Notes: a model not told the origin generated them from the letters alone. A stretch of DNA of 64,000 nt from Herbidospora galbida (GCF_005233835.1 NZ_SZQA01000041.1:1-64000); one strand, 5' to 3'; shown: positions 1 to 64,000, numbered from the stretch's first letter. A program made the numbers and translations.

Positions 1-441
1 CGCGTCGGCCGCCCGGAACACCGGCGGCATCGCGGCGGCCAGTTCGGCGGCCCGGCCCGCGTCGGCGCCGGTCAGCACCGGCCGCCAGCGGGCCTCGCGC
101 CCCACCAGGCCAGGCAGCACCCGGCCGCGTCTGACCAGGTCACGCGCGAAGTCGTCGAGGGCGGCGAGGAAGCGTACCGAACCCGAAGGCTCCTCCAGCT
201 CGGGCAGGTCGCCCGGGAAGACCACCGGCAGGGACCACTCGCGCAGGTGGGTCGCCGTGGTGAACGACGAGTGGACCGGCCCGTCGGCGTCGGACGGCAG
301 CCGCAGCACGACCTCCTCGGGCCGGCCGTCGAGCTCCTCCGGCGGCCCCGCGAAGGGATGGTGTTCCGACGTCGCGGGGCATGGCGAACCTTCCGCCCAG
401 AATCCGGCCCGCCCTCCGGCCCAGACCGCGTGCACTGGCAT
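1..441 (-). CDS. SNF2-family DEAD/DEAH helicase, N-terminal part (cut by window edge)
   Basis: An open frame runs from an ATG at 441 down to base 1 without a stop (147 codons). It starts MPVHAVWAGGRAGFWAEG and continues with HPFAGPPEEL, then a stretch resembling FLAALDDFARDLVRRGRVLPGL and WRPVLTGADAGRAAELAAAMPP. This is the N-terminal layout I know from long actinobacterial SNF2-type helicases, which carry an unnamed N-terminal region and a SNF2-associated domain before the two helicase lobes. The ATPase motifs would lie outside the window, so the helicase call rests on the N-terminus only. Such proteins are ATP-driven DNA translocases of unsettled role. It diverges from the gene at 529, with an inverted repeat in between. 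Confidence 0.72.
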   Translation of the reverse strand, partial: MPVHAVWAGGRAGFWAEGSPCPATSEHHPFAGPPEELDGRPEEVVLRLPSDADGPVHSSFTTATHLREWSLPVVFPGDLPELEEPSGSVRFLAALDDFARDLVRRGRVLPGLVGREARWRPVLTGADAGRAAELAAAMPPVFRAADA

Positions 442-470
442 CCCGACAAGCTACCCCCGTTTTTGTCGGG
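442..470. promoter_or_regulatory. Inverted repeat upstream of the helicase gene
   Basis: CCCGACAA at 442-449 and TTGTCGGG at 463-470 form a perfect 8-bp inverted repeat with a 13-base spacer, directly against the helicase start codon and inside the 87-bp gap to the divergent gene at 529. It could be an operator for one or both genes, or a stem in the 5' UTR of the helicase. No regulator for it is identified. Confidence 0.4.
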
Positions 471-528
471 CGCCGTTGCTTGAATGAGGGCCTACACGTG
501 ATCTTCCCTACGAGGACGGTGTCCCCCC

Positions 529-921
529 ATGGCATTGGTGACGTTCCGCGACGAGACCGCGACCGGCCGCGCGCTGGCCGAGTTCTCCCTGCCCGACCTG
601 CCCGAACGCATCTCGGCGCGGGAGCTCGTCCGGCTGCGGGTGCGCGAGGAGGTGGCCCGCCACAACGCCTCCCCCTCCCACCACTACCGGGGCCTGGTGC
701 GGCCGACCGACGCCGAGGCCGACCTCAACGGCTACCGCATGCGCACGGCCCGCACGCTCGACTGGGAGAAGCAGGCCGACGCGGCCGAGGCGGCGTTCCA
801 GCGCAACGGCTTCCTGCTGCTGATCGGCGACCGCCAGATCCTCGACCTCGACGTCGAGATCGACCTGCTGGTCGACCCGGTCGTCTCGTTCGTCAAGCTG
901 GTCCCGCTGGTGGGCGGCTGA
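529..921 (+). CDS. Conserved hypothetical protein upstream of DUF4132 genes
   Basis: 130 aa, soluble, acidic, without signal peptide or membrane segment. It begins MALVTFRDETATGRALAEF. The N-terminal half is rich in charged residues (ELVRLRVREEVARHN) and the C-terminal half is hydrophobic beta-like (NGFLLLIGDRQILDLDVEID, then DPVVSFVKLVPLVGG). I recognise no enzyme motif. Its stop is one base before the ATG of the first DUF4132 gene, so the three genes 529-5337 are almost certainly one transcription unit and probably act together. An accessory or partner role to the DUF4132 proteins is inference from position alone. Confidence 0.72.
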   Translation: MALVTFRDETATGRALAEFSLPDLPERISARELVRLRVREEVARHNASPSHHYRGLVRPTDAEADLNGYRMRTARTLDWEKQADAAEAAFQRNGFLLLIGDRQILDLDVEIDLLVDPVVSFVKLVPLVGG

Positions 922-922
922 G

Positions 923-3295
923 ATGGGTGTGCTCGACGGCCTCCCGGCGGAGTCGCGCGGCTGGCTCGACGAGCTCGACCCCGAAACGCTGGAGGTGTTC
1001 GACCGCCTCGACGGCGTCGTCACGCCGCGCGGTCCCTACGGCTATATCGACAACCCGCTCTTCAAGGAGCTGTCCGGCGGGTGGGGCGAGGCCGAGTGGC
1101 GGGCGACGGCGCTCTGGGCGCAGTTGCTCACGCTGAACGGCGACGTCTTCGACTGGCCGTTCCTCATCCAGGTCGCCAAGCGCAAGCTGAACTGGACGCC
1201 GCACCAGCGAGACCTGCTGTGGCGGACCACCGGCACCGCCTCGGTGCGCTACGCCGACACCGTCCTCGAGATCCCCGTCTCCGCCGTCCGGGGGCTGCCG
1301 GTCGCCGAGCGCGAACCCCTGGTGCCCAGCATGACGCGGGCGCGCCGGGAGATGGACAAGCTCCCGCACGCCGTCGCTGCGCCGGTCGTGCGTCGGCTCG
1401 ACGACCTCCTCGCCGAGCACCTGGCCGGTGAGCCCGCCGCGGCGGTGCACTGCCTGCTGCCCTCGGATGACGCCTTCGCCGAGCTGCTGCACGAGGAATA
1501 CGGCGAGCGTCTGGGCCACGTCCTTCCGATGGTGCGCCACTGGGCCACCGCGATCGCGGCCAACCCGTCGGCGCGGTGGACGAAGGTCGCCGCCGAACGG
1601 CTCACCCCCGAGGCGGTCGAGCTGATCCGGGAGATCCTGGGTCGCGTACCGGCCTACCGGGAGAAGCCGCGGCACAACGGTTACGTCGAGGTCGTCGTCT
1701 ACATGGAGCCCCGCACCGCCGACCTCCTGCGCGGCATGATCTGGACCTGCTCGGTCATCGACGAGCCCTGGGTGACCGGTCTGCTGGGTGACGTCGCCCT
1801 CGCCACCGGCACCGGGGTGGGCGGCTCCGGTCCCAATTCGCGCAACGAGCGGGTGGCCAACGCCGCCCTGGGCGTGCTCGACCGGCGCGGCGGGCTCGAC
1901 GTCGTTCCCCAGCTCGCCAGGGTGCAGGCGAAGGTCCGTAAGAAGAGCATCCTGACGAAGGTCGCCGCGATCCTGGTGTCGATCGGCGCCCGGGAGGGCC
2001 TGTCGCCCGACCAGTTGCTCGAACGCACCGTGCCCGCCTTCGGCCTGGGCTTCGACGGCACCCGCACCGACGGCGGACTGACCCTGTCGGTGACGGGCGC
2101 GATCACCTACGACGGCCGCAAGACCATCCCCAAGAGCGTCGACCGCGCGCTGCTGGCGAAGTTCCGCGCCGCCGCCGCCGAGCTCAAGAAGGCGCTCCCC
2201 GCCGAGCGGTTCCGTGTCGAACGCGCGCTGGCCGCCGAGCGCGTGTGGCGCTGGCGCGACGCCTGCGCCCTCTACCTCGACCACCCCGTCACGGGCGGCT
2301 ACGCCCGCACCCTCATCTGGGAGGTCGTCCAAGGCCCGGCCGGGCTGCCGGCGCGGGTCGAGGGCGAACGGTGGGAGCTGACCGATCCGGTCGGGAGACG
2401 CGTCGGGGTCGACCCGGAGACCCCGGTCCGGTTGTGGCATCCGCTCCGCCACACCGCCGACGAGGTTCGGCGGTGGCGTGACCACCTGCTCGACGCCGGG
2501 CTCCGGCAGCCGTTCAAGCAGGTGTTCCGCGAGGTCTACCTGCTGACCCCGGCCGAAGAGGAGACCCGCGACCACTCGCGCCGGTTCGCCGACCACCGGC
2601 TCCGCTACGGCCAGGCCAAGGCACTGCTCACCGAGCGGGGCTGGACCGGCATGTCACTGGGTCACTGGGACGCCGCGGGCGGTTCTGACCAGTGCACCGC
2701 GACCAAAGGGCTGCCCGGCGGCCTGACCGTGGCCTGGGACTTCTGGGCCGACGTCCACGCCGACGACCACACGGGTACGGTCGCCGTCTGCGTGAGCGGT
2801 GACGTGCGCTTCCACGACGAGCGCGGCGGCCGTGTCGCGCTGGCGGAGGTGCCGCCGCTGCTGTTGTCGGAGGCGCTGCGCGACGCCGACCTGGCCGTCG
2901 GAGTCACCTCGACCGGGCTCGATCCGGAGGGCGACGGCGACTACTGGCGGTCCTACGGCTTCGGCGACCTCACCGAGAGCGCGAAGACCCGGCGCGACGC
3001 CCTGACCCGGCTGCTGCCCCGCCTGGCCATCGCCGACCGGTGCGCCCTGACCGACCGGTTCCTGGTGGTCCGGGGCGAGTTGCGGACGTACAAGATCCAT
3101 CTAGGCTCGGGCAACATCCTGATGGAGCCCAACGACGCCTACCTGTGCATCGTGCCGACCGGCGGCGGCGACCGGGTCTTCCTGCCCTTCGAGGAGGACG
3201 GCGGCATGTTGTCGGTCGTGCTGTCCAAGGCGTTCCTCCTGGCCGCCGACGCCGAGATCACCGATCCGTCCATCACCCACCAGATCCTGAGATGA
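923..3295 (+). CDS. DUF4132 domain-containing protein (first of tandem pair)
   Basis: 790 aa cytoplasmic protein. The C-terminal part carries the DUF4132 signature, with QPFKQVFREVYLLTPAEE near residue 527 and TYKIHLGSGNILMEPNDAY near residue 722. The long N-terminal part is helical and has no motif I can name. DUF4132 is known from E. coli YehI/MolR-type proteins and is frequent in multiple copies in actinomycetes; its biochemical role is unknown. The ATG lies one base after the stop of the small gene before it, and the stop overlaps the next ATG (ATGA), so translation is probably coupled. The next gene is a shorter paralogue sharing both motifs, implying an old duplication. Confidence 0.88.
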   Translation: MGVLDGLPAESRGWLDELDPETLEVFDRLDGVVTPRGPYGYIDNPLFKELSGGWGEAEWRATALWAQLLTLNGDVFDWPFLIQVAKRKLNWTPHQRDLLWRTTGTASVRYADTVLEIPVSAVRGLPVAEREPLVPSMTRARREMDKLPHAVAAPVVRRLDDLLAEHLAGEPAAAVHCLLPSDDAFAELLHEEYGERLGHVLPMVRHWATAIAANPSARWTKVAAERLTPEAVELIREILGRVPAYREKPRHNGYVEVVVYMEPRTADLLRGMIWTCSVIDEPWVTGLLGDVALATGTGVGGSGPNSRNERVANAALGVLDRRGGLDVVPQLARVQAKVRKKSILTKVAAILVSIGAREGLSPDQLLERTVPAFGLGFDGTRTDGGLTLSVTGAITYDGRKTIPKSVDRALLAKFRAAAAELKKALPAERFRVERALAAERVWRWRDACALYLDHPVTGGYARTLIWEVVQGPAGLPARVEGERWELTDPVGRRVGVDPETPVRLWHPLRHTADEVRRWRDHLLDAGLRQPFKQVFREVYLLTPAEEETRDHSRRFADHRLRYGQAKALLTERGWTGMSLGHWDAAGGSDQCTATKGLPGGLTVAWDFWADVHADDHTGTVAVCVSGDVRFHDERGGRVALAEVPPLLLSEALRDADLAVGVTSTGLDPEGDGDYWRSYGFGDLTESAKTRRDALTRLLPRLAIADRCALTDRFLVVRGELRTYKIHLGSGNILMEPNDAYLCIVPTGGGDRVFLPFEEDGGMLSVVLSKAFLLAADAEITDPSITHQILR

Positions 3296-5337
3296 TCCCC
3301 ATGACCTACACCGAACTGTCCGCGCTCGCGCGGCGCCTCTACCACGTGCTCAACGGAACCGCCCGCGACACGGGCACCCTGGCCGGGGCGAACATCCCCG
3401 ACCTGCGGGTGATGGCGCCCTCGGCCCGTGAGCTGGTCGACAACGCGACGAACGACCGTCATCCCCGCATGGGGACGTGGCCCACCGTGGTCGCGGCCGG
3501 GATCGCGGGCATGGACGCCGAGCTGGCGGCCTGGCTCGCCGAGCGGCAGGGCGCCGTCGCGGTCGCCGAGCAGGCGGTGGTCTTCGGCTGGGACGTCGGA
3601 CGGCGGGCGCGCTTCAGCGAGCTGCTGCGGAGCGTGGCCGAAACCCTGCCCCGCACGCCGATGCCCGCCGGCGGGCTCGACTGGCTGGCGGAGCAGCCCG
3701 GTTACCTCGGCTTCGCCCGCGCCGCGCTGGAGTCGGCCGAGGCCAGGGTCGGCGCGTTACAGGCGGGCGAGATCCCGTACACGACCAGGCTCTTCGACGA
3801 CCCGGAGGTCATGGCGCTCGGCCGGGCCGTCCGGCTGGCGCTCCATCGCGACGAGACGTGGCTGCCCGGCCTGCTCGACCGTCTCGTACGCGGCATCGCG
3901 GTCGCCCCCACCGCGGCCAAGACCCTGCCCTCCCAGGCGCTGCTCTACGAGATCGCCCGCGCGACCGAAGACTTCCCGACCCCCGAGGCGATCTCCGCGC
4001 TGCGCACCGCCGCTCGCATCACCCGGCACGCGGGGGTGCCCAAGGAGCTCGCCAAGAAGTTCAAGCGCATCGAGCCCGCCCTCGCCGAGCGGCTCGACGT
4101 CGCGTTCCGGATGCCCGACGGCCGGCTCCGCGAGACGTTCGGCGAGCACACCGCGGTCATCTCCACCGATGGTGCCGTCGAGCTGTCGTGGTGGCACGGC
4201 GACCGGAGGCTCAAGTCGGTGCCGGCGGCGGTCCGGCGCGATCACCCCGACGACGTCAAGAGGCTGAAAGACCTGGCCAGGCAGGCCGCTCAGCAGCAGG
4301 TCACGCTGGCCAGGGCGCTGGAGGCCGGATACACGAGCCAGACCCCGCCGCCCTACCGCCAGCTGGAGGGCAACCCGGTCACCGACCGCCTGATCTGGGA
4401 GTTCGAGGTCGCGCCCGGCGTCTGGCAGGCGCAGCTCGGGCTGACGGTGCCCGACGTGCCGGTCCGGCTGTGGCATCCGGCGCGGGCCTCGGTCGAGGAG
4501 GTGCGGGCCTGGCGGGAGGTCGTCCAGGACAAGGAGATCCGGCAGCCGTTCAAGCAGGCGTTCCGCGAGGTCTACCTGCTGACCCCCGCCGAGGAGGCGA
4601 CGCGGGTCTACTCCGGCCGGTTCGAGAACCACATCGTCCACTACTCGCAGATCCGCGCGCTGTTCAAAGACCGCGGCTGGACCTCCCGCTACATGGGCTT
4701 CTGGGACGGCGGACACGACGACGGGGAGGCCCGGCGCGTGCTGGCGGGCGGCCAGTGGCGGGCCACCCTGAGCCACCACCTCTACGAGGAGGGCTACGCC
4801 CAGACCTCTGTCGTCCGCTTCCACCGGCGGGCCGGGAGCTCGTGGGAGGAGGCGCCGCTGACGGAGGTCCCGCCGCTGGTCTTCAGCGAGGCGATGCGCG
4901 ACGCCGACCTGTTCGTCGGGGTCAGCTCGATCATGTCCGAGCCCGAGTGGGCCGAGCGGGAACAGGGGGAGCTGCGCCACTACTGGGAGACCAACTCCTT
5001 CGCCGAGCTGTCGTCGTCGGCCGAGGTGCGCCGCGACGCCCTGGCCCGCCTGCTGCCCCGCCTCACCATCGCCGACCGCTGCACCCTGGCGGGCCGCTTC
5101 CTGGTCGTCCGGGGCGACCTGCGCACCTACAAGATTCACCTGGGCTCGGCGAACATCCTGATGGAGCCCAACGACGCCTACCTGTGCATCGTCGCCAAGA
5201 CCACCGCGTCAGGGGGCCTGTTCCTCCCGTTCGAGGAGGACGGCCGCCTGTCGCTGATCCTCAGCAAGGCCTTCCTGCTCGCCGACGACACCGCCATCAC
5301 CGACCCGAGCATCACGCGCCAGATCACGGCGGCCTAG
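3292..5337 (+). CDS. DUF4132 domain-containing protein (second of tandem pair)
   Basis: 681 aa. The start is the ATG at 3292, inside the ATGA overlap with the upstream stop; a second ATG at 3301 (MTYTEL) is possible. It shares with its neighbour the motifs QPFKQAFREVYLLTPAEE (near residue 417) and TYKIHLGSANILMEPNDAY (near residue 612), and the ending ITDPSIT-x-QI, but is about 110 residues shorter at the N-terminus. No transmembrane segment or signal peptide. Two non-identical DUF4132 paralogues in one operon could form a heteromeric complex or reflect neofunctionalisation; this is inference. The stop codon overlaps the stop of a possible small membrane ORF on the other strand. Confidence 0.86.
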   Translation: MIPMTYTELSALARRLYHVLNGTARDTGTLAGANIPDLRVMAPSARELVDNATNDRHPRMGTWPTVVAAGIAGMDAELAAWLAERQGAVAVAEQAVVFGWDVGRRARFSELLRSVAETLPRTPMPAGGLDWLAEQPGYLGFARAALESAEARVGALQAGEIPYTTRLFDDPEVMALGRAVRLALHRDETWLPGLLDRLVRGIAVAPTAAKTLPSQALLYEIARATEDFPTPEAISALRTAARITRHAGVPKELAKKFKRIEPALAERLDVAFRMPDGRLRETFGEHTAVISTDGAVELSWWHGDRRLKSVPAAVRRDHPDDVKRLKDLARQAAQQQVTLARALEAGYTSQTPPPYRQLEGNPVTDRLIWEFEVAPGVWQAQLGLTVPDVPVRLWHPARASVEEVRAWREVVQDKEIRQPFKQAFREVYLLTPAEEATRVYSGRFENHIVHYSQIRALFKDRGWTSRYMGFWDGGHDDGEARRVLAGGQWRATLSHHLYEEGYAQTSVVRFHRRAGSSWEEAPLTEVPPLVFSEAMRDADLFVGVSSIMSEPEWAEREQGELRHYWETNSFAELSSSAEVRRDALARLLPRLTIADRCTLAGRFLVVRGDLRTYKIHLGSANILMEPNDAYLCIVAKTTASGGLFLPFEEDGRLSLILSKAFLLADDTAITDPSITRQITAA

Positions 5338-5432
5338 AGGAACGAGGCGACCAGGTTCACGGCCGACAACAGCGCCGCGCCGGCGAGGCTGACGACCAGG
5401 ACGAGACAGACGGCTTTCACCCAGGGCTTCAC
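5334..5432 (-). CDS. Possible small single-span membrane protein (32 aa)
   Basis: A GTG at 5432 opens a 33-codon frame: a short positive head (VKPWVK) followed by an unbroken hydrophobic stretch (AVCLVLVVSLAGAALLSA, then VNLVASFL) and TAG. That is the composition of a one-helix membrane peptide, not of a random antisense frame. Its stop overlaps the DUF4132 stop tail to tail. The Shine-Dalgarno is weak, and an in-frame GTG four codons later is an alternative start. Function unknown. Confidence 0.38.
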   Translation of the reverse strand: MKPWVKAVCLVLVVSLAGAALLSAVNLVASFL

Positions 5433-5512
5433 CCGGCCATGGTCGGGTGCGGCAGGCCGTAAATCAAATCGCGCCGCCTGCTCGCGTGGTGCAGGCCCAT
5501 GTCACGGAGCGG

Positions 5513-5980
5513 TCAGGGCCTCGCGGTCCGCCCGCGCAGGCGGTCGGCGTGCCGTGCCTGGTTGTCCAGCGCGCGGCGCAGGAAGGTCTCAATGAGTTCG
5601 AGTTCGGTGACGCTGAACCGGAGCAGTTCGGCCCGGGCGTCGTCGGCGATCGGCCCCCAGATCTCCTGAACGGCGCTCCGGCCCGGCGCGGTCAGCCGCA
5701 CCAGAACCCGGCGCCGGTCGGCCGTGTCACGGACCCGCTCGACCAGGCCGGTCCGCTCCAGCCGGTCGATGGCGGTGGTGGCGGCGCCTCCGGTGAGCCC
5801 GGCGGCGGCCGCCAGCTCGCTCGCGGTGAGCGGGCCGCGTGCGGTCAGCCGGCTCAGGCACCTCAGGTCGGTGCGGTTGACGCCGAGGCGCCGGCCTGCG
5901 AGTTCGTCGATGAGGTCGGTGGCATCCTGCAGCTCCTGAACGGCCCTGGCCACGGCCTGGACCCTGAATTCCTTTGACAA
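5513..5980 (-). CDS. MarR-family transcriptional regulator
   Basis: 155 aa winged-helix repressor-type protein. The recognition region is TASELAAAAGLTGGAATTAIDRLERTGLVERV, followed by the wing DTADRRRVLVRLT, typical of MarR proteins, which bind DNA as dimers and respond to small ligands. The start is TTG at 5980: AAAGG lies five bases upstream and the reading gives MSKEFRVQAV; no ATG is available nearby. It diverges from the GNAT gene at 6043, and inverted repeats occupy its own leader, suggesting autoregulation and control of the acetyltransferase. Ligand unknown. Confidence 0.88.
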   Translation of the reverse strand: MSKEFRVQAVARAVQELQDATDLIDELAGRRLGVNRTDLRCLSRLTARGPLTASELAAAAGLTGGAATTAIDRLERTGLVERVRDTADRRRVLVRLTAPGRSAVQEIWGPIADDARAELLRFSVTELELIETFLRRALDNQARHADRLRGRTARP

Positions 5981-6007
5981 TCTAACCTTTAGAAAGTTGA
6001 ATCAACT
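5981..6007. promoter_or_regulatory. Candidate MarR operator
   Basis: Two adjacent perfect inverted repeats: TCTAA-CCT-TTAGA (5981-5993) and AGTTGA-A-TCAACT (5995-6007). Together they cover the ribosome-binding site of the TTG-started marR gene and part of the 62-bp gap to the divergent acetyltransferase. Position and symmetry fit an autoregulatory MarR site. A further TCTAA lies near 6020. Confidence 0.5.
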
Positions 6008-6042
6008 GGGTGATCTGAAGTCTAACTCTCCCGGAGGGCACG

Positions 6043-6573
6043 ATGCCAGGACTGAGACCGGCCACGGCCGACGACGTCACCGCCCTGCTGACGCTGATGG
6101 ACTCCGTCCACGCGTGGCTCCTCGCCCGAGGCCGGCCGGGGCAGTGGGGCACGGTGCCGTTCTCCCGCATCCCCGGCTTCCCCGACCGGATCGCCGACTG
6201 GACCCGCCAGAACGTCATCACCCTGGCCGAACGAGACGGCCGCTGCGTCGGCATGCTGGCCGCCGCCCCGGTGATCCCGCCGAGGATCCCCGCCGGCGCG
6301 GTGCCCGACGGATCGATGTTCATCCACACCGTGATGACCGACCGAGGCCCCGCCGGGCGCGGCGTCGGCGCGGCCCTGCTGCACGAGGCCGAGCGCCTCG
6401 CCCGGGTTCACGGCGCGCCCGCGCTGGCCCTGGACCACTGGGCCGGCAGTCCGGAACTGGGCCGCCTCTACGAGGAACACGGTTACGGCACGGTCGCCGA
6501 GTACACCGAGGAACAAGCCGGCGGGCCCACCCGCAACGTGGTACGCGTCCGCCCCCTGCCCGCCCCCGGCTGA
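6043..6573 (+). CDS. GNAT-family N-acetyltransferase
   Basis: 176 aa. The acetyl-CoA pyrophosphate loop is visible as RGPAGRGVGAALLHEAERLA (motif A, around residue 105), preceded by the strand SMFIHTVMTD. The substrate is not predictable; GNATs acetylate amines on small molecules, antibiotics or proteins. An SD (CCGGAGGG) lies just upstream of the ATG. Divergence from a MarR regulator suggests an inducible detoxification pair, which is inference from layout. Confidence 0.85.
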   Translation: MPGLRPATADDVTALLTLMDSVHAWLLARGRPGQWGTVPFSRIPGFPDRIADWTRQNVITLAERDGRCVGMLAAAPVIPPRIPAGAVPDGSMFIHTVMTDRGPAGRGVGAALLHEAERLARVHGAPALALDHWAGSPELGRLYEEHGYGTVAEYTEEQAGGPTRNVVRVRPLPAPG

Positions 6574-6591
6574 GCGAGCCGGGCTGCCCGA

Positions 6592-7290
6592 TCACCCCAG
6601 CAGCAGCCGGACGAGCTCGCCGATGCCCAGGGCGGCGCCCACCGACACGATGGCCAGCAGAATCGAATAGAGGCAGCCGGTGCTGCCGCTGATCGGCTTG
6701 CTGTGGGCCGCCCCCTCACCGGGCCCCCGCCACAGCGGCCTCGGCTCCAGCACCAGGAACAGCAGCGCGCCGATCTCCCCGATGGTGAACAGCCAGAACC
6801 ACGCCCACCGGTTGCCCAGCCTCGGCCGCGATCCCAGCATCATCAGGAAGGTGACGACCCAGGCGGTCGCCAGCCACCACAGGTTCGTGCCGCCGGGGAA
6901 CCGGAACGGCCATGAGGGCGGGATGGAGCCGCTACTCCGATCGTTGAGACGCACGATCGACGGCGAGACCGGGTTGCGCGAGGCGTCGGCGTTGAGCCGC
7001 TTGATCGTGTACGGCCCCTTGGCGTCCCGCAGCCCGTCGCTCCGCACCTCGTGCCAGACCAGTGGTGACTCCGACCACATGAGCAGGGACATCTGGCCGC
7101 CGTCACCCTGCCACGTCACCCGGTCGACCTCGCCGGCCGAAAGCGCGAACCGGAACTGGTCGAGCGTGCGGATCGACGGCCGGAATGTGGCGCTGACCAG
7201 AACGGCCCCACCGACCATGACGACCAGCAGCACGATGCGCACCGCGAAATGGAACCAGTGCAGAAAACGCCGGGCTGAATCCGATTCCAC
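6592..7290 (-). CDS. Hypothetical membrane protein (four predicted helices)
   Basis: 232 aa from a GTG at 7290. Helix 1 is near the N-terminus (VRIVLLVVMVGGAVLVSA), then an extracellular-type domain of about 100 residues with Trp-rich strands (GEVDRVTWQGD, ESPLVWHEV), then three C-terminal helices (TNLWWLATAWVVTFLMML; WAWFWLFTIGEIGALLFLVL; YSILLAIVSVGAALGIGELV). I recognise no family. A second membrane protein of unknown function follows in the same orientation upstream (7347-7949), 56 bp away, so the two may form a unit. Confidence 0.65.
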   Translation of the reverse strand: MESDSARRFLHWFHFAVRIVLLVVMVGGAVLVSATFRPSIRTLDQFRFALSAGEVDRVTWQGDGGQMSLLMWSESPLVWHEVRSDGLRDAKGPYTIKRLNADASRNPVSPSIVRLNDRSSGSIPPSWPFRFPGGTNLWWLATAWVVTFLMMLGSRPRLGNRWAWFWLFTIGEIGALLFLVLEPRPLWRGPGEGAAHSKPISGSTGCLYSILLAIVSVGAALGIGELVRLLLG

Positions 7291-7346
7291 TCTTCGGTTC
7301 TACCGCGTCTGTTTCGGCGTGGATGTTCTCATCGCGCCAAGGAATG

Positions 7347-7949
7347 TCACCATCCGTCCCAGGTCTTGCACGACCACCACGGGCCGGACAGATGCCGGAA
7401 CGTCTCGCACCCGGAGTCGTCGGGCGGCTGAACTCCACCCGGAAGCCACAGGAAACCCCGTGACTGCGCGATCGGCGGATCGGTGACCATGATCTGGGCC
7501 CCGCCGGCGACGGGCTGCGCGCCGCCGACGTGGACGCCGCAGACGTAGTAGAGGCCGACCATTTCGCAGTCGTTCTTGGCGCCGTTGGCGACGATGTCGC
7601 GCGCGTACGCCTCCAGGCTGCTCTCCGACAACGCGAAACGCGCCTTGTAGGGAAGGTCGGACGCCATTCCCAGCAGGCAGACCGCGAAGACCACCAGCAC
7701 CAGCAGCGACGGGACCGCCGAGGATCCGCCACCGGGCTTGGCCAGCACCAGCTTGACGACGAACGTCGGAAGAATGACGCACCAGGCCAGAAAGCCGAAG
7801 ACCAACGCCTCCGAATAGGGGTCGGGAACGGAGGTCAGGTAGAAAGCCATCAGCGTCACCAGGATCGTGCAGGAAAGAAACATCTTTCCCGGCGGCTCAC
7901 CCGTTCGCCATCCGGCGGGCGAAATCGCCTGATCGTTCAGATCGGTCAC
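7347..7949 (-). CDS. Hypothetical membrane protein
   Basis: About 200 aa. Three hydrophobic segments lie in the first half (MFLSCTILVTLMAFYLTS; ALVFGFLAWCVILPTFVVKL; PSLLVLVVFAVCLLGMAS), then a soluble domain with paired cysteines (NDCEMVGLYYVCGV; GCETF; WWSCKTW). The start is uncertain. I chose GTG 7949 (MTDLNDQAIS), because the longer ATG at 7994 sits only eight bases past a strong terminator hairpin of the upstream cellulase gene, leaving no room for a separate ribosome-binding site. A CATTCT box just before the GTG would allow a leaderless transcript. Family not recognised. Confidence 0.55.
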   Translation of the reverse strand: MTDLNDQAISPAGWRTGEPPGKMFLSCTILVTLMAFYLTSVPDPYSEALVFGFLAWCVILPTFVVKLVLAKPGGGSSAVPSLLVLVVFAVCLLGMASDLPYKARFALSESSLEAYARDIVANGAKNDCEMVGLYYVCGVHVGGAQPVAGGAQIMVTDPPIAQSRGFLWLPGGVQPPDDSGCETFRHLSGPWWSCKTWDGW

Positions 7950-8001
7950 GCGAGCAGAATGCCGTACCTCAAATCGGAGGTCCAGGAAACGCATGTGGAA
8001 A

Positions 8002-8033
8002 GCCCCGCCCCCCTGCGGAATGAGGGGCGGGGC
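8002..8033 (-). terminator. Terminator downstream of the GH9 cellulase gene
   Basis: GCCCCGCCCC (8002-8011) pairs perfectly with GGGGCGGGGC (8024-8033); read on the minus strand the stem is followed by TTTCC. It is the second of two hairpins after the GH9 stop. Confidence 0.65.
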
Positions 8034-8041
8034 CGTTGGTG

Positions 8042-8081
8042 GCCCGCCTCCCCCAGAGGGGTCCGTCTGGGGAAGGCGGGC
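8042..8081 (-). terminator. First hairpin of a tandem terminator after GH9
   Basis: A 16-bp stem (8042-8057 against 8066-8081) has one mismatch and an 8-base loop. It begins nine bases past the GH9 stop codon. With the hairpin at 8002-8033 it forms a two-stage terminator that insulates the membrane-protein genes from cellulase induction. Confidence 0.6.
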
Positions 8082-8089
8082 GGCTCGGG

Positions 8090-10558
<2,469 letters not shown>

Positions 10559-10636
10559 TCAAGCGGGCCTCGGCAGGCCGCTGACCTGCGGAATCGTCCT
10601 CTGAATGTTTCACATCGGGGGTCCCCGCAAAAAGGG

Positions 10637-10662
10637 GAGGAGCCCCCCGGAGGGGGCTCCTC
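10637..10662 (-). terminator. Rho-independent terminator after the GH48 gene
   Basis: GAGGAGCCCCC pairs with GGGGGCTCCTC (11 bp, loop CGGA on the plus strand). On the minus strand the stem is followed by CCCCTTTTTGC, so it terminates GH48 transcription before the GH9 operator. The two cellulase genes are therefore separately promoted. Confidence 0.85.
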
Positions 10663-10722
10663 ATGGTCGTTCTGTAGGGGCGTGACGGCGGGTCCGGCAC
10701 CGCCACGCCCCCGTCCGCGGGA

Positions 10723-13497
10723 TCAGCCGTTCGGGAAGAGGCGGCCGTATTCGCCCATGGCGACGGCCACGTCGACCTGGGCCCAGAAACGGTGGTAGTT
10801 GAAGGTCGGGGCCGGGCCGGTCCCGTCCAGGTAGGCCTTGACCTCGGGGTAGTCGGGGTCGTTCTGGTAGAAGGACCGGATCGACAGGAAGGTCGAGCTG
10901 GAGTTGATCGGGTCGCCGTTCGGCATGGTGCCGGTCCAGCCCGGCGGCACGTAGACCGCGTCGTCGAGACGGTTGTAGTCGGCCTTGGTCTCCGGCACCG
11001 AGACGCCCTTGGCGTCCTGGTTGAGCCAGATGCCGTCCAGCAGCGCCTTGGCCATGTTCTTCGCGCCCGTGTGGTTCGCGCGGGCGGCGTAGTACATGAG
11101 GACCTTCGCGTACGAGCCGGCGACGCCGACGTCGGTCGTGTGGTCGGCCACGGTCACGTGCAGGCCCGGGTTGGCCGGGGGCATGCCGGTGGTCGAGCTC
11201 CAGCTGGCCACCGGGGCGCCCGACCAGCGCAGGGTCGACGGGATCTGGTAGGTCCCGTTGGCGTTGATGGTGGTGTTCGCCATCGCCCAGGAGACCCACT
11301 TGTCGAGGATCGTCTTGGCGTCGGCGTTGCCGCTGGCGTAGTACAGCGAGGCCACGCGCTCCATCGACCACGCCTGGAAGCCGAACCACTGGTTCGACGG
11401 CGGGTCGTGGTAGACCGGCTGCCAGTCATAGGTCATGCCGTGGAACTTGGGCAGGTTCGACGGCGGCGTCGCGTAGTGACCCTGCCACGAGTTGGTCGCG
11501 CCGCCGGCGATGGCGCCCTCGTCCGACTGCAGCCACTTGTAGAACTGGAGCTGGCGGGTCAGCGAGGTCGCCCAGTCGGAGGCGCCGGTGGAGCTGCGCG
11601 GACGCAGGTCCGTCTGGGTCGACAGGGCCCAGGCCGCGAGCGGGTTCTGGTAGCCGCCGTGGTTGTGCGACGAGCCGATGCGCCAGGCCCAGCCGGCCGA
11701 CGAGTCGGTCGCGCCGCCCCACGCGTAGTACCAGCTCAGCAGGTAGGTGGCGCTGTTCTTGCCGGTGCCGGCCGGGCACGAGGTGCTGGTGCAGCCGGGC
11801 TGCTTGAAGTACTTGTCGTACATCGCGTAGCGCAGGTAGTCGCCCATCTTCGCGGCCTTGGCCACGGTCGAGGCGATCTGCGACTGCTTGCCCTGGGCCT
11901 TGGCCCACTCGTTGGCGTAGTAGGCCACCTGCACGGCGCGGGCGTCGGCGTCGGGGGCGTTGGTGTACTTCCACTGACGGGCGTAGTTGCTGTCCTTGAT
12001 GAACAGGTCGAGGAAGCCGTTGCGGCCACCGTGCGCGAAGGTGTCGCACGACGGCTGCGGGATGGTCTCGAAGACCGACTCCTCGGGGCCGCGCTGGTAG
12101 GTGTTGATGTACGCAGGCTTGGTCGTGCCGTCGCCGCAGCGGCCGAAGCCGTAGGTGTTGTCGACGTCCAGCAGCCAGTGCATGCCGTAGATGTCGCTGG
12201 TGTTGTACGCCGTCCGCAGCTCGGCCGCGATCGGGTCGGTGCCGACCGAGACGCCCGAGTTGATCTGCGACGGGTAGGCGCTGATGTCGTCGAACTCACC
12301 GGCGTAGGTGGCCGGGGAGCTGGCGTTGTAGAACGAGTTGGTCGGCTGGTCCTGCGTGGAGGGGATGATGTACCTCTCCATCGACGCCCACGCGGTGTTG
12401 AACTTGGTCCAGTCGCCGGTCACCTGGCCGTAGACCGCCTCCAGCCACAGGTAGTAGCTGTAGGCCTCCGACGTGGTCTCGTGCCCGTGGTCGGGCGCCT
12501 CGACCAGGAAGGTCTCGACCGAGTGGTAGGGCACGCCCTCGGGCGAGAAGTAGCCGTTCGCCGGGTCGTGGATCTTGTTGTACAGGCTGGTGAACCGCTG
12601 GATGTACTCGTTGCCCGGCGTGGTGCCGTCGTCGTCGGCCTCGGTGGCGTCCAGGGGCGAGGAGAAGTAGAAGACCCCGCCCCCGCTCGTCGACATGTTG
12701 AACCGGGCGGTGCCGCCGGTCGCGTCGGCGTCCTGCGCCGCGCTGACCGTGACGGTCTGCGGGACGTTCCAGTTGGCCGGCGTGAAGGTCAGCGTCGTGG
12801 GCGCCGCGGTCAGGTCGGCGTCACCGCCGCTCTGCTTCGACACCGTGACCGTGACGTTCGAGGTCGGCTGCAGCGACAGCGACACCGCCGCCGTGGCCGA
12901 GCCGCCCTCGGCGACCAGCACCGACGTCGGCGCGATGCGGACGAACCCGTCAGGCTGCGGCGACGGGCTCGGAGACGGGCTCGGCGACGGAGAGGGCGAA
13001 GGGCTGGGGGAGGGCGACGGAGAGGGCGACGGAGAGGGCGACGGAGAGGGCGACGGCGACGGCGAGGGGGTGCCGCCGCAGACCACGTTGTTCACCCGGA
13101 AGGTCGTCGGCTTGGGGTTGCTCCCGCTCCAGGTCCCGTTGAAGCCCAGGGAGAGGGTCGCGCCGCTCGCCAGCGTGCCGTTCCACGGCATGTTGGTGGC
13201 GGTGACGTTGGCGCCCGACTGGGTCCAGTTCGCCGACCATCCCTGGGAGACGCGCTGGCCGGAGTTGGGGAAGGTGAAACCGAGGTTCCAGCTGCTCAGG
13301 GCGTCGCCGGTGTTCCGCACCGTGAGGTTCGCGGTGAAGCCGCCGTTGCCGGGGCTGGTCGTCCAGTCGTTGGTCGTGTACGTCACGTCGCAGGTCACGG
13401 CGGCGGACGCCGGTTGCGCGACCAAGGTCACGGCAGCCGTGCAGACGGCCAGCACGGCCGCCCACAGGGCGCGTTTGCGATAAGCACGTATCGCCAT
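10723..13497 (-). CDS. Secreted GH48 exocellulase (reducing-end cellobiohydrolase) with N-terminal CBM2
   Basis: 924 aa. Parts: a signal peptide (about 1-33, ending QPASA); CBM2 about 34-140; a Pro-Ser linker about 141-179; a Calx-beta/Ig-like module about 181-275 (VRIAPTSVLVAEGGSATAAV ... NWNVPQTVTVSAAQDADA); and a GH48 catalytic module about 290-924. The GH48 proton donor region VEAPDHGHETTSEAYSYYLW is present. GH48 enzymes run processively along cellulose from the reducing end and synergise with GH9 endoglucanases, matching its neighbour. The extra Ig-like module between linker and catalytic core is an addition to the simple CBM2-GH48 plan of Thermobifida Cel48A. A CebR-type operator lies 39 bp upstream and a terminator downstream. 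Confidence 0.94.
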   Translation of the reverse strand: MAIRAYRKRALWAAVLAVCTAAVTLVAQPASAAVTCDVTYTTNDWTTSPGNGGFTANLTVRNTGDALSSWNLGFTFPNSGQRVSQGWSANWTQSGANVTATNMPWNGTLASGATLSLGFNGTWSGSNPKPTTFRVNNVVCGGTPSPSPSPSPSPSPSPSPSPSPSPSPSPSPSPSPSPSPQPDGFVRIAPTSVLVAEGGSATAAVSLSLQPTSNVTVTVSKQSGGDADLTAAPTTLTFTPANWNVPQTVTVSAAQDADATGGTARFNMSTSGGGVFYFSSPLDATEADDDGTTPGNEYIQRFTSLYNKIHDPANGYFSPEGVPYHSVETFLVEAPDHGHETTSEAYSYYLWLEAVYGQVTGDWTKFNTAWASMERYIIPSTQDQPTNSFYNASSPATYAGEFDDISAYPSQINSGVSVGTDPIAAELRTAYNTSDIYGMHWLLDVDNTYGFGRCGDGTTKPAYINTYQRGPEESVFETIPQPSCDTFAHGGRNGFLDLFIKDSNYARQWKYTNAPDADARAVQVAYYANEWAKAQGKQSQIASTVAKAAKMGDYLRYAMYDKYFKQPGCTSTSCPAGTGKNSATYLLSWYYAWGGATDSSAGWAWRIGSSHNHGGYQNPLAAWALSTQTDLRPRSSTGASDWATSLTRQLQFYKWLQSDEGAIAGGATNSWQGHYATPPSNLPKFHGMTYDWQPVYHDPPSNQWFGFQAWSMERVASLYYASGNADAKTILDKWVSWAMANTTINANGTYQIPSTLRWSGAPVASWSSTTGMPPANPGLHVTVADHTTDVGVAGSYAKVLMYYAARANHTGAKNMAKALLDGIWLNQDAKGVSVPETKADYNRLDDAVYVPPGWTGTMPNGDPINSSSTFLSIRSFYQNDPDYPEVKAYLDGTGPAPTFNYHRFWAQVDVAVAMGEYGRLFPNG

Positions 13498-13535
13498 TGT
13501 CGGGGGGTCTCCAAGCTCTCAGGGACTAAGGGGGA

Positions 13536-13549
13536 TGGGAGCGCTCCCA
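13536..13549. promoter_or_regulatory. CebR/CelR-type operator upstream of GH48
   Basis: A second exact copy of TGGGAGCGCTCCCA, 39 bp before the GH48 ATG. It shows that both cellulases belong to one cellobiose-responsive regulon although each has its own transcript. Confidence 0.92.
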
Positions 13550-13686
13550 CCGGTAGCATGCCCGGATCGCCCGAATCTCTGTCAATCGACGTGCGCATTC
13601 GCCGCCCTTTGTCCTGCCCGAAGGTGAAACTTTCACCTCGCCGAGTGCCACGTGTGAGGCCGTCACCTGCGGGTAGACGCGCGCCC

Positions 13687-14052
13687 ATGGCCAACGACAG
13701 AGTGAACGAGATGACCGACGCTGCGAAGACGGCCGCCGCCAAGATCGAGGGGGCGTTCCACGAGACCGCCGCCAAGGTCGCCGCGACCGTGGAGGACAAG
13801 ATGCCCGAGGTCCGCGACGCCGCCCAGAAAGCGGTGGCCAGCGTCGAGGAGCACATCCCCGACGCCGTGAAGGACAAGGTCAGGGGCGCGACCGAGACGG
13901 TGTCGGCCAAGGCGGCCGAGGTGACGCCGGTGCAGGTCAAGGACGCCACCGACCGCCTGACCGCCGAGGCGAGGAAGCGCCCGATGCTGGCGGTCGCCGC
14001 CGGGGTCGCCGCGCTGCTGGTGTTCCGCCGGCTCCTGCGCCGCAAGCGCTGA
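13687..14052 (+). CDS. Small amphipathic-helix protein with C-terminal membrane anchor
   Basis: 121 aa. The first 95 residues are an Ala/Lys/Glu/Val-rich series of amphipathic helices with an 11- to 18-residue rhythm (AAKTAAAKIEGAFHETAAKV; VRDAAQKAVASVEEHIPDAV; VKDKVRGATETVSAKAAEV), similar in style to late-embryogenesis-abundant or apolipoprotein-like proteins. A short hydrophobic segment (PMLAVAAGVAALLVF) and a basic tail RRLLRRKR follow, consistent with a tail anchor or with ElaB/YqjD-type ribosome-associated membrane proteins. Function unknown; a stress or envelope-associated role is speculation. The start ATG has no clear SD; an internal ATG (MTDAAK) is an alternative. Confidence 0.65.
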   Translation: MANDRVNEMTDAAKTAAAKIEGAFHETAAKVAATVEDKMPEVRDAAQKAVASVEEHIPDAVKDKVRGATETVSAKAAEVTPVQVKDATDRLTAEARKRPMLAVAAGVAALLVFRRLLRRKR

Positions 14053-14063
14053 TCAGGAGGTGA

Positions 14064-15692
14064 TCAGGGTGCCGTGTTCGCCGGGCGCAGCACTCGCGTG
14101 CCGCCCGCGATGAGCGCCGTCGCCAGGATCCACCCCGATGCGATGAGCGCGTTGGCCACCCAGATCGTCCAGCCGGTGGGCTCCCAGGCGGCCCGTTGCT
14201 CGAACAGGCTCACCGGCACCAGATGGTCGAGGGTGTAGACGAACGGGTTGAAGTGGCGGGGACGCTCGTCCAGTCCGATCTGGACGGGGGGAACCAGGGA
14301 GAAGACGACCGTCCCCGCCGTGAGCAGCGCCGACAGCCACGCCCCCGCCAGCCAGGGGCGGAAGCCGTAGCCGACGACGGCGTCCAGGACCAGGCCCCAG
14401 GCCCGTCCGGACACCGCCAGGGTGCGGCGCCGGGCGCGCTGTTTGGCCAGCAGGACCCGCCGTGCGTCGTGTTCGTGGCCGATGCGGCGGTAGTAGGCGG
14501 CCAGTTGCTCGTAGGGCTGCGGGCGGTAGCGGTCGGGGTGGCGGTTCAGCCAGTTCAGGCGGTCGCGGATCGTGGCGGGGCTGCGGAGGGATTCGTACAC
14601 GAGACCGTCGAGCCGCACCACGCCGGGGTAGCTCTCCGGACGGTCGGCGAGCAACCCGACGCGGGTGTAGCCGAGGTCGACCCCGCCCTCGATCGACTCG
14701 GGGGTGAGCAGGAACTCGCCGACGTCGAGGTGACGGGTGTGCACCGCCAGCTGCTCCGATTTCAGGCTCGCCCCGTCGAGTGAGAGGGTGCCGCTGATCC
14801 GGGCCCCGCGCAGGCTGATCTCGCCTTCGGCGGAGAACCCCGTGCCCATGTTCATGACCGTGGCCTGCAGATAGTCGCCGTGGACGGCGTACCGGCCGAG
14901 CGCCGTGATCGAGGTGTGCTGCAGCCACAGCCCGCCGTTGAACCGGGCGCCCTGGAGCCGCAGGCCGCCGGTCACCGTCATCCCGCGCAGGAACGCGCCG
15001 CCCTCCACCACCAGGCCGCCCGCCCAGAGCGCGGTCTGCTTCTGCTCCTGTTCGCGGGGGTCGCCGGCGTAGCGGGTCCCGGCCCACCCCGCCTCCTTGA
15101 GCGTCCAGTGGACCGGGCTGCCGATCTCGCAGCCGGACATCCGCAACTGCCCGCTGACGTGGGCGTTGTCGAGCCGGATCCCGTCGTGGACGACGCAGCC
15201 GCCGATGTCGAGCACGCCGTCGACCCGCGCCCGCCCGGCGCGTAATCGCAGCAGGTCGCAGTCGCGGAACCGCAGCGCCCGCGTCTGCGCCTCGACCAGG
15301 TCGATCACCCCGCCGACGTGACACTCGATCAGGTGCAGCGTCGTGGTCAGCTCGGCCCCCGCGAGATCGAGGTCCCCCACCACCCGCGCGCCGATGAGCC
15401 GGACCGCGGCCACCTGCCCGGGGAGCGAGGGCCGCGCGCCGAGCAGCAGCGCCCGGATCACCTCGGCCCGCACGACCCGCTCCCGATCGGCCGGGCCGCC
15501 CCCGTTCAGGGAGGCCCAGGCGGCCCGGACCCGGCCGGCCCTGGTGGTCTGGTCTTCGTCGGGCGGGTGCACCCGGTCGCGGGTGGTGCGGGCGCGGTCG
15601 GGGTGGACGTCGACCCATTCCCCGGTCGGGTAGGCGGCGACGAGTCGCTTCTCCGCCGGAGTGAGCCGCCGGAAGGGGAGTGATCTTCGCAT
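14064..15692 (-). CDS. Beta-helix (pentapeptide-like) membrane protein
   Basis: 542 aa. Residues about 75-370 form repeated short strands with the rhythm of a right-handed beta-helix (GDLDLAGAELTTTLHLIEC, GVLDIGGCVVHDGIRLDNA, GGLRLQGARFNGGLWL, ISLRGARISGTLSLDGASL). The C-terminal third holds the conserved RPQPYEQLAAYYRRIGHEHD segment and at least three membrane helices, ending WTIWVANALIASGWILATAL. Homologues are often annotated as membrane-associated oxidoreductases in actinomycetes, but I see no redox motif, so that name is not supported here. Convergent with the gene at 13687, 11 bp apart. Confidence 0.75.
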   Translation of the reverse strand: MRRSLPFRRLTPAEKRLVAAYPTGEWVDVHPDRARTTRDRVHPPDEDQTTRAGRVRAAWASLNGGGPADRERVVRAEVIRALLLGARPSLPGQVAAVRLIGARVVGDLDLAGAELTTTLHLIECHVGGVIDLVEAQTRALRFRDCDLLRLRAGRARVDGVLDIGGCVVHDGIRLDNAHVSGQLRMSGCEIGSPVHWTLKEAGWAGTRYAGDPREQEQKQTALWAGGLVVEGGAFLRGMTVTGGLRLQGARFNGGLWLQHTSITALGRYAVHGDYLQATVMNMGTGFSAEGEISLRGARISGTLSLDGASLKSEQLAVHTRHLDVGEFLLTPESIEGGVDLGYTRVGLLADRPESYPGVVRLDGLVYESLRSPATIRDRLNWLNRHPDRYRPQPYEQLAAYYRRIGHEHDARRVLLAKQRARRRTLAVSGRAWGLVLDAVVGYGFRPWLAGAWLSALLTAGTVVFSLVPPVQIGLDERPRHFNPFVYTLDHLVPVSLFEQRAAWEPTGWTIWVANALIASGWILATALIAGGTRVLRPANTAP

Positions 15693-15705
15693 GCCCCGAC
15701 TGTAT

Positions 15706-16338
15706 TCACCGTTTCATCGCGCCGTCGGCGATCGCGTCGGCGGCCTCGCCGATCGCGGTGCCCACGATCTCCAGGCGGCGGACGAGCTCGCGTTCGCGCA
15801 GGGCCTCGGCGGTGATGTCGGAGGAGAGGATGCGGGCGATCTCGTACTGGTACATCCGCCGGATCGTGCCGCCGGCCTTCTTGGCCTCCAGGGCGTCGTG
15901 GCCGACCGCCGACGAACGGGTGGCCAGGTCGCGGACCGACTTCTCCAGCGCGTCGACGCCCACGATGACCTGGTCGAGCATCGGGGCGAACCGCTGGCGT
16001 CCGCGCACCCGGTAGAGGTGCGACTCGCGGACGAAGTCGCGCAGCGAGTCGAGGATGTCGTCGATCGACCGCGACAGCCGGAACAGGTCCTCGCGGTCGA
16101 TCGGGGTGACCAGGGCCCCGGCCAGTTCGGCGACCAGGCGGGCACGGCAGGTGTCGCCCCGGTGCTCGATCTCGCGCATCGCCTGGTGGGCCTTGGTGCG
16201 GCCGATCTCGCCGCCGCTCATGGCGATGGCCAGCCACGCGCCCTCTCGGGTGGCGTCGAGCTGGCCGATGAGGGCGTCGGCGAGGCTGGTGTCCATGCGG
16301 CCCCGCATCATGCCGAACATCCGCCGGAGCCGCCTCAA
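15706..16338 (-). CDS. DUF47/PhoU-like regulator of phosphate transporter
   Basis: About 210 aa, all-helical, with DUF47 features: MREIEHRGDTCRARLVAEL followed by TPIDREDLFRLSRSIDDILD, the paired E-x3-D/D-x3-D-type metal-binding helices of PhoU-like proteins. DUF47 proteins are encoded beside Pit transporters and are thought to modulate phosphate transport. I prefer TTG 16338, which overlaps the Pit stop (TTGA) and has AAGGGGG seven bases upstream; ATG 16320 (MFGMMRG) is the alternative, giving 204 aa. Translationally coupled to pit. Confidence 0.82.
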   Translation of the reverse strand: MRRLRRMFGMMRGRMDTSLADALIGQLDATREGAWLAIAMSGGEIGRTKAHQAMREIEHRGDTCRARLVAELAGALVTPIDREDLFRLSRSIDDILDSLRDFVRESHLYRVRGRQRFAPMLDQVIVGVDALEKSVRDLATRSSAVGHDALEAKKAGGTIRRMYQYEIARILSSDITAEALRERELVRRLEIVGTAIGEAADAIADGAMKR

Positions 16339-17273
16339 CCGGCCACCCCCTTGATCATCAGCCCGGCCCCGAGGCCCAGCAGGCCGCTGACCGGCAGGGT
16401 CAGCGTCCAGGCCAGCACGATCTTCGACGTCGCCGCCCACCGCACCCGCCGGACGCTGTCGGCCACCCCCGCGCCGACGAAGCCGCCCGCGATGGCCTGC
16501 GTCATGCTCACCGGCGCCCCGGCCGCCGCGCAGCCGATCACCGACAGGCCGCTGCCCAGCCCGGCGGCCACCGCGTGCAGCGGACGGGCGGGCAGCAGCT
16601 GCCGGCTGAGGGTCCGCCCGGCGCGCGGCAGCCCGTAGACGGCGCCGACCGCGAACAGCGCCGCGACCAGCAGGCAGACCAGGGGAGGGGCGCCGCCCAC
16701 CCCGAGCCCGATGAGGAAGACGGCCAGCATCTTCTGTCCGTCGTTGGCGGCGTACGCCAGGCACTGCACCGCGAACCCGCCCCAGTGGAGACGGGGCAGC
16801 GACTGCGCCCGGCCCAGCCCCGAAACCACGCGGCTGGCCAGCACCGCCACCGTGGCCCCGACGAAGGGCGCGACGACGCCCGCCACCAGGACCAGGCCGA
16901 CCGCGCCCGCCGAGACGGGCAGCCCGAGCCCGGCGGCCGCGCCGGTCAGCCCTCCGACGATGGCCAGGGTCAGGCTGGTCGGCCACCCCCGGCTGCTCAG
17001 GACCAGGACCACGACGAGCGCGCAGACCACCGCGACGGTCATCGCGACCTGTCCGGCCGTGCCCGGCAGCGACGCCAGCCGGGTCGTGAAGGTCGCGGCC
17101 ACCCGCGACGTCAGCATCGGGACCGCCGCGACCGCGGCGACCAGTACGAACAGCGCCACCAGCGGGCGCACCCCCGGGACCCGGAGCCCGGCGCCGAGCA
17201 GGGCGCCTCCGTCGTTGACCCCCGAGACCACCGCGAACACTCCGGCGAGAACAGCCAATGAGGCGGACAACAA
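16335..17273 (-). CDS. Pit-family inorganic phosphate transporter
   Basis: 312 aa integral membrane protein with about ten helices. The two inverted Pit repeats show as SGVNDGGALLGAGLRV near the N-terminus and AYAANDGQKMLAVFLIGLGV in the middle; the N-D-G motifs are the phosphate/cation-coupling signatures. The protein moves phosphate with H+ or Na+. The start is TTG 17273 or the adjacent TTG 17270; GAGGGGAG lies just upstream and no ATG or GTG exists after the upstream in-frame stop. It is cotranscribed with the DUF47 gene, and a Pho-box-like repeat lies 21 bp upstream. Confidence 0.86.
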   Translation of the reverse strand: MLSASLAVLAGVFAVVSGVNDGGALLGAGLRVPGVRPLVALFVLVAAVAAVPMLTSRVAATFTTRLASLPGTAGQVAMTVAVVCALVVVLVLSSRGWPTSLTLAIVGGLTGAAAGLGLPVSAGAVGLVLVAGVVAPFVGATVAVLASRVVSGLGRAQSLPRLHWGGFAVQCLAYAANDGQKMLAVFLIGLGVGGAPPLVCLLVAALFAVGAVYGLPRAGRTLSRQLLPARPLHAVAAGLGSGLSVIGCAAAGAPVSMTQAIAGGFVGAGVADSVRRVRWAATSKIVLAWTLTLPVSGLLGLGAGLMIKGVAG

Positions 17274-17293
17274 TCTCCCCTCGTTTGCCTTTT

Positions 17294-17315
17294 GTTCACC
17301 ATTTGTTTACCCAGG
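17294..17315. promoter_or_regulatory. Pho-box-like direct repeat upstream of pit
   Basis: Two 11-base units on the plus strand, GTTCACCATTT and GTTTACCCAGG, match the direct-repeat PhoP box of actinomycetes (GTTCACC-type units every 11 bases). It lies 21 bp upstream of the pit start codon but reads in the opposite direction to pit, towards the MaoC gene. Placement over the pit promoter would suit repression or unusual activation. The assignment rests on motif recognition. Confidence 0.55.
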
Positions 17316-17369
17316 CATTCCCGGGCGGCGGGGTGATCACTCCGGCGGAGATCTGGGGACGATAGGGGA

Positions 17370-17885
17370 GTGACCGTACACGCAGCCCATCTCGGCCGTT
17401 ACTACGAGGATTTCGTCGTCGGTGACGTGTTCCAGCACCCCCTCGGCCGCACCATCTCCGAGGCCGACAACACCTGGTTCACCCTGCTGACGATGAACAC
17501 CAACCAGAACCACTTCAACGCCCACTTCGCCGCGCGGGCCCCGGTCGGGAAGATCATCGTGAACTCGGGGCTGTCGGTCGCGATCGTGCTCGGCCTGTCG
17601 GTCATCGACGTCAGCCAGAACGCCTCGATGAACCTCGGCTGGGACGAGATCCGGCTCACCCACCCGGTCTTCGTCGGCGACACCCTCTACGCCGAGTCGC
17701 TGGTCGAGGCCGCGCGCGAGTCACAGTCGCGCCCCTACGCCGGGATCGTCACCTGCCGCACCCGCGGCCTGAACCAGGACGGCGACGAGGTCATGTCGTG
17801 GCGGCGCTCGGTGCTGGTGTACAAACGCGACGCCCCCCACGACAAGGGCTTCTTCCCCGTCGCGAAGAACGGCCCGCTGGCGTGA
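17370..17885 (+). CDS. MaoC-family (R)-specific enoyl-CoA hydratase-like protein
   Basis: 171 aa hot-dog fold protein. The start is GTG 17370, with AGGGGA next to it. The hydratase helix region is visible (YYEDFVVGDVFQHPLGRTIS; ADNTWFTLLTMNTNQNHFNA), with Asp/His residues in the position of the MaoC catalytic pair (N-x5-H-F-N, HFAARAPVGKIIVNSG). It would hydrate an enoyl-CoA. Its stop overlaps the GTG of an acyl-CoA dehydrogenase (GTGA), so the pair probably catalyses consecutive steps on a short or branched acyl-CoA, as in branched amino-acid or mesaconyl/citramalyl-type pathways; the exact substrate is not determinable. Confidence 0.85.
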   Translation: MTVHAAHLGRYYEDFVVGDVFQHPLGRTISEADNTWFTLLTMNTNQNHFNAHFAARAPVGKIIVNSGLSVAIVLGLSVIDVSQNASMNLGWDEIRLTHPVFVGDTLYAESLVEAARESQSRPYAGIVTCRTRGLNQDGDEVMSWRRSVLVYKRDAPHDKGFFPVAKNGPLA

Positions 17886-19036
17886 ACTTCGACCTCACCG
17901 ACGACCAGCGGCTCTTCCGGGAGACCCTCCGGGAGTTCGTCGACGCCGAGATCGTCCCGGTGGCGGCCGAATGGGAACGCTCGGGCCGCTACCCGGCCGA
18001 GATCGTCGACGCGTTCGCGTCGCTGGGCCTGTTCGGCATGACGATTCCGGAGGCGTACGGGGGTCTCGACCTCGACCGGGTGTCCTTCGCCCTCGTCTTC
18101 GAGGAGATCGCGCGGGGCTGGATGGGCGTGGCCGGGATCCTCGGCTCCCATTCGCTCGCGACCTGGATGGTGGCCCAGTACGGGACCGAGGCCCAGAAGG
18201 AGGAGTTCCTGCCGGGGTGGGCGTCGGGCGAGCGGCGTACCGGCATCGCGCTGACCGAGCCCGGCGCCGGCACCGACCTCCAGGGCATCGCCACCCGCGC
18301 CGTCCGGGACGGCGACCACTACGTCGTCACCGGCACCAAGACGTGGATCACCAACGCCCGGCACGCCGACCCGCTGCCCGTCCTGGTGAAGACGTCCGCC
18401 GAGACGCCGGCGCACCGGGGCATGTCGGTCCTCCTGATCGACCAGGACGACCTTCAGGTCAGCCGTGACCTGCCGAAACTCGGCTACAAGGGGACCGAGA
18501 CATGCGAGGTCGTCCTGGACGCCGTGCGGGTTCCGGCCGAGCGGCTGCTGGGCGGGGTCGAAGGGCGGGGGATGCAGCAGGTGCTGGCCGCGCTCGAACT
18601 CGGGCGGATCAACATCGCGGCCCGCGCGGTCGGGGTGGCCCAGTGCGCCTACGACGCGGCCCTCGCGTACTCGAAGGAGCGGACGGCCTTCGGGCAGCCC
18701 ATCTCCGAGTTCCAGGCGATCCAGCTGAAGCTCGCCGACATGGCGACCGAGATCCAGGCGGCCCGGCTGATGACCTACTGGGCGGCGACCCGGTCGGAGC
18801 AGGGGGCGGTGACCGGGGAGGCGGCCATGGCCAAGTACTTCGCCTCCGAGACGGCGCTGACCACGACGATGGAGGCCATGCGGGTGCACGGCGGCTACGG
18901 GTACTCGCAGGAGTTCGTGCTCGAACGCCTCTACCGCGACGCGCCGCTGATGGCCATCGGCGAGGGCACGAACGACGTCCAGCGCATGGTCATCGCCCGT
19001 GCCCTGCTGAAGGGGAGCCTCAGGGTCGGCTGGTAG
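17882..19036 (+). CDS. Acyl-CoA dehydrogenase
   Basis: 384 aa FAD enzyme introducing a trans-2 double bond into an acyl-CoA. The start is GTG 17882, overlapping the MaoC stop. The FAD/substrate motif GIALTEPGAGTDLQGI (about residue 120), KTWITNA, the C-terminal GGYGYSQEF and the catalytic-base region MAIGEGTNDVQRMVIAR (Glu near residue 365) are all present. Length and motifs are those of short/branched-chain members. It is coupled to the upstream MaoC hydratase, so oxidation and hydration of the same acyl-CoA is likely. Confidence 0.9.
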   Translation: MNFDLTDDQRLFRETLREFVDAEIVPVAAEWERSGRYPAEIVDAFASLGLFGMTIPEAYGGLDLDRVSFALVFEEIARGWMGVAGILGSHSLATWMVAQYGTEAQKEEFLPGWASGERRTGIALTEPGAGTDLQGIATRAVRDGDHYVVTGTKTWITNARHADPLPVLVKTSAETPAHRGMSVLLIDQDDLQVSRDLPKLGYKGTETCEVVLDAVRVPAERLLGGVEGRGMQQVLAALELGRINIAARAVGVAQCAYDAALAYSKERTAFGQPISEFQAIQLKLADMATEIQAARLMTYWAATRSEQGAVTGEAAMAKYFASETALTTTMEAMRVHGGYGYSQEFVLERLYRDAPLMAIGEGTNDVQRMVIARALLKGSLRVGW

Positions 19037-19041
19037 GCGGA

Positions 19042-19389
19042 TCAGGCGATCCGGAAGCTCCGCGCGTCGAATCTGATGAAGCTGTGGATGTCGTTGGCGG
19101 GGAAGTAGAGGGCGTGGCCGGTGCAGTCGGCGGTGGCGTAGACCTCGATGGCGACGTTGGTGTCGTTCCACTCCGCGTGCGCGACGGAGGGGAGCGCGTG
19201 GCAGCCCGCGCCCAGCGTGGCCGCGTCGTAGGCCGCGATCTGGGTGGTGAACCACGCGTCGGCGTAGAAGTTCACCGTGCCGGCCGGGCCCGTCGCGGCG
19301 GAGGCCGGCGCCGCCGCCGTGACCACCGCCGTCGCCGCGAACGCCGCGGCGGCCAGGCGCATGACGGATTGCTTCGTGAACGTGAGCAT
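19042..19389 (-). CDS. Small secreted protein
   Basis: 115 aa with a signal peptide (MLTFTKQSVMRLAAAAFAAT to APASA, cleavage near 32), leaving about 83 residues with two cysteines and strands TVNFYADAWFTTQI, VAIEVYATADCTGHALYF and HSFIRFDARSFRI. The Y-x6-G-pattern and size recall beta/gamma-crystallin or small protease-inhibitor folds, but I cannot assign one. GGAAGG six bases before the ATG supports the start. It is convergent with the acyl-CoA dehydrogenase, 5 bp apart. Confidence 0.7.
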   Translation of the reverse strand: MLTFTKQSVMRLAAAAFAATAVVTAAAPASAATGPAGTVNFYADAWFTTQIAAYDAATLGAGCHALPSVAHAEWNDTNVAIEVYATADCTGHALYFPANDIHSFIRFDARSFRIA

Positions 19390-19507
19390 CTTCTGCCTTC
19401 CGGTTCAACAAGATCTCCGAGTGACGGGATCATAGGCAGAAGATGGTTGAATCTTCAATGGAAAGTTGGCGGCCGATCCTGACCGCCGGTCAACTAGGGT
19501 CGCGAAG

Positions 19508-19915
19508 GTGAGTGACTGCCTGTTCTGCGCGATGGTGGCCGGGGAGACCGGCACCGTCGGGGTCTACGACGACGACGTCGTGTTCGCGTTCCTCGACCAC
19601 CGGCCCGTCTTCAAGGGCCACGTCCTGGTCGTGCCGAAGACCCACGTCGTCACCCTGCTCGATCTGCACGACGTCGGGCCCTACTTCGAGCGGGTCCAGG
19701 CCGTCACCCGGGCCGTCATGGCCGGGCTCGACGCCAAGGGCAGCTTCGTGGCCCTCAACAACGTCGTCTCGCAGTCGGTCGCCCACCTGCACACCCACGT
19801 CGTGCCGCGGAACCCGAAAGACGGGCTGCGCGGCTTCTTCTGGCCGCGCACCACGTACGCCTCCGACGAGGAGGCGCGCGAGTACGCCGCGAAGATCAGC
19901 GCTCAGATGAGCTGA
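19508..19915 (+). CDS. HIT-family (histidine triad) hydrolase
   Basis: 135 aa. The start is GTG 19508 (MSDCLFCAMVAGE), giving the usual CxFC Zn-type N-terminus. The histidine triad is HLHTHVVPR near residue 98. HIT proteins of this size hydrolyse dinucleoside polyphosphates or AMP-linked substrates such as Ap4A. The last 13 bases overlap the 3' end of the response regulator on the other strand. Confidence 0.9.
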   Translation: MSDCLFCAMVAGETGTVGVYDDDVVFAFLDHRPVFKGHVLVVPKTHVVTLLDLHDVGPYFERVQAVTRAVMAGLDAKGSFVALNNVVSQSVAHLHTHVVPRNPKDGLRGFFWPRTTYASDEEAREYAAKISAQMS

Positions 19916-20574
19916 TAGACCAGCTCGGGCCGGCCGATCCCGCCGTACTGGGGCAGGCGGCGGGTGACGCCGCTCTCGGTGAGGTGTTCCAGGTAGCGGC
20001 GGGCGGTCACCCGGGAGACCCCGACCGAGGTCGCGACCGCCGTGGCCGACAGGCCGTCGGAGGCGCCGCGCAGTTCGGCCACCACGGCCTCCAGCGTCGG
20101 CCGGGTCAGGCCCTTCGGCAGGTGCGAGCGGGCCGGGCCGCGCAGGGCGGCCAGCATGTCGTCGACCTCGCCCTGGCCGCTGGCCTCGCCGGGGGCGTCG
20201 ACCGTCGAGCGGAACTTGGCGTACTGCCGCAGCTTCTCGTTGAGCGCGGCGAAGGTGAACGGCTTCAGGACGTACTGGGCCACGCCCACCGACACCGCCG
20301 ACCGGACCATCGACAGGTCGCGGGCCGAGGTGATGACGATGACGTCGCACAGGACGCCCGCGGCCCGGATCGCCCGGCACACCTCCAGGCCGTGCATGTC
20401 GGGCAGGTAGAGGTCGAGCAGCACCAGGTCGACGTGCTGCCGCCGGAGGAACCGCAGCGCCTCGCCGCCCGACCGGACGACCCCGGCGACCTGGAACCCG
20501 GGCACCCGGTCGACGTAGACGCGGTGGGCCTCGGCGGTGATCTCCTCGTCTTCGACCACGAGCACCGAGATCAA
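19903..20574 (-). CDS. CitB/DctR-type response regulator
   Basis: 223 aa. The receiver domain (1-120) has the acidic pair VVEDEE, the phospho-acceptor Asp in LVLLDLYLPDMHG (about residue 54), the ITSA Thr/Ser switch and the YVLKPF lysine. The C-terminal HTH (about 165-215) is LSATAVATSVGVSRVTARRYLE. This layout is the CitB/DcuR/DctR family, which activates di- and tricarboxylate transporters. The start is TTG 20574, overlapping the kinase stop (TTGA), giving MISVLVVEDEE. The dctA gene across the divergent promoter is the likely target. Confidence 0.9.
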   Translation of the reverse strand: MISVLVVEDEEITAEAHRVYVDRVPGFQVAGVVRSGGEALRFLRRQHVDLVLLDLYLPDMHGLEVCRAIRAAGVLCDVIVITSARDLSMVRSAVSVGVAQYVLKPFTFAALNEKLRQYAKFRSTVDAPGEASGQGEVDDMLAALRGPARSHLPKGLTRPTLEAVVAELRGASDGLSATAVATSVGVSRVTARRYLEHLTESGVTRRLPQYGGIGRPELVYQLI

Positions 20575-22142
20575 GACATCGTCCTCTCGGGCAGCGGGAG
20601 GCGGACCGTGAAGACCGCGCCCTGACCTGCGGCGACGTCGATCGTGCCGCCCAGCCGCCGCACCGCCTGGGCCGCCAGGGGCAGGCCGAGGCCCCGGCCG
20701 TCGCCCTTGGTCGTCCAGCCGCGCTGGTAGGCCTCCTCCACGCGGGCCGGGTCGAGGCCGGGGCCGCTGTCTGCGACCCGGATCTCGCACGCGGAGCCGG
20801 ACGTGCCCACGTGCACCTCCACCCGGGCCGGCGGCGCGCCGGACATGGCGGCGTCGACCGCGTTGTCGATCAGGTTGCCCAGGATGGCGACCAGGTCGTG
20901 GGGGTCGAGGCCGATGTCGTCGAGGTCGCTGTCGGGGCTGATCGACAGTTCCACCCCGCGCTCGGCCGCCTGGGCCGACTTGCCGAGCAGCAGGGCCGCC
21001 AGCACCGGTTCCCTGACCGCCGCCACCACGCGGTCGGTGAGCTCCTGGGCGGCGCGCAGCTCCTCGGTCGCGAAGGACACCGCCTCGTCGGGGCGGCCCA
21101 GCTCGACCAGGCTGATCACCGTGTGGAGGCGGTTGGCCGACTCGTGCGCCGCCGACCGGAGGGCGTCGGCGAAGCCGCGTTCGGCGTCGAGCTGGCCCGT
21201 GACGTCCTGCAGCTCGGTGTGGTCGCGCAGCGTGACGACCGTGCCGAGGGAGCGGGAGCCGGAGCGTACGGCGGCGACGCTGACCAGCAGCACCCGGTCG
21301 CCGGTCAGGTGGATCTCGTCGGTCCGGTTCCCGCCCGACGACAGCAGTTCGGTCAGGGACGGAGGCAGGCCCAGGGACTCGACGAACGAGCCTTCGGCGT
21401 TCTCCGGGAGGCCGAGCAGCTCGCGGGCGCCGTCGTTGCACAGCGTGAGGACGCCGCGGCCGTCGACCAGCAGCAGGCCCTCGCGGACGGCGTGCAGGAT
21501 CGCCTCGTGGTACTCGTACATGCGGGTCAGTTCGTGGGTTCCGAGGTCGTGGGTGTGGCGGCGGAGGCGGCGGCCGGCCAGGTAGGTGCCCGCGGTGCCG
21601 GCGGCGAGGCCGAGCAGGCCCGCCAGCACGCCGGCCTCCAGCTGCTCGCGCAGCCGGCCGCCGATGTTCTCCACCGTTATACCCGCGCTCACCAGCGCCC
21701 TGACCCGTCCCGAGGCGTCCTGGACGGGGGTGATCGTGCGGATCGAGGGGCCCAGCGTGCCGGTGTAGGTCTCGCTGTAGGGCCGCCCGGCCAGGGCGGG
21801 GGCGATGGTGCCCAGGTAGGGCTTCCCGATCTCCTCGCGGGTCGGATGGGTGTAGCGGATGCCCGCCGGAGTCATGATCGTGATGAAGTTGACCCCGGTC
21901 TCGGCCCTCACCTTCTCGGCATAGGGCTGGAGCAGGGCCGTCGGGTCGGGGTCCTCCAGCGCGGCCAGCACCGACGGCGCCGACGCCACGCTCACCGCCA
22001 CCGCGTGGGTCACCGCCGTCGCGTCCTCCGCGACCAGCTCACGGGTCTGCAGCACGCCCATCACGGTGCCCGCAGCCACGGTCGCCACCACGACGACGAT
22101 CTGGAGCGCGAGCATCTGCCGCGCGAGGCTCCACCGCCGCAT
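20571..22142 (-). CDS. CitA/DcuS-type sensor histidine kinase
   Basis: 523 aa membrane sensor. TM1 about 9-29; a periplasmic-type PAS (sCACHE) sensor about 35-170, with the family pattern GVNFITIMTPAGIRYTHPTREEIGKPYLG; TM2 about 172-195; a cytoplasmic PAS about 210-310; a phospho-acceptor helix RSAAHESANRLH; and an HATPase with NLIDNAVDAA (N box), VADSGPGLDP (G1) and GRGLGLPLA (G2). The family senses citrate, malate, fumarate or succinate outside the cell. Divergent from dctA and coupled to its regulator, it most likely controls C4-dicarboxylate uptake. Confidence 0.91.
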   Translation of the reverse strand: MRRWSLARQMLALQIVVVVATVAAGTVMGVLQTRELVAEDATAVTHAVAVSVASAPSVLAALEDPDPTALLQPYAEKVRAETGVNFITIMTPAGIRYTHPTREEIGKPYLGTIAPALAGRPYSETYTGTLGPSIRTITPVQDASGRVRALVSAGITVENIGGRLREQLEAGVLAGLLGLAAGTAGTYLAGRRLRRHTHDLGTHELTRMYEYHEAILHAVREGLLLVDGRGVLTLCNDGARELLGLPENAEGSFVESLGLPPSLTELLSSGGNRTDEIHLTGDRVLLVSVAAVRSGSRSLGTVVTLRDHTELQDVTGQLDAERGFADALRSAAHESANRLHTVISLVELGRPDEAVSFATEELRAAQELTDRVVAAVREPVLAALLLGKSAQAAERGVELSISPDSDLDDIGLDPHDLVAILGNLIDNAVDAAMSGAPPARVEVHVGTSGSACEIRVADSGPGLDPARVEEAYQRGWTTKGDGRGLGLPLAAQAVRRLGGTIDVAAGQGAVFTVRLPLPERTMS

Positions 22143-22191
22143 CCGGCCTCACCTCTCCTGACTCGGTCCGGTGAACGAAATGTACGCAATA

Positions 22192-22205
22192 GTGACCCAG
22201 GTCAC
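22192..22205. promoter_or_regulatory. Crp-like palindrome between sensor kinase and dctA
   Basis: GTGACCCAGGTCAC fits GTGA-N6-TCAC, the core of actinobacterial Crp/GlxR sites. Its centre is 58 bp before the dctA ATG and 56 bp before the kinase ATG, so it could serve either promoter of the divergent pair. A sister site lies at 27731. Confidence 0.6.
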
Positions 22206-22256
22206 TCCCCGGGCAGATAGTCGCCCCACCGACACCCCCCAGGGAGAGTGAACTCC

Positions 22257-23612
22257 ATGTCCGAACCCCAGGTGAGGCGCGACAAGACCCGCTACCTCTA
22301 CCTCGCCGTCATCGTCGCGGCCGTCGCCGGCGTCGCCGTCGGCTTCCTCGCCCCGGACCTCGGGGTCGCGTTGAAGCCGCTGGGCACCGCCTTCGTGGCG
22401 CTGATCAAGATGATGATCAGCCCGATCATCTTCTGCACGATCGTGCTGGGCATCGGTTCGGTGGCCAAAGCCGCCAAGGTCGGCCGGGTCGGCGGGCTCG
22501 CCCTCGGTTACTTCCTGGTCATGTCGACCGTGGCGCTCGCGATCGGCCTGGTCGTGGGGAACCTGGTCGACCCCGGTCAGGGCCTGCAGCTTACCGACGA
22601 ACTGAGGGCGTCGGCCGCGGCCGAGGCCGCCAAGGGCGGCGAGAGCGACACCACGGCGTTCCTGCTCGGCATCATCCCGGCCACGCTCGTGTCGGCCTTC
22701 ACCGAGGGCTCGGTGCTCCAGACGCTGCTGGTCGCGCTGCTCGCCGGGTTCGCCCTGCAGGCGATGGGACCGCGCGCGACGCCCATCCTCGCCGGCGTCG
22801 AGCACATCCAGCGGCTCGTCTTCCGCATCCTCGCCATGATCATGTGGGCCGCCCCGGTCGGCGCGTTCGGCGCGATGGCCGCCGTGGTCGGCGCGACCGG
22901 CGTCGACGCCCTCACCAGCCTCGGCGTGATCATGCTCAGCTTCTACGCGACCTGCCTGCTGTTCGTGTTCGTCGTCCTCGGCCCGCTGCTGCACCTGGTG
23001 GCCCGCGTCAACGTGCTGTCGCTGTTCTCCTACCTGCGGCGCGAGTTCCTGCTGATCCTGTCGACCTCGTCGTCGGAGTCGGCGCTGCCCAGGCTGATCG
23101 CCAAGATGGAGCACCTCGGCGTGAGCCGTCCGGTCGTCGGCATCACCGTGCCGACCGGCTACTCGTTCAACCTCGACGGGACCGCGATCTACCTCACGAT
23201 GGCCACCCTCTTCGTGGCCAGCGCGACCGGGGCCCCGCTGTCGTTCGGCGAGCAGGTCTCGCTGCTGGTCTTCATGATGATCGCGTCCAAGGGCGCGGCC
23301 GGGGTCACCGGCGCCGGTCTGGCCACCCTCGCCTCCGGCCTCCAGTCGCACCGGCCCGAGCTGGTCGACGGCGTCGGCCTCATCGTCGGCATCGACCGCT
23401 TCATGTCCGAGGCCCGCGCGCTGACCAACTTCGCCGGCAACGCGGTGGCGACCGTCGTCATCGGGAGCTGGACCGGCGAGTTCGACCGGGAGCGCGCCCA
23501 GGAGGTCCTGTCGGGCCGCGATCCCTTCGACGAGACCACGCTGCTGGACGAGGAGCACGAAACCGCATCGGAGGCCGCATCGAAGGACGCTGTTCCCGAA
23601 CCGGTCCGGTAG
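22257..23612 (+). CDS. dctA: C4-dicarboxylate/cation symporter (DAACS family)
   Basis: 451 aa with the eight-helix plus two-hairpin plan of the family. Signatures: the serine-rich re-entrant loop STSSSESALPRL, the NMDGT-type motif GYSFNLDGTAIY, hairpin 2 IASKGAAGVTGAG and the helix-8 region DRFMSEARALTNFAGNAVAT. It imports succinate, fumarate or malate with H+ or Na+. I chose ATG 22257, ten bases after AGGGAG, over GTG 22248, which is too close to the SD. Divergent from the CitA/CitB-type genes that probably control it; the LytS kinase follows 10 bp downstream. Confidence 0.9.
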   Translation: MSEPQVRRDKTRYLYLAVIVAAVAGVAVGFLAPDLGVALKPLGTAFVALIKMMISPIIFCTIVLGIGSVAKAAKVGRVGGLALGYFLVMSTVALAIGLVVGNLVDPGQGLQLTDELRASAAAEAAKGGESDTTAFLLGIIPATLVSAFTEGSVLQTLLVALLAGFALQAMGPRATPILAGVEHIQRLVFRILAMIMWAAPVGAFGAMAAVVGATGVDALTSLGVIMLSFYATCLLFVFVVLGPLLHLVARVNVLSLFSYLRREFLLILSTSSSESALPRLIAKMEHLGVSRPVVGITVPTGYSFNLDGTAIYLTMATLFVASATGAPLSFGEQVSLLVFMMIASKGAAGVTGAGLATLASGLQSHRPELVDGVGLIVGIDRFMSEARALTNFAGNAVATVVIGSWTGEFDRERAQEVLSGRDPFDETTLLDEEHETASEAASKDAVPEPVR

Positions 23613-23622
23613 GCTCCGCGAC

Positions 23623-24798
23623 GTGGAGCCCCTGGTCGCCGTCCTGGTGGTCGCAGCCCTGGTCGGCGTCCCGGCGGTCGTGCTGTGGCGCGTGCTGAGC
23701 GGACGCCGCGAACTCGGCAGCGGCCCGGCCGAACGGGCCACGTTCGAGACCCTGCACACCGCCAGCCTCGCCGCGCCCCCGCTGCGCGCCGGGCTCACCC
23801 AGGCGGGCGTCCTGAAGGCCTCACGTCATCTGCGGCAACTCCTCGGCTCACCGGCGATCGCGATCACCAACGCCGAGGAGTTGCTCGTCTACGACGGGAC
23901 CGGCGACCACCACGCCCGCGAGGCCTTCGACCACGCGGCGAGCACCCTCAAGGACGGCCGCATCCAGGTCCTCCAGCTCTCGTGCACGCAGCCCGAATGC
24001 CCGATCAGGCACGCGGTCGTCGTCCCGCTCACCACCGACGACCGGGTGGTCGGCTCGCTGGCCGCCTACGGCGACCACACCTCCGCCGGTCTGGTGCGGG
24101 CCGTGCAGGAGGTCGCGCGGTGGGTCGACTCCCAGCTCGAACTCGCCGAGCTCGACCGGTCGCGCACCCTGCTCATGGAGGCGGAGGTACGGGCCCTGCG
24201 GGCGCAGATCTCCCCCCACTTCATCTACAACTCCCTCACCACGATCGCCTCGTTCGTGCGGACCGACCCCGAGCGGGCCCGCGAGCTCCTGATCGACTTC
24301 GCCGACTTCACCCGCTACTCCTTCCGGCGGCACGGCGACTACACGACCCTGGCCGAGGAGCTGCGCTCGATAGACCGCTACCTCACCCTGGAGCGGGCCC
24401 GGTTCGGCGACCAGCTCCAGGTCACCCTGCGCATCGCGCCCGAGGTGCTGGCCGTGGCGGTGCCGTTCCTGTGCATCCAGCCGCTCGTCGAGAACGCGGT
24501 CAGGCACGGGCTGGAGAGCAAGCCCGGCGTTGGGCGGATCTCGATCGTGGCCGAGGACGCCGGGTCGGAGTGCTCGATCACGGTCGAGGACGACGGGCTG
24601 GGGATGGACCCGGAGCACCTGCGGCGGGTGCTGGCGGGGGAGGAGCGCGCGACGGGGGTCGGGCTGGCCAACGTCGACGAGCGGCTCCGCCAGGTCTACG
24701 GCGACGAGTTCGGGCTGGTCGTCGAGACCGGCAAGGGCGCCGGGACGAAGGTCAGCATGCGGATGCCGAAGTACCGGCCGGGGGTGACGGTCCGTTGA
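23623..24798 (+). CDS. LytS/BtsS-type sensor histidine kinase
   Basis: 391 aa. One N-terminal helix (about 3-22), then a GAF-like sensor domain about 60-180 containing LSCTQPECPIRHAVVVPL with two Cys, a linker helix, the His_kinase motif QISPHFIYNSLTTIASFVRT (His about 200) and an HATPase with CIQPLVENAVRHGLE and VEDDGLGMD. This is the LytS/YpdA/BtsS class, whose best-known members sense pyruvate. Unlike BtsS it lacks the multi-helix 5TM module. It begins with GTG 11 bp after dctA and precedes its LytTR partner by 104 bp. Confidence 0.9.
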   Translation: MEPLVAVLVVAALVGVPAVVLWRVLSGRRELGSGPAERATFETLHTASLAAPPLRAGLTQAGVLKASRHLRQLLGSPAIAITNAEELLVYDGTGDHHAREAFDHAASTLKDGRIQVLQLSCTQPECPIRHAVVVPLTTDDRVVGSLAAYGDHTSAGLVRAVQEVARWVDSQLELAELDRSRTLLMEAEVRALRAQISPHFIYNSLTTIASFVRTDPERARELLIDFADFTRYSFRRHGDYTTLAEELRSIDRYLTLERARFGDQLQVTLRIAPEVLAVAVPFLCIQPLVENAVRHGLESKPGVGRISIVAEDAGSECSITVEDDGLGMDPEHLRRVLAGEERATGVGLANVDERLRQVYGDEFGLVVETGKGAGTKVSMRMPKYRPGVTVR

Positions 24799-24802
24799 CG
24801 GC

Positions 24803-24816
24803 GGAGCCGTGACGGA
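24803..24816 (+). repeat. Short dispersed motif GGAGCCGTGACGGA
   Basis: One of three near-identical 14-mers located within five bases after stop codons in this window (others at 37912-37925 and 49420-49433). Here it follows the LytS stop and is continued by AGAGAAG, as in the 37912 copy. Confidence 0.5.
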
Positions 24817-24902
24817 AGAGAAGTTAACGATCTGGAACTTGCGTTGACTTCCAAATGCCGATTTATCACGCTCTAGGGACTCATCCAGTGAAGGGGTTAG
24901 AC

Positions 24903-25655
24903 GTGAGCGGGTTGCGGGTGCTGGCTGTGGACGACGAGCAGCCTGCCCTCGAAGATCTCGCCTATCTCCTGCGCGCCGATCCCCGCATCGGCGAGGTGCA
25001 GACCGCCCGCGACGGCGCCGCCGCGCTGAAGCTGCTCGACCGGGCCATGGCCGACGGGCGGCCCATCGACGCCGTCTTCCTCGACATCCGCATGCGCGGC
25101 CTCGACGGGGTGGTGCTCGGGCGGCTGCTCACCCAGTTCTCGCGCCCGCCGAAGGTCGTCTTCGTCACCGCCTACGAAGACCACGCCGTCGACGCCTTCG
25201 AGCTGAAGGCCGAGGACTACCTGCTCAAGCCGGTCCGCCCCGACCGCCTGGCCGAGGCGATCCGCCGGGTCTGCGCCGGGAGCGAGGCCTACACCGAGCC
25301 CGAGACCAGCGACACCATCCCGGTCGAACTCGGCGGCGTGACCCGGTTCGTCGCCTCGACCGAGGTGCGCTACGTGGAGGCGCGCGGCGACTACGCCCGC
25401 CTGCACACGGCGACCGGCAGCCATCTGGTCCGCATCCCGCTCGCCGCCCTGGAGGAGCGCTGGGCCTCGGCGGGCTTCCTCCGGGTACACCGCAGCCATC
25501 TCGTCGCGGTCAAGCACATCGACGAGCTGCACATCGACTCGGGCCGCTGCGTCGTGCGGATCGGCGACACCGAGATCCCGGTCAGCCGCCGCCACACGCG
25601 TGAGCTGCGCGACCTGCTGGTTCGACGGGCCCGCCGTGCCAAGCCGGAGCAGTGA
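24903..25655 (+). CDS. LytTR-type response regulator
   Basis: 250 aa. The receiver domain has VDDEQP and phospho-Asp in VFLDIRMRGLDG; K in YLLKPVRP. The LytTR DNA-binding domain (about 145-245) has VRYVEARGDYARLHT, GFLRVHRSHLVAV and IPVSRRHTRELRDLL. The start is GTG 24903, six bases after AAGGGG; a longer frame from 24855 adds an N-terminal extension unlike the family. Partner of the LytS kinase. The two following genes, a small membrane subunit and an SSS symporter, are the obvious targets, as in the pyruvate-responsive BtsSR and YpdAB systems. Confidence 0.9.
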   Translation: MSGLRVLAVDDEQPALEDLAYLLRADPRIGEVQTARDGAAALKLLDRAMADGRPIDAVFLDIRMRGLDGVVLGRLLTQFSRPPKVVFVTAYEDHAVDAFELKAEDYLLKPVRPDRLAEAIRRVCAGSEAYTEPETSDTIPVELGGVTRFVASTEVRYVEARGDYARLHTATGSHLVRIPLAALEERWASAGFLRVHRSHLVAVKHIDELHIDSGRCVVRIGDTEIPVSRRHTRELRDLLVRRARRAKPEQ

Positions 25656-25722
25656 CCCGCCCCCGGCCCCGCGCCGCCGCCGCGCCCCGGCCCGTCAGCC
25701 GCGCGCCGGCGACGACCCGGAC

Positions 25723-26091
25723 GTGACCAGGCCGCGCCGCGAGACGGTGACGAGCCCCCGCACGAGCGCCGCGCGCCGGCCCCGCTATCCCGCCACCCGC
25801 GAGATCGACGAGCAGACGCGGCTCGGCGAGGTCTACATGCGGTCGCTGATCCGCACCCAGCTCCGCCTGGCCCTGTTCGTCTGCACGCTGCTGGCCTGCG
25901 TGATAGGCGGGCTGCCCTTACTGTTCATGCTGGTCCCGTCGATGCGGGAAGTGGTCGTGCTCGGGCTGCCACTGCCGTGGCTGGTGCTCGCCGGGCTCAT
26001 CTACCCGGCGTTCGTCGTCGGGGCCTGGCTGTACGTCCGGGCCGCCGAGCGGAACGAACGACGGTTCGCCGAGCTGGTGGAGGGCGATTGA
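25723..26091 (+). CDS. DUF485-like small membrane subunit of an SSS symporter
   Basis: 122 aa from GTG 25723; the 67 bases before it, after the regulator stop, are extremely C-rich and show no SD. A basic N-terminus (RPRRETVTS...ATREIDEQTRLGEVYM) is followed by two helices, LALFVCTLLACVIGGLPLLF and LPLPWLVLAGLIYPAFVVGA, and the tail RAAERNERRFAELVEGD. DUF485-type proteins are encoded directly before acetate/pyruvate-type sodium:solute symporters. Its stop overlaps the symporter TTG (TTGA). The start is not certain; GTG 25747 is possible. Confidence 0.72.
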   Translation: MTRPRRETVTSPRTSAARRPRYPATREIDEQTRLGEVYMRSLIRTQLRLALFVCTLLACVIGGLPLLFMLVPSMREVVVLGLPLPWLVLAGLIYPAFVVGAWLYVRAAERNERRFAELVEGD

Positions 26092-27575
26092 GCTCGCTCG
26101 TCGCGATCGTGCTCGTGGTGCTCGCGGCGGTCCTGATCGGGGCGTTCGGGGTCCGGGTGTCGCGGACCACCTCCGACTTCTACGTCGCCTCGCGCACCGT
26201 CACCCCGCTGTGGAACGCCTCGGCCATCGGCGGGGAGTACCTGTCGGCGGCCTCGTTCCTGGGCATCGCCGGGCTGATCCTCACCTACGGCGCCGACATG
26301 CTGTGGCTGCCCGTCGGCTGGACCGGCGGCTACCTCGTGCTGCTGGTGCTGGTGTCGGCGCCGCTGCGGCGGTCGGGGGCGTACACGCTGCCCGACTTCG
26401 CCGAGGCGCGGCTGGAGTCGATGGTCGTACGGCGGGTGTCGAGCGTGCTCGTCGTGCTCATCGGGTGGCTCTACCTGATGCCGCAGTTCCAGAGCGCGGG
26501 CATGGTGTTCCGGGCGATCACCGGGGCGCCCGCGTGGGCGGGCGGGCTGCTGGTCGCCGGGGTCGTGGCGGTGAACGTGCTGTCGGGCGGGATGAAGTCG
26601 ATCACGTTCGTGCAGGCGTTCCAGTACTGGCTGAAGCTGACCGCCCTGGCCGTGCCGCTGGTGTTCATGCTGCTGGCCTGGCGGGCCGACGGCGCTCCCG
26701 GCCTTCAGGCCGGCGACCCGTGGGCGCTGCCGCTGCACGGGCGCGAGCATCCGGTCTACGCGACGTACTCGCTGATCCTGGCCACCTTCCTGGGCACCAT
26801 GGGGCTGCCGCACGTGCTCGTGCGGTTCTACACCAACCCCGACGGGCGGGCCGCGCGGCGGACCACGCTGGTCGTGCTGTCGCTGCTGGGGGCCTTCTAC
26901 CTGCTGCCGTCGATCTACGGCTATCTCGGCCGGGTCTATTCGCTGTCGCTCGACGGGCCCGACTCGGTCGTGCTGGCCCTGCCGGGGCACCTCGTCGGCG
27001 GGGTCGCGGGGGAGCTGCTGACCGCGCTCGTCACCGGCGGGGCGTTCGCGGCGTTCCTGTCGACGTCGTCGGGCCTGGCCGTGTCGGTCGCGGGCGTGCT
27101 GGGGCAGGACATCCTGCGGTTCACCGACGGCGTGCGGTCGTTCCGGGTCGCCACCGTCATCGGAGTCGCGGTGCCGTTCGGGCTGGCCGTCGTGGCGCGG
27201 GCGCTGCCGGTCGCCGACGTCGTCGGGCTCGCGTTCGCCGTCGCCGCCTCGTCGTTCTGCCCGCTGCTGGTGCTGGGCATCTGGTGGCGGCGGCTCACCA
27301 CCTCGGGGGCGATCGCCGGGCTGCTCGCCGGGGGAGGGCTCGCCGCGGTGGCCGGGCTGGTCACCGTCGTCGGCGGGCCCCACGGCGGGTGGGCCGGGGC
27401 GCTGCTGGCGCAGCCGGCCGCCTGGACGGTGCCGATCTCGTTCTCGGTCATGGTCGTCGTCTCGCTGCTCACCCCCGGCCGGACGCCGCCGAACGTGGCG
27501 CGCACGATGGTACGTCTCCACACACCCGAGACACTTGACGTGGACCGGGGCGATTGGCGTCCACGGTCGTCATAA
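26088..27575 (+). CDS. Sodium:solute symporter, ActP/MctC-like monocarboxylate transporter (first)
   Basis: 495 aa with 12-13 helices. Family signatures are the N-terminal SRTTSDFYVASRTVTPLWNA, GEYLSAASFLGIAGLI (Na+ site region), GAYTLPDFAEARL, LSGGMKSITFVQAFQYWLK and GLPHVLVRFYTNPD. These place it with the cation/acetate and pyruvate symporters ActP and MctC. The start is TTG 26088, overlapping the small subunit stop. Its place after a LytS/LytTR system suggests pyruvate or another monocarboxylate as substrate; this is inference. Last gene of a unit starting at dctA or lytS. Confidence 0.88.
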   Translation: MSSLVAIVLVVLAAVLIGAFGVRVSRTTSDFYVASRTVTPLWNASAIGGEYLSAASFLGIAGLILTYGADMLWLPVGWTGGYLVLLVLVSAPLRRSGAYTLPDFAEARLESMVVRRVSSVLVVLIGWLYLMPQFQSAGMVFRAITGAPAWAGGLLVAGVVAVNVLSGGMKSITFVQAFQYWLKLTALAVPLVFMLLAWRADGAPGLQAGDPWALPLHGREHPVYATYSLILATFLGTMGLPHVLVRFYTNPDGRAARRTTLVVLSLLGAFYLLPSIYGYLGRVYSLSLDGPDSVVLALPGHLVGGVAGELLTALVTGGAFAAFLSTSSGLAVSVAGVLGQDILRFTDGVRSFRVATVIGVAVPFGLAVVARALPVADVVGLAFAVAASSFCPLLVLGIWWRRLTTSGAIAGLLAGGGLAAVAGLVTVVGGPHGGWAGALLAQPAAWTVPISFSVMVVVSLLTPGRTPPNVARTMVRLHTPETLDVDRGDWRPRSS

Positions 27576-27730
27576 CGGACAGTTGAGGGCGGCCGAAAAG
27601 GGTGCCGTTCGTCGTGGATAGCGGACCATTCGGCGCAAGCCGTACAACACTGAGCGCCTTTGCCCGTCGGCTCGGCGAAGGACGGGTCTCCGTATCTCCT
27701 CCCGGGGTAGCGTCCACTCCTACCGTGTGG

Positions 27731-27744
27731 GTGATCCAGATCAC
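27731..27744. promoter_or_regulatory. Crp-like palindrome upstream of the second symporter operon
   Basis: GTGATCCAGATCAC, a perfect palindrome of the form GTGA-N6-TCAC. Its centre is only 22 bp before the start codon at 27760 and 6 bp before the SD, so any promoter must lie upstream of it; binding here would overlap the transcription start and more probably repress than activate. Confidence 0.65.
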
Positions 27745-27759
27745 AGCGTGGGAGGTCTC

Positions 27760-28089
27760 GTGACGACGGAGCAACATGACTCGTCGGTATATGAGCAGAT
27801 AAGAGCGACGGACCGGTTCCAGGAGCTGCGCCGCCGCTATCGCTCGTGGGCGTTCCCGATGACGGTCGCCTTCTTGGTCTGGTACCTCCTGTACGTCGTG
27901 TTGTCCGCGTTCGCGCGCGACTTCATGGCCATCAAGGTGCTGGGCAACATCAACGTCGCGTTGATCTTCGGACTGCTCCAGTTCGTGTCCACCTTCTACA
28001 TCTCGTGGGCTTACGCGCGGCACTCGGCGGCCAAGCTCGACCCATTGGCCGACGAGCTTCGCGGTGAGATCGAGAAGGTGGAGAAATAA
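27760..28089 (+). CDS. DUF485 family small membrane protein
   Basis: 109 aa. The start is GTG 27760, after a strong GGAGG. DUF485 hallmarks: YEQIRATDRFQELRRRYRSW, then two helices, FPMTVAFLVWYLLYVVLSAF and INVALIFGLLQFVSTFYISW, and AYARHSAAKLDPLADELRGE. DUF485 proteins (YjcH in E. coli) precede and may assist the acetate permease ActP. It abuts the symporter gene with no gap. Confidence 0.9.
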   Translation: MTTEQHDSSVYEQIRATDRFQELRRRYRSWAFPMTVAFLVWYLLYVVLSAFARDFMAIKVLGNINVALIFGLLQFVSTFYISWAYARHSAAKLDPLADELRGEIEKVEK

Positions 28090-29700
28090 ATGAGCCACAC
28101 GACACTCGCCACCGTCCTGTTCCTGCTGTTCGTGGTCGGGACGCTGGCGATCACCTTCTGGGCCAGCCGGCAGAACAAGACCGCCGCCGACTACTACGCG
28201 GGCGGTCGCGCCTTCAGCGCGGCGCAGAACGGCCTGGCCATCGGCGGCGACTACATGTCGGCCGCCTCGTTCCTGGGCATCGCGGGCCTCATCGCCCTCT
28301 ACGGCTACGACGGCTTCCTGTACTCCATCGGCTTCCTGGTGGCGTGGCTGGTCGCGCTGCTGCTGGTCGCCGAGCTGATGCGGAACTCCGGCAAGTACAC
28401 GATGGCCGACGTGCTCGCCTTCCGGATGAGCCCGCGCCCGGTCCGCACCGCGGCCGGCGTCTCGACGATCGTGGTCTCGATCTTCTACCTGCTCGCGCAG
28501 ATGGTCGGCGCGGGCGCGCTGGTCGGCCTGCTGCTCGGCATCACCTCCGACTCGGGCAAGGCGCTCACCATCGTCGGGGTCGGCATCCTGATGATCGTGT
28601 ACGTCGTCGTCGGCGGCATGAAGGGCACCACCTGGGTCCAGATCGTCAAGGCCGTGCTGCTGATGGGCGGTGCGACCCTGGTCACCCTGCTGGTCCTCGG
28701 CAAGTACGGCTTCAACGTGTCCAACCTGCTGGGCACCGCCGCCGAGCAGAGCGGCAAGGGTGACTCCTTCCTCAACGCCGGCCAGCGCTACGGTACCGAC
28801 GCCCAGGGCATCTGGGGCAAGTTCGACCTGATCAGCTTGGGCCTTGCCCTGGTTCTCGGTACCGCCGGCCTGCCCCACATCCTGATCCGCTTCTACACCG
28901 TGCCCACCGCCAAGGACGCCCGTAAGTCGGTCCTGTGGGGCATCGGCATCATCGGCACCTTCTACCTGCTCACCCTGGTCCTGGGCTTCGGCGCGGCGGC
29001 CATGGTCGGCAGCGAGGCGATCCGGGCCGAGAACGCGGCCGGCAACACGGCGGCGCCCCAGCTCGCCCTCGCGATCGGCAACGCCATCTTCGGCGACGTC
29101 GGCGGCACGATCCTGCTGGCCGTCATCGCCGCCGTCGCCTTCGCCACGATCCTCGCGGTGGTCGCCGGTCTGACCCTGGCCAGCTCCTCCAGCTTCGCCC
29201 ACGACCTCTACGCGCACGTCTTCAAGCGCGGCAACGTCACGGAGAAGCAGGAGATCCTGGTCGCGCGGATCTCGGCCTTCGTCATCGGCGCGGTCGCGAT
29301 CGGGCTGGGCATCCTGGCCCAGGCGCAGAACGTGGCGTTCCTGGTCGCCCTGGCCTTCGCCATCGCGGCCTCGGGCAACCTGCCCGCGATCCTCTACAGC
29401 CTGTTCTGGAAGAGGTTCAACACCGCCGGCGCGGTGGCCTCGATCTACGGCGGTCTCGTCTCCGCCCTGGTCCTGGTCATCTTCTCGCCGGTCGTGTCGG
29501 GCCGCCCGACGTCGCTGATCAAGGACATGGACTTCCACTGGTTCCCGATGGAGAACCCGGGCCTGTTCTCGATCCCGATCGGCTTCCTGTGCGGCTACAT
29601 CGCCACGCGGATGAGCAAGGAGTACAACGAGTCGAAGTACGCCGAGATGGAGGTCCGCTCCCTCACCGGCGTCGGCGCCGAGAAGGCGTCGACTCACTAA
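28090..29700 (+). CDS. actP: Cation/acetate symporter ActP-like (SSS family, second)
   Basis: 536 aa with about 13 helices. Motifs: YYAGGRAFSAAQNGLAIGGD then YMSAASFLGIAGLIAL; GKYTMADVLAFRM; GGMKGTTWVQIVKAVLLM; GLPHILIRFYTVP; SSSSFAHDLYAHV. Length and the preceding DUF485 gene match E. coli YjcH-ActP (acetate/glycolate uptake). It starts immediately after the DUF485 stop and ends before a perfect 14-bp terminator. Compared with the symporter at 26088 it is the more canonical ActP; the two probably differ in substrate. Confidence 0.9.
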   Translation: MSHTTLATVLFLLFVVGTLAITFWASRQNKTAADYYAGGRAFSAAQNGLAIGGDYMSAASFLGIAGLIALYGYDGFLYSIGFLVAWLVALLLVAELMRNSGKYTMADVLAFRMSPRPVRTAAGVSTIVVSIFYLLAQMVGAGALVGLLLGITSDSGKALTIVGVGILMIVYVVVGGMKGTTWVQIVKAVLLMGGATLVTLLVLGKYGFNVSNLLGTAAEQSGKGDSFLNAGQRYGTDAQGIWGKFDLISLGLALVLGTAGLPHILIRFYTVPTAKDARKSVLWGIGIIGTFYLLTLVLGFGAAAMVGSEAIRAENAAGNTAAPQLALAIGNAIFGDVGGTILLAVIAAVAFATILAVVAGLTLASSSSFAHDLYAHVFKRGNVTEKQEILVARISAFVIGAVAIGLGILAQAQNVAFLVALAFAIAASGNLPAILYSLFWKRFNTAGAVASIYGGLVSALVLVIFSPVVSGRPTSLIKDMDFHWFPMENPGLFSIPIGFLCGYIATRMSKEYNESKYAEMEVRSLTGVGAEKASTH

Positions 29701-29729
29701 AGCGCCACCCAGATAACCCCTCCAGGAAA

Positions 29730-29764
29730 GAGAAGCCCTCGGGACCCGCCCCCGAGGGCTTCTC
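29730..29764 (+). terminator. Terminator of the DUF485-actP operon
   Basis: GAGAAGCCCTCGGG (29730-29743) pairs perfectly with CCCGAGGGCTTCTC (29751-29764) around a 7-base loop. The last four bases of the stem are also the first bases of the 60-bp tandem repeat. Confidence 0.85.
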
Positions 29765-29948
29765 GCTTCTATTGAGGCAGATTCATGGCGCGAGCCACGG
29801 CCGCCCTTCGGCCGTCCGCGTCTCGCTTCTATCGAGGCAGATTCATGGCGCGAGCCATGGCCGCCCTTCGGCCGTCCGCGTCTCGCTTCTATCGAGGCAG
29901 ATTCATGGCGCGAGCCACGGCCGCCCTTCGGCCGTCCGCGTCTCGCTT
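29761..29948. repeat. Tandem array: three 60-bp units plus a partial
   Basis: Units at 29761-29820, 29821-29880 and 29881-29940, then the first eight bases of a fourth. Units differ at only two positions (T/C at unit base 13; T/C in the CATGG/CACGG step). Each unit contains CATGGC-GCGA-GCCATG (perfect in unit 2) and CGGCCG-CCCTT-CGGCCG, so two small stems per unit. Related single copies occur at 59205-59240 (internally deleted) and 61684-61738 (reverse orientation, inside a gene). Because 60 is divisible by three, a frame stays open through it, but nothing indicates it is coding. Confidence 0.92.
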
Positions 29949-30010
29949 GTAAGGCGGGTGTTCCTTTTCCGGCATGTCGGGCCGGTATGGGCAGCGGTTA
30001 TGGTCGGCGC

Positions 30011-30565
30011 GTGGACAGCCCATCGGACGCGCGCAGCCGGATCCTCGACGCCGCCGAGGAACTGTTCGCGGGCGGCGGCTACGACGCCACCCCGACCGCG
30101 CGGATCGCGGCGGTCGCCGGGGTCCCCAAGGGGCTCGTGTTCCACTACTTCCCCCGCAAGATCGACGTGCTGGTGTCCCTGGTCGACGAACGCACCCTCG
30201 TGACCGAGGAGGATCCCGAGCCCGCGCCCGGCGACGCGGCCCGCGCCCTGTCGAAGCTGGCCCGGCGGCTGCCGCTGACGGCGTCGCCGTCGATGCGGCG
30301 GATCCTGTTCCGCGAGGCCGACACGCACCGGTCGGTGAAAGACCGCATCCACGGGCTGAACTCCGAGATCATCCGGCGGGCGCGGTTCGCGCTGGAACTC
30401 GCCCTGCCGGGCGGGCGGGGCGACGCGGCGCGGCTGGAGGCGGCGGCGGCCACGTTCGCGGCCGTCTTGCTTTATCAGGAGAGCATCGCCCATTTGACCG
30501 GGCACACGATCGACGCCGACGTGGTGGCCGACCTGATGGCGACGGCCTTGGCGCAGTTCGGCTGA
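30011..30565 (+). CDS. TetR/AcrR-family transcriptional regulator
   Basis: 184 aa. The N-terminal HTH is typical: SRILDAAEELFAGGGYDATP, TARIAAVAGVPKGLVFHYF, PRKIDVLVSLVDE. The C-terminal ligand domain has no recognisable class. The start is GTG 30011; ATG 29987 would add eight residues. Neither has a good SD; TATGGT just before the GTG would suit a leaderless transcript. No divergent partner gene identifies its target; the repeat array lies immediately upstream. Confidence 0.87.
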   Translation: MDSPSDARSRILDAAEELFAGGGYDATPTARIAAVAGVPKGLVFHYFPRKIDVLVSLVDERTLVTEEDPEPAPGDAARALSKLARRLPLTASPSMRRILFREADTHRSVKDRIHGLNSEIIRRARFALELALPGGRGDAARLEAAAATFAAVLLYQESIAHLTGHTIDADVVADLMATALAQFG

Positions 30566-30597
30566 AACGTACAGCTTTTTGGGCGCGTGAATCGGCT

Positions 30598-30619
30598 AGC
30601 CTTTGTCATGAAAAAGGCT
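30598..30619 (+). terminator. Possible weak terminator after tetR
   Basis: AGCCTTT (30598-30604) pairs with AAAGGCT (30613-30619) around an 8-base loop, 32 bases after the tetR stop. The stem is short and no U-run follows, so this is tentative. Confidence 0.3.
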
Positions 30620-30675
30620 GATGAATAGGGCGGGGAATTGTCCCCATTTAGGTCGGCGACAAATCGGGGGTTCTG

Positions 30676-31176
30676 GTGGACTCGGCCAAAGTGATCGCCG
30701 CCGCCGTCATCGTCGCCGTGGCGGCCGCCGTCATCGCGGTGGGCGCGGTCCTGACGGCCGGCCCGGCGGACCCGCCCGCTCCCGTCGCGAACGCCGACGT
30801 CACGAGAGAGCCGGTCGTCCCGAGCACGGAGGCCGCGCCGATGGTGGTCGTTCCCGACGTGGCCAGTTCGGCGCCCCCGCCGCCGCCACCCCAGACGGTC
30901 GCCCCGACGTTCGACCCCGCCGTGCCTCCCGCCGTCGAGATCCACGGCGACCCCGGACTGCGCGCCATCAACCTTCTGTTCAGCGGGTTCGAGCCGGGTG
31001 AGGTCGTCGTCGTGACCGTTGAAGGGCGCGAGGCCGCGCAGATGGAGATGGGGGAGACCGGGGCCGCCGAATTCCGGGGCTTCGACTACCACCTGACCCT
31101 GCCCGACGGCCATCACGAGTTCACCGCCACCGGCCGGCGGTCGGGGCGGTCGCTGATCTTCGGTCTGGACGTCTGA
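30676..31176 (+). CDS. Hypothetical membrane-anchored protein with proline-rich linker
   Basis: 166 aa from GTG 30676. A single N-terminal helix (VIAAAVIVAVAAAVIAVGAV), a low-complexity Pro/Ala/Val linker including PPPPPP (residues about 33-85), then an 80-residue beta-rich domain (AINLLFSGFEPGEVVVVTVE ... FDYHLTLPDGHHEFTATGRR) with Ig-like character. It looks like an extracytoplasmic domain held off the membrane by the linker. No family recognised. Confidence 0.7.
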   Translation: MDSAKVIAAAVIVAVAAAVIAVGAVLTAGPADPPAPVANADVTREPVVPSTEAAPMVVVPDVASSAPPPPPPQTVAPTFDPAVPPAVEIHGDPGLRAINLLFSGFEPGEVVVVTVEGREAAQMEMGETGAAEFRGFDYHLTLPDGHHEFTATGRRSGRSLIFGLDV

Positions 31177-31229
31177 GAAATTCCTCGGCGGCGGTGTCGA
31201 AAAACGCCGTCCCCGTTCGAGGCGAGGGC

Positions 31230-31820
31230 ATGAACCGAACCTCGCTCGTCCTCGGCGCCCTCGCCGGCCCCTGCTACGTCGTCGTCTCCCTGCTCGAGAT
31301 CGCCTTCCGCGACGGCTTCGACCCCCTGCGCCATCCGTGGAGCGCCCTGTCGCTGGGCGAGCAGGGCTGGATCCACGTCGTCACCCTCGGACTGTCCGGC
31401 CTGGCCGTCGTGGCCGGCGCGTTCGGGTTCACCGGGCTGCTTCGAGTCCTCTTCTCCCTGTACGGCCTGAGCCTCGCCGGCGCCGGCGTCTTCACGATCG
31501 ACCCGGTCGGCGGCGAGGTGAGCTTCTCCGGCCTCATGCACTTCGCCTGCGGCGCGGTCGGCTTCACCGCCGTCACGGTCGCCGCCCTCGTCGTGGCCCG
31601 GCGGTTCCGCGCCCAGGGTGCGACCGGATGGGCGGCCGCCTCGGCCCTCAGCGGGCTCTTCTTCTTCGCGAGCTTCGCCGCGATGGCCTCGGCGGCCGGA
31701 GCCGGGTGGAGCCTGCTCCTGTTCACCGCCGGGGTCATCGTGATCTCGGGCTGGTACACCGCGATCTGCCTGCGGCTGCTCAGCTCACCGGCCGCCGCCG
31801 AGCGTGCGCAGGCCCGGTAG
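31230..31820 (+). CDS. DUF998-family membrane protein
   Basis: 196 aa with six helices. It starts MNRTSLVLGALAGPCYVVVS and contains the family features FRDGFDPLRHPWSALSLGEQGWIH and DPVGGEVSFSGLMHFACGAVGF, where the HPWSALSLG and LMHFACG segments are conserved in DUF998. Function unknown. Its last 36 bases overlap, antisense, the end of the GH53 gene, and both frames look genuine there. Confidence 0.83.
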   Translation: MNRTSLVLGALAGPCYVVVSLLEIAFRDGFDPLRHPWSALSLGEQGWIHVVTLGLSGLAVVAGAFGFTGLLRVLFSLYGLSLAGAGVFTIDPVGGEVSFSGLMHFACGAVGFTAVTVAALVVARRFRAQGATGWAAASALSGLFFFASFAAMASAAGAGWSLLLFTAGVIVISGWYTAICLRLLSSPAAAERAQAR

Positions 31821-32888
31821 GGCGCGGTCGGCGTAGTCGAACAGGGCCTGGTTCTCCCAGGCGTTGCCGGAGCTCGGGTCGGCCGGGTCCCAGCCGTTGC
31901 CGGGCACGCCCGTCCAGGTCGCCTCCCAGTAGAACAGGCCCAGTCCCAGCCCGTTCGGGACGGCCCTGACGATCTCGTACATCTTGGCCAGGAAGGCGGC
32001 CTGGCCCTGCGGGGTCGCCGGGTAGCCGGGATAGGGCTCGGCCGAATAGACCAGGTTGGCCCAGCCGTCCTTGTCGGCGGTGGTGAAGGGGTAGCCGGTC
32101 TCGGCGACGACGACCGGTTTGCCGTAGCGGGCGGCGACGTCGTTGAGGTTGGCCTGGAAGGCCTCCAGGGTGCCGTGCCAGTACGGGTAGTAGGACAGCC
32201 CGATCACGTCGTAGCGGATCCCGTGGGTGGCGGCGTTGTCGAACCACCACCGGTAGAGGCCGTTGTCGCCGCCGTTGGCCAGGTGGATGACGACCTTGGT
32301 GTGCCGGGAGACGGCCTTGACGGCGTCGTATCCGGAGTTCAGCAGGCCGGCCATGCCGGGCCAGGCGTCCCACTGCCCGTCGGGCCAGAGCAGGCCGCCG
32401 TTGAGCTCGTTGCCGATCTGGACGAGGTCGGCCGTCGCCCCCTGCCGCTTCAGCGTGTTCAGGACGTCGAAGGTGTGGTCGTACACGGCCTGTCTGAGCT
32501 GGTCGTAGGTCAGGGCCGCCCAGGCGGCGGGCTTGTTCTGCTTGCCGGGGTCGGCCCACGAGTCGGAGTAGTGGAAGTCGACCAGCAGCTTCAGCCCGAG
32601 CGCCTTGGCCCGCTTGGCGACCGCCACGACGTGGGCCTTGTCGTTGTAGCCGTCGGCGGGGTTCACCCAGACCTTGAGCCTGATGTGGTTCACGCCGGCG
32701 TCGCGCATGATCCGCAGCGGATCGCCGCGCCTGCCGTGGGCGTCGCGGTAGACGCCTCCGTACGCCTCGGACTTGGCGAGGCTGGAGACGTCGGCGCCGC
32801 GGACCGGCGCGGGCGGCTGCGCCTGCGCCGGGGCGGGTGACCCGAGCAGGGAGAGCGCGGCCGTGACGGCCACGAGGGTGCGTTTCAC
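31785..32888 (-). CDS. Secreted GH53 arabinogalactan endo-beta-1,4-galactanase
   Basis: 367 aa. The start is GTG 32888, six bases after GGAGG, giving the signal peptide MKRTLVAVTAALSLLGSPAPAQA. The GH53 TIM barrel follows: RGADVSSLAKSEAYGGVYRD, VNHIRLKVWVNPADGYND, FHYSDSWADPGKQNKPAAW, acid/base Glu in QIGNELNGGLLWPDG (about residue 158) and nucleophile Glu in VVAETGYPF (about residue 262). It cleaves beta-1,4-galactan side chains of pectin. It stands 19 bp downstream of the remnant of a GH42 beta-galactosidase gene, its usual operon partner. Confidence 0.92.
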   Translation of the reverse strand: MKRTLVAVTAALSLLGSPAPAQAQPPAPVRGADVSSLAKSEAYGGVYRDAHGRRGDPLRIMRDAGVNHIRLKVWVNPADGYNDKAHVVAVAKRAKALGLKLLVDFHYSDSWADPGKQNKPAAWAALTYDQLRQAVYDHTFDVLNTLKRQGATADLVQIGNELNGGLLWPDGQWDAWPGMAGLLNSGYDAVKAVSRHTKVVIHLANGGDNGLYRWWFDNAATHGIRYDVIGLSYYPYWHGTLEAFQANLNDVAARYGKPVVVAETGYPFTTADKDGWANLVYSAEPYPGYPATPQGQAAFLAKMYEIVRAVPNGLGLGLFYWEATWTGVPGNGWDPADPSSGNAWENQALFDYADRALPGLRTLGGGR

Positions 32889-32907
32889 CTGGTTCCTCCG
32901 GTGGGTG

Positions 32908-33265
32908 TCAGGGGGTGCGCACGACGCACACCCCACCGGCGGGCACCTCCCCGGTGAAGGGGGCGCCCGAGATCAGCTCCTCGCCCGCGACGTCCGCGAC
33001 CTGCACGAGGCGTCGGCGTGGTTGACGAGGAAGACGTAAGGGCCACGATGGACCATCTCCAGGGTGTCGGGCAGATCGCGCGGCACGGCGACGCCGGCGT
33101 CGCCCGCGATCCCGGCCGGCAGCTCTCTCAGGTCACCGGGCGCGGTGGCGACGTACCAGGCGATTCCGCCGCCGAGGCGGTGCCTGGTCACCGCCGGATG
33201 CCCGGCGTCGGGCCCGGTGGCGAAGCTCCGCACGGTCCGCGCTCCGGCCGGCCGCACCCGCTCCG
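32908..33265 (-). pseudogene. 3' remnant of a GH42 beta-galactosidase gene
   Basis: Only the C-terminal ~115 codons are recognisable, on the minus strand: RVRPAGARTVRSFATGPDAG, HPAVTRHRLGGGIAWYVAT, LEMVHRGPYVFLVNHAD. A frameshift follows near 33010, and in the shifted frame RLVQVADVAGEELISGAPFT leads to AGGVCVVRTP and a stop at 32908. This is the GH42 C-terminal domain. The catalytic barrel and the 5' end are missing. The remnant still precedes GH53 by 19 bp with the GH53 SD in the gap, so it was the first gene of a galactan operon. Confidence 0.75.
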
Positions 33266-33310
33266 ACCAGCTCCGACCAGCTCCAACCAGCTCCGACCAG
33301 CTCCGACCGA
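33261..33310. repeat. 10-bp tandem repeat, five units
   Basis: CTCCGACCAG repeated at 33261, 33271, 33281 (one change, CTCCAACCAG), 33291 and 33301 (last two bases differ). It sits at the inner end of the GH42 remnant, between it and the LacI remnant, where both genes lose their 5' parts. Confidence 0.88.
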
Positions 33311-33430
33311 CGCTCCGGGACGCGCCGGGGCCGCCCGTCGTGCCCGGCGCGGTGGCCCCGACGAGCCCCGGGTCGCCTGGCACGGTGAGGTGCGCGGGTT
33401 CCGGCCCGCGCAGTGCGGGGGCGGGTGAAA

Positions 33431-33781
33431 GGTTCAGCGGGATCGAACACGGCGACTGGACCCGCCAGTCGGGCGAACAGGCGATGGCCCGCCTCCTGGA
33501 GCGCTCCCCCGACCTCGACGCCGTCTTCTGCGCCTCCGGCGTGATGGCGGCCGGCGCGCTGGCGACCCTGCGCGCGGCGGGTCCCCGACGACGTCGCGGT
33601 GGGCGGCTTCGACGACTCCGACGTCGCCATGTCGACCCACCCGCCGCTGACCACCATCCGCCGGCCTTTGGCCGAGATCGCCGAGGAGACGGTGCGGATC
33701 CTGCTCGACCTGATCGACGGCGCCGATCAGGTCGCGTCGGTGACGGTGCCGACGCGCCTGATCGTCCGCGAGTCGGCCTGA
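33431..33781 (+). pseudogene. 3' remnant of a LacI-family regulator gene
   Basis: The plus-strand frame reads GDWTRQSGEQAMARLLERSP, DLDAVFCASGVMAAGALATL, RAAG, then breaks near 33580. One frame over it continues VPDDVAVGGFDDSDVAMSTH, PPLTTIRRPLAEIAEETVRI and ends ...LIVRESA, stop at 33781. This is the C-terminal half of a LacI/GalR ligand-binding domain. The DNA-binding HTH and N-lobe are gone. It lies head-to-head with the GH42 remnant and was probably the divergent repressor of the galactan operon. Confidence 0.8.
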
Positions 33782-35064
33782 GGGCCGAACGACCAGACGT
33801 TGCCGACGGGCCGTCCACCACGCCGCAGCACGGTGCCGAGCAGAGTGGTGAGCTCCTCGTCCACGTGGCCCACGAGGTCGTCGCCGAAGACGCAGAGCGA
33901 CGACTCCCGCCAGTTCCCGAACGTGCCCATCCGCAGGTCGGCGGTCGCCTGGATGACGTGCTCGTCGTCGAGATAGGCGTAACACGTCCACGGCGGCTGC
34001 CCCGGGCCGCCGACACGGAGGGGGTCGATCCGGGTGCTGCTGATGTACCACTTCAGCCGGTAGAGCCGATCGCCCGGCCGGGCGCAGGCCCGCAGGCCCC
34101 GCTCGACGATCTCCTCCATCCGGGCGATCGTGGGCTCGTCGGCGTCACCCAGATGCCAGGTCGCGGAGGCGGCGGGTTCGGCGATGCCCTTCTCGGCGGT
34201 CTCGTAGGTCACTCCGAACCGTTCCTCGAAGCGGAGGAGGACCTCGACGTCGTCGCGGCCGCGCACGGGGGCCTCCACGGGACGATCCCGCGCGGGCTCG
34301 CCGGGCGGCGCCCACCGGTAGGTGGTCACCCGGCCGATCTCCGCGAACCCCGCCTTCTCGTACGAGCCCACCAGCGGACCGGCCGCCTCGGCGACCAGGA
34401 ACAGGGTGTCCCGCCGGGGCCGCCGCAGTCTCCCGTCGTCGGGCGGGGGTGCCCACATGCGCGCCGCCTGGTGGAGCAACTCCGCACCTTCGCCGGCGAT
34501 CCCGCCGACGGCCGCGAAGTCGGTGCCCACCAGCCGTTCGATCCAGAGCAGGCCCAGCACGTGGGCGTGCCACTCCAGCGTGAAGATCCGCATGTCCGAC
34601 TCCTCGTCGGGGAGCCCGTCGGCCAGCAGTTCCCGCAGCGCCCGCCGCTGCCCGGGCCCGGCCTCGGGCACGCGCGGCGGCAGGGGGTCCCATCGGGTGA
34701 GCGTCCGGATCGTCGCCCCGTCGCGCAGGCTCGCGGGCGGTGGGACGGCCTCGACGTCGGCGGCGAGCAGGACCCGCTCGGGGCCGGGGGCGAACCCGGC
34801 CGCCCGGAGGTGGTCGGCCAGCCGGGGGGAGTCGGTGGCGTGCACCTTCCACTCGGCCGGTTCGCACCGGGCGGCGAAGACCTCCTGCTGGCGGCGGATC
34901 AGCCCTGGCAGGTCGTCGTGGTCGAACGTGGCGTGGTCGACCGTGCCGTGGGTGCCGTAGTGGACGCGGACCAGGGGACCGTCGCGCTCGACCACGGCGC
35001 CCGACGGCGGATGTTCGGGGCACAACCCGCGAACCTGGCGCTCATAGAGGTCCCGCAAGCTCAC
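33727..35064 (-). CDS. GNAT-like protein with C-terminal DUF2716 domain
   Basis: 445 aa. The N-terminal ~250 residues have the look of a degenerate GNAT (FTLEWHAHVLGLLWIERLVG, LVGSYEKAGFAEIGRVTTYRW). From about 275 on the DUF2716 pattern appears: FEERFGVTYETAEKGIAEPA, YRLKWYISSTRIDPLRVGG, QPPWTCYAYLDDEHVIQATA, LRMGTFGNWRESSLCVFGDDLV. DUF2716 has no known activity. The last ~18 codons (33727-33781) are read from the antisense of the LacI remnant, so the natural stop may have been lost or the tail is acquired. Confidence 0.75.
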   Translation of the reverse strand: MSLRDLYERQVRGLCPEHPPSGAVVERDGPLVRVHYGTHGTVDHATFDHDDLPGLIRRQQEVFAARCEPAEWKVHATDSPRLADHLRAAGFAPGPERVLLAADVEAVPPPASLRDGATIRTLTRWDPLPPRVPEAGPGQRRALRELLADGLPDEESDMRIFTLEWHAHVLGLLWIERLVGTDFAAVGGIAGEGAELLHQAARMWAPPPDDGRLRRPRRDTLFLVAEAAGPLVGSYEKAGFAEIGRVTTYRWAPPGEPARDRPVEAPVRGRDDVEVLLRFEERFGVTYETAEKGIAEPAASATWHLGDADEPTIARMEEIVERGLRACARPGDRLYRLKWYISSTRIDPLRVGGPGQPPWTCYAYLDDEHVIQATADLRMGTFGNWRESSLCVFGDDLVGHVDEELTTLLGTVLRRGGRPVGNVWSFGPQADSRTIRRVGTVTDAT

Positions 35065-35085
35065 CCGGACAGCCTGCCCGGAAGA

Positions 35086-36516
35086 TCACTCCACGTCGAC
35101 CGCGTCGGCCAGCTTCACCAGTTCGGCCATCGCCTCGCGCAGGTGGTCCATGATCCGCCAGACGTCCGGCACCCGGGCCGGACACGCGACGACGCCGAAA
35201 TCGAGGCTGCCGTCGTAGGAGAGGCAGGTGATGGACAGGCCGCCGGTCACGTCGGTGAGCACCGACATCGGGTAGTAGGCCATCAGCCGCGCCCCGCACA
35301 GGTAGAGCGGCAGCTGCGGGCCGGGCACGTTCGACACGATCAGGTTCACCCCGGGCGTCACCTTGCCGGCCAGGCGGAACAGGTGCGGGGTGGCCAGGTT
35401 GGCGATCGGGGCGGGCAAGACCGAGCAGAGGTCGTTCAGCCAGCTCGTGCGCGACTGGGCGAAGCGGCGCTTGGCGGTGGCCATCAGGCCCCTGACCGCC
35501 GACAGGCGCTCCTCGGGGTCTTCGACGTCGGTGGCCAGCGGGGTGATCATCGCGGAGATCTGGTTGCCGATGGTCTCGTGGCCCTTGGCGGTCCGGACCG
35601 ACACCGGCACGGCCGCCACCAGCGGCTGGCCCGGCAGGGCGGCGTGCTCCTCCAGCCACGACCGCAGCGCGCCCGACACGACCGTCATCACGACGTCGTT
35701 GACGCTCATGCCGAACGAGCGGCCGACGTGCTTGACGTCGCTGAGCGCGATCGATCCGTAGGCGAAGGTCCGCATGCGGGTGATCGGACCGTTGAACGGG
35801 GTGCGCGGCGCGGCCAGCGAGGGCAGCGGCGGCAGCGGCTTCTCGCCGAGCAGGCGGCGGGCGGCGCTGGCCAGGCGGTGCGCGCCGGGCAGGCCGCCGG
35901 AGACCGGCATCGCGTCGAGGTCGGCGACCGCGCGGGTCAGCGACCGGACCGCGTCGCCGGGCTGGGCCAGCATCCGGCCGAACGCCCCGGCGAGCATCTC
36001 GGCCGAGTTGGGCGCCTTGGCGCGTGGCGTGTCGGCCGAGGGCGGCTCGACCTGCCGCTGTTCGGGCGTGAGGTCGAGGAAGGCGCCGAGGATCTCCGAG
36101 CCCGACACGCCGTCGATGGCGGCGTGGTGGACCTTGGTGTAGACGGCGACGCGGCCCTCGCCGAGGCCGTGGATCAGGTGCATCTCCCAGAGCGGACGGC
36201 TCCGGTCGAGCTTGCGGGCGTGCAGTCGGGCGACGTGGACGGCGAGTTCGTCTTCGTGCCGCAGGGTCGACTCGTGCACGTGGTCGGCGACGTCGAAGTC
36301 GTCGTCTTCGGTCCAGTAGGGCCGGTCGAGCCCGAAGGGCACGTCGGCGAGGCGCATCCGCAACGGCGGCGCCAGATGGACCCGATCGCGCAACAGCGCG
36401 ACCAGGCGTTCCCGGGTGACGCTGCCGTCAAGGACGGCGACGCCGGCGACGTGGGTGACCGTCGTGTCGGACTCGGTGCTGAGGAACTGCGCGTCGAGTG
36501 CCGTGAGCTGGCCCAT
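35086..36516 (-). CDS. Wax ester synthase/diacylglycerol O-acyltransferase (WS/DGAT)
   Basis: 476 aa. The catalytic motif HHxxxDG is present as VHHAAIDGVSG near residue 129; further family segments are MGQLTALDAQFL at the start, NDVVMTVVSGALRSWL (about 275) and the C-terminal SNVPGPQLPLYLCGARL. The enzyme esterifies diacylglycerol or fatty alcohols with acyl-CoA to make storage lipid. ATG 36516 follows GGGGGAGG by six bases; an upstream in-frame ATG at 36558 has none. A typical single-gene locus. Confidence 0.92.
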   Translation of the reverse strand: MGQLTALDAQFLSTESDTTVTHVAGVAVLDGSVTRERLVALLRDRVHLAPPLRMRLADVPFGLDRPYWTEDDDFDVADHVHESTLRHEDELAVHVARLHARKLDRSRPLWEMHLIHGLGEGRVAVYTKVHHAAIDGVSGSEILGAFLDLTPEQRQVEPPSADTPRAKAPNSAEMLAGAFGRMLAQPGDAVRSLTRAVADLDAMPVSGGLPGAHRLASAARRLLGEKPLPPLPSLAAPRTPFNGPITRMRTFAYGSIALSDVKHVGRSFGMSVNDVVMTVVSGALRSWLEEHAALPGQPLVAAVPVSVRTAKGHETIGNQISAMITPLATDVEDPEERLSAVRGLMATAKRRFAQSRTSWLNDLCSVLPAPIANLATPHLFRLAGKVTPGVNLIVSNVPGPQLPLYLCGARLMAYYPMSVLTDVTGGLSITCLSYDGSLDFGVVACPARVPDVWRIMDHLREAMAELVKLADAVDVE

Positions 36517-36721
36517 GGGCAACCTCCCCCTGTCGTTCTCCGCCGGATCCGCCCCCATCCTCCTCAGGAGCGGTTACCGGGGCGTTACCAAGACGTCTCC
36601 AAGGAGCGATTCTGACAGCGCGGAATCGTCTCCCCGTACTTCCCCCATAGGCGGCCAGCCCCTCGCGAACCCCCGCGAGCTGCACGAAAACCAGCGAACC
36701 TTCCGCAAAGGTAACACTTCG

Positions 36722-37777
36722 CTACTCGACGATCACCGGGTGCGCCACGATGGCGTCGAACAAATACCCCATCTTGTCGTAAGCAGTGATTTCCGGCTGC
36801 CTGTACCCATTGTGATCTACCGCTCGCGCGAGGAGCACGCCGGGGCCCTTCTCCCTCGGACACCACTCCAGGTGCCACGGGGTCCAGGCGCGGGTTCCCC
36901 TTCTGTGGAAGGCCTTCCGCCACGACCGGCCGCCGTCGGTGCTGACCTCGATCTTCGCGATCCCTCCGGCCCCCGACCAGGAGCGCCCGCGCAGGACGTG
37001 CCGCTGCCCGAACGGGATCCGGGCGGGCCGGGGCAGCTCGAAGGCGCTCTTCACCGAGGGCGTGGTGACGCCCGTGCCGAACGGGTTGTCCAGCGGTCGC
37101 GTCGACACCTCGACGTCCCCGAGCCACTTGACCGACGCGATCCCCACCCACCCCGGCACCACGAGCCGGGCCGGATATCCGTGGTCGGGCGGCAGGGGGA
37201 CGCCGTTCATCTCGTACGCGACCAGCACGTCGTCGAGCGCCTTCGCGAGCGGCACGACATGCCGGACGCGACCCCGCGCGTCGGCCGGGTCGTCGAGCCC
37301 GGTGGCCAGCACGTCGACGGCGTCGGGCCGGACCCCGGCGAGCGCCAGCACCGCTTTGAGCGGCACGCCGCGCCAGCGGGCGACCCCTATCCCGCCGAGC
37401 CCCCACGACGCGCCGCCCGCGCCGCCCGCGCCGAACAGCGACCGGCCGTTGCCGGCGCACTCGATGGCCACGTCCATCGTGCGGGCCGGGAGCTTCCGCA
37501 GTTCCGTGTACGTCACGAGGCGCGGCCCCGCCAGGCCGTCGCCGTGCAGGCGCAGCCTCCAGGAGTGGGCGTCGATGAGGGGAGTGGTGGTGTGGTTGCC
37601 GACGAAGAAGCGGTCGTTCGGGGTGTGGTAGCCCTGCCCGGCCATGGCCTCCCAGCGGGTCTCCGCGCTGGCGCCGTGCGGGGTGAACAGGTGGTCGGGG
37701 AGCGGCTTGACGATGGGGCGGCGGTGGGCGGAGAGGGGCGGGATGTCGCCCAGGGTGCACAGAGCGGTCCGGTCCAT
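36722..37777 (-). CDS. Sulfite oxidase-family molybdopterin oxidoreductase
   Basis: 351 aa without a twin-arginine signal, so cytoplasmic as written. The Mo-ligand cysteine is in AIECAGNGRSLF (about residue 107); other family marks are GNHTTTPLIDAHSWRLRLHG, WGLGGIGVARWRGVPLK, LVVPGWVGIASVKWLGDVEV and the dimerisation domain with IAKIEVSTDGGRSWRKA. The His of the family active site may be replaced in NHTTTP, so the oxidised substrate need not be sulfite. AAGGGG precedes ATG 37777. The 205-bp gap to the WS/DGAT gene contains no other gene. Confidence 0.87.
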   Translation of the reverse strand: MDRTALCTLGDIPPLSAHRRPIVKPLPDHLFTPHGASAETRWEAMAGQGYHTPNDRFFVGNHTTTPLIDAHSWRLRLHGDGLAGPRLVTYTELRKLPARTMDVAIECAGNGRSLFGAGGAGGASWGLGGIGVARWRGVPLKAVLALAGVRPDAVDVLATGLDDPADARGRVRHVVPLAKALDDVLVAYEMNGVPLPPDHGYPARLVVPGWVGIASVKWLGDVEVSTRPLDNPFGTGVTTPSVKSAFELPRPARIPFGQRHVLRGRSWSGAGGIAKIEVSTDGGRSWRKAFHRRGTRAWTPWHLEWCPREKGPGVLLARAVDHNGYRQPEITAYDKMGYLFDAIVAHPVIVE

Positions 37778-37911
37778 GAGGAACCCCTTTCCCTTATAGG
37801 TATTTCCTACCAGGAAAGCGGCAAATCCTTCAACGTGACGGCGGGACCCGGCAGCGGTGCGGAGCGCCGGACGCGGCGCGGGCCGGGGGCGGTGGGCGGC
37901 GCCGGCGGGGC

Positions 37912-37925
37912 GGAGCCGTAACGGA
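37912..37925. repeat. Short dispersed motif GGAGCCGTAACGGA
   Basis: Identical, in reverse orientation, to the 14-mer at 49420-49433, and one base different from that at 24803-24816. It lies 11 bases past the polX stop on the minus strand and is followed there by a C-rich, G-poor tract. Confidence 0.5.
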
Positions 37926-37936
37926 AGAAAAGAGAA

Positions 37937-39616
37937 CTAGCGGCCCAGGAAGCGGAGGAGCCGGTCGAGCGGCCAGGTGTTGATCACGTCGTCGGGGGTC
38001 AGCCAGCCGCGCTGCGCGATGCCGACGCCGAACTTCTGGTTGTCGAGGTGGGGGATGGCGTGGGAGTCGCTGTCGATGGAGAACTTGACGCCGTGGTGGC
38101 GGCCCAGGCGGACCAGGTCGGAGGGCAGGTCGGCGCGGTCGGGGTAGGCGTCGATCTCCAGCGCGGTGCCGGTGCGGGCGGCGGCGCGGAAGATCGCGTC
38201 CCAGTCGGCGTCGACCCCCGGACGCTTGCCGATCTTGCGGGTGGTCGGGTGCCCGACGATGTCGACCTGCGGGTTCTCGCAGGCCGCGATGAACCGGCGG
38301 GTCATCTCGTCGCGCGACTGGTTGAAGTGGGAGTGGACGCTGGCGACGCAGACGTCGAAGCCCGCCAGGATCTCCTCGGGCCAGTCGACGCTCCCGTCGG
38401 GCCCGATGTTGAGCTCGCTGCCGTGCAGCAGCCGCATGCCCGGATAGCTCTTCTGGAGTTCGTCGAGCCGGGCCCGCTGCGCGAGCGCCTTCTCCAGCGT
38501 CATCCGCTGCATGACCAGGTCGGGGGCGTGGTCGGTGACGGCGTAGTAGGCGTAGCCGCGCTTGGCGGCGGCGGCCAGCATGTCTTCGAGGGTGGCGATG
38601 CCGTCGGTCAGGTCGGTGTGGGTGTGCAGGTCGCCCTTCAGGTCGTCGAGGGTGACCAGCCGGGGCAGCTCGTGCTTGAGCGCCGCCTGGATCTCGCCGC
38701 CGTCTTCGCGCAGCGTCGGGGGGATCCACTCCATCCCGAGCGCGGCGTAGATGTCTTCCTCGGTCGCGGCGGCGATCACGTTGTCGTCGGCGTCGAAGAG
38801 CCCGTATTCGGAGAGCTTCCACCCCTTCTTCACGCACATCTCGCGAAGGTGGACGTTGTGCTCCTTCGACCCCGTGAAGTAGATCAGCGCGGCCCCCCAC
38901 GACTCCTCCGGGATCAGCCGCAGGTCGACCTGGAGCCCCCGGTCGGTGCGGACCGACGTCTTCTTCTCGCCCCGCGCGATGACCTCGGTGACGTAGGGCT
39001 GGGCGGCGAACCGCTCCATCAGATCAGGTGACCCCACAGCCAGGATGTCGATGTCGCCGACCGTGTCGCGCATCCGCCTGAGCGACCCGGCGAAGGCCAT
39101 GCGGCCGGCGTCGAGCGAGGCCATCACCCGGTCGGCCAGCTCGGCCGCGATCCCCAGGTGGACGCGGGTCTCGGCCATCTGCGCGATGCCCTTGAGGATG
39201 TTCTCCTCGGTCTTCGGCCCGAAGCCCTTCAGCCCCTTGAGCCGCCCCTCGCCGATCGCCGCCGCCAGGGCGTCGGGGGAGTCGATGCCGAGCTCCTGGA
39301 ACAGGAACAGCGCCTTCTTCGGCCCGAGGGTCGGGATCTTCGTCAGTCGCCGTACGCCGTCGGGCACCTTCGACCGCAGGTCGTCGAGCTGGCGGAAGCT
39401 CCCCCGTTCGAGGAACTCCTCCATCTTCTTCGCGATCGCCTCGCCGACACCCGGGATCTGGCGGACGGGGATCTCGCGCAGGTCGTCGGGGTAACCGGCG
39501 ATCGACTTGGCCGCCTTCTGGTAGCTGCGCACGCGGAAGGCGTCGCCGCCGTTCAGCGCGAACAGTTCGGCGTACTCTTCCAGGGCCGCAGCGGCCTCGT
39601 CATTCGCCCGTGCCAT
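37937..39616 (-). CDS. polX: Family X DNA polymerase with PHP exonuclease domain
   Basis: 559 aa. The N-terminal polymerase beta-like part has helix-hairpin-helix elements (IPVRQIPGVGEAIAKKMEEF; IPTLGPKKALFLFQEL) and the palm metal motif VGDIDILAVG (about residue 189) with VDLRLIP. The C-terminal PHP domain (about 328-555) has DLHTHTDLTDG, VTDHAPD, GSELNIGPDG, ASVHSHF and DSDSH, the metal ligands of bacterial PolX 3'-5' exonucleases. Acts in gap filling during base-excision repair. Five bases separate it from the upstream ligase gene, so they are cotranscribed. Confidence 0.94.
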   Translation of the reverse strand: MARANDEAAAALEEYAELFALNGGDAFRVRSYQKAAKSIAGYPDDLREIPVRQIPGVGEAIAKKMEEFLERGSFRQLDDLRSKVPDGVRRLTKIPTLGPKKALFLFQELGIDSPDALAAAIGEGRLKGLKGFGPKTEENILKGIAQMAETRVHLGIAAELADRVMASLDAGRMAFAGSLRRMRDTVGDIDILAVGSPDLMERFAAQPYVTEVIARGEKKTSVRTDRGLQVDLRLIPEESWGAALIYFTGSKEHNVHLREMCVKKGWKLSEYGLFDADDNVIAAATEEDIYAALGMEWIPPTLREDGGEIQAALKHELPRLVTLDDLKGDLHTHTDLTDGIATLEDMLAAAAKRGYAYYAVTDHAPDLVMQRMTLEKALAQRARLDELQKSYPGMRLLHGSELNIGPDGSVDWPEEILAGFDVCVASVHSHFNQSRDEMTRRFIAACENPQVDIVGHPTTRKIGKRPGVDADWDAIFRAAARTGTALEIDAYPDRADLPSDLVRLGRHHGVKFSIDSDSHAIPHLDNQKFGVGIAQRGWLTPDDVINTWPLDRLLRFLGR

Positions 39617-39621
39617 GACGA

Positions 39622-40956
39622 TCAGCGTACATACCGGTGCTTGACGCCGGGCGGGAAGTCGGCGGGGTCGGCGTAGGGCCGCAGCGTGATCAGCGGGAGC
39701 TGCTTCGCCTCCGGCACGTAGTGGGTGAACTCGCTGTTCAGCCGCCTCAGATGGGTGACGATCCGCAGGGCGACCTCCTTGGCCAGGTCCTCCGACGGAT
39801 CGTGGCCCGGGGATAGTTCGACGGTGACGTGCAGGCCGTCGGCGCCCTCGGGGGCGGCCAGCACGAACTTGCCCGTCACCGCCCGGTTGACCTCGGGCTG
39901 CTCCAGTCCGACCGAGATGTTCTCGGCGTAGACGTTGGCGCCGTAGAAGGAGACGGCGAAGCGGCTGCGGCCGAAGACGTACACGAACGGCAGCTCAGGC
40001 CCGGTGTTCTCCGGCCGGAACCCGATTCTCGCCAGCATCTCGTCGTGGGGGATCAGGCCGCCCTCGTCGGCGATGTGGTAGCGGATCAGCGGGATGCCGT
40101 TGTCGCCGCTGAACAGCAGCGTGCCGCCGGACTCCTCGAAGTAGCGCACCGCGGGGTCGTACTGGACGAGGGTCGGCAGCCGGTCGGCCCCGAACAGCTC
40201 CCTGGCCTTCTCCGGCCGGGCGGCCAGCTGCCGCCTGATCTCGATGGACAGCGGCGTCTCGTTGCCCAGGACGCCGGCGTCGGCGGTGCCGTACAACGAC
40301 GCGAAGGACCTGACCGGGTCGGCGATCCCGGCCCGCTCGGCGACCAGCGTGCGCCACTCCTCGGAGAAGACCTCACCCGCGGTCACGATCTTGATGTTGT
40401 ACGCCGCCCAGGGCAGGTCGAGGGTGTCGACGACGTCCTTGACGAAGGGCGGATAGCCGAACAGCACCGTCTGCTCGGCCAGCGGGGCCAGCTGCGGCAC
40501 GACCCGCGCGATCTCCGCCGGGTTGTTGCCCGGGGCGACGACGGTGATCGGATAGCCGCGCTCCTGCAGATGCCTGATACAGGCGAGGGTGAACAGCCCG
40601 CCCACCCAGGTGCCGAGCGAGAAGCAGACGACCGCCAGCGTGGGCCTGCGGCCGAAACCGTCCATGACCTGGGCGAACCGGTCGGCGATGACCTTCTCGT
40701 CGTCGGCGGTCCGAGCCCAGAACGACGGTTCGCCGGTCGACCCGGAGGAGACGGCGATCATGCCCGCGAGGACGCCGTCGCGGCACAGGTCGTTGAGCGG
40801 ATGGCGCCGGGTGTAGTTGTCCTTCGTCGTGAAGGGGAGGGTGGCGAAGTCCTCCGCGCTCCGGATGGAGGCGGGGTCGACGCCGTGCTCCCTGAGGAAG
40901 GCGGCGTAGGCCGGGACGGTGGCCGCGACCCGCTGGAACAACTCGATGGGCGCCAT
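39622..40956 (-). CDS. PaaK-like adenylate-forming (CoA ligase) enzyme
   Basis: 444 aa of the ANL superfamily, phenylacetate-CoA ligase type. The P-loop-like motif VSSGSTGEPSFWART (about residue 69), GTADAGVLGNETPLS, the aspartate motif region SGDNGIPLIRYHIADEG and the C-terminal catalytic region RFAVSFYGANVYAENI are present. It would activate an aromatic or other carboxylic acid to its CoA thioester via an acyl-AMP. No phenylacetate degradation genes are near, so the substrate is unknown. Cotranscription with polX is probably incidental. Confidence 0.86.
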   Translation of the reverse strand: MAPIELFQRVAATVPAYAAFLREHGVDPASIRSAEDFATLPFTTKDNYTRRHPLNDLCRDGVLAGMIAVSSGSTGEPSFWARTADDEKVIADRFAQVMDGFGRRPTLAVVCFSLGTWVGGLFTLACIRHLQERGYPITVVAPGNNPAEIARVVPQLAPLAEQTVLFGYPPFVKDVVDTLDLPWAAYNIKIVTAGEVFSEEWRTLVAERAGIADPVRSFASLYGTADAGVLGNETPLSIEIRRQLAARPEKARELFGADRLPTLVQYDPAVRYFEESGGTLLFSGDNGIPLIRYHIADEGGLIPHDEMLARIGFRPENTGPELPFVYVFGRSRFAVSFYGANVYAENISVGLEQPEVNRAVTGKFVLAAPEGADGLHVTVELSPGHDPSEDLAKEVALRIVTHLRRLNSEFTHYVPEAKQLPLITLRPYADPADFPPGVKHRYVR

Positions 40957-40979
40957 GGTCGTGACTGTATCGTCCGGGT

Positions 40980-41192
40980 ATGGGCGTTCGAGGGGTCGTA
41001 CGGGAGTGGCACGCCGACGAGGGCTGGGGAGTGATCGACTCCCCGGAGACCCCCGGCGGCTGCTGGACCCACTTCAGCCACATCCAGGCCGAGGGATTCC
41101 GCGCGCTGACGGCCGGCCAGCCGGTGGACCTCGAATGGGAGGCCCCCGGCCAGGACGGCTATCCGTACCGCGCGGTGTCCGTGTCGGCGTGA
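40980..41192 (+). CDS. Cold-shock-domain-like protein
   Basis: 70 aa. It begins MGVRGVVREWHADEGWGVID and contains GGCWTHFSHI, corresponding to the G-W/F-G-F-I and DVFVHFSAI RNP motifs of CspA proteins, but with aromatic residues of RNP1/RNP2 partly altered (WGVI for FGFI, CWTHF for VFVHF). It is a divergent cold-shock-domain protein that may bind single-stranded nucleic acid. Divergent from the PaaK-like gene with a 23-bp gap. Confidence 0.85.
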   Translation: MGVRGVVREWHADEGWGVIDSPETPGGCWTHFSHIQAEGFRALTAGQPVDLEWEAPGQDGYPYRAVSVSA

Positions 41193-41199
41193 CCTGCTT

Positions 41200-42174
41200 T
41201 CAGAAGTGCGCCGACCTCGGCTGGTAGGGCTCCTGTAGGGCGGCCAGCTCCTTGTCCGACAGATCGAGCCCGACGGCGGCCAGGGCGTCGTCGATGTGCC
41301 CGTCCTTGGTCGCGCCGATGATGGGCGCGACCATGCCGGGCTGGTGGAGCAGCCAGGCCAGGGCCAGCGTGGCCGGGGCGACCCCGCGCCCGGCCGCCAG
41401 TTCGGCGACCTTGCCCAGGACGTCGGCGTCGCCGGGGCCGCCGTAGAGGAAGCGCTGGCGGTCGCCGTCGCCTTCCTGGCGGGTGGTGTGCTCGTCTTTG
41501 CCGGCGCGGGCCAGCAGGCCCCTGGCCAGGGGGGACCAGGGGATGAGGCCGACGCCCTGGTCGGCGCAGAGCGGGATCATCTCGCGCTCCTCCTCGCGGT
41601 AGAGGAGGTTGTAGTGGTTCTGCATCGAGACGAACTTCGTCCAGCCGTTCTTCTCCGCGACGTGCTGGGCCTTGGCGAACTGCCAGGCGCGCATGGACGA
41701 CGCGCCGATGTAGCGGGCCTTGCCCGACTTCACCACGTCGTGGAGGGCCTCCATCGTCTCTTCGATGGGGGTCTCGTCGTCCCAGCGGTGGACCTGGTAG
41801 AGGTCGACGAAGTCGGTGCCCAGGCGGGTCAGGGAGTCGTCGATGGCGGCCATGATGTGCTTGCGCGACAGGCCCTTGTCGTTGTGGCCCTGGCGGACGG
41901 GGAAGAAGACCTTGGTCGCCAGAACGTAGTCGTCACGGCGCTCGAAGAACTTCCTCAGCAGGTTGCCGGTGACGACCTCCGACATGCCGGCGGAGTAGAC
42001 GTCGGCGGTGTCGAAGAAGGTGACGCCGGCCTCTGCCGCCTGGCGGACCAGGGGTTCCGACTGATCTTCGGGGAGGATCCAGCTCGCGGCCTCACTCGGC
42101 TGGCCGTAGCTCATCATGCCGAGACAGATACGACTGACCTTGAGACCGGTCTGCCCCAAACGTACATATTCCAT
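41200..42174 (-). CDS. Aldo/keto reductase
   Basis: 324 aa (beta/alpha)8 NADPH-dependent reductase. The catalytic tetrad is visible: Asp and Tyr in FFDTADVYSAGMSE (about 50-55), Lys in VLATKVFF, His in YQVHRWDDETP. The phosphate-binding C-terminal region is PIIGATKDGHIDDALAAVGL. It resembles the YajO/IolS-like AKR11-12 group. Substrate unknown. Convergent with the cold-shock gene, 7 bp apart. Confidence 0.9.
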   Translation of the reverse strand: MEYVRLGQTGLKVSRICLGMMSYGQPSEAASWILPEDQSEPLVRQAAEAGVTFFDTADVYSAGMSEVVTGNLLRKFFERRDDYVLATKVFFPVRQGHNDKGLSRKHIMAAIDDSLTRLGTDFVDLYQVHRWDDETPIEETMEALHDVVKSGKARYIGASSMRAWQFAKAQHVAEKNGWTKFVSMQNHYNLLYREEEREMIPLCADQGVGLIPWSPLARGLLARAGKDEHTTRQEGDGDRQRFLYGGPGDADVLGKVAELAAGRGVAPATLALAWLLHQPGMVAPIIGATKDGHIDDALAAVGLDLSDKELAALQEPYQPRSAHF

Positions 42175-42184
42175 GACCTGCAGA

Positions 42185-42245
42185 CTAAGTCCCGTGTCTG
42201 ATCATGCTGTCCGCACCCGCCGTGACGGCTTCCCCGGGTGCTGCA
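42185..42245 (-). pseudogene. Stranded 3' end of an epimerase-type gene
   Basis: On the minus strand the frame ends GEAVTAGADSMIRHGT and TAG at 42185. The intact epimerase at 45234 ends EEAVTAGADSMIR followed by a different tail. Bases 42198-42233 match 45259-45294 at 34 of 36 positions in the same orientation. Upstream of codon GEA the similarity stops, so only the last ~18 codons are present. It forms the left boundary of the segment 42.2-45.3 kb. Confidence 0.6.
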
Positions 42246-43303
42246 GTGGCGATCCTGTCAAGGAGTGCAGGAGACGATCATTGCGCCGGAGGAGCGGCAG
42301 ACCTTCCGCGAATGTTCGACGCGTGAAAAGGCCACTTCGTCCGGCGGAACGGCGAACCGGGTGCGGCTCATTCGCCGGACCACCGAGGCGCGCGTTACCT
42401 ACTGATGGGCGTCCTGCGGTGCGGAAACCCCGAGCCGGATGGGTTCATCTCTGGAAAATTGTGCGCTGTGCTTCCTCGGGCGAAATAAGCTCATACACGA
42501 TCAGGAAATTGCGCGTGACTACTTTTGAATTCTTAATGAGAGATCGGGTGTGCGGCGTGGACGGGCCCACTCTTGGCGCCGAGCTGGTAGAGGGTGAGAA
42601 GGAGCATGCCTGCCGGTGACCGGGTGCGGGGGGTCTGTCTCTCCTTGCGACAAGCGGCGTAACCATGCGCCGCGCCCGTCACCGTGGCCGCGACCGTCGA
42701 CGCCCACGCCGATTCGACATTCTCGAATGCCGGTGAGAAATCCGTCGATCGGCCGGGAAAGTCCACGAATCGAAACCCTTGACAAGGTGTCTCGCATTTA
42801 TCAAAGCTGTGATCAGGTACAAAATCGAAGAGGATTCGAGTTATTCGAATGGTGACGACAGGAATGCCGACGACGAGGATTGAGGTGGTCGAGCTGCTGG
42901 AGACGGCGGCCTCCGCCGGCACAGCGGGTGCGGGCCCCTGCGATCTGGCAGCGCGTCCCCTGTCGCGGTCAGCACGGCCCACCGCCACGCCGCATATGGG
43001 GTCAAGCAGACCGAAGCCGAGGCGAGGAACTACGGGTACGGACCCACGACGACGAAGGCATGTCGGTCACGGCCAGCATGTTCACCACCCCCCTCGGCCA
43101 GGACGTGACGGCCGCCCTGGTCGACGACTCGACCGGAAGCACGCTGACGGGTGCGGCTCACGGGTGACGCGTACGTCTCGAACCCCGACGAGTGAACCGA
43201 ACCAACGCACATCGGCGCCCGTGACGGGGGCCGCGCCGCACGCGCGGCCCCGAGGCCCGGAGCGGCACGAACGGACGCCTTGCTCAACGGAGAAGGAAGC
43301 GCA
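42246..43303. other. Gene-poor region with locally low GC
   Basis: No convincing intact gene in about 1,060 bases. Stretches around 42480-42545 and 42770-42860 are distinctly AT-richer than the rest of the window (for example AATTCTTAATGAGAG near 42530). Open frames here on both strands have compositions of shadow frames. One short plus-strand run, RVRTHDDEGMSVTASMFTTP then LGQDVTAALVDDSTG (about 43035-43140), reads like protein but lacks a start and context, and may be a gene remnant. The right end supplies the SD of the gene at 43304. Confidence 0.5.
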
Positions 43304-45181
43304 ATGACAGCAACACATCGCAATCGCGGACGCCGCTCGGCCGTGGCGGCCCTGAGCGTGGTCACGCTGGGGGCATCTCTGCTCCTCGGCGCGGTACCGG
43401 CCGCCGCGGACGGGCCCGTCGCCTCGATCGTCTTAGGCGAGGTCAACCAGGAGACCGGTCTCCGGCAGATCGAGCAGGGTGACGGCACGACCGCACCCGT
43501 GACGGTCGGCGGGCGGAGCGCACGCAGGACCGTGCAGACCTCGGCGCCGGCGCAGCACATGTACTTCCAGGTCGACGACGCGATCGCCTTCGACGGCGCG
43601 TACGTCGCGTGTCTGCAGGTCGAGTACTTCGACGAGGGCGGTGCCACCTTCCGCGTCCAGTACGACTCGACCAGCAGCGCGTACGCCGGGACGGGTTCGG
43701 TGAACCGCACCGGGTCGAACACGTGGAAGACGGCGGGCTTCGAGCTGATGGACGCCCGGTTCGCCAACCGCGAGAACGGCGGCGCCGACTTCCGCGTCGA
43801 GGCCGGCACGACCGGGGTGACCTTCCACAGCGTGAAGCTGACGATCATCCAGGACGACGACGGCGTGACCCCGCCGTGCGCCGCCGCCGAGCCCGAGCCG
43901 GAACCCGAGCCCATCCGCTGGCGGCTCAAGTACGACGAGCCGTTCAACAAGAAGATCCGCACCGAGGCCAGCCCATGGGTGCTCGACGACTACAGCGACC
44001 CGGTCGACGACTACAACGACGACAACGGCGACCTCTACCGCCTTCAGCTCGGTCCCGAGTTCGACGCGTCGATGGCGACCATGCGGACGTACCGGCAGGA
44101 GACGGAGTTCGGCAAGGACGGCTGGCTCACGGCGTCCCTCTCCACGCGCGAGACCGGCGGGCGGGTCGACGACAGCTACACCGACACCGCCGAACGTCCG
44201 TCGATCAAGACGGAGAAGCTGGACACCGTGGGCGCCGTCGCCAACATCACCGTGCCTCACTACACGGGTGGCGCGATCATCCGCAACACCGAGCCGCTGC
44301 CGAAGTACTACCGCATCGAGTACGAGCTCAAGACGCTCGACTTCGGCGGCCTGCGTAACGGCTCGCTGTTCTACGACGGCAAGTACAACGGGTACAAGCT
44401 CGGGGAGTGCAAGACGTTCTACCCGTGGGTCAGCAACCCGAACGACATCGACCCGGCCGACCCCTGCGCCACCCGCTCGGTGCGGGAGGACAGCAACGAG
44501 GCGTACAACGCGTTCCACTTCATGTCGATCCTCGACTTCCCGGCGATGCCCCGGAACCTGGCGATGTACCACTGGCACCGCAAGGTGCTCATGGACCAGT
44601 TCAGCCCGGCCCCGTCCCGCAACACCAACGGCTACGACGTCTGCAACTCGCTGACCGGTCAGAAGTACCCCTGGGACCAGAGCAACAAGACCACGGTGAA
44701 CATGCTCTACTTCACGGGTTCGCTCGGCCAGTCGCAGACGTTCGTGACGAGCTGCGACCGCCGGCCGGTCTCCGGCGTGCAGAAGTCGGCCGTGGAGCTG
44801 CAGCCCGAGCTGATGCCCCACAAGGACTACGCGTTCGCCATCGAGCGCACCCCGGCGGGTTACACGATGGAGGTCAGCGGCGTCTTCAAGCACGTCGGCA
44901 AGCAGACCTACCGGTTCACCCGGGGCTTCATCGACGACGACGCCGGCGTGATCGGGGCGAACGTCCCGATCTTCCACTACAACGTGGACGCCTCGGAGTA
45001 CAACGGCCAGTTCAACACCTCGCACCGCGCGTCGGGCGCGTTCGGCTCCAAGACGTGGGACAACCAGTGGCCGGCCGGCTCGGCCTACCCCGACTACTTC
45101 GTCATCGGTGAGCCGTACACGAACGTCGGCGAGGGCCAGGCCCGCATCGACAACATCCGGCTGTACGTGCCGAAGGACTAG
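43304..45181 (+). CDS. Large secreted protein of unknown function with CBM-like N-terminal domain
   Basis: 625 aa. ATG 43304 follows GAAGGA by six bases. Signal peptide MTATHRNRGRRSAVAALSVV... ending AAADG (about 35). Residues about 38-180 form a beta-sandwich of a kind common in actinobacterial glycosidases (VTVGGRSARRTVQTSAPAQH, NTWKTAGFELMDARFANREN, GGADFRVEAGTTGVTFHSV). A short Glu-Pro linker (EPEPEPEP) leads to a 420-residue domain with aromatic-rich strands (KYYRIEYELKTLDFGGLRNG, PRNLAMYHWHRKVLMDQF, RIDNIRLYVPKD) and several cysteines, in the style of a concanavalin-like jelly roll. I know no family name for it. A polysaccharide lyase, hydrolase or binding protein is possible. Confidence 0.78.
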   Translation: MTATHRNRGRRSAVAALSVVTLGASLLLGAVPAAADGPVASIVLGEVNQETGLRQIEQGDGTTAPVTVGGRSARRTVQTSAPAQHMYFQVDDAIAFDGAYVACLQVEYFDEGGATFRVQYDSTSSAYAGTGSVNRTGSNTWKTAGFELMDARFANRENGGADFRVEAGTTGVTFHSVKLTIIQDDDGVTPPCAAAEPEPEPEPIRWRLKYDEPFNKKIRTEASPWVLDDYSDPVDDYNDDNGDLYRLQLGPEFDASMATMRTYRQETEFGKDGWLTASLSTRETGGRVDDSYTDTAERPSIKTEKLDTVGAVANITVPHYTGGAIIRNTEPLPKYYRIEYELKTLDFGGLRNGSLFYDGKYNGYKLGECKTFYPWVSNPNDIDPADPCATRSVREDSNEAYNAFHFMSILDFPAMPRNLAMYHWHRKVLMDQFSPAPSRNTNGYDVCNSLTGQKYPWDQSNKTTVNMLYFTGSLGQSQTFVTSCDRRPVSGVQKSAVELQPELMPHKDYAFAIERTPAGYTMEVSGVFKHVGKQTYRFTRGFIDDDAGVIGANVPIFHYNVDASEYNGQFNTSHRASGAFGSKTWDNQWPAGSAYPDYFVIGEPYTNVGEGQARIDNIRLYVPKD

Positions 45182-45211
45182 GCACGGGAAGGTCGCGATC
45201 GAAGTGACGCA

Positions 45212-45246
45212 GCCGCGCCCTTGGGACCTGCACTCAAGGGCGCGGC
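45212..45246. terminator. Bidirectional terminator at the convergent gene end
   Basis: GCCGCGCCCTTG (45212-45223) pairs perfectly with CAAGGGCGCGGC (45235-45246), loop 11. It lies 30 bases after the secreted-protein stop and overlaps the last codons of the convergent epimerase gene. Confidence 0.65.
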
Positions 45247-46229
45247 CTGCGCTCGGGCCTGATCATGCTGTCCGCGCCCGCCGTGACGGCCTCCTCCGAG
45301 GCGCGTGGCCGCCACCCCAGAACCCGGCGGGCCTTCTCGCTGGAGACCTTCTTGGCCGGGTCGAGCTCGGCGGCGTCGGGCGGGAACAGACCGGCGATCC
45401 GAGCGGCCAGGTCCGGGGTGGACGCTTCGAGATGGTCGCTCAGGAGGGCCCCGATCTGCCGCACCGTGATGGCCGGTCCGCCGGAGAGCAGGAACCGGTG
45501 CCCCGCCGCGGCAGGTTCGGTCATGGCGCGGACGTGGGCGCTCGCGACGTCGCGCACGTCGACGATCGGGATCCACAGGCCGGGGGAGCCGGGCGCCGTC
45601 CCGTCGAGGATCAGCCGGATGATGCGGTTGGCCCCGGAGATCTCCTCACCCATGATCGGACCCATCACCGCGACCGGCTGGAGGGTGACGAGTTCCATCG
45701 GACCCCCGGCCGCGAAGTCCCAGGCCGCCCGCTCGGCGAGGGTCTTGGCCCGGCCGTAGGCGTCCATGCCGGGGCCGTCGAGGACGGACCAGTCGTCTTC
45801 GGTGAAGGTGTGGTCGGTGGGCGGGTGGCCGAAGCCGACGGCGTGGAAGGCGGAGGTGAGCACGACCCGCTTGACCCCGGCGTCGCGGGCGGCCCGCAGC
45901 ACGCGCAGGGTGCCCTCCCGGGCGGGGGCGATCACGTCGTTCTCGTCGGCCACCTCGCCGAGGCGCACGGGGGAGGCCACGTGGAGGACGAAGTCGACGC
46001 CGGCGACGGCGTCGGCCCAGCCGTCGTCGGCCAGCAGGTCGGCCGGGACGAAGGTCAGGTCGTCGCCGTTCACCATGCCGGCGTCGGCGAGCACCGCGCG
46101 TACGGCGCTCTCCCGGGCCGATGACCGCACGGTGGTGCGGACGGCGTAACCCTGGTCGAGGAGCTGAAGGATGCAGTGTCCGGCGATGAAGCCGGATCCG
46201 CCGGTGACGAGGACACGTTGCTGACTCAT
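45234..46229 (-). CDS. NAD(P)-dependent epimerase/dihydroflavonol-reductase-like SDR
   Basis: 331 aa extended short-chain dehydrogenase. Rossmann motif VTGGSGFIAGHCI (about 8-20), catalytic Tyr-x3-Lys in MDAYGRAKTLAE (about 160), and IPIVDVRDVASAHVRAM typical of the dihydroflavonol reductase/aldehyde reductase branch. I chose ATG 46229 (MSQQRVLV); longer frames upstream are not protein-like. It diverges from the XRE regulator at 46333, a common regulator-target layout. The 3' end (45259-45294) is duplicated at 42198-42233. Confidence 0.9.
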   Translation of the reverse strand: MSQQRVLVTGGSGFIAGHCILQLLDQGYAVRTTVRSSARESAVRAVLADAGMVNGDDLTFVPADLLADDGWADAVAGVDFVLHVASPVRLGEVADENDVIAPAREGTLRVLRAARDAGVKRVVLTSAFHAVGFGHPPTDHTFTEDDWSVLDGPGMDAYGRAKTLAERAAWDFAAGGPMELVTLQPVAVMGPIMGEEISGANRIIRLILDGTAPGSPGLWIPIVDVRDVASAHVRAMTEPAAAGHRFLLSGGPAITVRQIGALLSDHLEASTPDLAARIAGLFPPDAAELDPAKKVSSEKARRVLGWRPRASEEAVTAGADSMIRPERRPRP

Positions 46230-46332
46230 GACGACGAGGCTCCCCGCCGGGGTTCGCCCGAGCCAGGGCCCTCCCGACACTGGTAGCGACAGGGACAGGC
46301 AGGCATCCGGCGAGGCGGCATAGCGTGGAGAC

Positions 46333-47199
46333 ATGAGCGTCGAGCCGAACCTGCTGGGCGAATACCTCCGTGCCCGGCGCGAACTCGTGACCCCGGAGCA
46401 GGTGGGCATCCCGTCCCTGGGAACGCGGCGGGTGCCGGGGCTGCGGCGCGAGGAGGTCGCGATGCTCGCGGGGATCAGCGCCGAGTACTACCTGCGGCTG
46501 GAGCAGGGCCGTGATCGCCGTCCGTCGGTGCAGGTCCTGCAGTCGATCGCCCGGGTGCTGCGGCTCGACGACGACTCCTACCTCCTCGGCCTCGCCGAGG
46601 AGAAGCCCCGCCGTGCCCGCAGGCGGCCCCGGAAGGAGGTCGTGCCGGCGAGCACCGCGAGGCTGGTGGCGTCACTGCCGTATCCCGCGTTCGTCGAGGG
46701 CCGTTACCTCGACGTCCTCGCCGCCAACCCGCTCGCCACGGCGGTGTCACCCCGGCTGAGGGTGGGCGGCAACCGGCTGCGCGACGTCTTCCTCGACCCG
46801 GCCGAGCAGGCGCTCTTCCCCGACTGGGAGCGCGCCTCGGCGGTGCTGCTCGCGGGGTTCCGTCAGTCGGTCGGCAGCGACATCGACGATCCGCGGTTCA
46901 TCGAACTCGTGGGAGAACTCTCCCTCGCCAGCGAGCACTTCCGCCGGTTGTGGGGACGCCACGACGTCGCGGGGCGGCTCGGCGCGACGCTCACCTTCAA
47001 CCATCCCCAGGTGGGAAAGCTCAGGCTCGACCGCGAGAAACTGGCCGTCAGCGGCACCGACGGCCTGATGCTCGTCATCTACCATCCCGAGCCGGGCGGC
47101 GAAGGCGCGGAGAAACTCGCCCTGCTGGCCTCCGCCTCGGTCACGCCGGTCAGATCGTCGGCTCCAGGATGTCGTACTGACGGTACGGCAGCGGAGTGA
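46333..47199 (+). CDS. XRE-family regulator with MmyB-like ligand domain
   Basis: 288 aa. N-terminal HTH: LLGEYLRARRELVTPEQVGI, then RRVPGLRREEVAMLAGISAE and YYLRLEQGRDRRPSVQVLQS. The C-terminal domain (about 115-275) is the MmyB-like fold with VLAANPLATAVSP, WERASAVLLAGFRQSVG, FRRLWGRHDV and RLDREKLAVSGTDGLMLVIY, which binds small hydrophobic ligands in homologues. It probably regulates the divergent epimerase gene. The last 50 bases overlap the gene at 47150 on the other strand. Confidence 0.89.
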   Translation: MSVEPNLLGEYLRARRELVTPEQVGIPSLGTRRVPGLRREEVAMLAGISAEYYLRLEQGRDRRPSVQVLQSIARVLRLDDDSYLLGLAEEKPRRARRRPRKEVVPASTARLVASLPYPAFVEGRYLDVLAANPLATAVSPRLRVGGNRLRDVFLDPAEQALFPDWERASAVLLAGFRQSVGSDIDDPRFIELVGELSLASEHFRRLWGRHDVAGRLGATLTFNHPQVGKLRLDREKLAVSGTDGLMLVIYHPEPGGEGAEKLALLASASVTPVRSSAPGCRTDGTAAE

Positions 47200-47557
47200 T
47201 CACCGTCAGCGACCCCTTCTCCTTGTGCTTGGCCGCCTTCCACAGCGCTCCGAACGTCGCCTTCAGGTCGCGCAGCGGTTCCGGGTCGAGCCCGTTCGCG
47301 ATCGCCAGCCGGTGGCACACCACCACGAACGTGTGGATGAACCGCCAGTCGGGCAGGACGTCGCGTCGTCCCGACAGGTAGTCGGACAGGGTCGAGTCGG
47401 GTAACCGCACCCAGCCCGCGTGGTCTTCCTCCGCGCACAGGGCCGCGGCGGCCTTCTCGACCTCTTTGAGTGACGGGTTGCCGGCGTCGACCCGCAGGCC
47501 GACCGCCGTGTCGCGGAGCAGGTCTCTGGAGGCCTTGCCGGCGAGCTCATCACGCAT
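47150..47557 (-). CDS. Hypothetical protein with HTH-like N-terminal region
   Basis: 135 aa. The segment NPSLKEVEKAAAALCAEEDH, then LPDSTLSDYLSGRRDVLPDW and RFIHTFVVVCHRLA, resembles a helix-turn-helix-type module found at the N-terminus of multidomain actinobacterial signalling or NTPase proteins, here alone. The SD is poor before ATG 47557. Convergent overlap of 50 bases with the XRE gene. Base composition and codon pattern look coding. Function unknown. Confidence 0.62.
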   Translation of the reverse strand: MRDELAGKASRDLLRDTAVGLRVDAGNPSLKEVEKAAAALCAEEDHAGWVRLPDSTLSDYLSGRRDVLPDWRFIHTFVVVCHRLAIANGLDPEPLRDLKATFGALWKAAKHKEKGSLTVITPLPYRQYDILEPTI

Positions 47558-47823
47558 TGGGGGGATCCGTTTCTGGACGCGGTGATAACCGTGGCAATTG
47601 TGAGAGTAATGCCTGTCGTGATGGCATGCACCATTAGTTACTGAATTTCAATCGGCGAGCCGATGTGCGGATATGGGGAGAAAATTCCGGTGGAATCCGT
47701 GGCCGTCCGGGGTCATCCGGCTACGTCCGGGCGTGCGGAAAATCCCAGGTCCGACGGTATCCGGCGGAGGGTGTGTATAAGTGGAGCCGGAAGGGCGTCC
47801 GCCTGGGAAAGGGGAAGCCGACT

Positions 47824-48360
47824 GTGCGAAGCATCGTGCCGATCGCGGTGGTCTGTCTGCTGGGGGCCGCGAGTCCGGCGTACGCCGACCACACCACCGA
47901 CATCCGGGTCTACAACCGGATGGACGGCAGCCGCCTCGCGGTGGCCGACAACGGCACCGCCGAGGGCGCCCGGGTGATCAGCCTGCGGTCGCCGGCCTGG
48001 CAGTACACGACCGCGCGCTGGACGGTCGACGAACGGTCCGACGGCTACACCGTCTTCAAGAACGAACTGGCCAACAAGTGCCTGCAGCCGGGCACGGCCA
48101 CCCCGGTGGCGGGCGACCCGCTCGTCATCCGCACGTGCGACGGCTCGAAGCTGCAGGACTGGTCGCGGCGGGCCGAGGAGACCTACGCCGACGCGCCCAC
48201 CGGGTGGGGGACCTTCCGGCCCCGGCTGAACCCGAACCTGGCGATCACCATCGCGACGTGGGAGGCGGGGGGCAGCTGGGCCTCGCTCCATCTCGACGCC
48301 GACCAGAACTCCACCGACCGGCTGTGGCGGCTGGCCAGGGGGAACAACACCTGGTGGTAG
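47824..48360 (+). CDS. Small secreted ricin-type lectin-like protein
   Basis: 178 aa from GTG 47824, giving the signal peptide MRSIVPIAVVCLLGAASPAYA (cleavage near 21). The mature part has ricin-B-like repeats: IRVYNRMDGSRLAVADNGTA, KNELANKCLQPGTATPVAGD, PLVIRTCDGSKLQDWSR. The Q-x-W hallmark is approximated by LQDW. Probably an exported carbohydrate-binding protein; ligand unknown. A longer frame upstream (from 47665) has no secretion signal at its start. Confidence 0.75.
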   Translation: MRSIVPIAVVCLLGAASPAYADHTTDIRVYNRMDGSRLAVADNGTAEGARVISLRSPAWQYTTARWTVDERSDGYTVFKNELANKCLQPGTATPVAGDPLVIRTCDGSKLQDWSRRAEETYADAPTGWGTFRPRLNPNLAITIATWEAGGSWASLHLDADQNSTDRLWRLARGNNTWW

Positions 48361-48459
48361 AACCGGATCCGGCCGCGGCGTGGGGGCGGGCCGCGGCCGG
48401 TTCACCCGCGTGGAACGTGCCGTTTCACGGCGGAACGTCCCAGGAGTAACGTTCGCCAG

Positions 48460-49416
48460 ATGCGTCTCCTGCTTCCCGCTGTCCTGCTCGCCTCCGTGCT
48501 CCCGGCGGCCCCGGCTCAGGCGGCGGCCGTACAGACCATCGGCACGGGAACCCCCGCGAGCTGCACCTCCCAGGCCGTCGTGAAGGCGGTCGCCAAGGGC
48601 GGGACCATCCGCTTCGCCTGCGGCCCGAAGCCGGTCACGATCAAGATGACCGCCACCGCGAAGGTCCGCAACACCAGCCGCGACGTCGTCATCGACGGCG
48701 GCGGCAAGGTCACCCTCAGCGGCATGGGCAAGCGCCGCATCCTCTACATGAACACCTGCGACCGCGCCCAGGTGTGGACCACCTCCCACTGCCAGGACCA
48801 GGCCACCCCCCGCCTGACCATCAAGAACATCGGCTTCGCCGACGGCAACTCGATCGGCCGGCGCGCCGAGGGCGGCGGCGGTGGCGCGGTGTTCGTCCGG
48901 GGCGGCCGCCTGTCGGTCAGCAACGCCACCTTCACCCGCAACCGCTGCGAGGCGAGCGGCCCCGACCTGGGCGGCGCGGCCATCCGCGTGCTCGACCAGT
49001 ACAAGGACCTGCCCGTCACCGTCAGGAAGAGCCGCTTCACCAACGGCACCTGCGCCAACGGCGGCGCGCTGAGCAGCATCGGCGTCTCGTGGGTGGTCGT
49101 CGACAGCGTCTTCACCGGCAACCGCGCGACCGGCTCGGGCGCGAACCCGGCCCGCAGCGGCAAGCCCGGCGGCGGCAGCGGCGGCGCGCTCTACATGGAC
49201 GGCAACTACTTCACCGTCAAGATCAGCGGCTCCACGATCCGGAACAACCGCGCCAACGAGGGCGGCGGCGCGATCTTCTTCGTCAGCAACGACGACACCG
49301 GCACCCTGCACATCACCAAGTCGAAGCTGGCCGACAACCCGAGCCTGGGCTTCGAGACCTCCGGCTTCCCCGGCATCTTCTTCAAGGGCAAGGGCAAACC
49401 GCAGATCACCCGCTAG
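48460..49416 (+). CDS. Secreted parallel beta-helix protein
   Basis: 318 aa. Signal peptide MRLLLPAVLLASVLPAAPAQA. Repeating turns of a right-handed parallel beta-helix follow: VVIDGGGKVTLSGMGKRRIL, RLTIKNIGFADGNS, GGAVFVRGGRLSVSNATFTR, VTVRKSRFTNGTCANGGAL, KISGSTIRNNRANEGGGAIF. The fold is shared by pectate lyases and adhesin-like proteins; no catalytic lyase motif is evident. ATG 48460 has an AGGAGTAAC-type SD region about 16 bases upstream. Role at the cell exterior unknown. Confidence 0.82.
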   Translation: MRLLLPAVLLASVLPAAPAQAAAVQTIGTGTPASCTSQAVVKAVAKGGTIRFACGPKPVTIKMTATAKVRNTSRDVVIDGGGKVTLSGMGKRRILYMNTCDRAQVWTTSHCQDQATPRLTIKNIGFADGNSIGRRAEGGGGGAVFVRGGRLSVSNATFTRNRCEASGPDLGGAAIRVLDQYKDLPVTVRKSRFTNGTCANGGALSSIGVSWVVVDSVFTGNRATGSGANPARSGKPGGGSGGALYMDGNYFTVKISGSTIRNNRANEGGGAIFFVSNDDTGTLHITKSKLADNPSLGFETSGFPGIFFKGKGKPQITR

Positions 49417-49419
49417 TTC

Positions 49420-49433
49420 TCCGTTACGGCTCC
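49420..49433. repeat. Short dispersed motif TCCGTTACGGCTCC
   Basis: Reverse complement of the 14-mer at 37912-37925. It starts four bases after the beta-helix stop (TAG-TTC-motif) and is followed by about 60 C-rich bases, the same surroundings as in the polX 3' flank. Confidence 0.5.
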
Positions 49434-49531
49434 CGCCCACCCCGGCACCGCCCGCCGCCCCGGCCTCCCGCCGCACCCGGCGCCGACCGGCCGCGCGGAG
49501 ATCGCGCGGAGATCGCCAGGTGACGCGAAGA

Positions 49532-49557
49532 TGGCCGGACCCCCCGAGGTCCGGCCA
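49532..49557. terminator. Bidirectional terminator between beta-helix and GH30 genes
   Basis: TGGCCGGACC (49532-49541) pairs perfectly with GGTCCGGCCA (49548-49557), loop 6, in the 165-bp gap between convergent genes. Confidence 0.7.
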
Positions 49558-49581
49558 CCCCTTCACTCCCCATTCAGATGG

Positions 49582-51453
49582 CTACGCGTTCCACTTCTGG
49601 TTGGCCGTCCCGGTGCAGGTCCAGATCTGGAGCCTGGTCCCGTCGGCGCTGGAGTTGCCCGTCGCGTCGGCGCACTTGCCGGACACCGGGTTCACCAGGT
49701 CCCTGCCCGAGGTGTACGTCCACTGCTGGTTGGCCGTCCCGCCGCACGTCCACAGCTGCAGCTGCGCCCCGTTGGCGGTGCTCTGGCCGGTCACGTCGAG
49801 GCACTTGCCGAAGGCGCGGATGGTGCCGTCGCCGGGGCGGGTCCACTGCTGGGCGGCGGTGCCGTTGCAGGTGTAGAGCTGCACCGCCGCGCCGTTGGCC
49901 GTGCTGGCCCCGGCGACGTCGACGCACTTGCCGCCCAGGCCGGTGATCTGGCCCGTGGTGCCGCCTCCGCCGCCGCTCTGGGTGCCGGTCCACGTGAAGG
50001 TGGCGGTGGTCCGGGCCGGGAGGGTGTAGGTGAAGGCCTGGTTGCCCCAGTTGACCCGGACCGACTGCGACGAGGTGGTGCCGTTGTGGGCGATCAGGGC
50101 CTTGGTGCCGTCGGTGTTCTTCCAGGCCACGTTCTGGACGGTGCCGTTGGCGGTGGAGTCGATGCGGGCCGCGCCGGGCTTGACGAACTTGGTCAGGTGA
50201 CCGGTCGTGTAGTACTCGATCGTGTTGTCGACCTGCCCGGCGCGGGCGCCGCCCTCCTGGACGGTGACCAGGCCGGTGCAGACGTCGCAGCCGCCGTTGT
50301 GCGGGCCCATCGACTGGTTGAGCGCGAGCGACCACTTCACGATGCTCTTCGACCAGTTGCGGGTGTAGTTGACGATGTCGGCCATGTCCTCGTTGTGCTG
50401 GTTGCCGATCCAGGTGCCGCCCGAGTGCTCCGTCGAGAACTGGTTCACGTTCGGGTACTGGTTGTGGACCTGGGTGCCGACGTTGGGGTCGCCGAAGTAG
50501 CCGTGCCAGGCGATGCCGGCGAACAGCGGGTCGTTGCGGACCGCCGGGTCGGCCAGCAGGCCGGCGCCGATCTGGTTGTAGTCGCCGTAGTTCCAGTCGT
50601 GCACCATCACCTTGGTGGTGATGCCGGCCGCGCGGAACGCCGGGTAGATGTGGTTCTTGGTCAGCTCGACCAGGCCGGAGGAGTTCCAGCTCATGCCGGG
50701 GTAGTTCATCGCGGTCGGGTTGCCCGCCTGGCAGCAGTTGGGCTCGTTCTGGACCGAGATGTAGTCGACCGGCACGCCGATGGCCTGGTAGCTCTGGATG
50801 TACTTCACGAAGTACTGGGCGTAGAGGGAGTAGTACTCCGACCGGAGCCAGCCCATCTGGTCCATCCGGCCGTTGTCCTTCATCCAGCCGGGGGCGCTCC
50901 ACGGCACGCCCTTCACGCGCAGCTGCGGGTTGAGCTGCTTGGCCTGCTGGGTGAGCAGGCGCACGTTGGTGTCGTAGCCGTTGGCGCCGAAGTCGTTGAG
51001 GTTGCAGCAGGTGTCGTCGAGCGAGACGTGGCCCGGCCGGGACAGGTCAGAGGCCCCGATCGGGTTGCGGACGAACGACAGGCCGATGCCGTCGACCGGG
51101 TGGAACAGGCGGCGCATCACCGCGTCGCGGGTGGCCGCGCTGATCGCGCCGCCGCGGAACAGGTGGGCGGTGGTGTCGGTGATCGACGCGCCGCCGCCCT
51201 CGAAGGTCTGGTACGTCGTGTTCTCGTTCACCGTGATCGTGTGGGTGGCCCCACCGGCGGTGGTGCCGAAGGTGACGGGGCTCTGCTGCTGGAGGCCGCG
51301 GGTGACGTTGCGGCCGCCGCCGTCGGAGGTGGTGGTGAGCCAGACGTTGACGGTCTCGTTGGCGGCGTACGCGGCGGGAGTGGCCGTCAGTAAGGCCGCG
51401 GTGGTGACGAGGGCGGCGCCGATCGCGACGGCCCGGCGAAGGGGAGGTAACAC
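49582..51453 (-). CDS. Secreted GH30 glycosidase with C-terminal CBM13 (ricin) domain
   Basis: 623 aa. GTG 51453, eight bases after AAAGGA, gives the signal peptide MLPPLRRAVAIGAALVTTAA to AAYA. The GH30 barrel follows: QTFEGGGASITDTTAHLFRG, FVRNPIGASDLSRPGH, LRVKGVPWSAPGWMKDNG, acid/base Glu in SVQNEPNCCQAG (about 236), nucleophile Glu in QFSTEHSGGTW (about 340). A Gly-rich linker then a CBM13 (about 490-623) with GGKCVDVAGASTANGAAVQL, CLDVTGQSTANGAQLQL and Q-x-W repeats. Probable beta-1,6-glucanase or glucosylceramidase-type specificity, not decidable by eye. Its promoter carries a palindrome and the gene before it encodes a LacI repressor. Confidence 0.9.
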   Translation of the reverse strand: MLPPLRRAVAIGAALVTTAALLTATPAAYAANETVNVWLTTTSDGGGRNVTRGLQQQSPVTFGTTAGGATHTITVNENTTYQTFEGGGASITDTTAHLFRGGAISAATRDAVMRRLFHPVDGIGLSFVRNPIGASDLSRPGHVSLDDTCCNLNDFGANGYDTNVRLLTQQAKQLNPQLRVKGVPWSAPGWMKDNGRMDQMGWLRSEYYSLYAQYFVKYIQSYQAIGVPVDYISVQNEPNCCQAGNPTAMNYPGMSWNSSGLVELTKNHIYPAFRAAGITTKVMVHDWNYGDYNQIGAGLLADPAVRNDPLFAGIAWHGYFGDPNVGTQVHNQYPNVNQFSTEHSGGTWIGNQHNEDMADIVNYTRNWSKSIVKWSLALNQSMGPHNGGCDVCTGLVTVQEGGARAGQVDNTIEYYTTGHLTKFVKPGAARIDSTANGTVQNVAWKNTDGTKALIAHNGTTSSQSVRVNWGNQAFTYTLPARTTATFTWTGTQSGGGGGTTGQITGLGGKCVDVAGASTANGAAVQLYTCNGTAAQQWTRPGDGTIRAFGKCLDVTGQSTANGAQLQLWTCGGTANQQWTYTSGRDLVNPVSGKCADATGNSSADGTRLQIWTCTGTANQKWNA

Positions 51454-51525
51454 CGTTGATTCCTTTCGCGGTCCGCGGGACGCCGGCTGGCGGACCATGT
51501 AACAAATGAAACAGGAAAGAAACCT

Positions 51526-51567
51526 TGCTGTGCGCCACAGCACAACACGCACGGGAAAACCTGTCAA
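51526..51567 (-). promoter_or_regulatory. GH30 promoter with overlapping operator palindrome
   Basis: On the minus strand a perfect -35 TTGACA (51567-51562) is followed after 17 bases by TGTGCT (51544-51539). The palindrome TGCTGTG-CGC-CACAGCA (51526-51542) covers this -10 box and the probable start point. That is the geometry of a LacI-type repressor blocking initiation; the lacI gene ends 3 bp upstream of the -35. Confidence 0.6.
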
Positions 51568-51569
51568 GC

Positions 51570-52598
51570 TCAGTGTGAAACAAGTGGAACAGTCGGGACC
51601 GGTCCAGTGGATCCCCGCACGACCAGCTCGGCTCCCAGCGAGACGTGCAGCGCCTCGACGGCCTGCCGGCCGAGGATCCGCATGAGCAGGGTGACCGCCG
51701 TGCGGCCCATCTCCTGCAGGGGTTGACGCACCGTGGTCAGGGCCGGGCTGGTCGCGCGGCTCACGTCGATGTCGTCGAACCCGGCGATCGACAGGTCGCC
51801 CGGGATCGACAGGCCGCGCTCGGCGGCGGCCCACATCGCGCCGACGGCCATCTTGTCGTTGAACGCCACCAGCGCCGTCGGCCGCTCGGGCAGGTCGAGC
51901 AGTTCGGCGGCGGCGCGGTGGCCGTTGCGCGTGTTGGGCTCGACGACCGCCCGCGTCAGTTCCGGCGCGGGCAGCACGCCCGCTCCCGCCAGCGCGGCGG
52001 TGTAGCCGGCCAGGCGGGCCTCGGAAGCCAGCCACTCGACCGGGCCGCCGATGATGCCGACCCGGCGGTGGCCCAGGCCCACCAGGTGGGCCATCACGGC
52101 CCGGCCACCGGCGAAGTGGGCGGCCGACACGGCGGCCATGTCCTTGGCGGGCGGGGTGCGCGGGTCGACGACGACGAAGGGGAAGGCGCGGTCGCGCAGG
52201 CGTACCAGAACGGCAGGCTCTTCCGGAGGCAGGATCAGGATCGCGCCCGCGATCCCTGAGCGGCCCGGCAGGCTGCCCAGGGTCTCGGCCGGCTGGGCGG
52301 CCTCGCCCGCGTTGAGGATCATCTGGCGGCCGTGCAGGTCGATGGTCTCGGCGATCGACGACACGATGAGGCCGAAGTAGTCGGTCAGCAGGTAGGGGCA
52401 GCGCACGAACACCGCCCCGGCGGCCTGCTCGGCGCGCGGCCGGGGGGCCTGGTCGCCGAGGCGGCCGACGGCGGCGAGCACCAGTTCACGGGTGTGCGGC
52501 GCGACGTTGGCCTGCCCGTTGAGCACCCGGGAGACGGTGGCGATGGACAACCCGGTCGCCGCCGCGACGTCGCGGACCGTCGCCCTGACTCTGGCCAT
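51570..52598 (-). CDS. LacI-family transcriptional regulator
   Basis: 342 aa. HTH: VRATVRDVAAATGLSIATVS then RVLNGQANVAPHTRELV; ligand-binding lobes with AGAILILPPEEPAVLVRL, GHRRVGIIGGPVEWLASEAR and SIAGFDDIDVSRATSPALTT, VRQPLQEMGRTAVTLLMRIL. ATG 52598 has GGAGA four bases upstream; the hinge-proximal alanine-rich segment is somewhat unusual. Directly upstream of the GH30 gene on the same strand, so it is the presumptive sugar-responsive repressor of that enzyme. Confidence 0.92.
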   Translation of the reverse strand: MARVRATVRDVAAATGLSIATVSRVLNGQANVAPHTRELVLAAVGRLGDQAPRPRAEQAAGAVFVRCPYLLTDYFGLIVSSIAETIDLHGRQMILNAGEAAQPAETLGSLPGRSGIAGAILILPPEEPAVLVRLRDRAFPFVVVDPRTPPAKDMAAVSAAHFAGGRAVMAHLVGLGHRRVGIIGGPVEWLASEARLAGYTAALAGAGVLPAPELTRAVVEPNTRNGHRAAAELLDLPERPTALVAFNDKMAVGAMWAAAERGLSIPGDLSIAGFDDIDVSRATSPALTTVRQPLQEMGRTAVTLLMRILGRQAVEALHVSLGAELVVRGSTGPVPTVPLVSH

Positions 52599-52654
52599 AC
52601 CGTCTCCAATGAATCCACAAGCCGCCGACAAGCGGGCAATCCTATAAAAGAGCC

Positions 52655-53548
52655 ATGGAACTCACGCGGCCCAAACCGGCGGACGCCCAGGCGATCTACG
52701 ACCTGATCGCCGAACTCGACACGATCGTGGTCGGCCGTCCCGACTCCACCCTCGACGACATCGCCGACCTGCTCGTCGACCCCGACTTCGATCCGGCGAC
52801 CGACGGCTGGCTCTGTTACGAGGACGGCCGGCTGACGGGCTTCGGCCAGGCGATGCGCAAGGGCCGCACTGACGAGGTCATGCTCGACGTCCGCGCCCGC
52901 ACCCGGCCCGCCGCCGAGCTGCTGTGGGAGCAGGTCCTCGGCCGCTTCAGCGGCGTCACCGCCGAAATCGGGGTGTACGCCCAGGACGCCGCCCAGCGGG
53001 AGGCCGTCGAGGCGCGGGGGTTCACCTACGCGACGACCTTCCACCGCATGCGCATCGACCACGTCGAGCAGCCCGAAGTGTTGTTCCTGCCCGGCGTGAC
53101 CGTGGAGGCCGGCGCCTTCGACAAGGAGGCGGTGCTCCGCGACGTCCACCACGTGCTGGAACTCGGCTTCGCCGAGCACTTCGGCGCCTACGAGCGCACC
53201 TACGACGAGTGGTACGAGTCGCGCGAGGCCGCCAGCTCCACCGACTGGGGCCAGATGCTGCTGGCCCGCGTCCACGGCAAGCCGGCCGCCGCCCTCATGG
53301 GGACCAACAACTTCGTCCCCGACGAGAACTGCGGCTACGTCCAGCGGCTGGCGGTGCTGCCCGGACACCGGGGCAAGGGCCTCGGGAAACTGCTGCTCAG
53401 CCGGGCCTTCGCGGCGGACTTCCGGCGCGGCCGGGTCGGCACCATCCTCGACGTGGACACCAACAACGTGACGCCCGCGCTGGGCCTGTACACCTCGATG
53501 GGCATGCGGCCCTACATGGCCCTCGACATCTGGCGTGCTCGCCTCTAG
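52655..53548 (+). CDS. Tandem-GNAT acetyltransferase (mycothiol synthase-like)
   Basis: 297 aa with two GNAT folds. The N-terminal one is degenerate (LTRPKPADAQAIYDLIAELD; GWLCYEDGRLTGFGQAM). The C-terminal one carries the intact CoA motif VQRLAVLPGHRGKGLGKLLL and TNNVTPALGLYTSMGM. Double-GNAT proteins of this length include mycothiol synthase MshD, but similarity by eye is to the wider family only. It diverges from the LacI gene and overlaps the MFS gene end by four bases. Confidence 0.82.
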   Translation: MELTRPKPADAQAIYDLIAELDTIVVGRPDSTLDDIADLLVDPDFDPATDGWLCYEDGRLTGFGQAMRKGRTDEVMLDVRARTRPAAELLWEQVLGRFSGVTAEIGVYAQDAAQREAVEARGFTYATTFHRMRIDHVEQPEVLFLPGVTVEAGAFDKEAVLRDVHHVLELGFAEHFGAYERTYDEWYESREAASSTDWGQMLLARVHGKPAAALMGTNNFVPDENCGYVQRLAVLPGHRGKGLGKLLLSRAFAADFRRGRVGTILDVDTNNVTPALGLYTSMGMRPYMALDIWRARL

Positions 53549-54861
53549 ATCCACCTGGCCGCGACCGCGGACGCGACCGCGGTCGCGGCCAGGCACACCA
53601 TCGTGATCGAGATCGACCCGCCGCTCAGGAACAGCGTCCCGAAAGCCGCGACCCCCACGACCTGCCCCAGCTGCAACATCATCGCGAGCAGCCCACTCGC
53701 GTCCGGCGCGTCGGCGGGCGCCACCCGGGCGAGCGCGACCGTCATGAGCGGGCTGAACGCCCCCGCCATCCCGGCCCCGATCACCGCCAGCGCGATCAGC
53801 AGGTACGGCAGCCCGTGCCCGCCCCCGGAGAAGACGCCGGCCAGCGCGACCAGCCCGAGCGCCACGACCACGGAGGCCGAGACGATCAGCCGCCGGTGCA
53901 GCCTGGCGGGGATCCGCTTCCAGTTGAGGCTCACCAGCGCGAACGCCCCCGCCATCGGCACGAAGGTCAGCCCCGCCCGGAGCGGGGAGTCGTGGAGGTC
54001 GTTCTGCAGGTGCAGGGCGTTGGAGAACAGGAACCCGCCGTACACGGCCATCACCCCGAAGATGGCGACCCCCGCCGCCACGAGCCCGGGAACCCGGAGC
54101 AGGCGACCGGGGATGAGCGGATGCGCGGCCCTGCGCTGGATCACCACGAACCCGGCGAAGACCAGCGCTCCCGCGATCATGAAGACCCACCCGCGCTCCA
54201 GCACGAGCGGGACCACGACGAGGCTGGTCGCCAGCGACAGGGTGAGCAGCCCCGGCAGGTCGAGCCCCCGGCCGGGCTGGGGCTCGTCGGCGGGCAGGTT
54301 CCGGGCGCCGAGCCAGAGCAGCGCCAGCCCGATGGGCACGTTGACCAGGAAGATCGGCCGCCACGAGGTGCCGAACAGGTCGAGCGTGACGAGCAGGCCG
54401 CCGAGGATCTGGCCGCCGACCGCCGCGAGGGAGATGACGGCGGCGTAGATCCCCAGCGCCCGGGCGCGGCCCGTCTGCGGAACGCCGACCTGGATGAGAC
54501 TGAGCACCTGCGGCACCATCAGGGCGGCTCCCGCGCCCTGGAGCAGCCGGAAGGCGATGAGGGTGGCCGCCCCGGGCGCGATCCCGCAGAGCAGCGACGC
54601 CACGGTGAACACGGCCAGCCCGGCGAGGAACCACCGGCGATACCCCGACCGCCCGCCGAGCCGGGCGCCGGTGATGAGCAGCATCGCGTACGCGATCGTG
54701 TACCCCGCCACGATCAGCTGGAGCTCGGCTCCGGACGCCGCGAGGTCGGCCTGGATGGTGGGGGCGGCGACGTTGACGATCGACACGTCGAGGATCGCCA
54801 TGAACTGACCGGTCAGGATGAGCCCCAGCAGGGGGCGTGGCCGGGTTTCGACGAGGGACAT
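53545..54861 (-). CDS. MFS transporter (drug:H+ antiporter type)
   Basis: 438 aa with about 12-14 helices. DHA2-type marks: QFMAILDVSIVNVAAPTIQA in helix 1 (motif D1), GGRSGYRRWFLAGLAVF (motif A), RLLQGAGAALMVPQ (motif B) and LGGLLVTLDLFGTSWRPIFL (motif C region). It probably exports a toxic compound. Divergent from the XRE regulator at 54933, which likely controls it. Confidence 0.88.
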   Translation of the reverse strand: MSLVETRPRPLLGLILTGQFMAILDVSIVNVAAPTIQADLAASGAELQLIVAGYTIAYAMLLITGARLGGRSGYRRWFLAGLAVFTVASLLCGIAPGAATLIAFRLLQGAGAALMVPQVLSLIQVGVPQTGRARALGIYAAVISLAAVGGQILGGLLVTLDLFGTSWRPIFLVNVPIGLALLWLGARNLPADEPQPGRGLDLPGLLTLSLATSLVVVPLVLERGWVFMIAGALVFAGFVVIQRRAAHPLIPGRLLRVPGLVAAGVAIFGVMAVYGGFLFSNALHLQNDLHDSPLRAGLTFVPMAGAFALVSLNWKRIPARLHRRLIVSASVVVALGLVALAGVFSGGGHGLPYLLIALAVIGAGMAGAFSPLMTVALARVAPADAPDASGLLAMMLQLGQVVGVAAFGTLFLSGGSISITMVCLAATAVASAVAARWI

Positions 54862-54881
54862 GCCCTGTATGGTGGCGGTGC

Positions 54882-54912
54882 GCTTATCCAGTTACTAAGA
54901 GCCTGCTTATCC
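54882..54912. promoter_or_regulatory. Direct repeat in the MFS/XRE divergent promoter
   Basis: GCTTATCC occurs at 54882-54889 and again at 54905-54912, 23 bp apart (about two helical turns), within the 71-bp gap of the divergent pair. The spacing and place suit binding of the XRE regulator; assignment is by position only. Confidence 0.4.
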
Positions 54913-54932
54913 TGGTATTGGGGCTACCACCT

Positions 54933-55772
54933 ATGGTCCGCCACGAACTCGCCGCCTTCCTGAAGAACCGCCGCTCCCGCATCTCCCCCTCCGACGTCGG
55001 CCTCCCGCCGGGCACCCGCCGCCGCACCCCCGGCCTGCGCCGCGAAGAGGTGGCGCAGCTGGCCGGAGTGGGCGTGACCTGGTACACGTGGCTCGAACAG
55101 GGCCGCCCGATCAACGTCTCGGGCCAGGTCCTCGACGCGGTCGCCCGCACCCTGAAGCTCGACGCGGACGAGCGCGAGCACCTCTACCGCCTGGCCGACG
55201 TGCCCGGGGGATTGGCCGGCGGCCCCGCCGACGACGAGCTCGACCAGGCCGTCCGCGACATCCTCGCCGGGCTTGACCCGCTGCCCGCCGCCGTCTACAA
55301 CGCCCGCTACGACGTGCTGGCCTGGAACCAGGCGTATGCGGCGATCTTCTGCCGTATGGTGACGGTCCCCCGGTGCGAGCGCAACGCGCTCTGGCAGATG
55401 CTCATCGGGCCGTCGTGCTGCGCCGTGATGATGAACCGCGAGGAGGAACTGCCCCAGATGGTGGCGACCTTCCGCGCGGCCTACGCCCGCCACCTCGGCG
55501 AACCGGCGTGGACGACCTTCATCGACCGGCTGACGGTGGAGAGCGCCGAGTTCGCCCGGATGTGGGCGACCCACGACGTGACCCGGTCGTGGCGGCGGAC
55601 GAAGATCCTCAAGCATCCGGCGGTGGGCCTGCTGAACCTGGCCAGCACGAGCCTGACACTGGGTTCCCCGGCCGAGTCGAGGGTCGTGGTGTACACGCCG
55701 GCCGACGAAGCGAGCCGGGCCAACGTGCAGTGGCTCTACGAGCACAAACCGGGCCTCGACCACGACCACTGA
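54933..55772 (+). CDS. XRE-family regulator with MmyB-like ligand domain
   Basis: 279 aa. HTH: VRHELAAFLKNRRSRISPSD, RRRTPGLRREEVAQLAGVGV, TWYTWLEQGRPINVSGQVLD. The C-terminal MmyB-like domain includes YNARYDVLAWNQAYAAIF, WQMLIGPSCCAVMMNREEEL and VESAEFARMWATHDV. It shares architecture with the regulator at 46333 but is clearly diverged. ATG 54933 lies 71 bp from the MFS start; no SD is evident. Likely controls the MFS exporter. Confidence 0.88.
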   Translation: MVRHELAAFLKNRRSRISPSDVGLPPGTRRRTPGLRREEVAQLAGVGVTWYTWLEQGRPINVSGQVLDAVARTLKLDADEREHLYRLADVPGGLAGGPADDELDQAVRDILAGLDPLPAAVYNARYDVLAWNQAYAAIFCRMVTVPRCERNALWQMLIGPSCCAVMMNREEELPQMVATFRAAYARHLGEPAWTTFIDRLTVESAEFARMWATHDVTRSWRRTKILKHPAVGLLNLASTSLTLGSPAESRVVVYTPADEASRANVQWLYEHKPGLDHDH

Positions 55773-55789
55773 GCGAGGCGGACGTGAAA

Positions 55790-55819
55790 AGGGCGGCCCC
55801 TGGGGAGAGGGGCCGCCCT
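55790..55819. terminator. Bidirectional terminator, U-run on the minus strand
   Basis: AGGGCGGCCCCT (55790-55801) pairs perfectly with AGGGGCCGCCCT (55808-55819), loop 6. Read on the minus strand it is followed by TTTT, so it is a good intrinsic terminator for the M6 protease gene and also stops the convergent regulator transcript. Confidence 0.85.
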
Positions 55820-55840
55820 GGTCTCACGTGAGCGGGATGA

Positions 55841-57940
55841 CTACCGGCCGACGGCCAGGCAGGTCGCCGTGGCCTGCTTCGTCGGGTCGCTCTCCGAGGT
55901 CGCGGTCAGCTTGATCGTGGCCAGCAGGCTGCCGCCCGTGGCTCGGATCGCGTGGACCGGGACGGTCACCTTCTTGCCGAACTCGGCCGAGGTCAGGAAG
56001 TTCGGCACGTTGACCGACCAGCCCTTCCCGTTGACCGTCGTCGACAGGCGGTACACGTCGCCCTTGGTGTAGGCCGAGACGTCCTCGGGGTGCGCGGCGG
56101 TCGAGGCCGCCGCCTTGCCCGTGTTCATCAGCTGGAACTTGCAGGTCGCCATGCCGTCGCCCAGGGTCACCCCGGCGGCGGGGAGCACGCGCACGCCGCG
56201 CTTCTGCGGGCCCGAGCCGTCCAGCGAGCGCACGGCCACCTTGTAGGACAGGGTGCCGTCCTTGGCGCGCTTGAGGTCCAGGACGTAGAAGTGCAGGCGG
56301 TTGGCCTCGTCCTTGAACTCGTACTCCGAGCCCGAGTCGGCGCCGGCCTTGAACAGGGCGTCCGAGAGCTGGCGGTAGTCGCCGATCGTGATCGGGACGG
56401 CGGTGCCGTCGGGCAGGACGTAGTCGGTCATACCGATGTCCTGCGGGTTGGCGTCGACGACCCACTCGAAGGGGGCCGAGTCCTGGTCCTTGGTCTTGGC
56501 GATCAGGACGCCCGAGTCGGGCGTGAACGAGTCGGCGCCCATCCGGTCGACGACCTCGACCGTGTAGTTGTTGTAGTTGCCGCCGTCGCACAGCGGGTCG
56601 GTCTGCCACTGGCAGGCGGGGGACTTGTCGCCGCTCTGGAAGGCGACGTTGACGCCCGACAGGCCCTTGTCGCCCGGCTGGACGGCGCGGGCGGTCACGT
56701 CGGCCACCACGAGGCCCGACTCGTCGAGCTGGTCACGGTTGAGGCGCAGCACGTTCTGCTCGTCGACCATGTTCAGTTTGATCTTGTTGCGCAGCATGTG
56801 CTGGGCGCCCATCGAGCCGCCGCCGGTCGGCGGGATCAGCCAGCGGCTGTGCGGGCCGCCCGGGCCGTTGAAGCTGCCCCGGCTGAGCATCTCCCAGATG
56901 CCGGTGTACGCCCGGCGTACCGGCACCCCGTAGGGGTTGTTGTAGTTGTCGGCGATGCCGAAGATGTGCGACAGCTCGTGGGCGTACACGCCCATGCCCG
57001 AGCTCTCGGCCTGGACCGAGTCGACGCCGAAGCGGGCGTTCGGCCAGAAGGTCGAGCCGGCCTGCCAGGAGGTCCAGTCGACGTAGCGGGTGGCCGACCA
57101 GTTGGGCAGGGCGGGGTCGTCGGGACCGAACTCGTCGGTCACGTCCTCCTTGGTCGGGAACTTCATCATCCCGAACTCCTGCCAGGTCGACGACTCGTCC
57201 TGACCGGCGCTCAGGTAGAAGACGAAGTCGAACTGGTCGGCGACCTCCTGGCCGACGGCGTTGAGCCACGCCGTGTTGCCGTCGGTGCGCAGGTTCTTGT
57301 TGCAGGTGTCGCCGGCCGGGCACGCGTTGCGCTGGTACTCCAGGGCGTACTCGTGGTCCTTGCCCGGCATCAGGTAGGGGCCGAAGCCGGTGAGCTCGAC
57401 GCCGATGCGGCCGCCCGAGTCCTCCATCCAGTACTCGTGGATGGTGTGGCCCTTGTTCAGGTCGTTCGGGGTGTTCAGGAAGTCCTGGTAGAACTTGGCG
57501 ACCTGCTCACGCGGGACGTCGTGGGCCTGCGCCGACGGGTTCTTGAACACCGTCGAGCCCTGCGGCTGCGTCACCACGAACGGCTGGTTCGGGTAGTCGA
57601 GCAGGACCAGGGCGCCCTTGAAGGTGCGGTCGCTGCCCTTGACGCTCGGGTCGTTCCAGTTGGTGCCCGGGGGCTTCTTGTAGTCCGACCACGTCATGTG
57701 GTCGGGGTTCTCCCAGTCCTGCGGGTCGATCGGCTTCGGCATGTCCGCGTGACCGCCGAGCTTGCGCGCCATGGCGGCCGGCTCGTCCTGTTGCCAGGGC
57801 TGGGTCTGGGGCCAGTGGTCGTACCGCCACGGGGTCTCCGTGTCGGGGAGGGGTTCAGCGGCGAACGCTTGGGTGGCGTTCGCTAAGGCGAGGGGTGCGA
57901 GCAGCGCTGCCGCGACCAGCAGCCTGAGGGGGCGTTTCAT
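55841..57940 (-). CDS. Secreted M6-family metalloprotease (immune inhibitor A-like)
   Basis: 699 aa. Signal peptide MKRPLRLLVAAALLAPLALA to QAFA (about 28). The zinc site is VYAHELSHIFGIADN (HExxH near residue 322), followed by the M6 downstream region YTGIWEMLSRGSFNGPGGPH. The upstream propeptide/domain has ALVLLDYPNQPFVVTQPQGS and YWMEDSGGRIGVELTGFGPY. C-terminal about 230 residues form beta-rich modules (VDRMGADSFTPDSGVLIAKT; NEW3-like NVPNFLTSAEFGKKVTVPVH). An exported endopeptidase for extracellular protein. Confidence 0.91.
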   Translation of the reverse strand: MKRPLRLLVAAALLAPLALANATQAFAAEPLPDTETPWRYDHWPQTQPWQQDEPAAMARKLGGHADMPKPIDPQDWENPDHMTWSDYKKPPGTNWNDPSVKGSDRTFKGALVLLDYPNQPFVVTQPQGSTVFKNPSAQAHDVPREQVAKFYQDFLNTPNDLNKGHTIHEYWMEDSGGRIGVELTGFGPYLMPGKDHEYALEYQRNACPAGDTCNKNLRTDGNTAWLNAVGQEVADQFDFVFYLSAGQDESSTWQEFGMMKFPTKEDVTDEFGPDDPALPNWSATRYVDWTSWQAGSTFWPNARFGVDSVQAESSGMGVYAHELSHIFGIADNYNNPYGVPVRRAYTGIWEMLSRGSFNGPGGPHSRWLIPPTGGGSMGAQHMLRNKIKLNMVDEQNVLRLNRDQLDESGLVVADVTARAVQPGDKGLSGVNVAFQSGDKSPACQWQTDPLCDGGNYNNYTVEVVDRMGADSFTPDSGVLIAKTKDQDSAPFEWVVDANPQDIGMTDYVLPDGTAVPITIGDYRQLSDALFKAGADSGSEYEFKDEANRLHFYVLDLKRAKDGTLSYKVAVRSLDGSGPQKRGVRVLPAAGVTLGDGMATCKFQLMNTGKAAASTAAHPEDVSAYTKGDVYRLSTTVNGKGWSVNVPNFLTSAEFGKKVTVPVHAIRATGGSLLATIKLTATSESDPTKQATATCLAVGR

Positions 57941-58002
57941 AAAATGTCACGTTATATAAGCGTGTTTGGTGGATCAACCGTCACTCTGTTAGTACTCGGG
58001 TC

Positions 58003-58836
58003 ATGCTCACGCCTCCCCGGGAACTCCCAGCCGATCTTCTCCGGACTGTGATCGGGGAGTCATGGAATCTGGACACAACGGGCCTCGAATACGTCCCGCT
58101 GGGCTTCGGCAGCCATCACTGGAAGATCGGCGACGAGTGGTTCGTGACCGCCGACGACAAGCCGCACGACGCGCTGGCGGCGGCCCTCAGCGCCGTTCCG
58201 CCCTCCGTCGGGGTCGCGCCGGCGGGCCCTCTGGTGGCCCTCGGGCGGTGGACGCTCCAGCTCTACCCGTACGTGACCGGAGAGAGCTTCGAGTGGGGTG
58301 AGTTCAGCTCGCCCGAGCATCGCGCCGAGACCCTCCGCATGGTCCGCCAGGTGCACAGGTCGCCCGTCTGTCAGGCCCGTTTTGACACGTTCCACATCCC
58401 CGGCCGCGACGCGGCGCTGGCCTTCACGCCGGGGGAGGGCCCGTTCGGGGCCCGCGCCGCCGACCTGCTCGCGAGCCGTGCCGAGGTGCTCAAGAGCCAG
58501 TTCGGGCGGTACGACACTCTCGTCCACGACGCCCTGCAGCTGCGCGACCGGATGGTGCTCACGCACGGCGAGCCCCATCCGGGGAACACGATGCGCACCC
58601 GCGACGGCTGGCGGCTCATCGACTGGGACACCGCCCTGATCAGCCACCCCGAGCGCGACCTGTGGCTGCTGGAGGAGACCGAGGGCGCGCTCCCGTGGCT
58701 GCTCGACCTCTACCGGCTGCGCTGGCGGCTCAACGACGTCGCCGAGGAGGCGCGGAGGTTCACCCTGCCCCACACGGGCAGCGACGACGACGCGTTCGGC
58801 TGGACGATCCTCCGCGACACCGTGAATGATCTCTGA
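58003..58836 (+). CDS. Aminoglycoside phosphotransferase-like kinase
   Basis: 277 aa APH/choline-kinase fold. Catalytic loop MVLTHGEPHPGNTM (about 183-196) and metal motif WRLIDWDTALISHPERDLWLL. In the loop the usual HGD is HGE, a variant seen in part of this superfamily. Substrate unknown; many such chromosomal proteins have no resistance role. The next gene starts one base after its stop, so they are cotranscribed. Confidence 0.86.
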   Translation: MLTPPRELPADLLRTVIGESWNLDTTGLEYVPLGFGSHHWKIGDEWFVTADDKPHDALAAALSAVPPSVGVAPAGPLVALGRWTLQLYPYVTGESFEWGEFSSPEHRAETLRMVRQVHRSPVCQARFDTFHIPGRDAALAFTPGEGPFGARAADLLASRAEVLKSQFGRYDTLVHDALQLRDRMVLTHGEPHPGNTMRTRDGWRLIDWDTALISHPERDLWLLEETEGALPWLLDLYRLRWRLNDVAEEARRFTLPHTGSDDDAFGWTILRDTVNDL

Positions 58837-58837
58837 C

Positions 58838-59200
58838 ATGGATCGAACCTTCGACCTCGACGAGGCCGACGCCCTGATGCCCGAGGTGCTGGCCCGCGCC
58901 ATCGTTCTCGTGGACCTGCGGGCCGACCTGGCCGAGCTCACCTTCGACCTGCGCGCCTCCGGCCACTCCCGGCTGGGCGGGCTGGCCGAGTCGAAGGCCT
59001 TGGAGGCGCGGCTGGCCGAGACGATCGGCTGGTTCTCCGAGACCGGCATCGAGGTGAAGGGCCTGGCCCCGTTCCTCATCGACTTCCCGTCGGTCCTCGA
59101 CGGCGAGTCGGTCCGGCTGTGCTGGCTGGAGGGCGAGTCGTCGTTGTCGTGGTACCACCTGACGGCGCTGGGTTTCGCCGGCCGCCGCAGGCTGCCCTGA
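58838..59200 (+). CDS. DUF2203 family protein
   Basis: 120 aa. It begins MDRTFDLDEADALMPEVLAR, the standard DUF2203 opening, then a coiled helix (DLRADLAELTFDLRASGHS), KALEARLAETIGWFSETGIE, VKGLAPFLIDFPSVLDGESV and LCWLEGESSLSWYH. DUF2203 proteins are small and of unknown function. ATG 58838 is preferred; ATG 58826 lies inside the upstream gene. Confidence 0.88.
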   Translation: MDRTFDLDEADALMPEVLARAIVLVDLRADLAELTFDLRASGHSRLGGLAESKALEARLAETIGWFSETGIEVKGLAPFLIDFPSVLDGESVRLCWLEGESSLSWYHLTALGFAGRRRLP

Positions 59201-59204
59201 CGTC

Positions 59205-59240
59205 AGGCGGATTCACCACGCGAGCCAGCCGCGTCTCGCT
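59205..59240. repeat. Internally deleted copy of the 60-bp dispersed repeat
   Basis: The sequence from GGCGGATTCACCACGCGAGC to CCGCGTCTCGCT matches both ends of the 60-bp unit (GGCAGATTCATGGCGCGAGC ... CCGCGTCTCGCT) but lacks about 18 bases in the middle. It fills the gap between convergent genes and ends at the stop of the gene at 59239. Confidence 0.65.
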
Positions 59241-59643
59241 ACCCTCCCTGCGTCCAGATGGTCTTCCACTTCGAGCACTTGCTGACGGGCTTCTTGGCGG
59301 TGCCCCGGCAGACCTGGGCGCGGATCTGGAGCACGCCGCCGAGGTTCTTCTTGAACGTGCCGGTGCCGGTGACGCAGTTGTAGATCCCGTGCGTCCGCCA
59401 TTTGCCGTTCGTGGCGCTCATGGACTTGATCAGGAGCCAGGAGCAGGTCCGGCCGTGGGAGTCGTCGAGATTGCCGGAGATGTGGTGGCCCGACTGGCCG
59501 ACGGTGATCTTGCCCCAGGCGGTGGCCCAGCCGTCGGTGGAGTGGATGCCGCCCCACTTCCACGTCGTCGGGGCGGCGTGGGCCGGGGTGGCGGTCAGGG
59601 TCAGCGCGGCGGCCGCGACGGCGGCGAGGATACGGAGTTTCAC
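59239..59643 (-). CDS. Small secreted protein
   Basis: 134 aa. Signal peptide MKLRILAAVAAAALTLTATP to AHA (about 23). Mature part about 110 residues, Trp- and Gly-rich with four Cys (RTCSWLLIKS, GIYNCVTGTG, AQVCRGTAKKPVSKCSKW), likely two disulfides and a beta-sandwich. I recognise no named family. A single gene with a TG-rich upstream region of 242 bases. Confidence 0.72.
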   Translation of the reverse strand: MKLRILAAVAAAALTLTATPAHAAPTTWKWGGIHSTDGWATAWGKITVGQSGHHISGNLDDSHGRTCSWLLIKSMSATNGKWRTHGIYNCVTGTGTFKKNLGGVLQIRAQVCRGTAKKPVSKCSKWKTIWTQGG

Positions 59644-59885
59644 ACCCTCATTGGTAGGGGGTGTGTCTTGTGATCGGCTTGTGGCTCTCCTGGAGTGCTC
59701 ACCAGAACAGCACTGTGAAGAGCTCGACGCGTACGACCTGCCGCCCGAAGCCGGCGTCCTGGTCGTTGTGCAGCATCCTCGTGAGGACGCGCACCGACCA
59801 GGTGGTGTCCGTGCGCCCGAGTCGGCATGTCACTTCTCTACGTTCGGGCGATGAGAGCCATGTCCGGGCCCGCCCGCCAGGGTGC

Positions 59886-60752
59886 TCAGCCCTCGTCCTC
59901 GGTCATCTCCTCGTCGTAGTCGGGGTCGAGGCTGCCCCAGACGGTGCCGTAGCGCAGGGTCACCAGGCGGCCGACGGCCTCGTGGGCGCCCAGGGGCGCG
60001 GCGCAGTTGTACTGCTCCGTGAGAGCGCTCACCCGGTCGGCGTCGGCTTCCGGCCCGATGATGAACGGGGCCAGGGCGATGCGGGAGGCGCCGATGTTGC
60101 GCAGCCGCTCGGCCGCGTCGGCCACCGTCGGGCGGCCGTCGAAGGCGGCCGGGACGACCGGCAGGGCCAGGCGGGCGGCCAGCAGGACCGCCGTCGCGTC
60201 GGCGCCGCGGGCCGACTCGTCGCCGCCGACCGTGGCCACGATGATGCCGTCGACCGGCGAGGTCACGTTGAACAGCCGGATGCGGTCGGCACGGGCCAGG
60301 CCGCGCTCGGCGAGGCGGACGTGCAGGGCCTCGGCCAGCAGCGGGTGGGGGCCCAGCGGGTCGGTGACGACCACGTCGGCCTCGCTCTCGCGGGCGGCCT
60401 CGCGGACGGAGCGCATGACGCGCGGGTGGGGGCCGGTGACGAGGGGGACCGTGATGGCGGCGTGGCCGTCGGAGGTGCGGGCGTTGCCGATGGCGGCGAA
60501 CTCCTTGGCGAGGTCGGCCCCGCCGTCGCTGAGCGAGATCAGGCGCAGGTCCAGGGTCGGGTTGTCGACCCGGATCGTGGTCGCCAGTTCCGTCACGACG
60601 TCGTCGACCGCGCCCGGGACCGCGAGCACCAGAACCGGCGCGTCGGCGGGCAGCGTGACGGGCAGCGGGCGCCGGTGGCGGCCGCCTCCACCCGGGCGGG
60701 ACGAGCGCTCCCGTGTGGGGAGCTTCGCCGGAACGTCATGACCTTCGTTCAC
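59886..60752 (-). CDS. CbiX/sirohydrochlorin chelatase-like protein
   Basis: 288 aa with two CbiX-type halves: ITVPLVTGPHPRVMRSVREA, DVVVTDPLGPHPLLAEALHV and LALPVVPAAFDGRPTVADAA, SRIALAPFIIGPEADADRVS. The N-terminal metal-binding His of true chelatases (GHGS-type) is replaced (VLVLAVPGAVDDV), so chelatase activity is doubtful. The start is GTG 60752 (MNEGHDVPAK), without a good SD. No cobalamin or siroheme genes are nearby. Confidence 0.78.
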   Translation of the reverse strand: MNEGHDVPAKLPTRERSSRPGGGGRHRRPLPVTLPADAPVLVLAVPGAVDDVVTELATTIRVDNPTLDLRLISLSDGGADLAKEFAAIGNARTSDGHAAITVPLVTGPHPRVMRSVREAARESEADVVVTDPLGPHPLLAEALHVRLAERGLARADRIRLFNVTSPVDGIIVATVGGDESARGADATAVLLAARLALPVVPAAFDGRPTVADAAERLRNIGASRIALAPFIIGPEADADRVSALTEQYNCAAPLGAHEAVGRLVTLRYGTVWGSLDPDYDEEMTEDEG

Positions 60753-60831
60753 ACCGGCGGATTCTAGGACCAAGCGGGCGATTTCGTGGAGTCGACGGGC
60801 CGAGTCGTTCGCAGAGAGGAGTATTGAATCC

Positions 60832-61749
60832 ATGATCACTGTGTTCGGCAGCGCCAATATGGACCTCGTCGCGTACGTGGAAAGGGCCCCTGACCTGGGC
60901 GAAACCGTCGCGGGCCGGGAATTCCGGACGATCTGCGGCGGGAAAGGGGCCAACCAAGCAATTGCATCGGCACGCGCGGGCGGAGACGTCCGGTTCGTCG
61001 GCGCGGTGGGCTCCGACGGGTTCGGCACCGAACTCCGGGAGGTGCTCGACCGGTCGGGCGTGGACACCCGCGCACTGCGGACCGTCGAGGGGCCATCGGG
61101 CATCGCGCACATCGTCGTCGAGGACGGCGGGGCCAACTCGATCATCGTCGTGCCGGGCGCCAACGGGAAGGTGACGGAGGCGGACGCGGAGCGCCTCGAC
61201 GGGGACGCGCTGCTGCTGCAGCTCGAACTGCCGATGCCCGCCGTCGTCGCCGCCGCCCGTGCTTTCCGGGGTCTGGTGGTGCTGACGCCCGCGCCGGTCG
61301 TGCCGCTGCCCCCGGAGCTTCTGGACGCCGTGGGGCTTCTCTTGCCCAATGAGCACGAAGCTGCCGCCATCACCGGTCTCACAGTGCCGGAGGAGGCGCT
61401 GGAAGCCCTTCTGGCGCTGGTTCCCGAGGCGGTGGTCACTCTTGGTGCCGACGGGGCGATCTACGGCTCACGGGACGGCTCACGCCTCCGGGTGCCCGGC
61501 CGCCCGGTCGAGGCGATCGACACGACCGCCGCCGGCGACACCTTCGCGGGGGCGTTCACGGTCGCGCGGACGGAGGGCCGTACACCCCAAGAGGCTCTTG
61601 AGTTCGCCACCGCGGCCGCCGCGCTGTCGGTTCAGCGGCCCGGCGCGTCGACCTCGATGCCCACCCGGGAGGAGATCGAGGCGGAAGCGAGACGCGGACG
61701 GCCGAAGGACGGTCGTGGCTCGCGCTGGGAATCTGCCCCGAAGAACTAG
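60832..61749 (+). CDS. Ribokinase-like PfkB-family sugar kinase
   Basis: 305 aa. Signature 1 is ICGGKGANQAIASARAGG (about 36-53), and signature 2 with the catalytic base is DTTAAGDTFAGAFTVA (about 226). Between them lie LQLELPMPAVVAAARAF and LLPNEHEAAAITG, as in RbsK-type kinases, which phosphorylate ribose or a related sugar. The last ~22 codons (EARRGRPKDGRGSRWESAPK) are encoded by an inverted copy of the 60-bp dispersed repeat, so the natural C-terminus has been replaced. ATG 60832 gives MITVFGSANMDLVA. Confidence 0.89.
   Translation: MITVFGSANMDLVAYVERAPDLGETVAGREFRTICGGKGANQAIASARAGGDVRFVGAVGSDGFGTELREVLDRSGVDTRALRTVEGPSGIAHIVVEDGGANSIIVVPGANGKVTEADAERLDGDALLLQLELPMPAVVAAARAFRGLVVLTPAPVVPLPPELLDAVGLLLPNEHEAAAITGLTVPEEALEALLALVPEAVVTLGADGAIYGSRDGSRLRVPGRPVEAIDTTAAGDTFAGAFTVARTEGRTPQEALEFATAAAALSVQRPGASTSMPTREEIEAEARRGRPKDGRGSRWESAPKN
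61684..61738. repeat. Copy of the 60-bp dispersed repeat inside the kinase gene
   Basis: Reverse-complement of the unit at 29761-29940, with about 90% agreement by eye over 55 bases (GAAGCGAGACGCGGACGGCC then GAAGGACGGTCGTGGCTCGC and GGGAATCTGCC). It supplies the final codons of the ribokinase-like gene up to three codons before its stop. Confidence 0.8.
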
Positions 61750-61759
61750 GGTGAGAGGC

Positions 61760-62941
61760 ATGCCCGGCGCGGAGATCGTGGAGGCCGGCGGGCGCGAGGT
61801 GACGATCACCAATCCCGATCGGGTGGTCTTCCCGCGCACCGGCCACACCAAGCTCGACCTGGTCCGTTACTACCTGTCGGTCGGCGGGGGAGCCCTGCGC
61901 GGGGTCGCCGACCGGCCGACCGTGCTCAAACGGTTCGTCCACGGCGTCGACGAGGAGCCGTTCTTCCAGAAGCGGGCGCCCGCCAAGCGGCCCGACTGGA
62001 TCGACGTCGCCGAGTTCCGCTACCCGAGCGGGCGCAGCGCCGAAGAGGTCGTCGGGCGCGACCTGGCGACCGTCGCGTGGTGCGTCAACCTGGGCTGCGT
62101 CGACCTCAACCCGCACTCGGTGCGGTTCCCCGACATCGACCACCCCGACGAGCTCCGCGTCGACCTCGACCCGGTCCCGGGCGTGCCGTGGCCCGACATC
62201 ATCCAGGTCGCGCTGACCGCCCGCGACGTTTTGGTGGAGCACGGCCTGACGCCGTTCCCGAAGACGTCGGGCTCGCGCGGCTTCCACGTCTACGCGCCGA
62301 TCACGCCCGACTGGACCTACCCGCAGGTGCGCAAGGCAGCCGAGGCGGTGGCCCGCGAGGTCGAGCGCCGCGCCCCCGAGATCGCCACCTCCCACTGGTG
62401 GAAGGAGGAACGGCAGGGCGTCTTCGTCGACTTCAACCAGAACGCCCGCGACCGCACCACCGTCAGCGCCTACTCCGTCCGCCCGACCGGCTGGGTGTCG
62501 ACCCCGCTGACCTGGGACGAAGTACCGTCATGCGACCCCACCGAGTTCACGATGGAGACGGTCACCGCCCGTTTCGAGGAACGCGGCGACCCGTGGGCCG
62601 AGATGGACGGCCGGGAGGGCTCGCTCGACTCGCTGCTGGCGCTGGCCAAGGCGCAGGGGCCGCGTCCGAAGAACCCGCAGAAGTTCCCGGTCATAGAGAT
62701 CGCCCGCTCCGAGAAGAAGGAACCGGCGCTCAAGGCCCTGGAGAACTGGAAGCGGCGGCACCCGGAAGCGGCCGCGCGGCTCGAACCCGCCGACGTCCTC
62801 GTCGACTCCATGCGCGGCCGCTCGTCCACCTGGACCCGCATCCGGGTCAACCTCCAGCACGTGCCGGAGGACGAGAGGCCCCCGCAGGAGCCCCTCGAAG
62901 TCGACTTCGACCCGTGGGCCGCCTACCGCCCCGGGCCGTAG
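61760..62941 (+). CDS. LigD-type polymerase-domain (AEP primase superfamily) protein
   Basis: 393 aa. It aligns with the polymerase module of NHEJ LigD: ITNPDRVVFPRTGHTKLDLV, VKRFVHG-type substrate loop (LKRFVHGVDEEPFFQKRAP), WCVNLGCVDLNPHSV, the metal motif DELRVDLDPVPGVPWPD and FPKTSGSRGFHVYAPI. Ligase and phosphoesterase modules are absent. The C-terminal ~100 residues carry an additional basic segment (KKEPALKALENWKRRHPEAA). Stand-alone LigD-pol proteins are frequent in actinomycetes and may synthesise at broken ends. Start ATG 61760; GTG 61751 is possible. Overlaps the GMC gene end by 19 bases. Confidence 0.9.
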   Translation: MPGAEIVEAGGREVTITNPDRVVFPRTGHTKLDLVRYYLSVGGGALRGVADRPTVLKRFVHGVDEEPFFQKRAPAKRPDWIDVAEFRYPSGRSAEEVVGRDLATVAWCVNLGCVDLNPHSVRFPDIDHPDELRVDLDPVPGVPWPDIIQVALTARDVLVEHGLTPFPKTSGSRGFHVYAPITPDWTYPQVRKAAEAVAREVERRAPEIATSHWWKEERQGVFVDFNQNARDRTTVSAYSVRPTGWVSTPLTWDEVPSCDPTEFTMETVTARFEERGDPWAEMDGREGSLDSLLALAKAQGPRPKNPQKFPVIEIARSEKKEPALKALENWKRRHPEAAARLEPADVLVDSMRGRSSTWTRIRVNLQHVPEDERPPQEPLEVDFDPWAAYRPGP

Positions 62942-64000
62942 ATGTCCCAGAGCTCGCCCAGGAAGAAGGTGCCGAACCGGGCCAGCGCCGCCAGCCCGTT
63001 CGGCCCCGTCGTCTTGAACGTGGTCAGCATGCGCGCCAGGTCGGACGGCGAGATGTGCATGGTCCCCGAACCGAGCGGCTTCGCCGGGTCGTCGTCCTGG
63101 ACGTGGCCCTCCAGCAGCCGCGTGTGCAGCGTCGAGGTGTCGAGCCAGAGCCGCGTGGGCGGCCCGTGCTCGACGTGCTTGATCCCCGCCAGAGTGCGGG
63201 GCCGGCCCTCGCCGTCGCGGAAGTGCAGCAGGTAGCGCATCTCCCGGCGATCAGGCGCCTCTCCGGGTGCGAAGAGGTTGAACCAGCCCCGCTCGATGGG
63301 ACGCCGGCCCCCGCAGACAGCGGCGTCTATCCATCCCTCGGCCCGCGCCGTGTGGTCGGGCTCGGCGAGGAAGCGGTCGACGTCGTCGGCCGTGATGGTG
63401 ATCCGGAAGCTGACCGGATCGCTGCCGTCGAGCGAACCGCGCATCTCCTCGGTGAAGGAGAGCCCGGTGACCGTGCGGATTCCCATCAGACGTGCCTTCT
63501 TCGTCGTGATCATGCGGTCGGCCAGCCGGGTGGCCAGCCGGTCGGCCATGGCCGCGATGGTCAGGGCCGGATTGGCCCCCACCGGGCCGGGCATGGCCGC
63601 GCCGTCGGCGACGTACAGGCCCTCGTGCCCGAAGACCTGGCCGTCGGCGTCGACGACGCCCTCGCCGACGTGGCGGCCCATCGGCGCGCCGCCGAGCGGG
63701 TGGACGGTGACCACCCGCTTCAGCGGCGCGTCGGAGTAGTCGGCGCCCAGCACGTCCCCGATCCGGCGGATCGTGCCGCGCACCCGGTCGAAATATGCGT
63801 CGCTGGTCTCGGCCGTCCAGTCGAGAACCAGCCGGTCGCCCGAGAGACGCAGGATGCCGTCGGGCACGTCACGGCCCATGGCCAGCATCGGCAGCGACCG
63901 GTCCGAGAGCTCGCCTCTCCCCATGAGGCGGGCGAACTCGGCCGACAGATTGTGGTCGCGGGTGACCAGTCCCCGTACGCGCTCCAGCGCGAACCTGACC
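62923..64000 (-). CDS. GMC oxidoreductase, C-terminal part (cut by window edge)
   Basis: At least 359 codons, open to the right edge; the frame before ATG 63924 is still coding (VRFALERVRGLVTRDHNLSA). The GMC catalytic histidine region is VVTVHPLGGAPMGRHVGEGV, followed by GHEGLYVADGAAMPGPVGAN, PALTIAAMADRLA, as in cholesterol oxidases and related FAD alcohol oxidases. A 200-residue C-terminal extension (TGLSFTEEMRGSLDGSD ... LARFGTFFLGELWDIY) is characteristic of the long cholesterol-oxidase-like GMC proteins. The FAD-binding N-terminus lies outside the window. Confidence 0.87.
   Translation of the reverse strand, partial: VRFALERVRGLVTRDHNLSAEFARLMGRGELSDRSLPMLAMGRDVPDGILRLSGDRLVLDWTAETSDAYFDRVRGTIRRIGDVLGADYSDAPLKRVVTVHPLGGAPMGRHVGEGVVDADGQVFGHEGLYVADGAAMPGPVGANPALTIAAMADRLATRLADRMITTKKARLMGIRTVTGLSFTEEMRGSLDGSDPVSFRITITADDVDRFLAEPDHTARAEGWIDAAVCGGRRPIERGWFNLFAPGEAPDRREMRYLLHFRDGEGRPRTLAGIKHVEHGPPTRLWLDTSTLHTRLLEGHVQDDDPAKPLGSGTMHISPSDLARMLTTFKTTGPNGLAALARFGTFFLGELWDIYGPGR

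Follow-up and report, generated by a model that had tools for sequence, protein, structure and literature searches.

The window analysed here is a 64,000-nucleotide stretch of DNA from Herbidospora galbida (Streptosporangiaceae), in which a segment of about 3 kb is flanked by two short direct repeats made from the 3′ end of a gene. Some genomic islands, elements that integrate at tRNA genes or gene ends, duplicate the 3′ end of a gene on insertion, and the original prediction, made from the sequence alone, had taken the repeat pair as the footprint of a site-specific or homology-driven insertion. The locus raises the question of whether the repeats are the borders of an inserted element or have another origin. 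The comparison set consisted of six sister species, H. yilanensis, H. sakaeratensis, H. cretacea, H. daliensis, H. solisilvae, and H. mongoliensis, picked via records carrying the same secreted-protein gene as the window.

The direct repeats and the adjacent genes

A repeat search of the window identified a 41-nt direct repeat (42193-42233 and 45254-45294, 90% identity), the core of which (42199-42233 and 45260-45294) is found on the same strand in both copies with two differing bases, both transitions. A pattern covering both core variants and allowing up to three mismatches occurred twice in the window and in none of 100 shuffles. Together, these results confirmed the 36-base, same-orientation repeat with two differences that had been predicted at 42198-42233 and 45259-45294. 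The right copy (45260-45294, minus strand) is, as anticipated, the 3′ end of an intact gene of the NAD-dependent epimerase/dehydratase family (SDR; 45234-46229, minus strand; Pfam PF01370, Epimerase), whose final codons run into the terminator of the cassette described below. The left copy is part of a 57-nt relic of an SDR 3′ end (42181-42237, minus strand) that includes the junction of an operon formed by an aldo/keto reductase (AKR) gene and SDR. When the minus strand is read, the left copy encodes ..GEAVTAGADSMIRHGT followed by a stop codon, i.e. the same SDR C-terminus as the right copy, in agreement with its earlier description as an orphan. The only point in favor of a chance similarity or an unrelated short repeat is that the repeat is just 36 bp long. 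This explanation was ruled out and retains a negligible probability, as zero occurrences are expected by chance, both copies encode the SDR C-terminus, and the left copy corresponds to a gene junction known from relatives.

The AKR gene to the left of the segment (41200-42174, minus strand; Pfam PF00248, E 2e-76) is intact in the window. To the right, SDR adjoins a divergent gene for an XRE/MmyB-like regulator (46333-47199, plus strand; Pfam MLTR_LBD and HTH_31), and this SDR-XRE pair is kept together in all seven Herbidospora species as well as in Acrocarpospora. No tRNA gene was found in the window, and a PADLOC search gave no useful result.

A serine integrase gene fragment next to the left copy

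The segment had been thought to contain no integrase, which proved incorrect. Immediately inward of the left copy lies part of a large serine recombinase gene, now a pseudogene (42247-42446, plus strand). This fragment corresponds to codons about 262-329, or 265-329 in a separate comparison, includes an in-frame stop and a frameshift, and is followed by weak similarity up to about position 42520. The fragment shows 79% DNA identity to an intact relative (E 6e-43; tblastn E 3e-17), with a bit score of 161 versus a maximum of 37 among the other window segments tried. Nucleotides 42234-42630 used as a DNA query matched H. mongoliensis DNA beside a stub of SDR at 90%, and matched at 79-83% a gene located inside an insertion in the AKR gene of H. 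yilanensis, H. daliensis, and H. mongoliensis, which is where the intact relative resides. The arrangement of an integrase fragment next to an SDR stub was found in two species only, the window genome and H. mongoliensis. No further integrase pieces were found in the window.

In these three sister species a 9-12 kb element, with an 8-bp repeat, GTTGTAGT, at both ends, interrupts AKR at a single site; the same 8 bp, the empty target core, are found at positions 41608-41615 within the AKR gene of the window. The element codes for a 517-aa serine recombinase (Resolvase, Recombinase, and weak zinc-ribbon domains) next to a RepSA protein, which had no match in the window when used as query. It is located at L123/L082 in H. 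yilanensis (G001:C14:314249-323653), with equivalents on G004:C1 in H. daliensis and G006:C11 in H. mongoliensis. An AKR-family gene is also part of the element; the ORFs scanned in it included no FtsK-type Tra gene. Actinomycete integrative and conjugative elements (AICEs) that use a serine integrase and reside in protein-coding genes have been described (PMC3218068). The elements found in AKR are similar to them in combining a serine integrase with RepSA, and the window holds a fragment of a related integrase gene; unlike an AICE, however, the window segment has only about 200 nt of broken integrase and no match to the RepSA of the AKR element.

The integrase-fragment region is 88-90% identical between the window and H. 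mongoliensis, a value higher than the 72-80% third-codon identity of the vertically inherited neighbors, which suggests that this block was probably exchanged between species.

The secreted-protein cassette

Most of the segment consists of a shortened copy of a cassette (42608-45257, plus strand; limits taken from alignments with copies in five other genera) composed of an IclR/DUF5107-like gene, broken in the window, a gene for a secreted protein, and a terminator. The prediction of one large secreted protein of unknown family was borne out. The ORF (43304-45181, plus strand) encodes 625 amino acids with an N-terminal signal sequence recognized by eye, has no Pfam, NCBIfam, or PDB-sequence match, and is 94-96% identical at the DNA level in the seven Herbidospora species. 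Structure prediction with AlphaFold from 16 sequences failed (mean pLDDT of 30). An ORF scan of the segment revealed no further large gene-like ORF. A paralogue of the C-terminal part of the protein, 48% identical and also of no known family, is encoded elsewhere in the window genome (G000:C35:83540-84862, L023) and is present in every Herbidospora species searched.

The remains of the companion gene (42819-43164, plus strand) have a large internal deletion, with tblastn identities of 70% and 85% at the two ends. The similarity of the encoded product to IclR is significant, while that to DUF5107 reaches only E 0.028. This gene is uninterrupted in Streptosporangium subroseum and Acrocarpospora corrugata and frameshifted in one genome; elsewhere it is internally deleted or nearly lost, with varied end points, and the secreted-protein gene is open everywhere (L096-L109). 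The low G+C content that had been noted over about 1 kb was verified (about 0.62 at 42.25-43.0 kb versus about 0.70 in the flanks), but this supposedly gene-poor kilobase contains what is left of two broken genes. At the right end the cassette is closed by a strong hairpin (45205-45255; −37.4 kcal/mol, z −6.3) that is conserved in the cassettes of other genera and is probably a terminator serving the convergent secreted-protein and SDR genes.

The secreted-protein gene is present in all seven Herbidospora species and in Acrocarpospora, Streptosporangium, Sphaerisporangium, Microtetraspora, and Planotetraspora. Homology among copies of the cassette extends up to 2.4 kb upstream of this gene and ends about 130 bp past its stop codon. 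The third-codon-position identity of the window gene is 90.7% to that of Acrocarpospora (G033) and 91.4% to that of a Microtetraspora genome (G015); the value for the XRE gene, window versus the same Acrocarpospora genome, is 69.2%. The identity of about 91% to two other genera is most straightforwardly read as horizontal spread of the cassette, strong selection at synonymous sites being the formal alternative. The secreted-gene tree departs from the species tree, with H. yilanensis grouping with other genera, and in H. sakaeratensis and H. daliensis the cassette is found elsewhere in the genome, at two different places. In the reading favored below, the cassette has been exchanged at this locus as well as spread among related genera.

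In two Sphaerisporangium genomes the cassette has a tRNA-Arg(CCT) gene on its right side, at a distance of 0.3 and 5.3 kb, and in a third genome a tRNA-Arg(ACG) gene is 0.2 kb from it (L104:12183-12256, L105:17215-17288, and L106:3726-3799). On the left, half-tRNA-Arg remnants are adjacent to the cassette in Streptosporangium subroseum and Sphaerisporangium corydalis (loci L102 and L106); tRNA-Arg genes or remnants were counted near the cassette in four genomes. This proximity suggests, but does not prove, that the cassette was transported in the past by tRNA-targeting elements. Searches with the RepSA and the serine integrase encoded by the AKR element found neither in the DNA flanking the cassettes of other genera, which was covered for up to 10 kb. 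A more specific proposal, which we regard as doubtful, is that the cassette is a non-autonomous mobile unit of the Streptosporangiaceae, with a two-gene cargo and fairly constant ends, that trans-acting integrases would have brought repeatedly to sites next to tRNA-Arg genes, repeatedly losing the regulatory partner and keeping the secreted-protein gene.

If the cassette itself behaved as a transposon, the 36-bp repeat could be its target duplication. The location of the cassette does vary among species and genera, the right ends being similar, but scans for ORFs and inverted repeats revealed neither a transposase ORF nor matching terminal inverted repeats, a target duplication of 36 bp would be long, and the integrase fragment plus about 160 bp of other DNA separate the left copy from the start of the cassette. 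We consider this explanation highly improbable.

Organization of the locus in Herbidospora

The gene order, in the orientation of the window, is polX-PaaK-CSP-AKR-(...)-SDR-XRE-nextR1-RicB, and the DNA found between AKR and SDR or nextR1 differs among species. In H. solisilvae AKR is followed by the cassette, a 233-nt 5′ fragment of a second AKR, a 3-4 kb block, and SDR-XRE; in H. yilanensis by the cassette, a 53-65 nt AKR fragment, and SDR-XRE; and in H. daliensis by the 3-4 kb block and SDR-XRE. The H. mongoliensis locus includes AKR, the SDR stub, the integrase fragment, the cassette, an AKR fragment, the 3-4 kb block, and nextR1, and that of H. cretacea only AKR, the cassette, and nextR1; both species keep SDR-XRE elsewhere in the genome. 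Three species, H. solisilvae, H. yilanensis, and H. mongoliensis, have AKR fragments beyond the right end of the cassette. In H. daliensis the 3-4 kb block codes for a PNP-family phosphorylase, a protein without Pfam match, and a NUDIX/NrtR-like protein. This block, with its PNP_UDP_1-family and NUDIX/NrtR-like genes, is only about 76% alike among the three species that have it (G004 L091, G005 L083, G006 L084).

H. sakaeratensis has an AKR remnant, a DUF433/PIN gene pair, and an intact AKR joined directly to SDR-XRE. The pair, coding for DUF433/MerR-like and PIN-like (DUF5615) proteins, is 96% identical to that of H. yilanensis (L123:4688-5792; L090, reverse strand, in H. sakaeratensis). In both species it is bracketed by AKR 3′-end repeats of about 140 nt, an indication that partial gene duplication around modules recurs at this locus.

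A species tree based on polX, PaaK, nextR1, and RicB had the topology ((cretacea,mongoliensis),((sakaeratensis,daliensis),(window genome,(yilanensis,solisilvae)))), with a support of 93/94 for the grouping of the window genome with H. yilanensis and H. solisilvae. Both main clades of the genus include species with the cassette at this locus.

An empty site, with AKR followed directly by a single epimerase gene, had been predicted to exist in a relative, and H. sakaeratensis has it: the joined flanks of the window, through the left copy and then from the end of the right copy, align to its AKR-SDR-XRE region as one unbroken stretch of 2,224 bp with 84% identity. As H. sakaeratensis is nested within the genus and the cassette is found at the locus in both main branches, its arrangement may be derived by loss. 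That H. sakaeratensis represents a simple pre-insertion ancestor was rejected on the basis of the species tree and of the AKR remnant that it carries besides the intact AKR.

Origin of the left copy

The start of AKR, followed by GACCTGCAGACTAAGTCC and the SDR 3′ end, is common only to the window left copy, the H. mongoliensis stub, and the intact pair of H. sakaeratensis, to whose contiguous AKR-SDR junction the relic at 42181-42237 is 88% identical. The sequence upstream of the other AKR copies that retain a 5′ end is different and contains CGACCCTAGA or a close variant. The H. mongoliensis stub, homologous to the relic, is longer, at least 120 nt with indels, and there is no SDR on the other side of the cassette. 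In this species the SDR homology (5314-5436 of the reversed locus L084) directly meets the integrase homology (5418-5656). The window has a smaller version of the same fusion, with SDR extending to about 42237-42250 and the integrase starting at 42247, so that about 57 nt of junction and stub are kept before the integrase fragment.

The left copy and the H. mongoliensis stub share GGCTTCC, while the intact SDR genes compared, including the right copy, have a C in place of that T. A recent duplication of the genome's own SDR as the source of the left copy was rejected because of this shared diagnostic base. Although the tree of AKR copies from the seven species was poorly resolved, the N-terminal half of the window AKR is 92.9% identical to that of H. 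sakaeratensis versus 89.2% and 89.7% to those of its sister species, and the window SDR follows the species tree. These two observations would fit an AKR-SDR end to the left of the cassette that was imported or recombined.

Site-specific insertion or relic of a duplicated operon

If a serine-integrase element with an attP carrying the SDR 3′ end had inserted there, the left copy, still joined to AKR, would be attL, the right copy would be attR restoring SDR, and the element would have decayed to the integrase fragment and its cargo. The collinearity of the joined flanks with H. sakaeratensis and the inward orientation of the integrase fragment beside the left copy, as in the related AKR element, favor this explanation. 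As in islands integrating at gene 3′ ends, a gene 3′-end direct repeat is found at both borders, with an intact gene on one side, an empty-type site in a relative, and, in two species only, an integrase fragment inside. In contrast to such islands, the length duplicated is not constant across species, a truncated integrase is joined to the stub, and the cassette occurs in other species without a stub. A crossover site of constant extent was not found, since the H. mongoliensis stub exceeds the window repeat, has indels, and lacks an SDR partner on the right. Furthermore, the cassette lies beside AKR in three sister species with neither the SDR stub or repeat nor the integrase fragment, the 8-bp core used by the related integrase lies in AKR and not in SDR, and at the diagnostic base the left copy agrees with the H. 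mongoliensis stub and differs from the right copy, its presumed twin. We therefore regard site-specific insertion as unlikely, although it deserves consideration.

We favor, with moderate confidence, the interpretation that the 36-bp repeat is what remains of an AKR-SDR operon that was duplicated in part, at a recombination hotspot containing decayed mobile DNA, and not an attachment or target-site duplication. The clean empty site of H. sakaeratensis and the inward-reading integrase at the left copy count against it. The junction homologies, the integrase fragment, the empty-type site, and the spread of the cassette are what it builds on; the order of events and recombination between AKR and SDR copies as their cause are inferred from a comparison of seven Herbidospora species, none of whose genomes has the full intermediate. 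A copy of the end of the SDR-AKR operon would have come to lie to the left of the cassette, and its SDR would have been cut down along with a neighboring serine-integrase gene, leaving a stub fused to an integrase fragment. In the window genome the stub would have shrunk further, to about 36-57 nt. The functional SDR-XRE pair lies to the right of the cassette, with the tail of SDR now running into the cassette terminator, and the 36-bp repeat would be the remaining sequence common to the two SDR copies. The rearrangements may have occurred by stepwise homologous or illegitimate recombination between AKR and SDR copies, perhaps aided by integrative elements, and followed by deletion. This mechanism is supported by the recurrence, in H. 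yilanensis and H. sakaeratensis, of modules inserted between partial copies of AKR. Modules bracketed by pieces of the recipient's genes, recurring at one locus, are also a feature of homology-facilitated illegitimate recombination and partial tandem duplication, although here the mechanism is deduced from anatomy.

The idea of an insertion footprint thus survives in part: the segment does behave as inserted DNA when compared to H. sakaeratensis, but the longer H. mongoliensis stub without a right SDR, the shared diagnostic base, and the three species without the repeat argue that the repeat is not the insertion's own footprint. A left copy belonging to a longer paralogue, or a segment ancestral in the genus, had been named as evidence against that idea, and part of this was found in the stub of at least 120 nt in H. 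mongoliensis and in the presence of the cassette in both main branches. The suggestion of a decayed element or a cassette moved by recombination agrees with the decayed integrase fragment and the horizontally spread cassette.

In our best reading the segment is ordinary in kind and reflects earlier shuffling of genes, not a mobile element that still works. It illustrates that a clean-looking direct repeat can be a leftover of gene duplication and decay instead of an insertion footprint. At this actinobacterial hotspot the same two genes, or the space between them, have received an integrative element, a toxin-antitoxin-like pair, and a secreted-protein cassette that has been widely exchanged. 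The cassette, highly conserved after its horizontal spread, would be a reasonable target for biochemical study.
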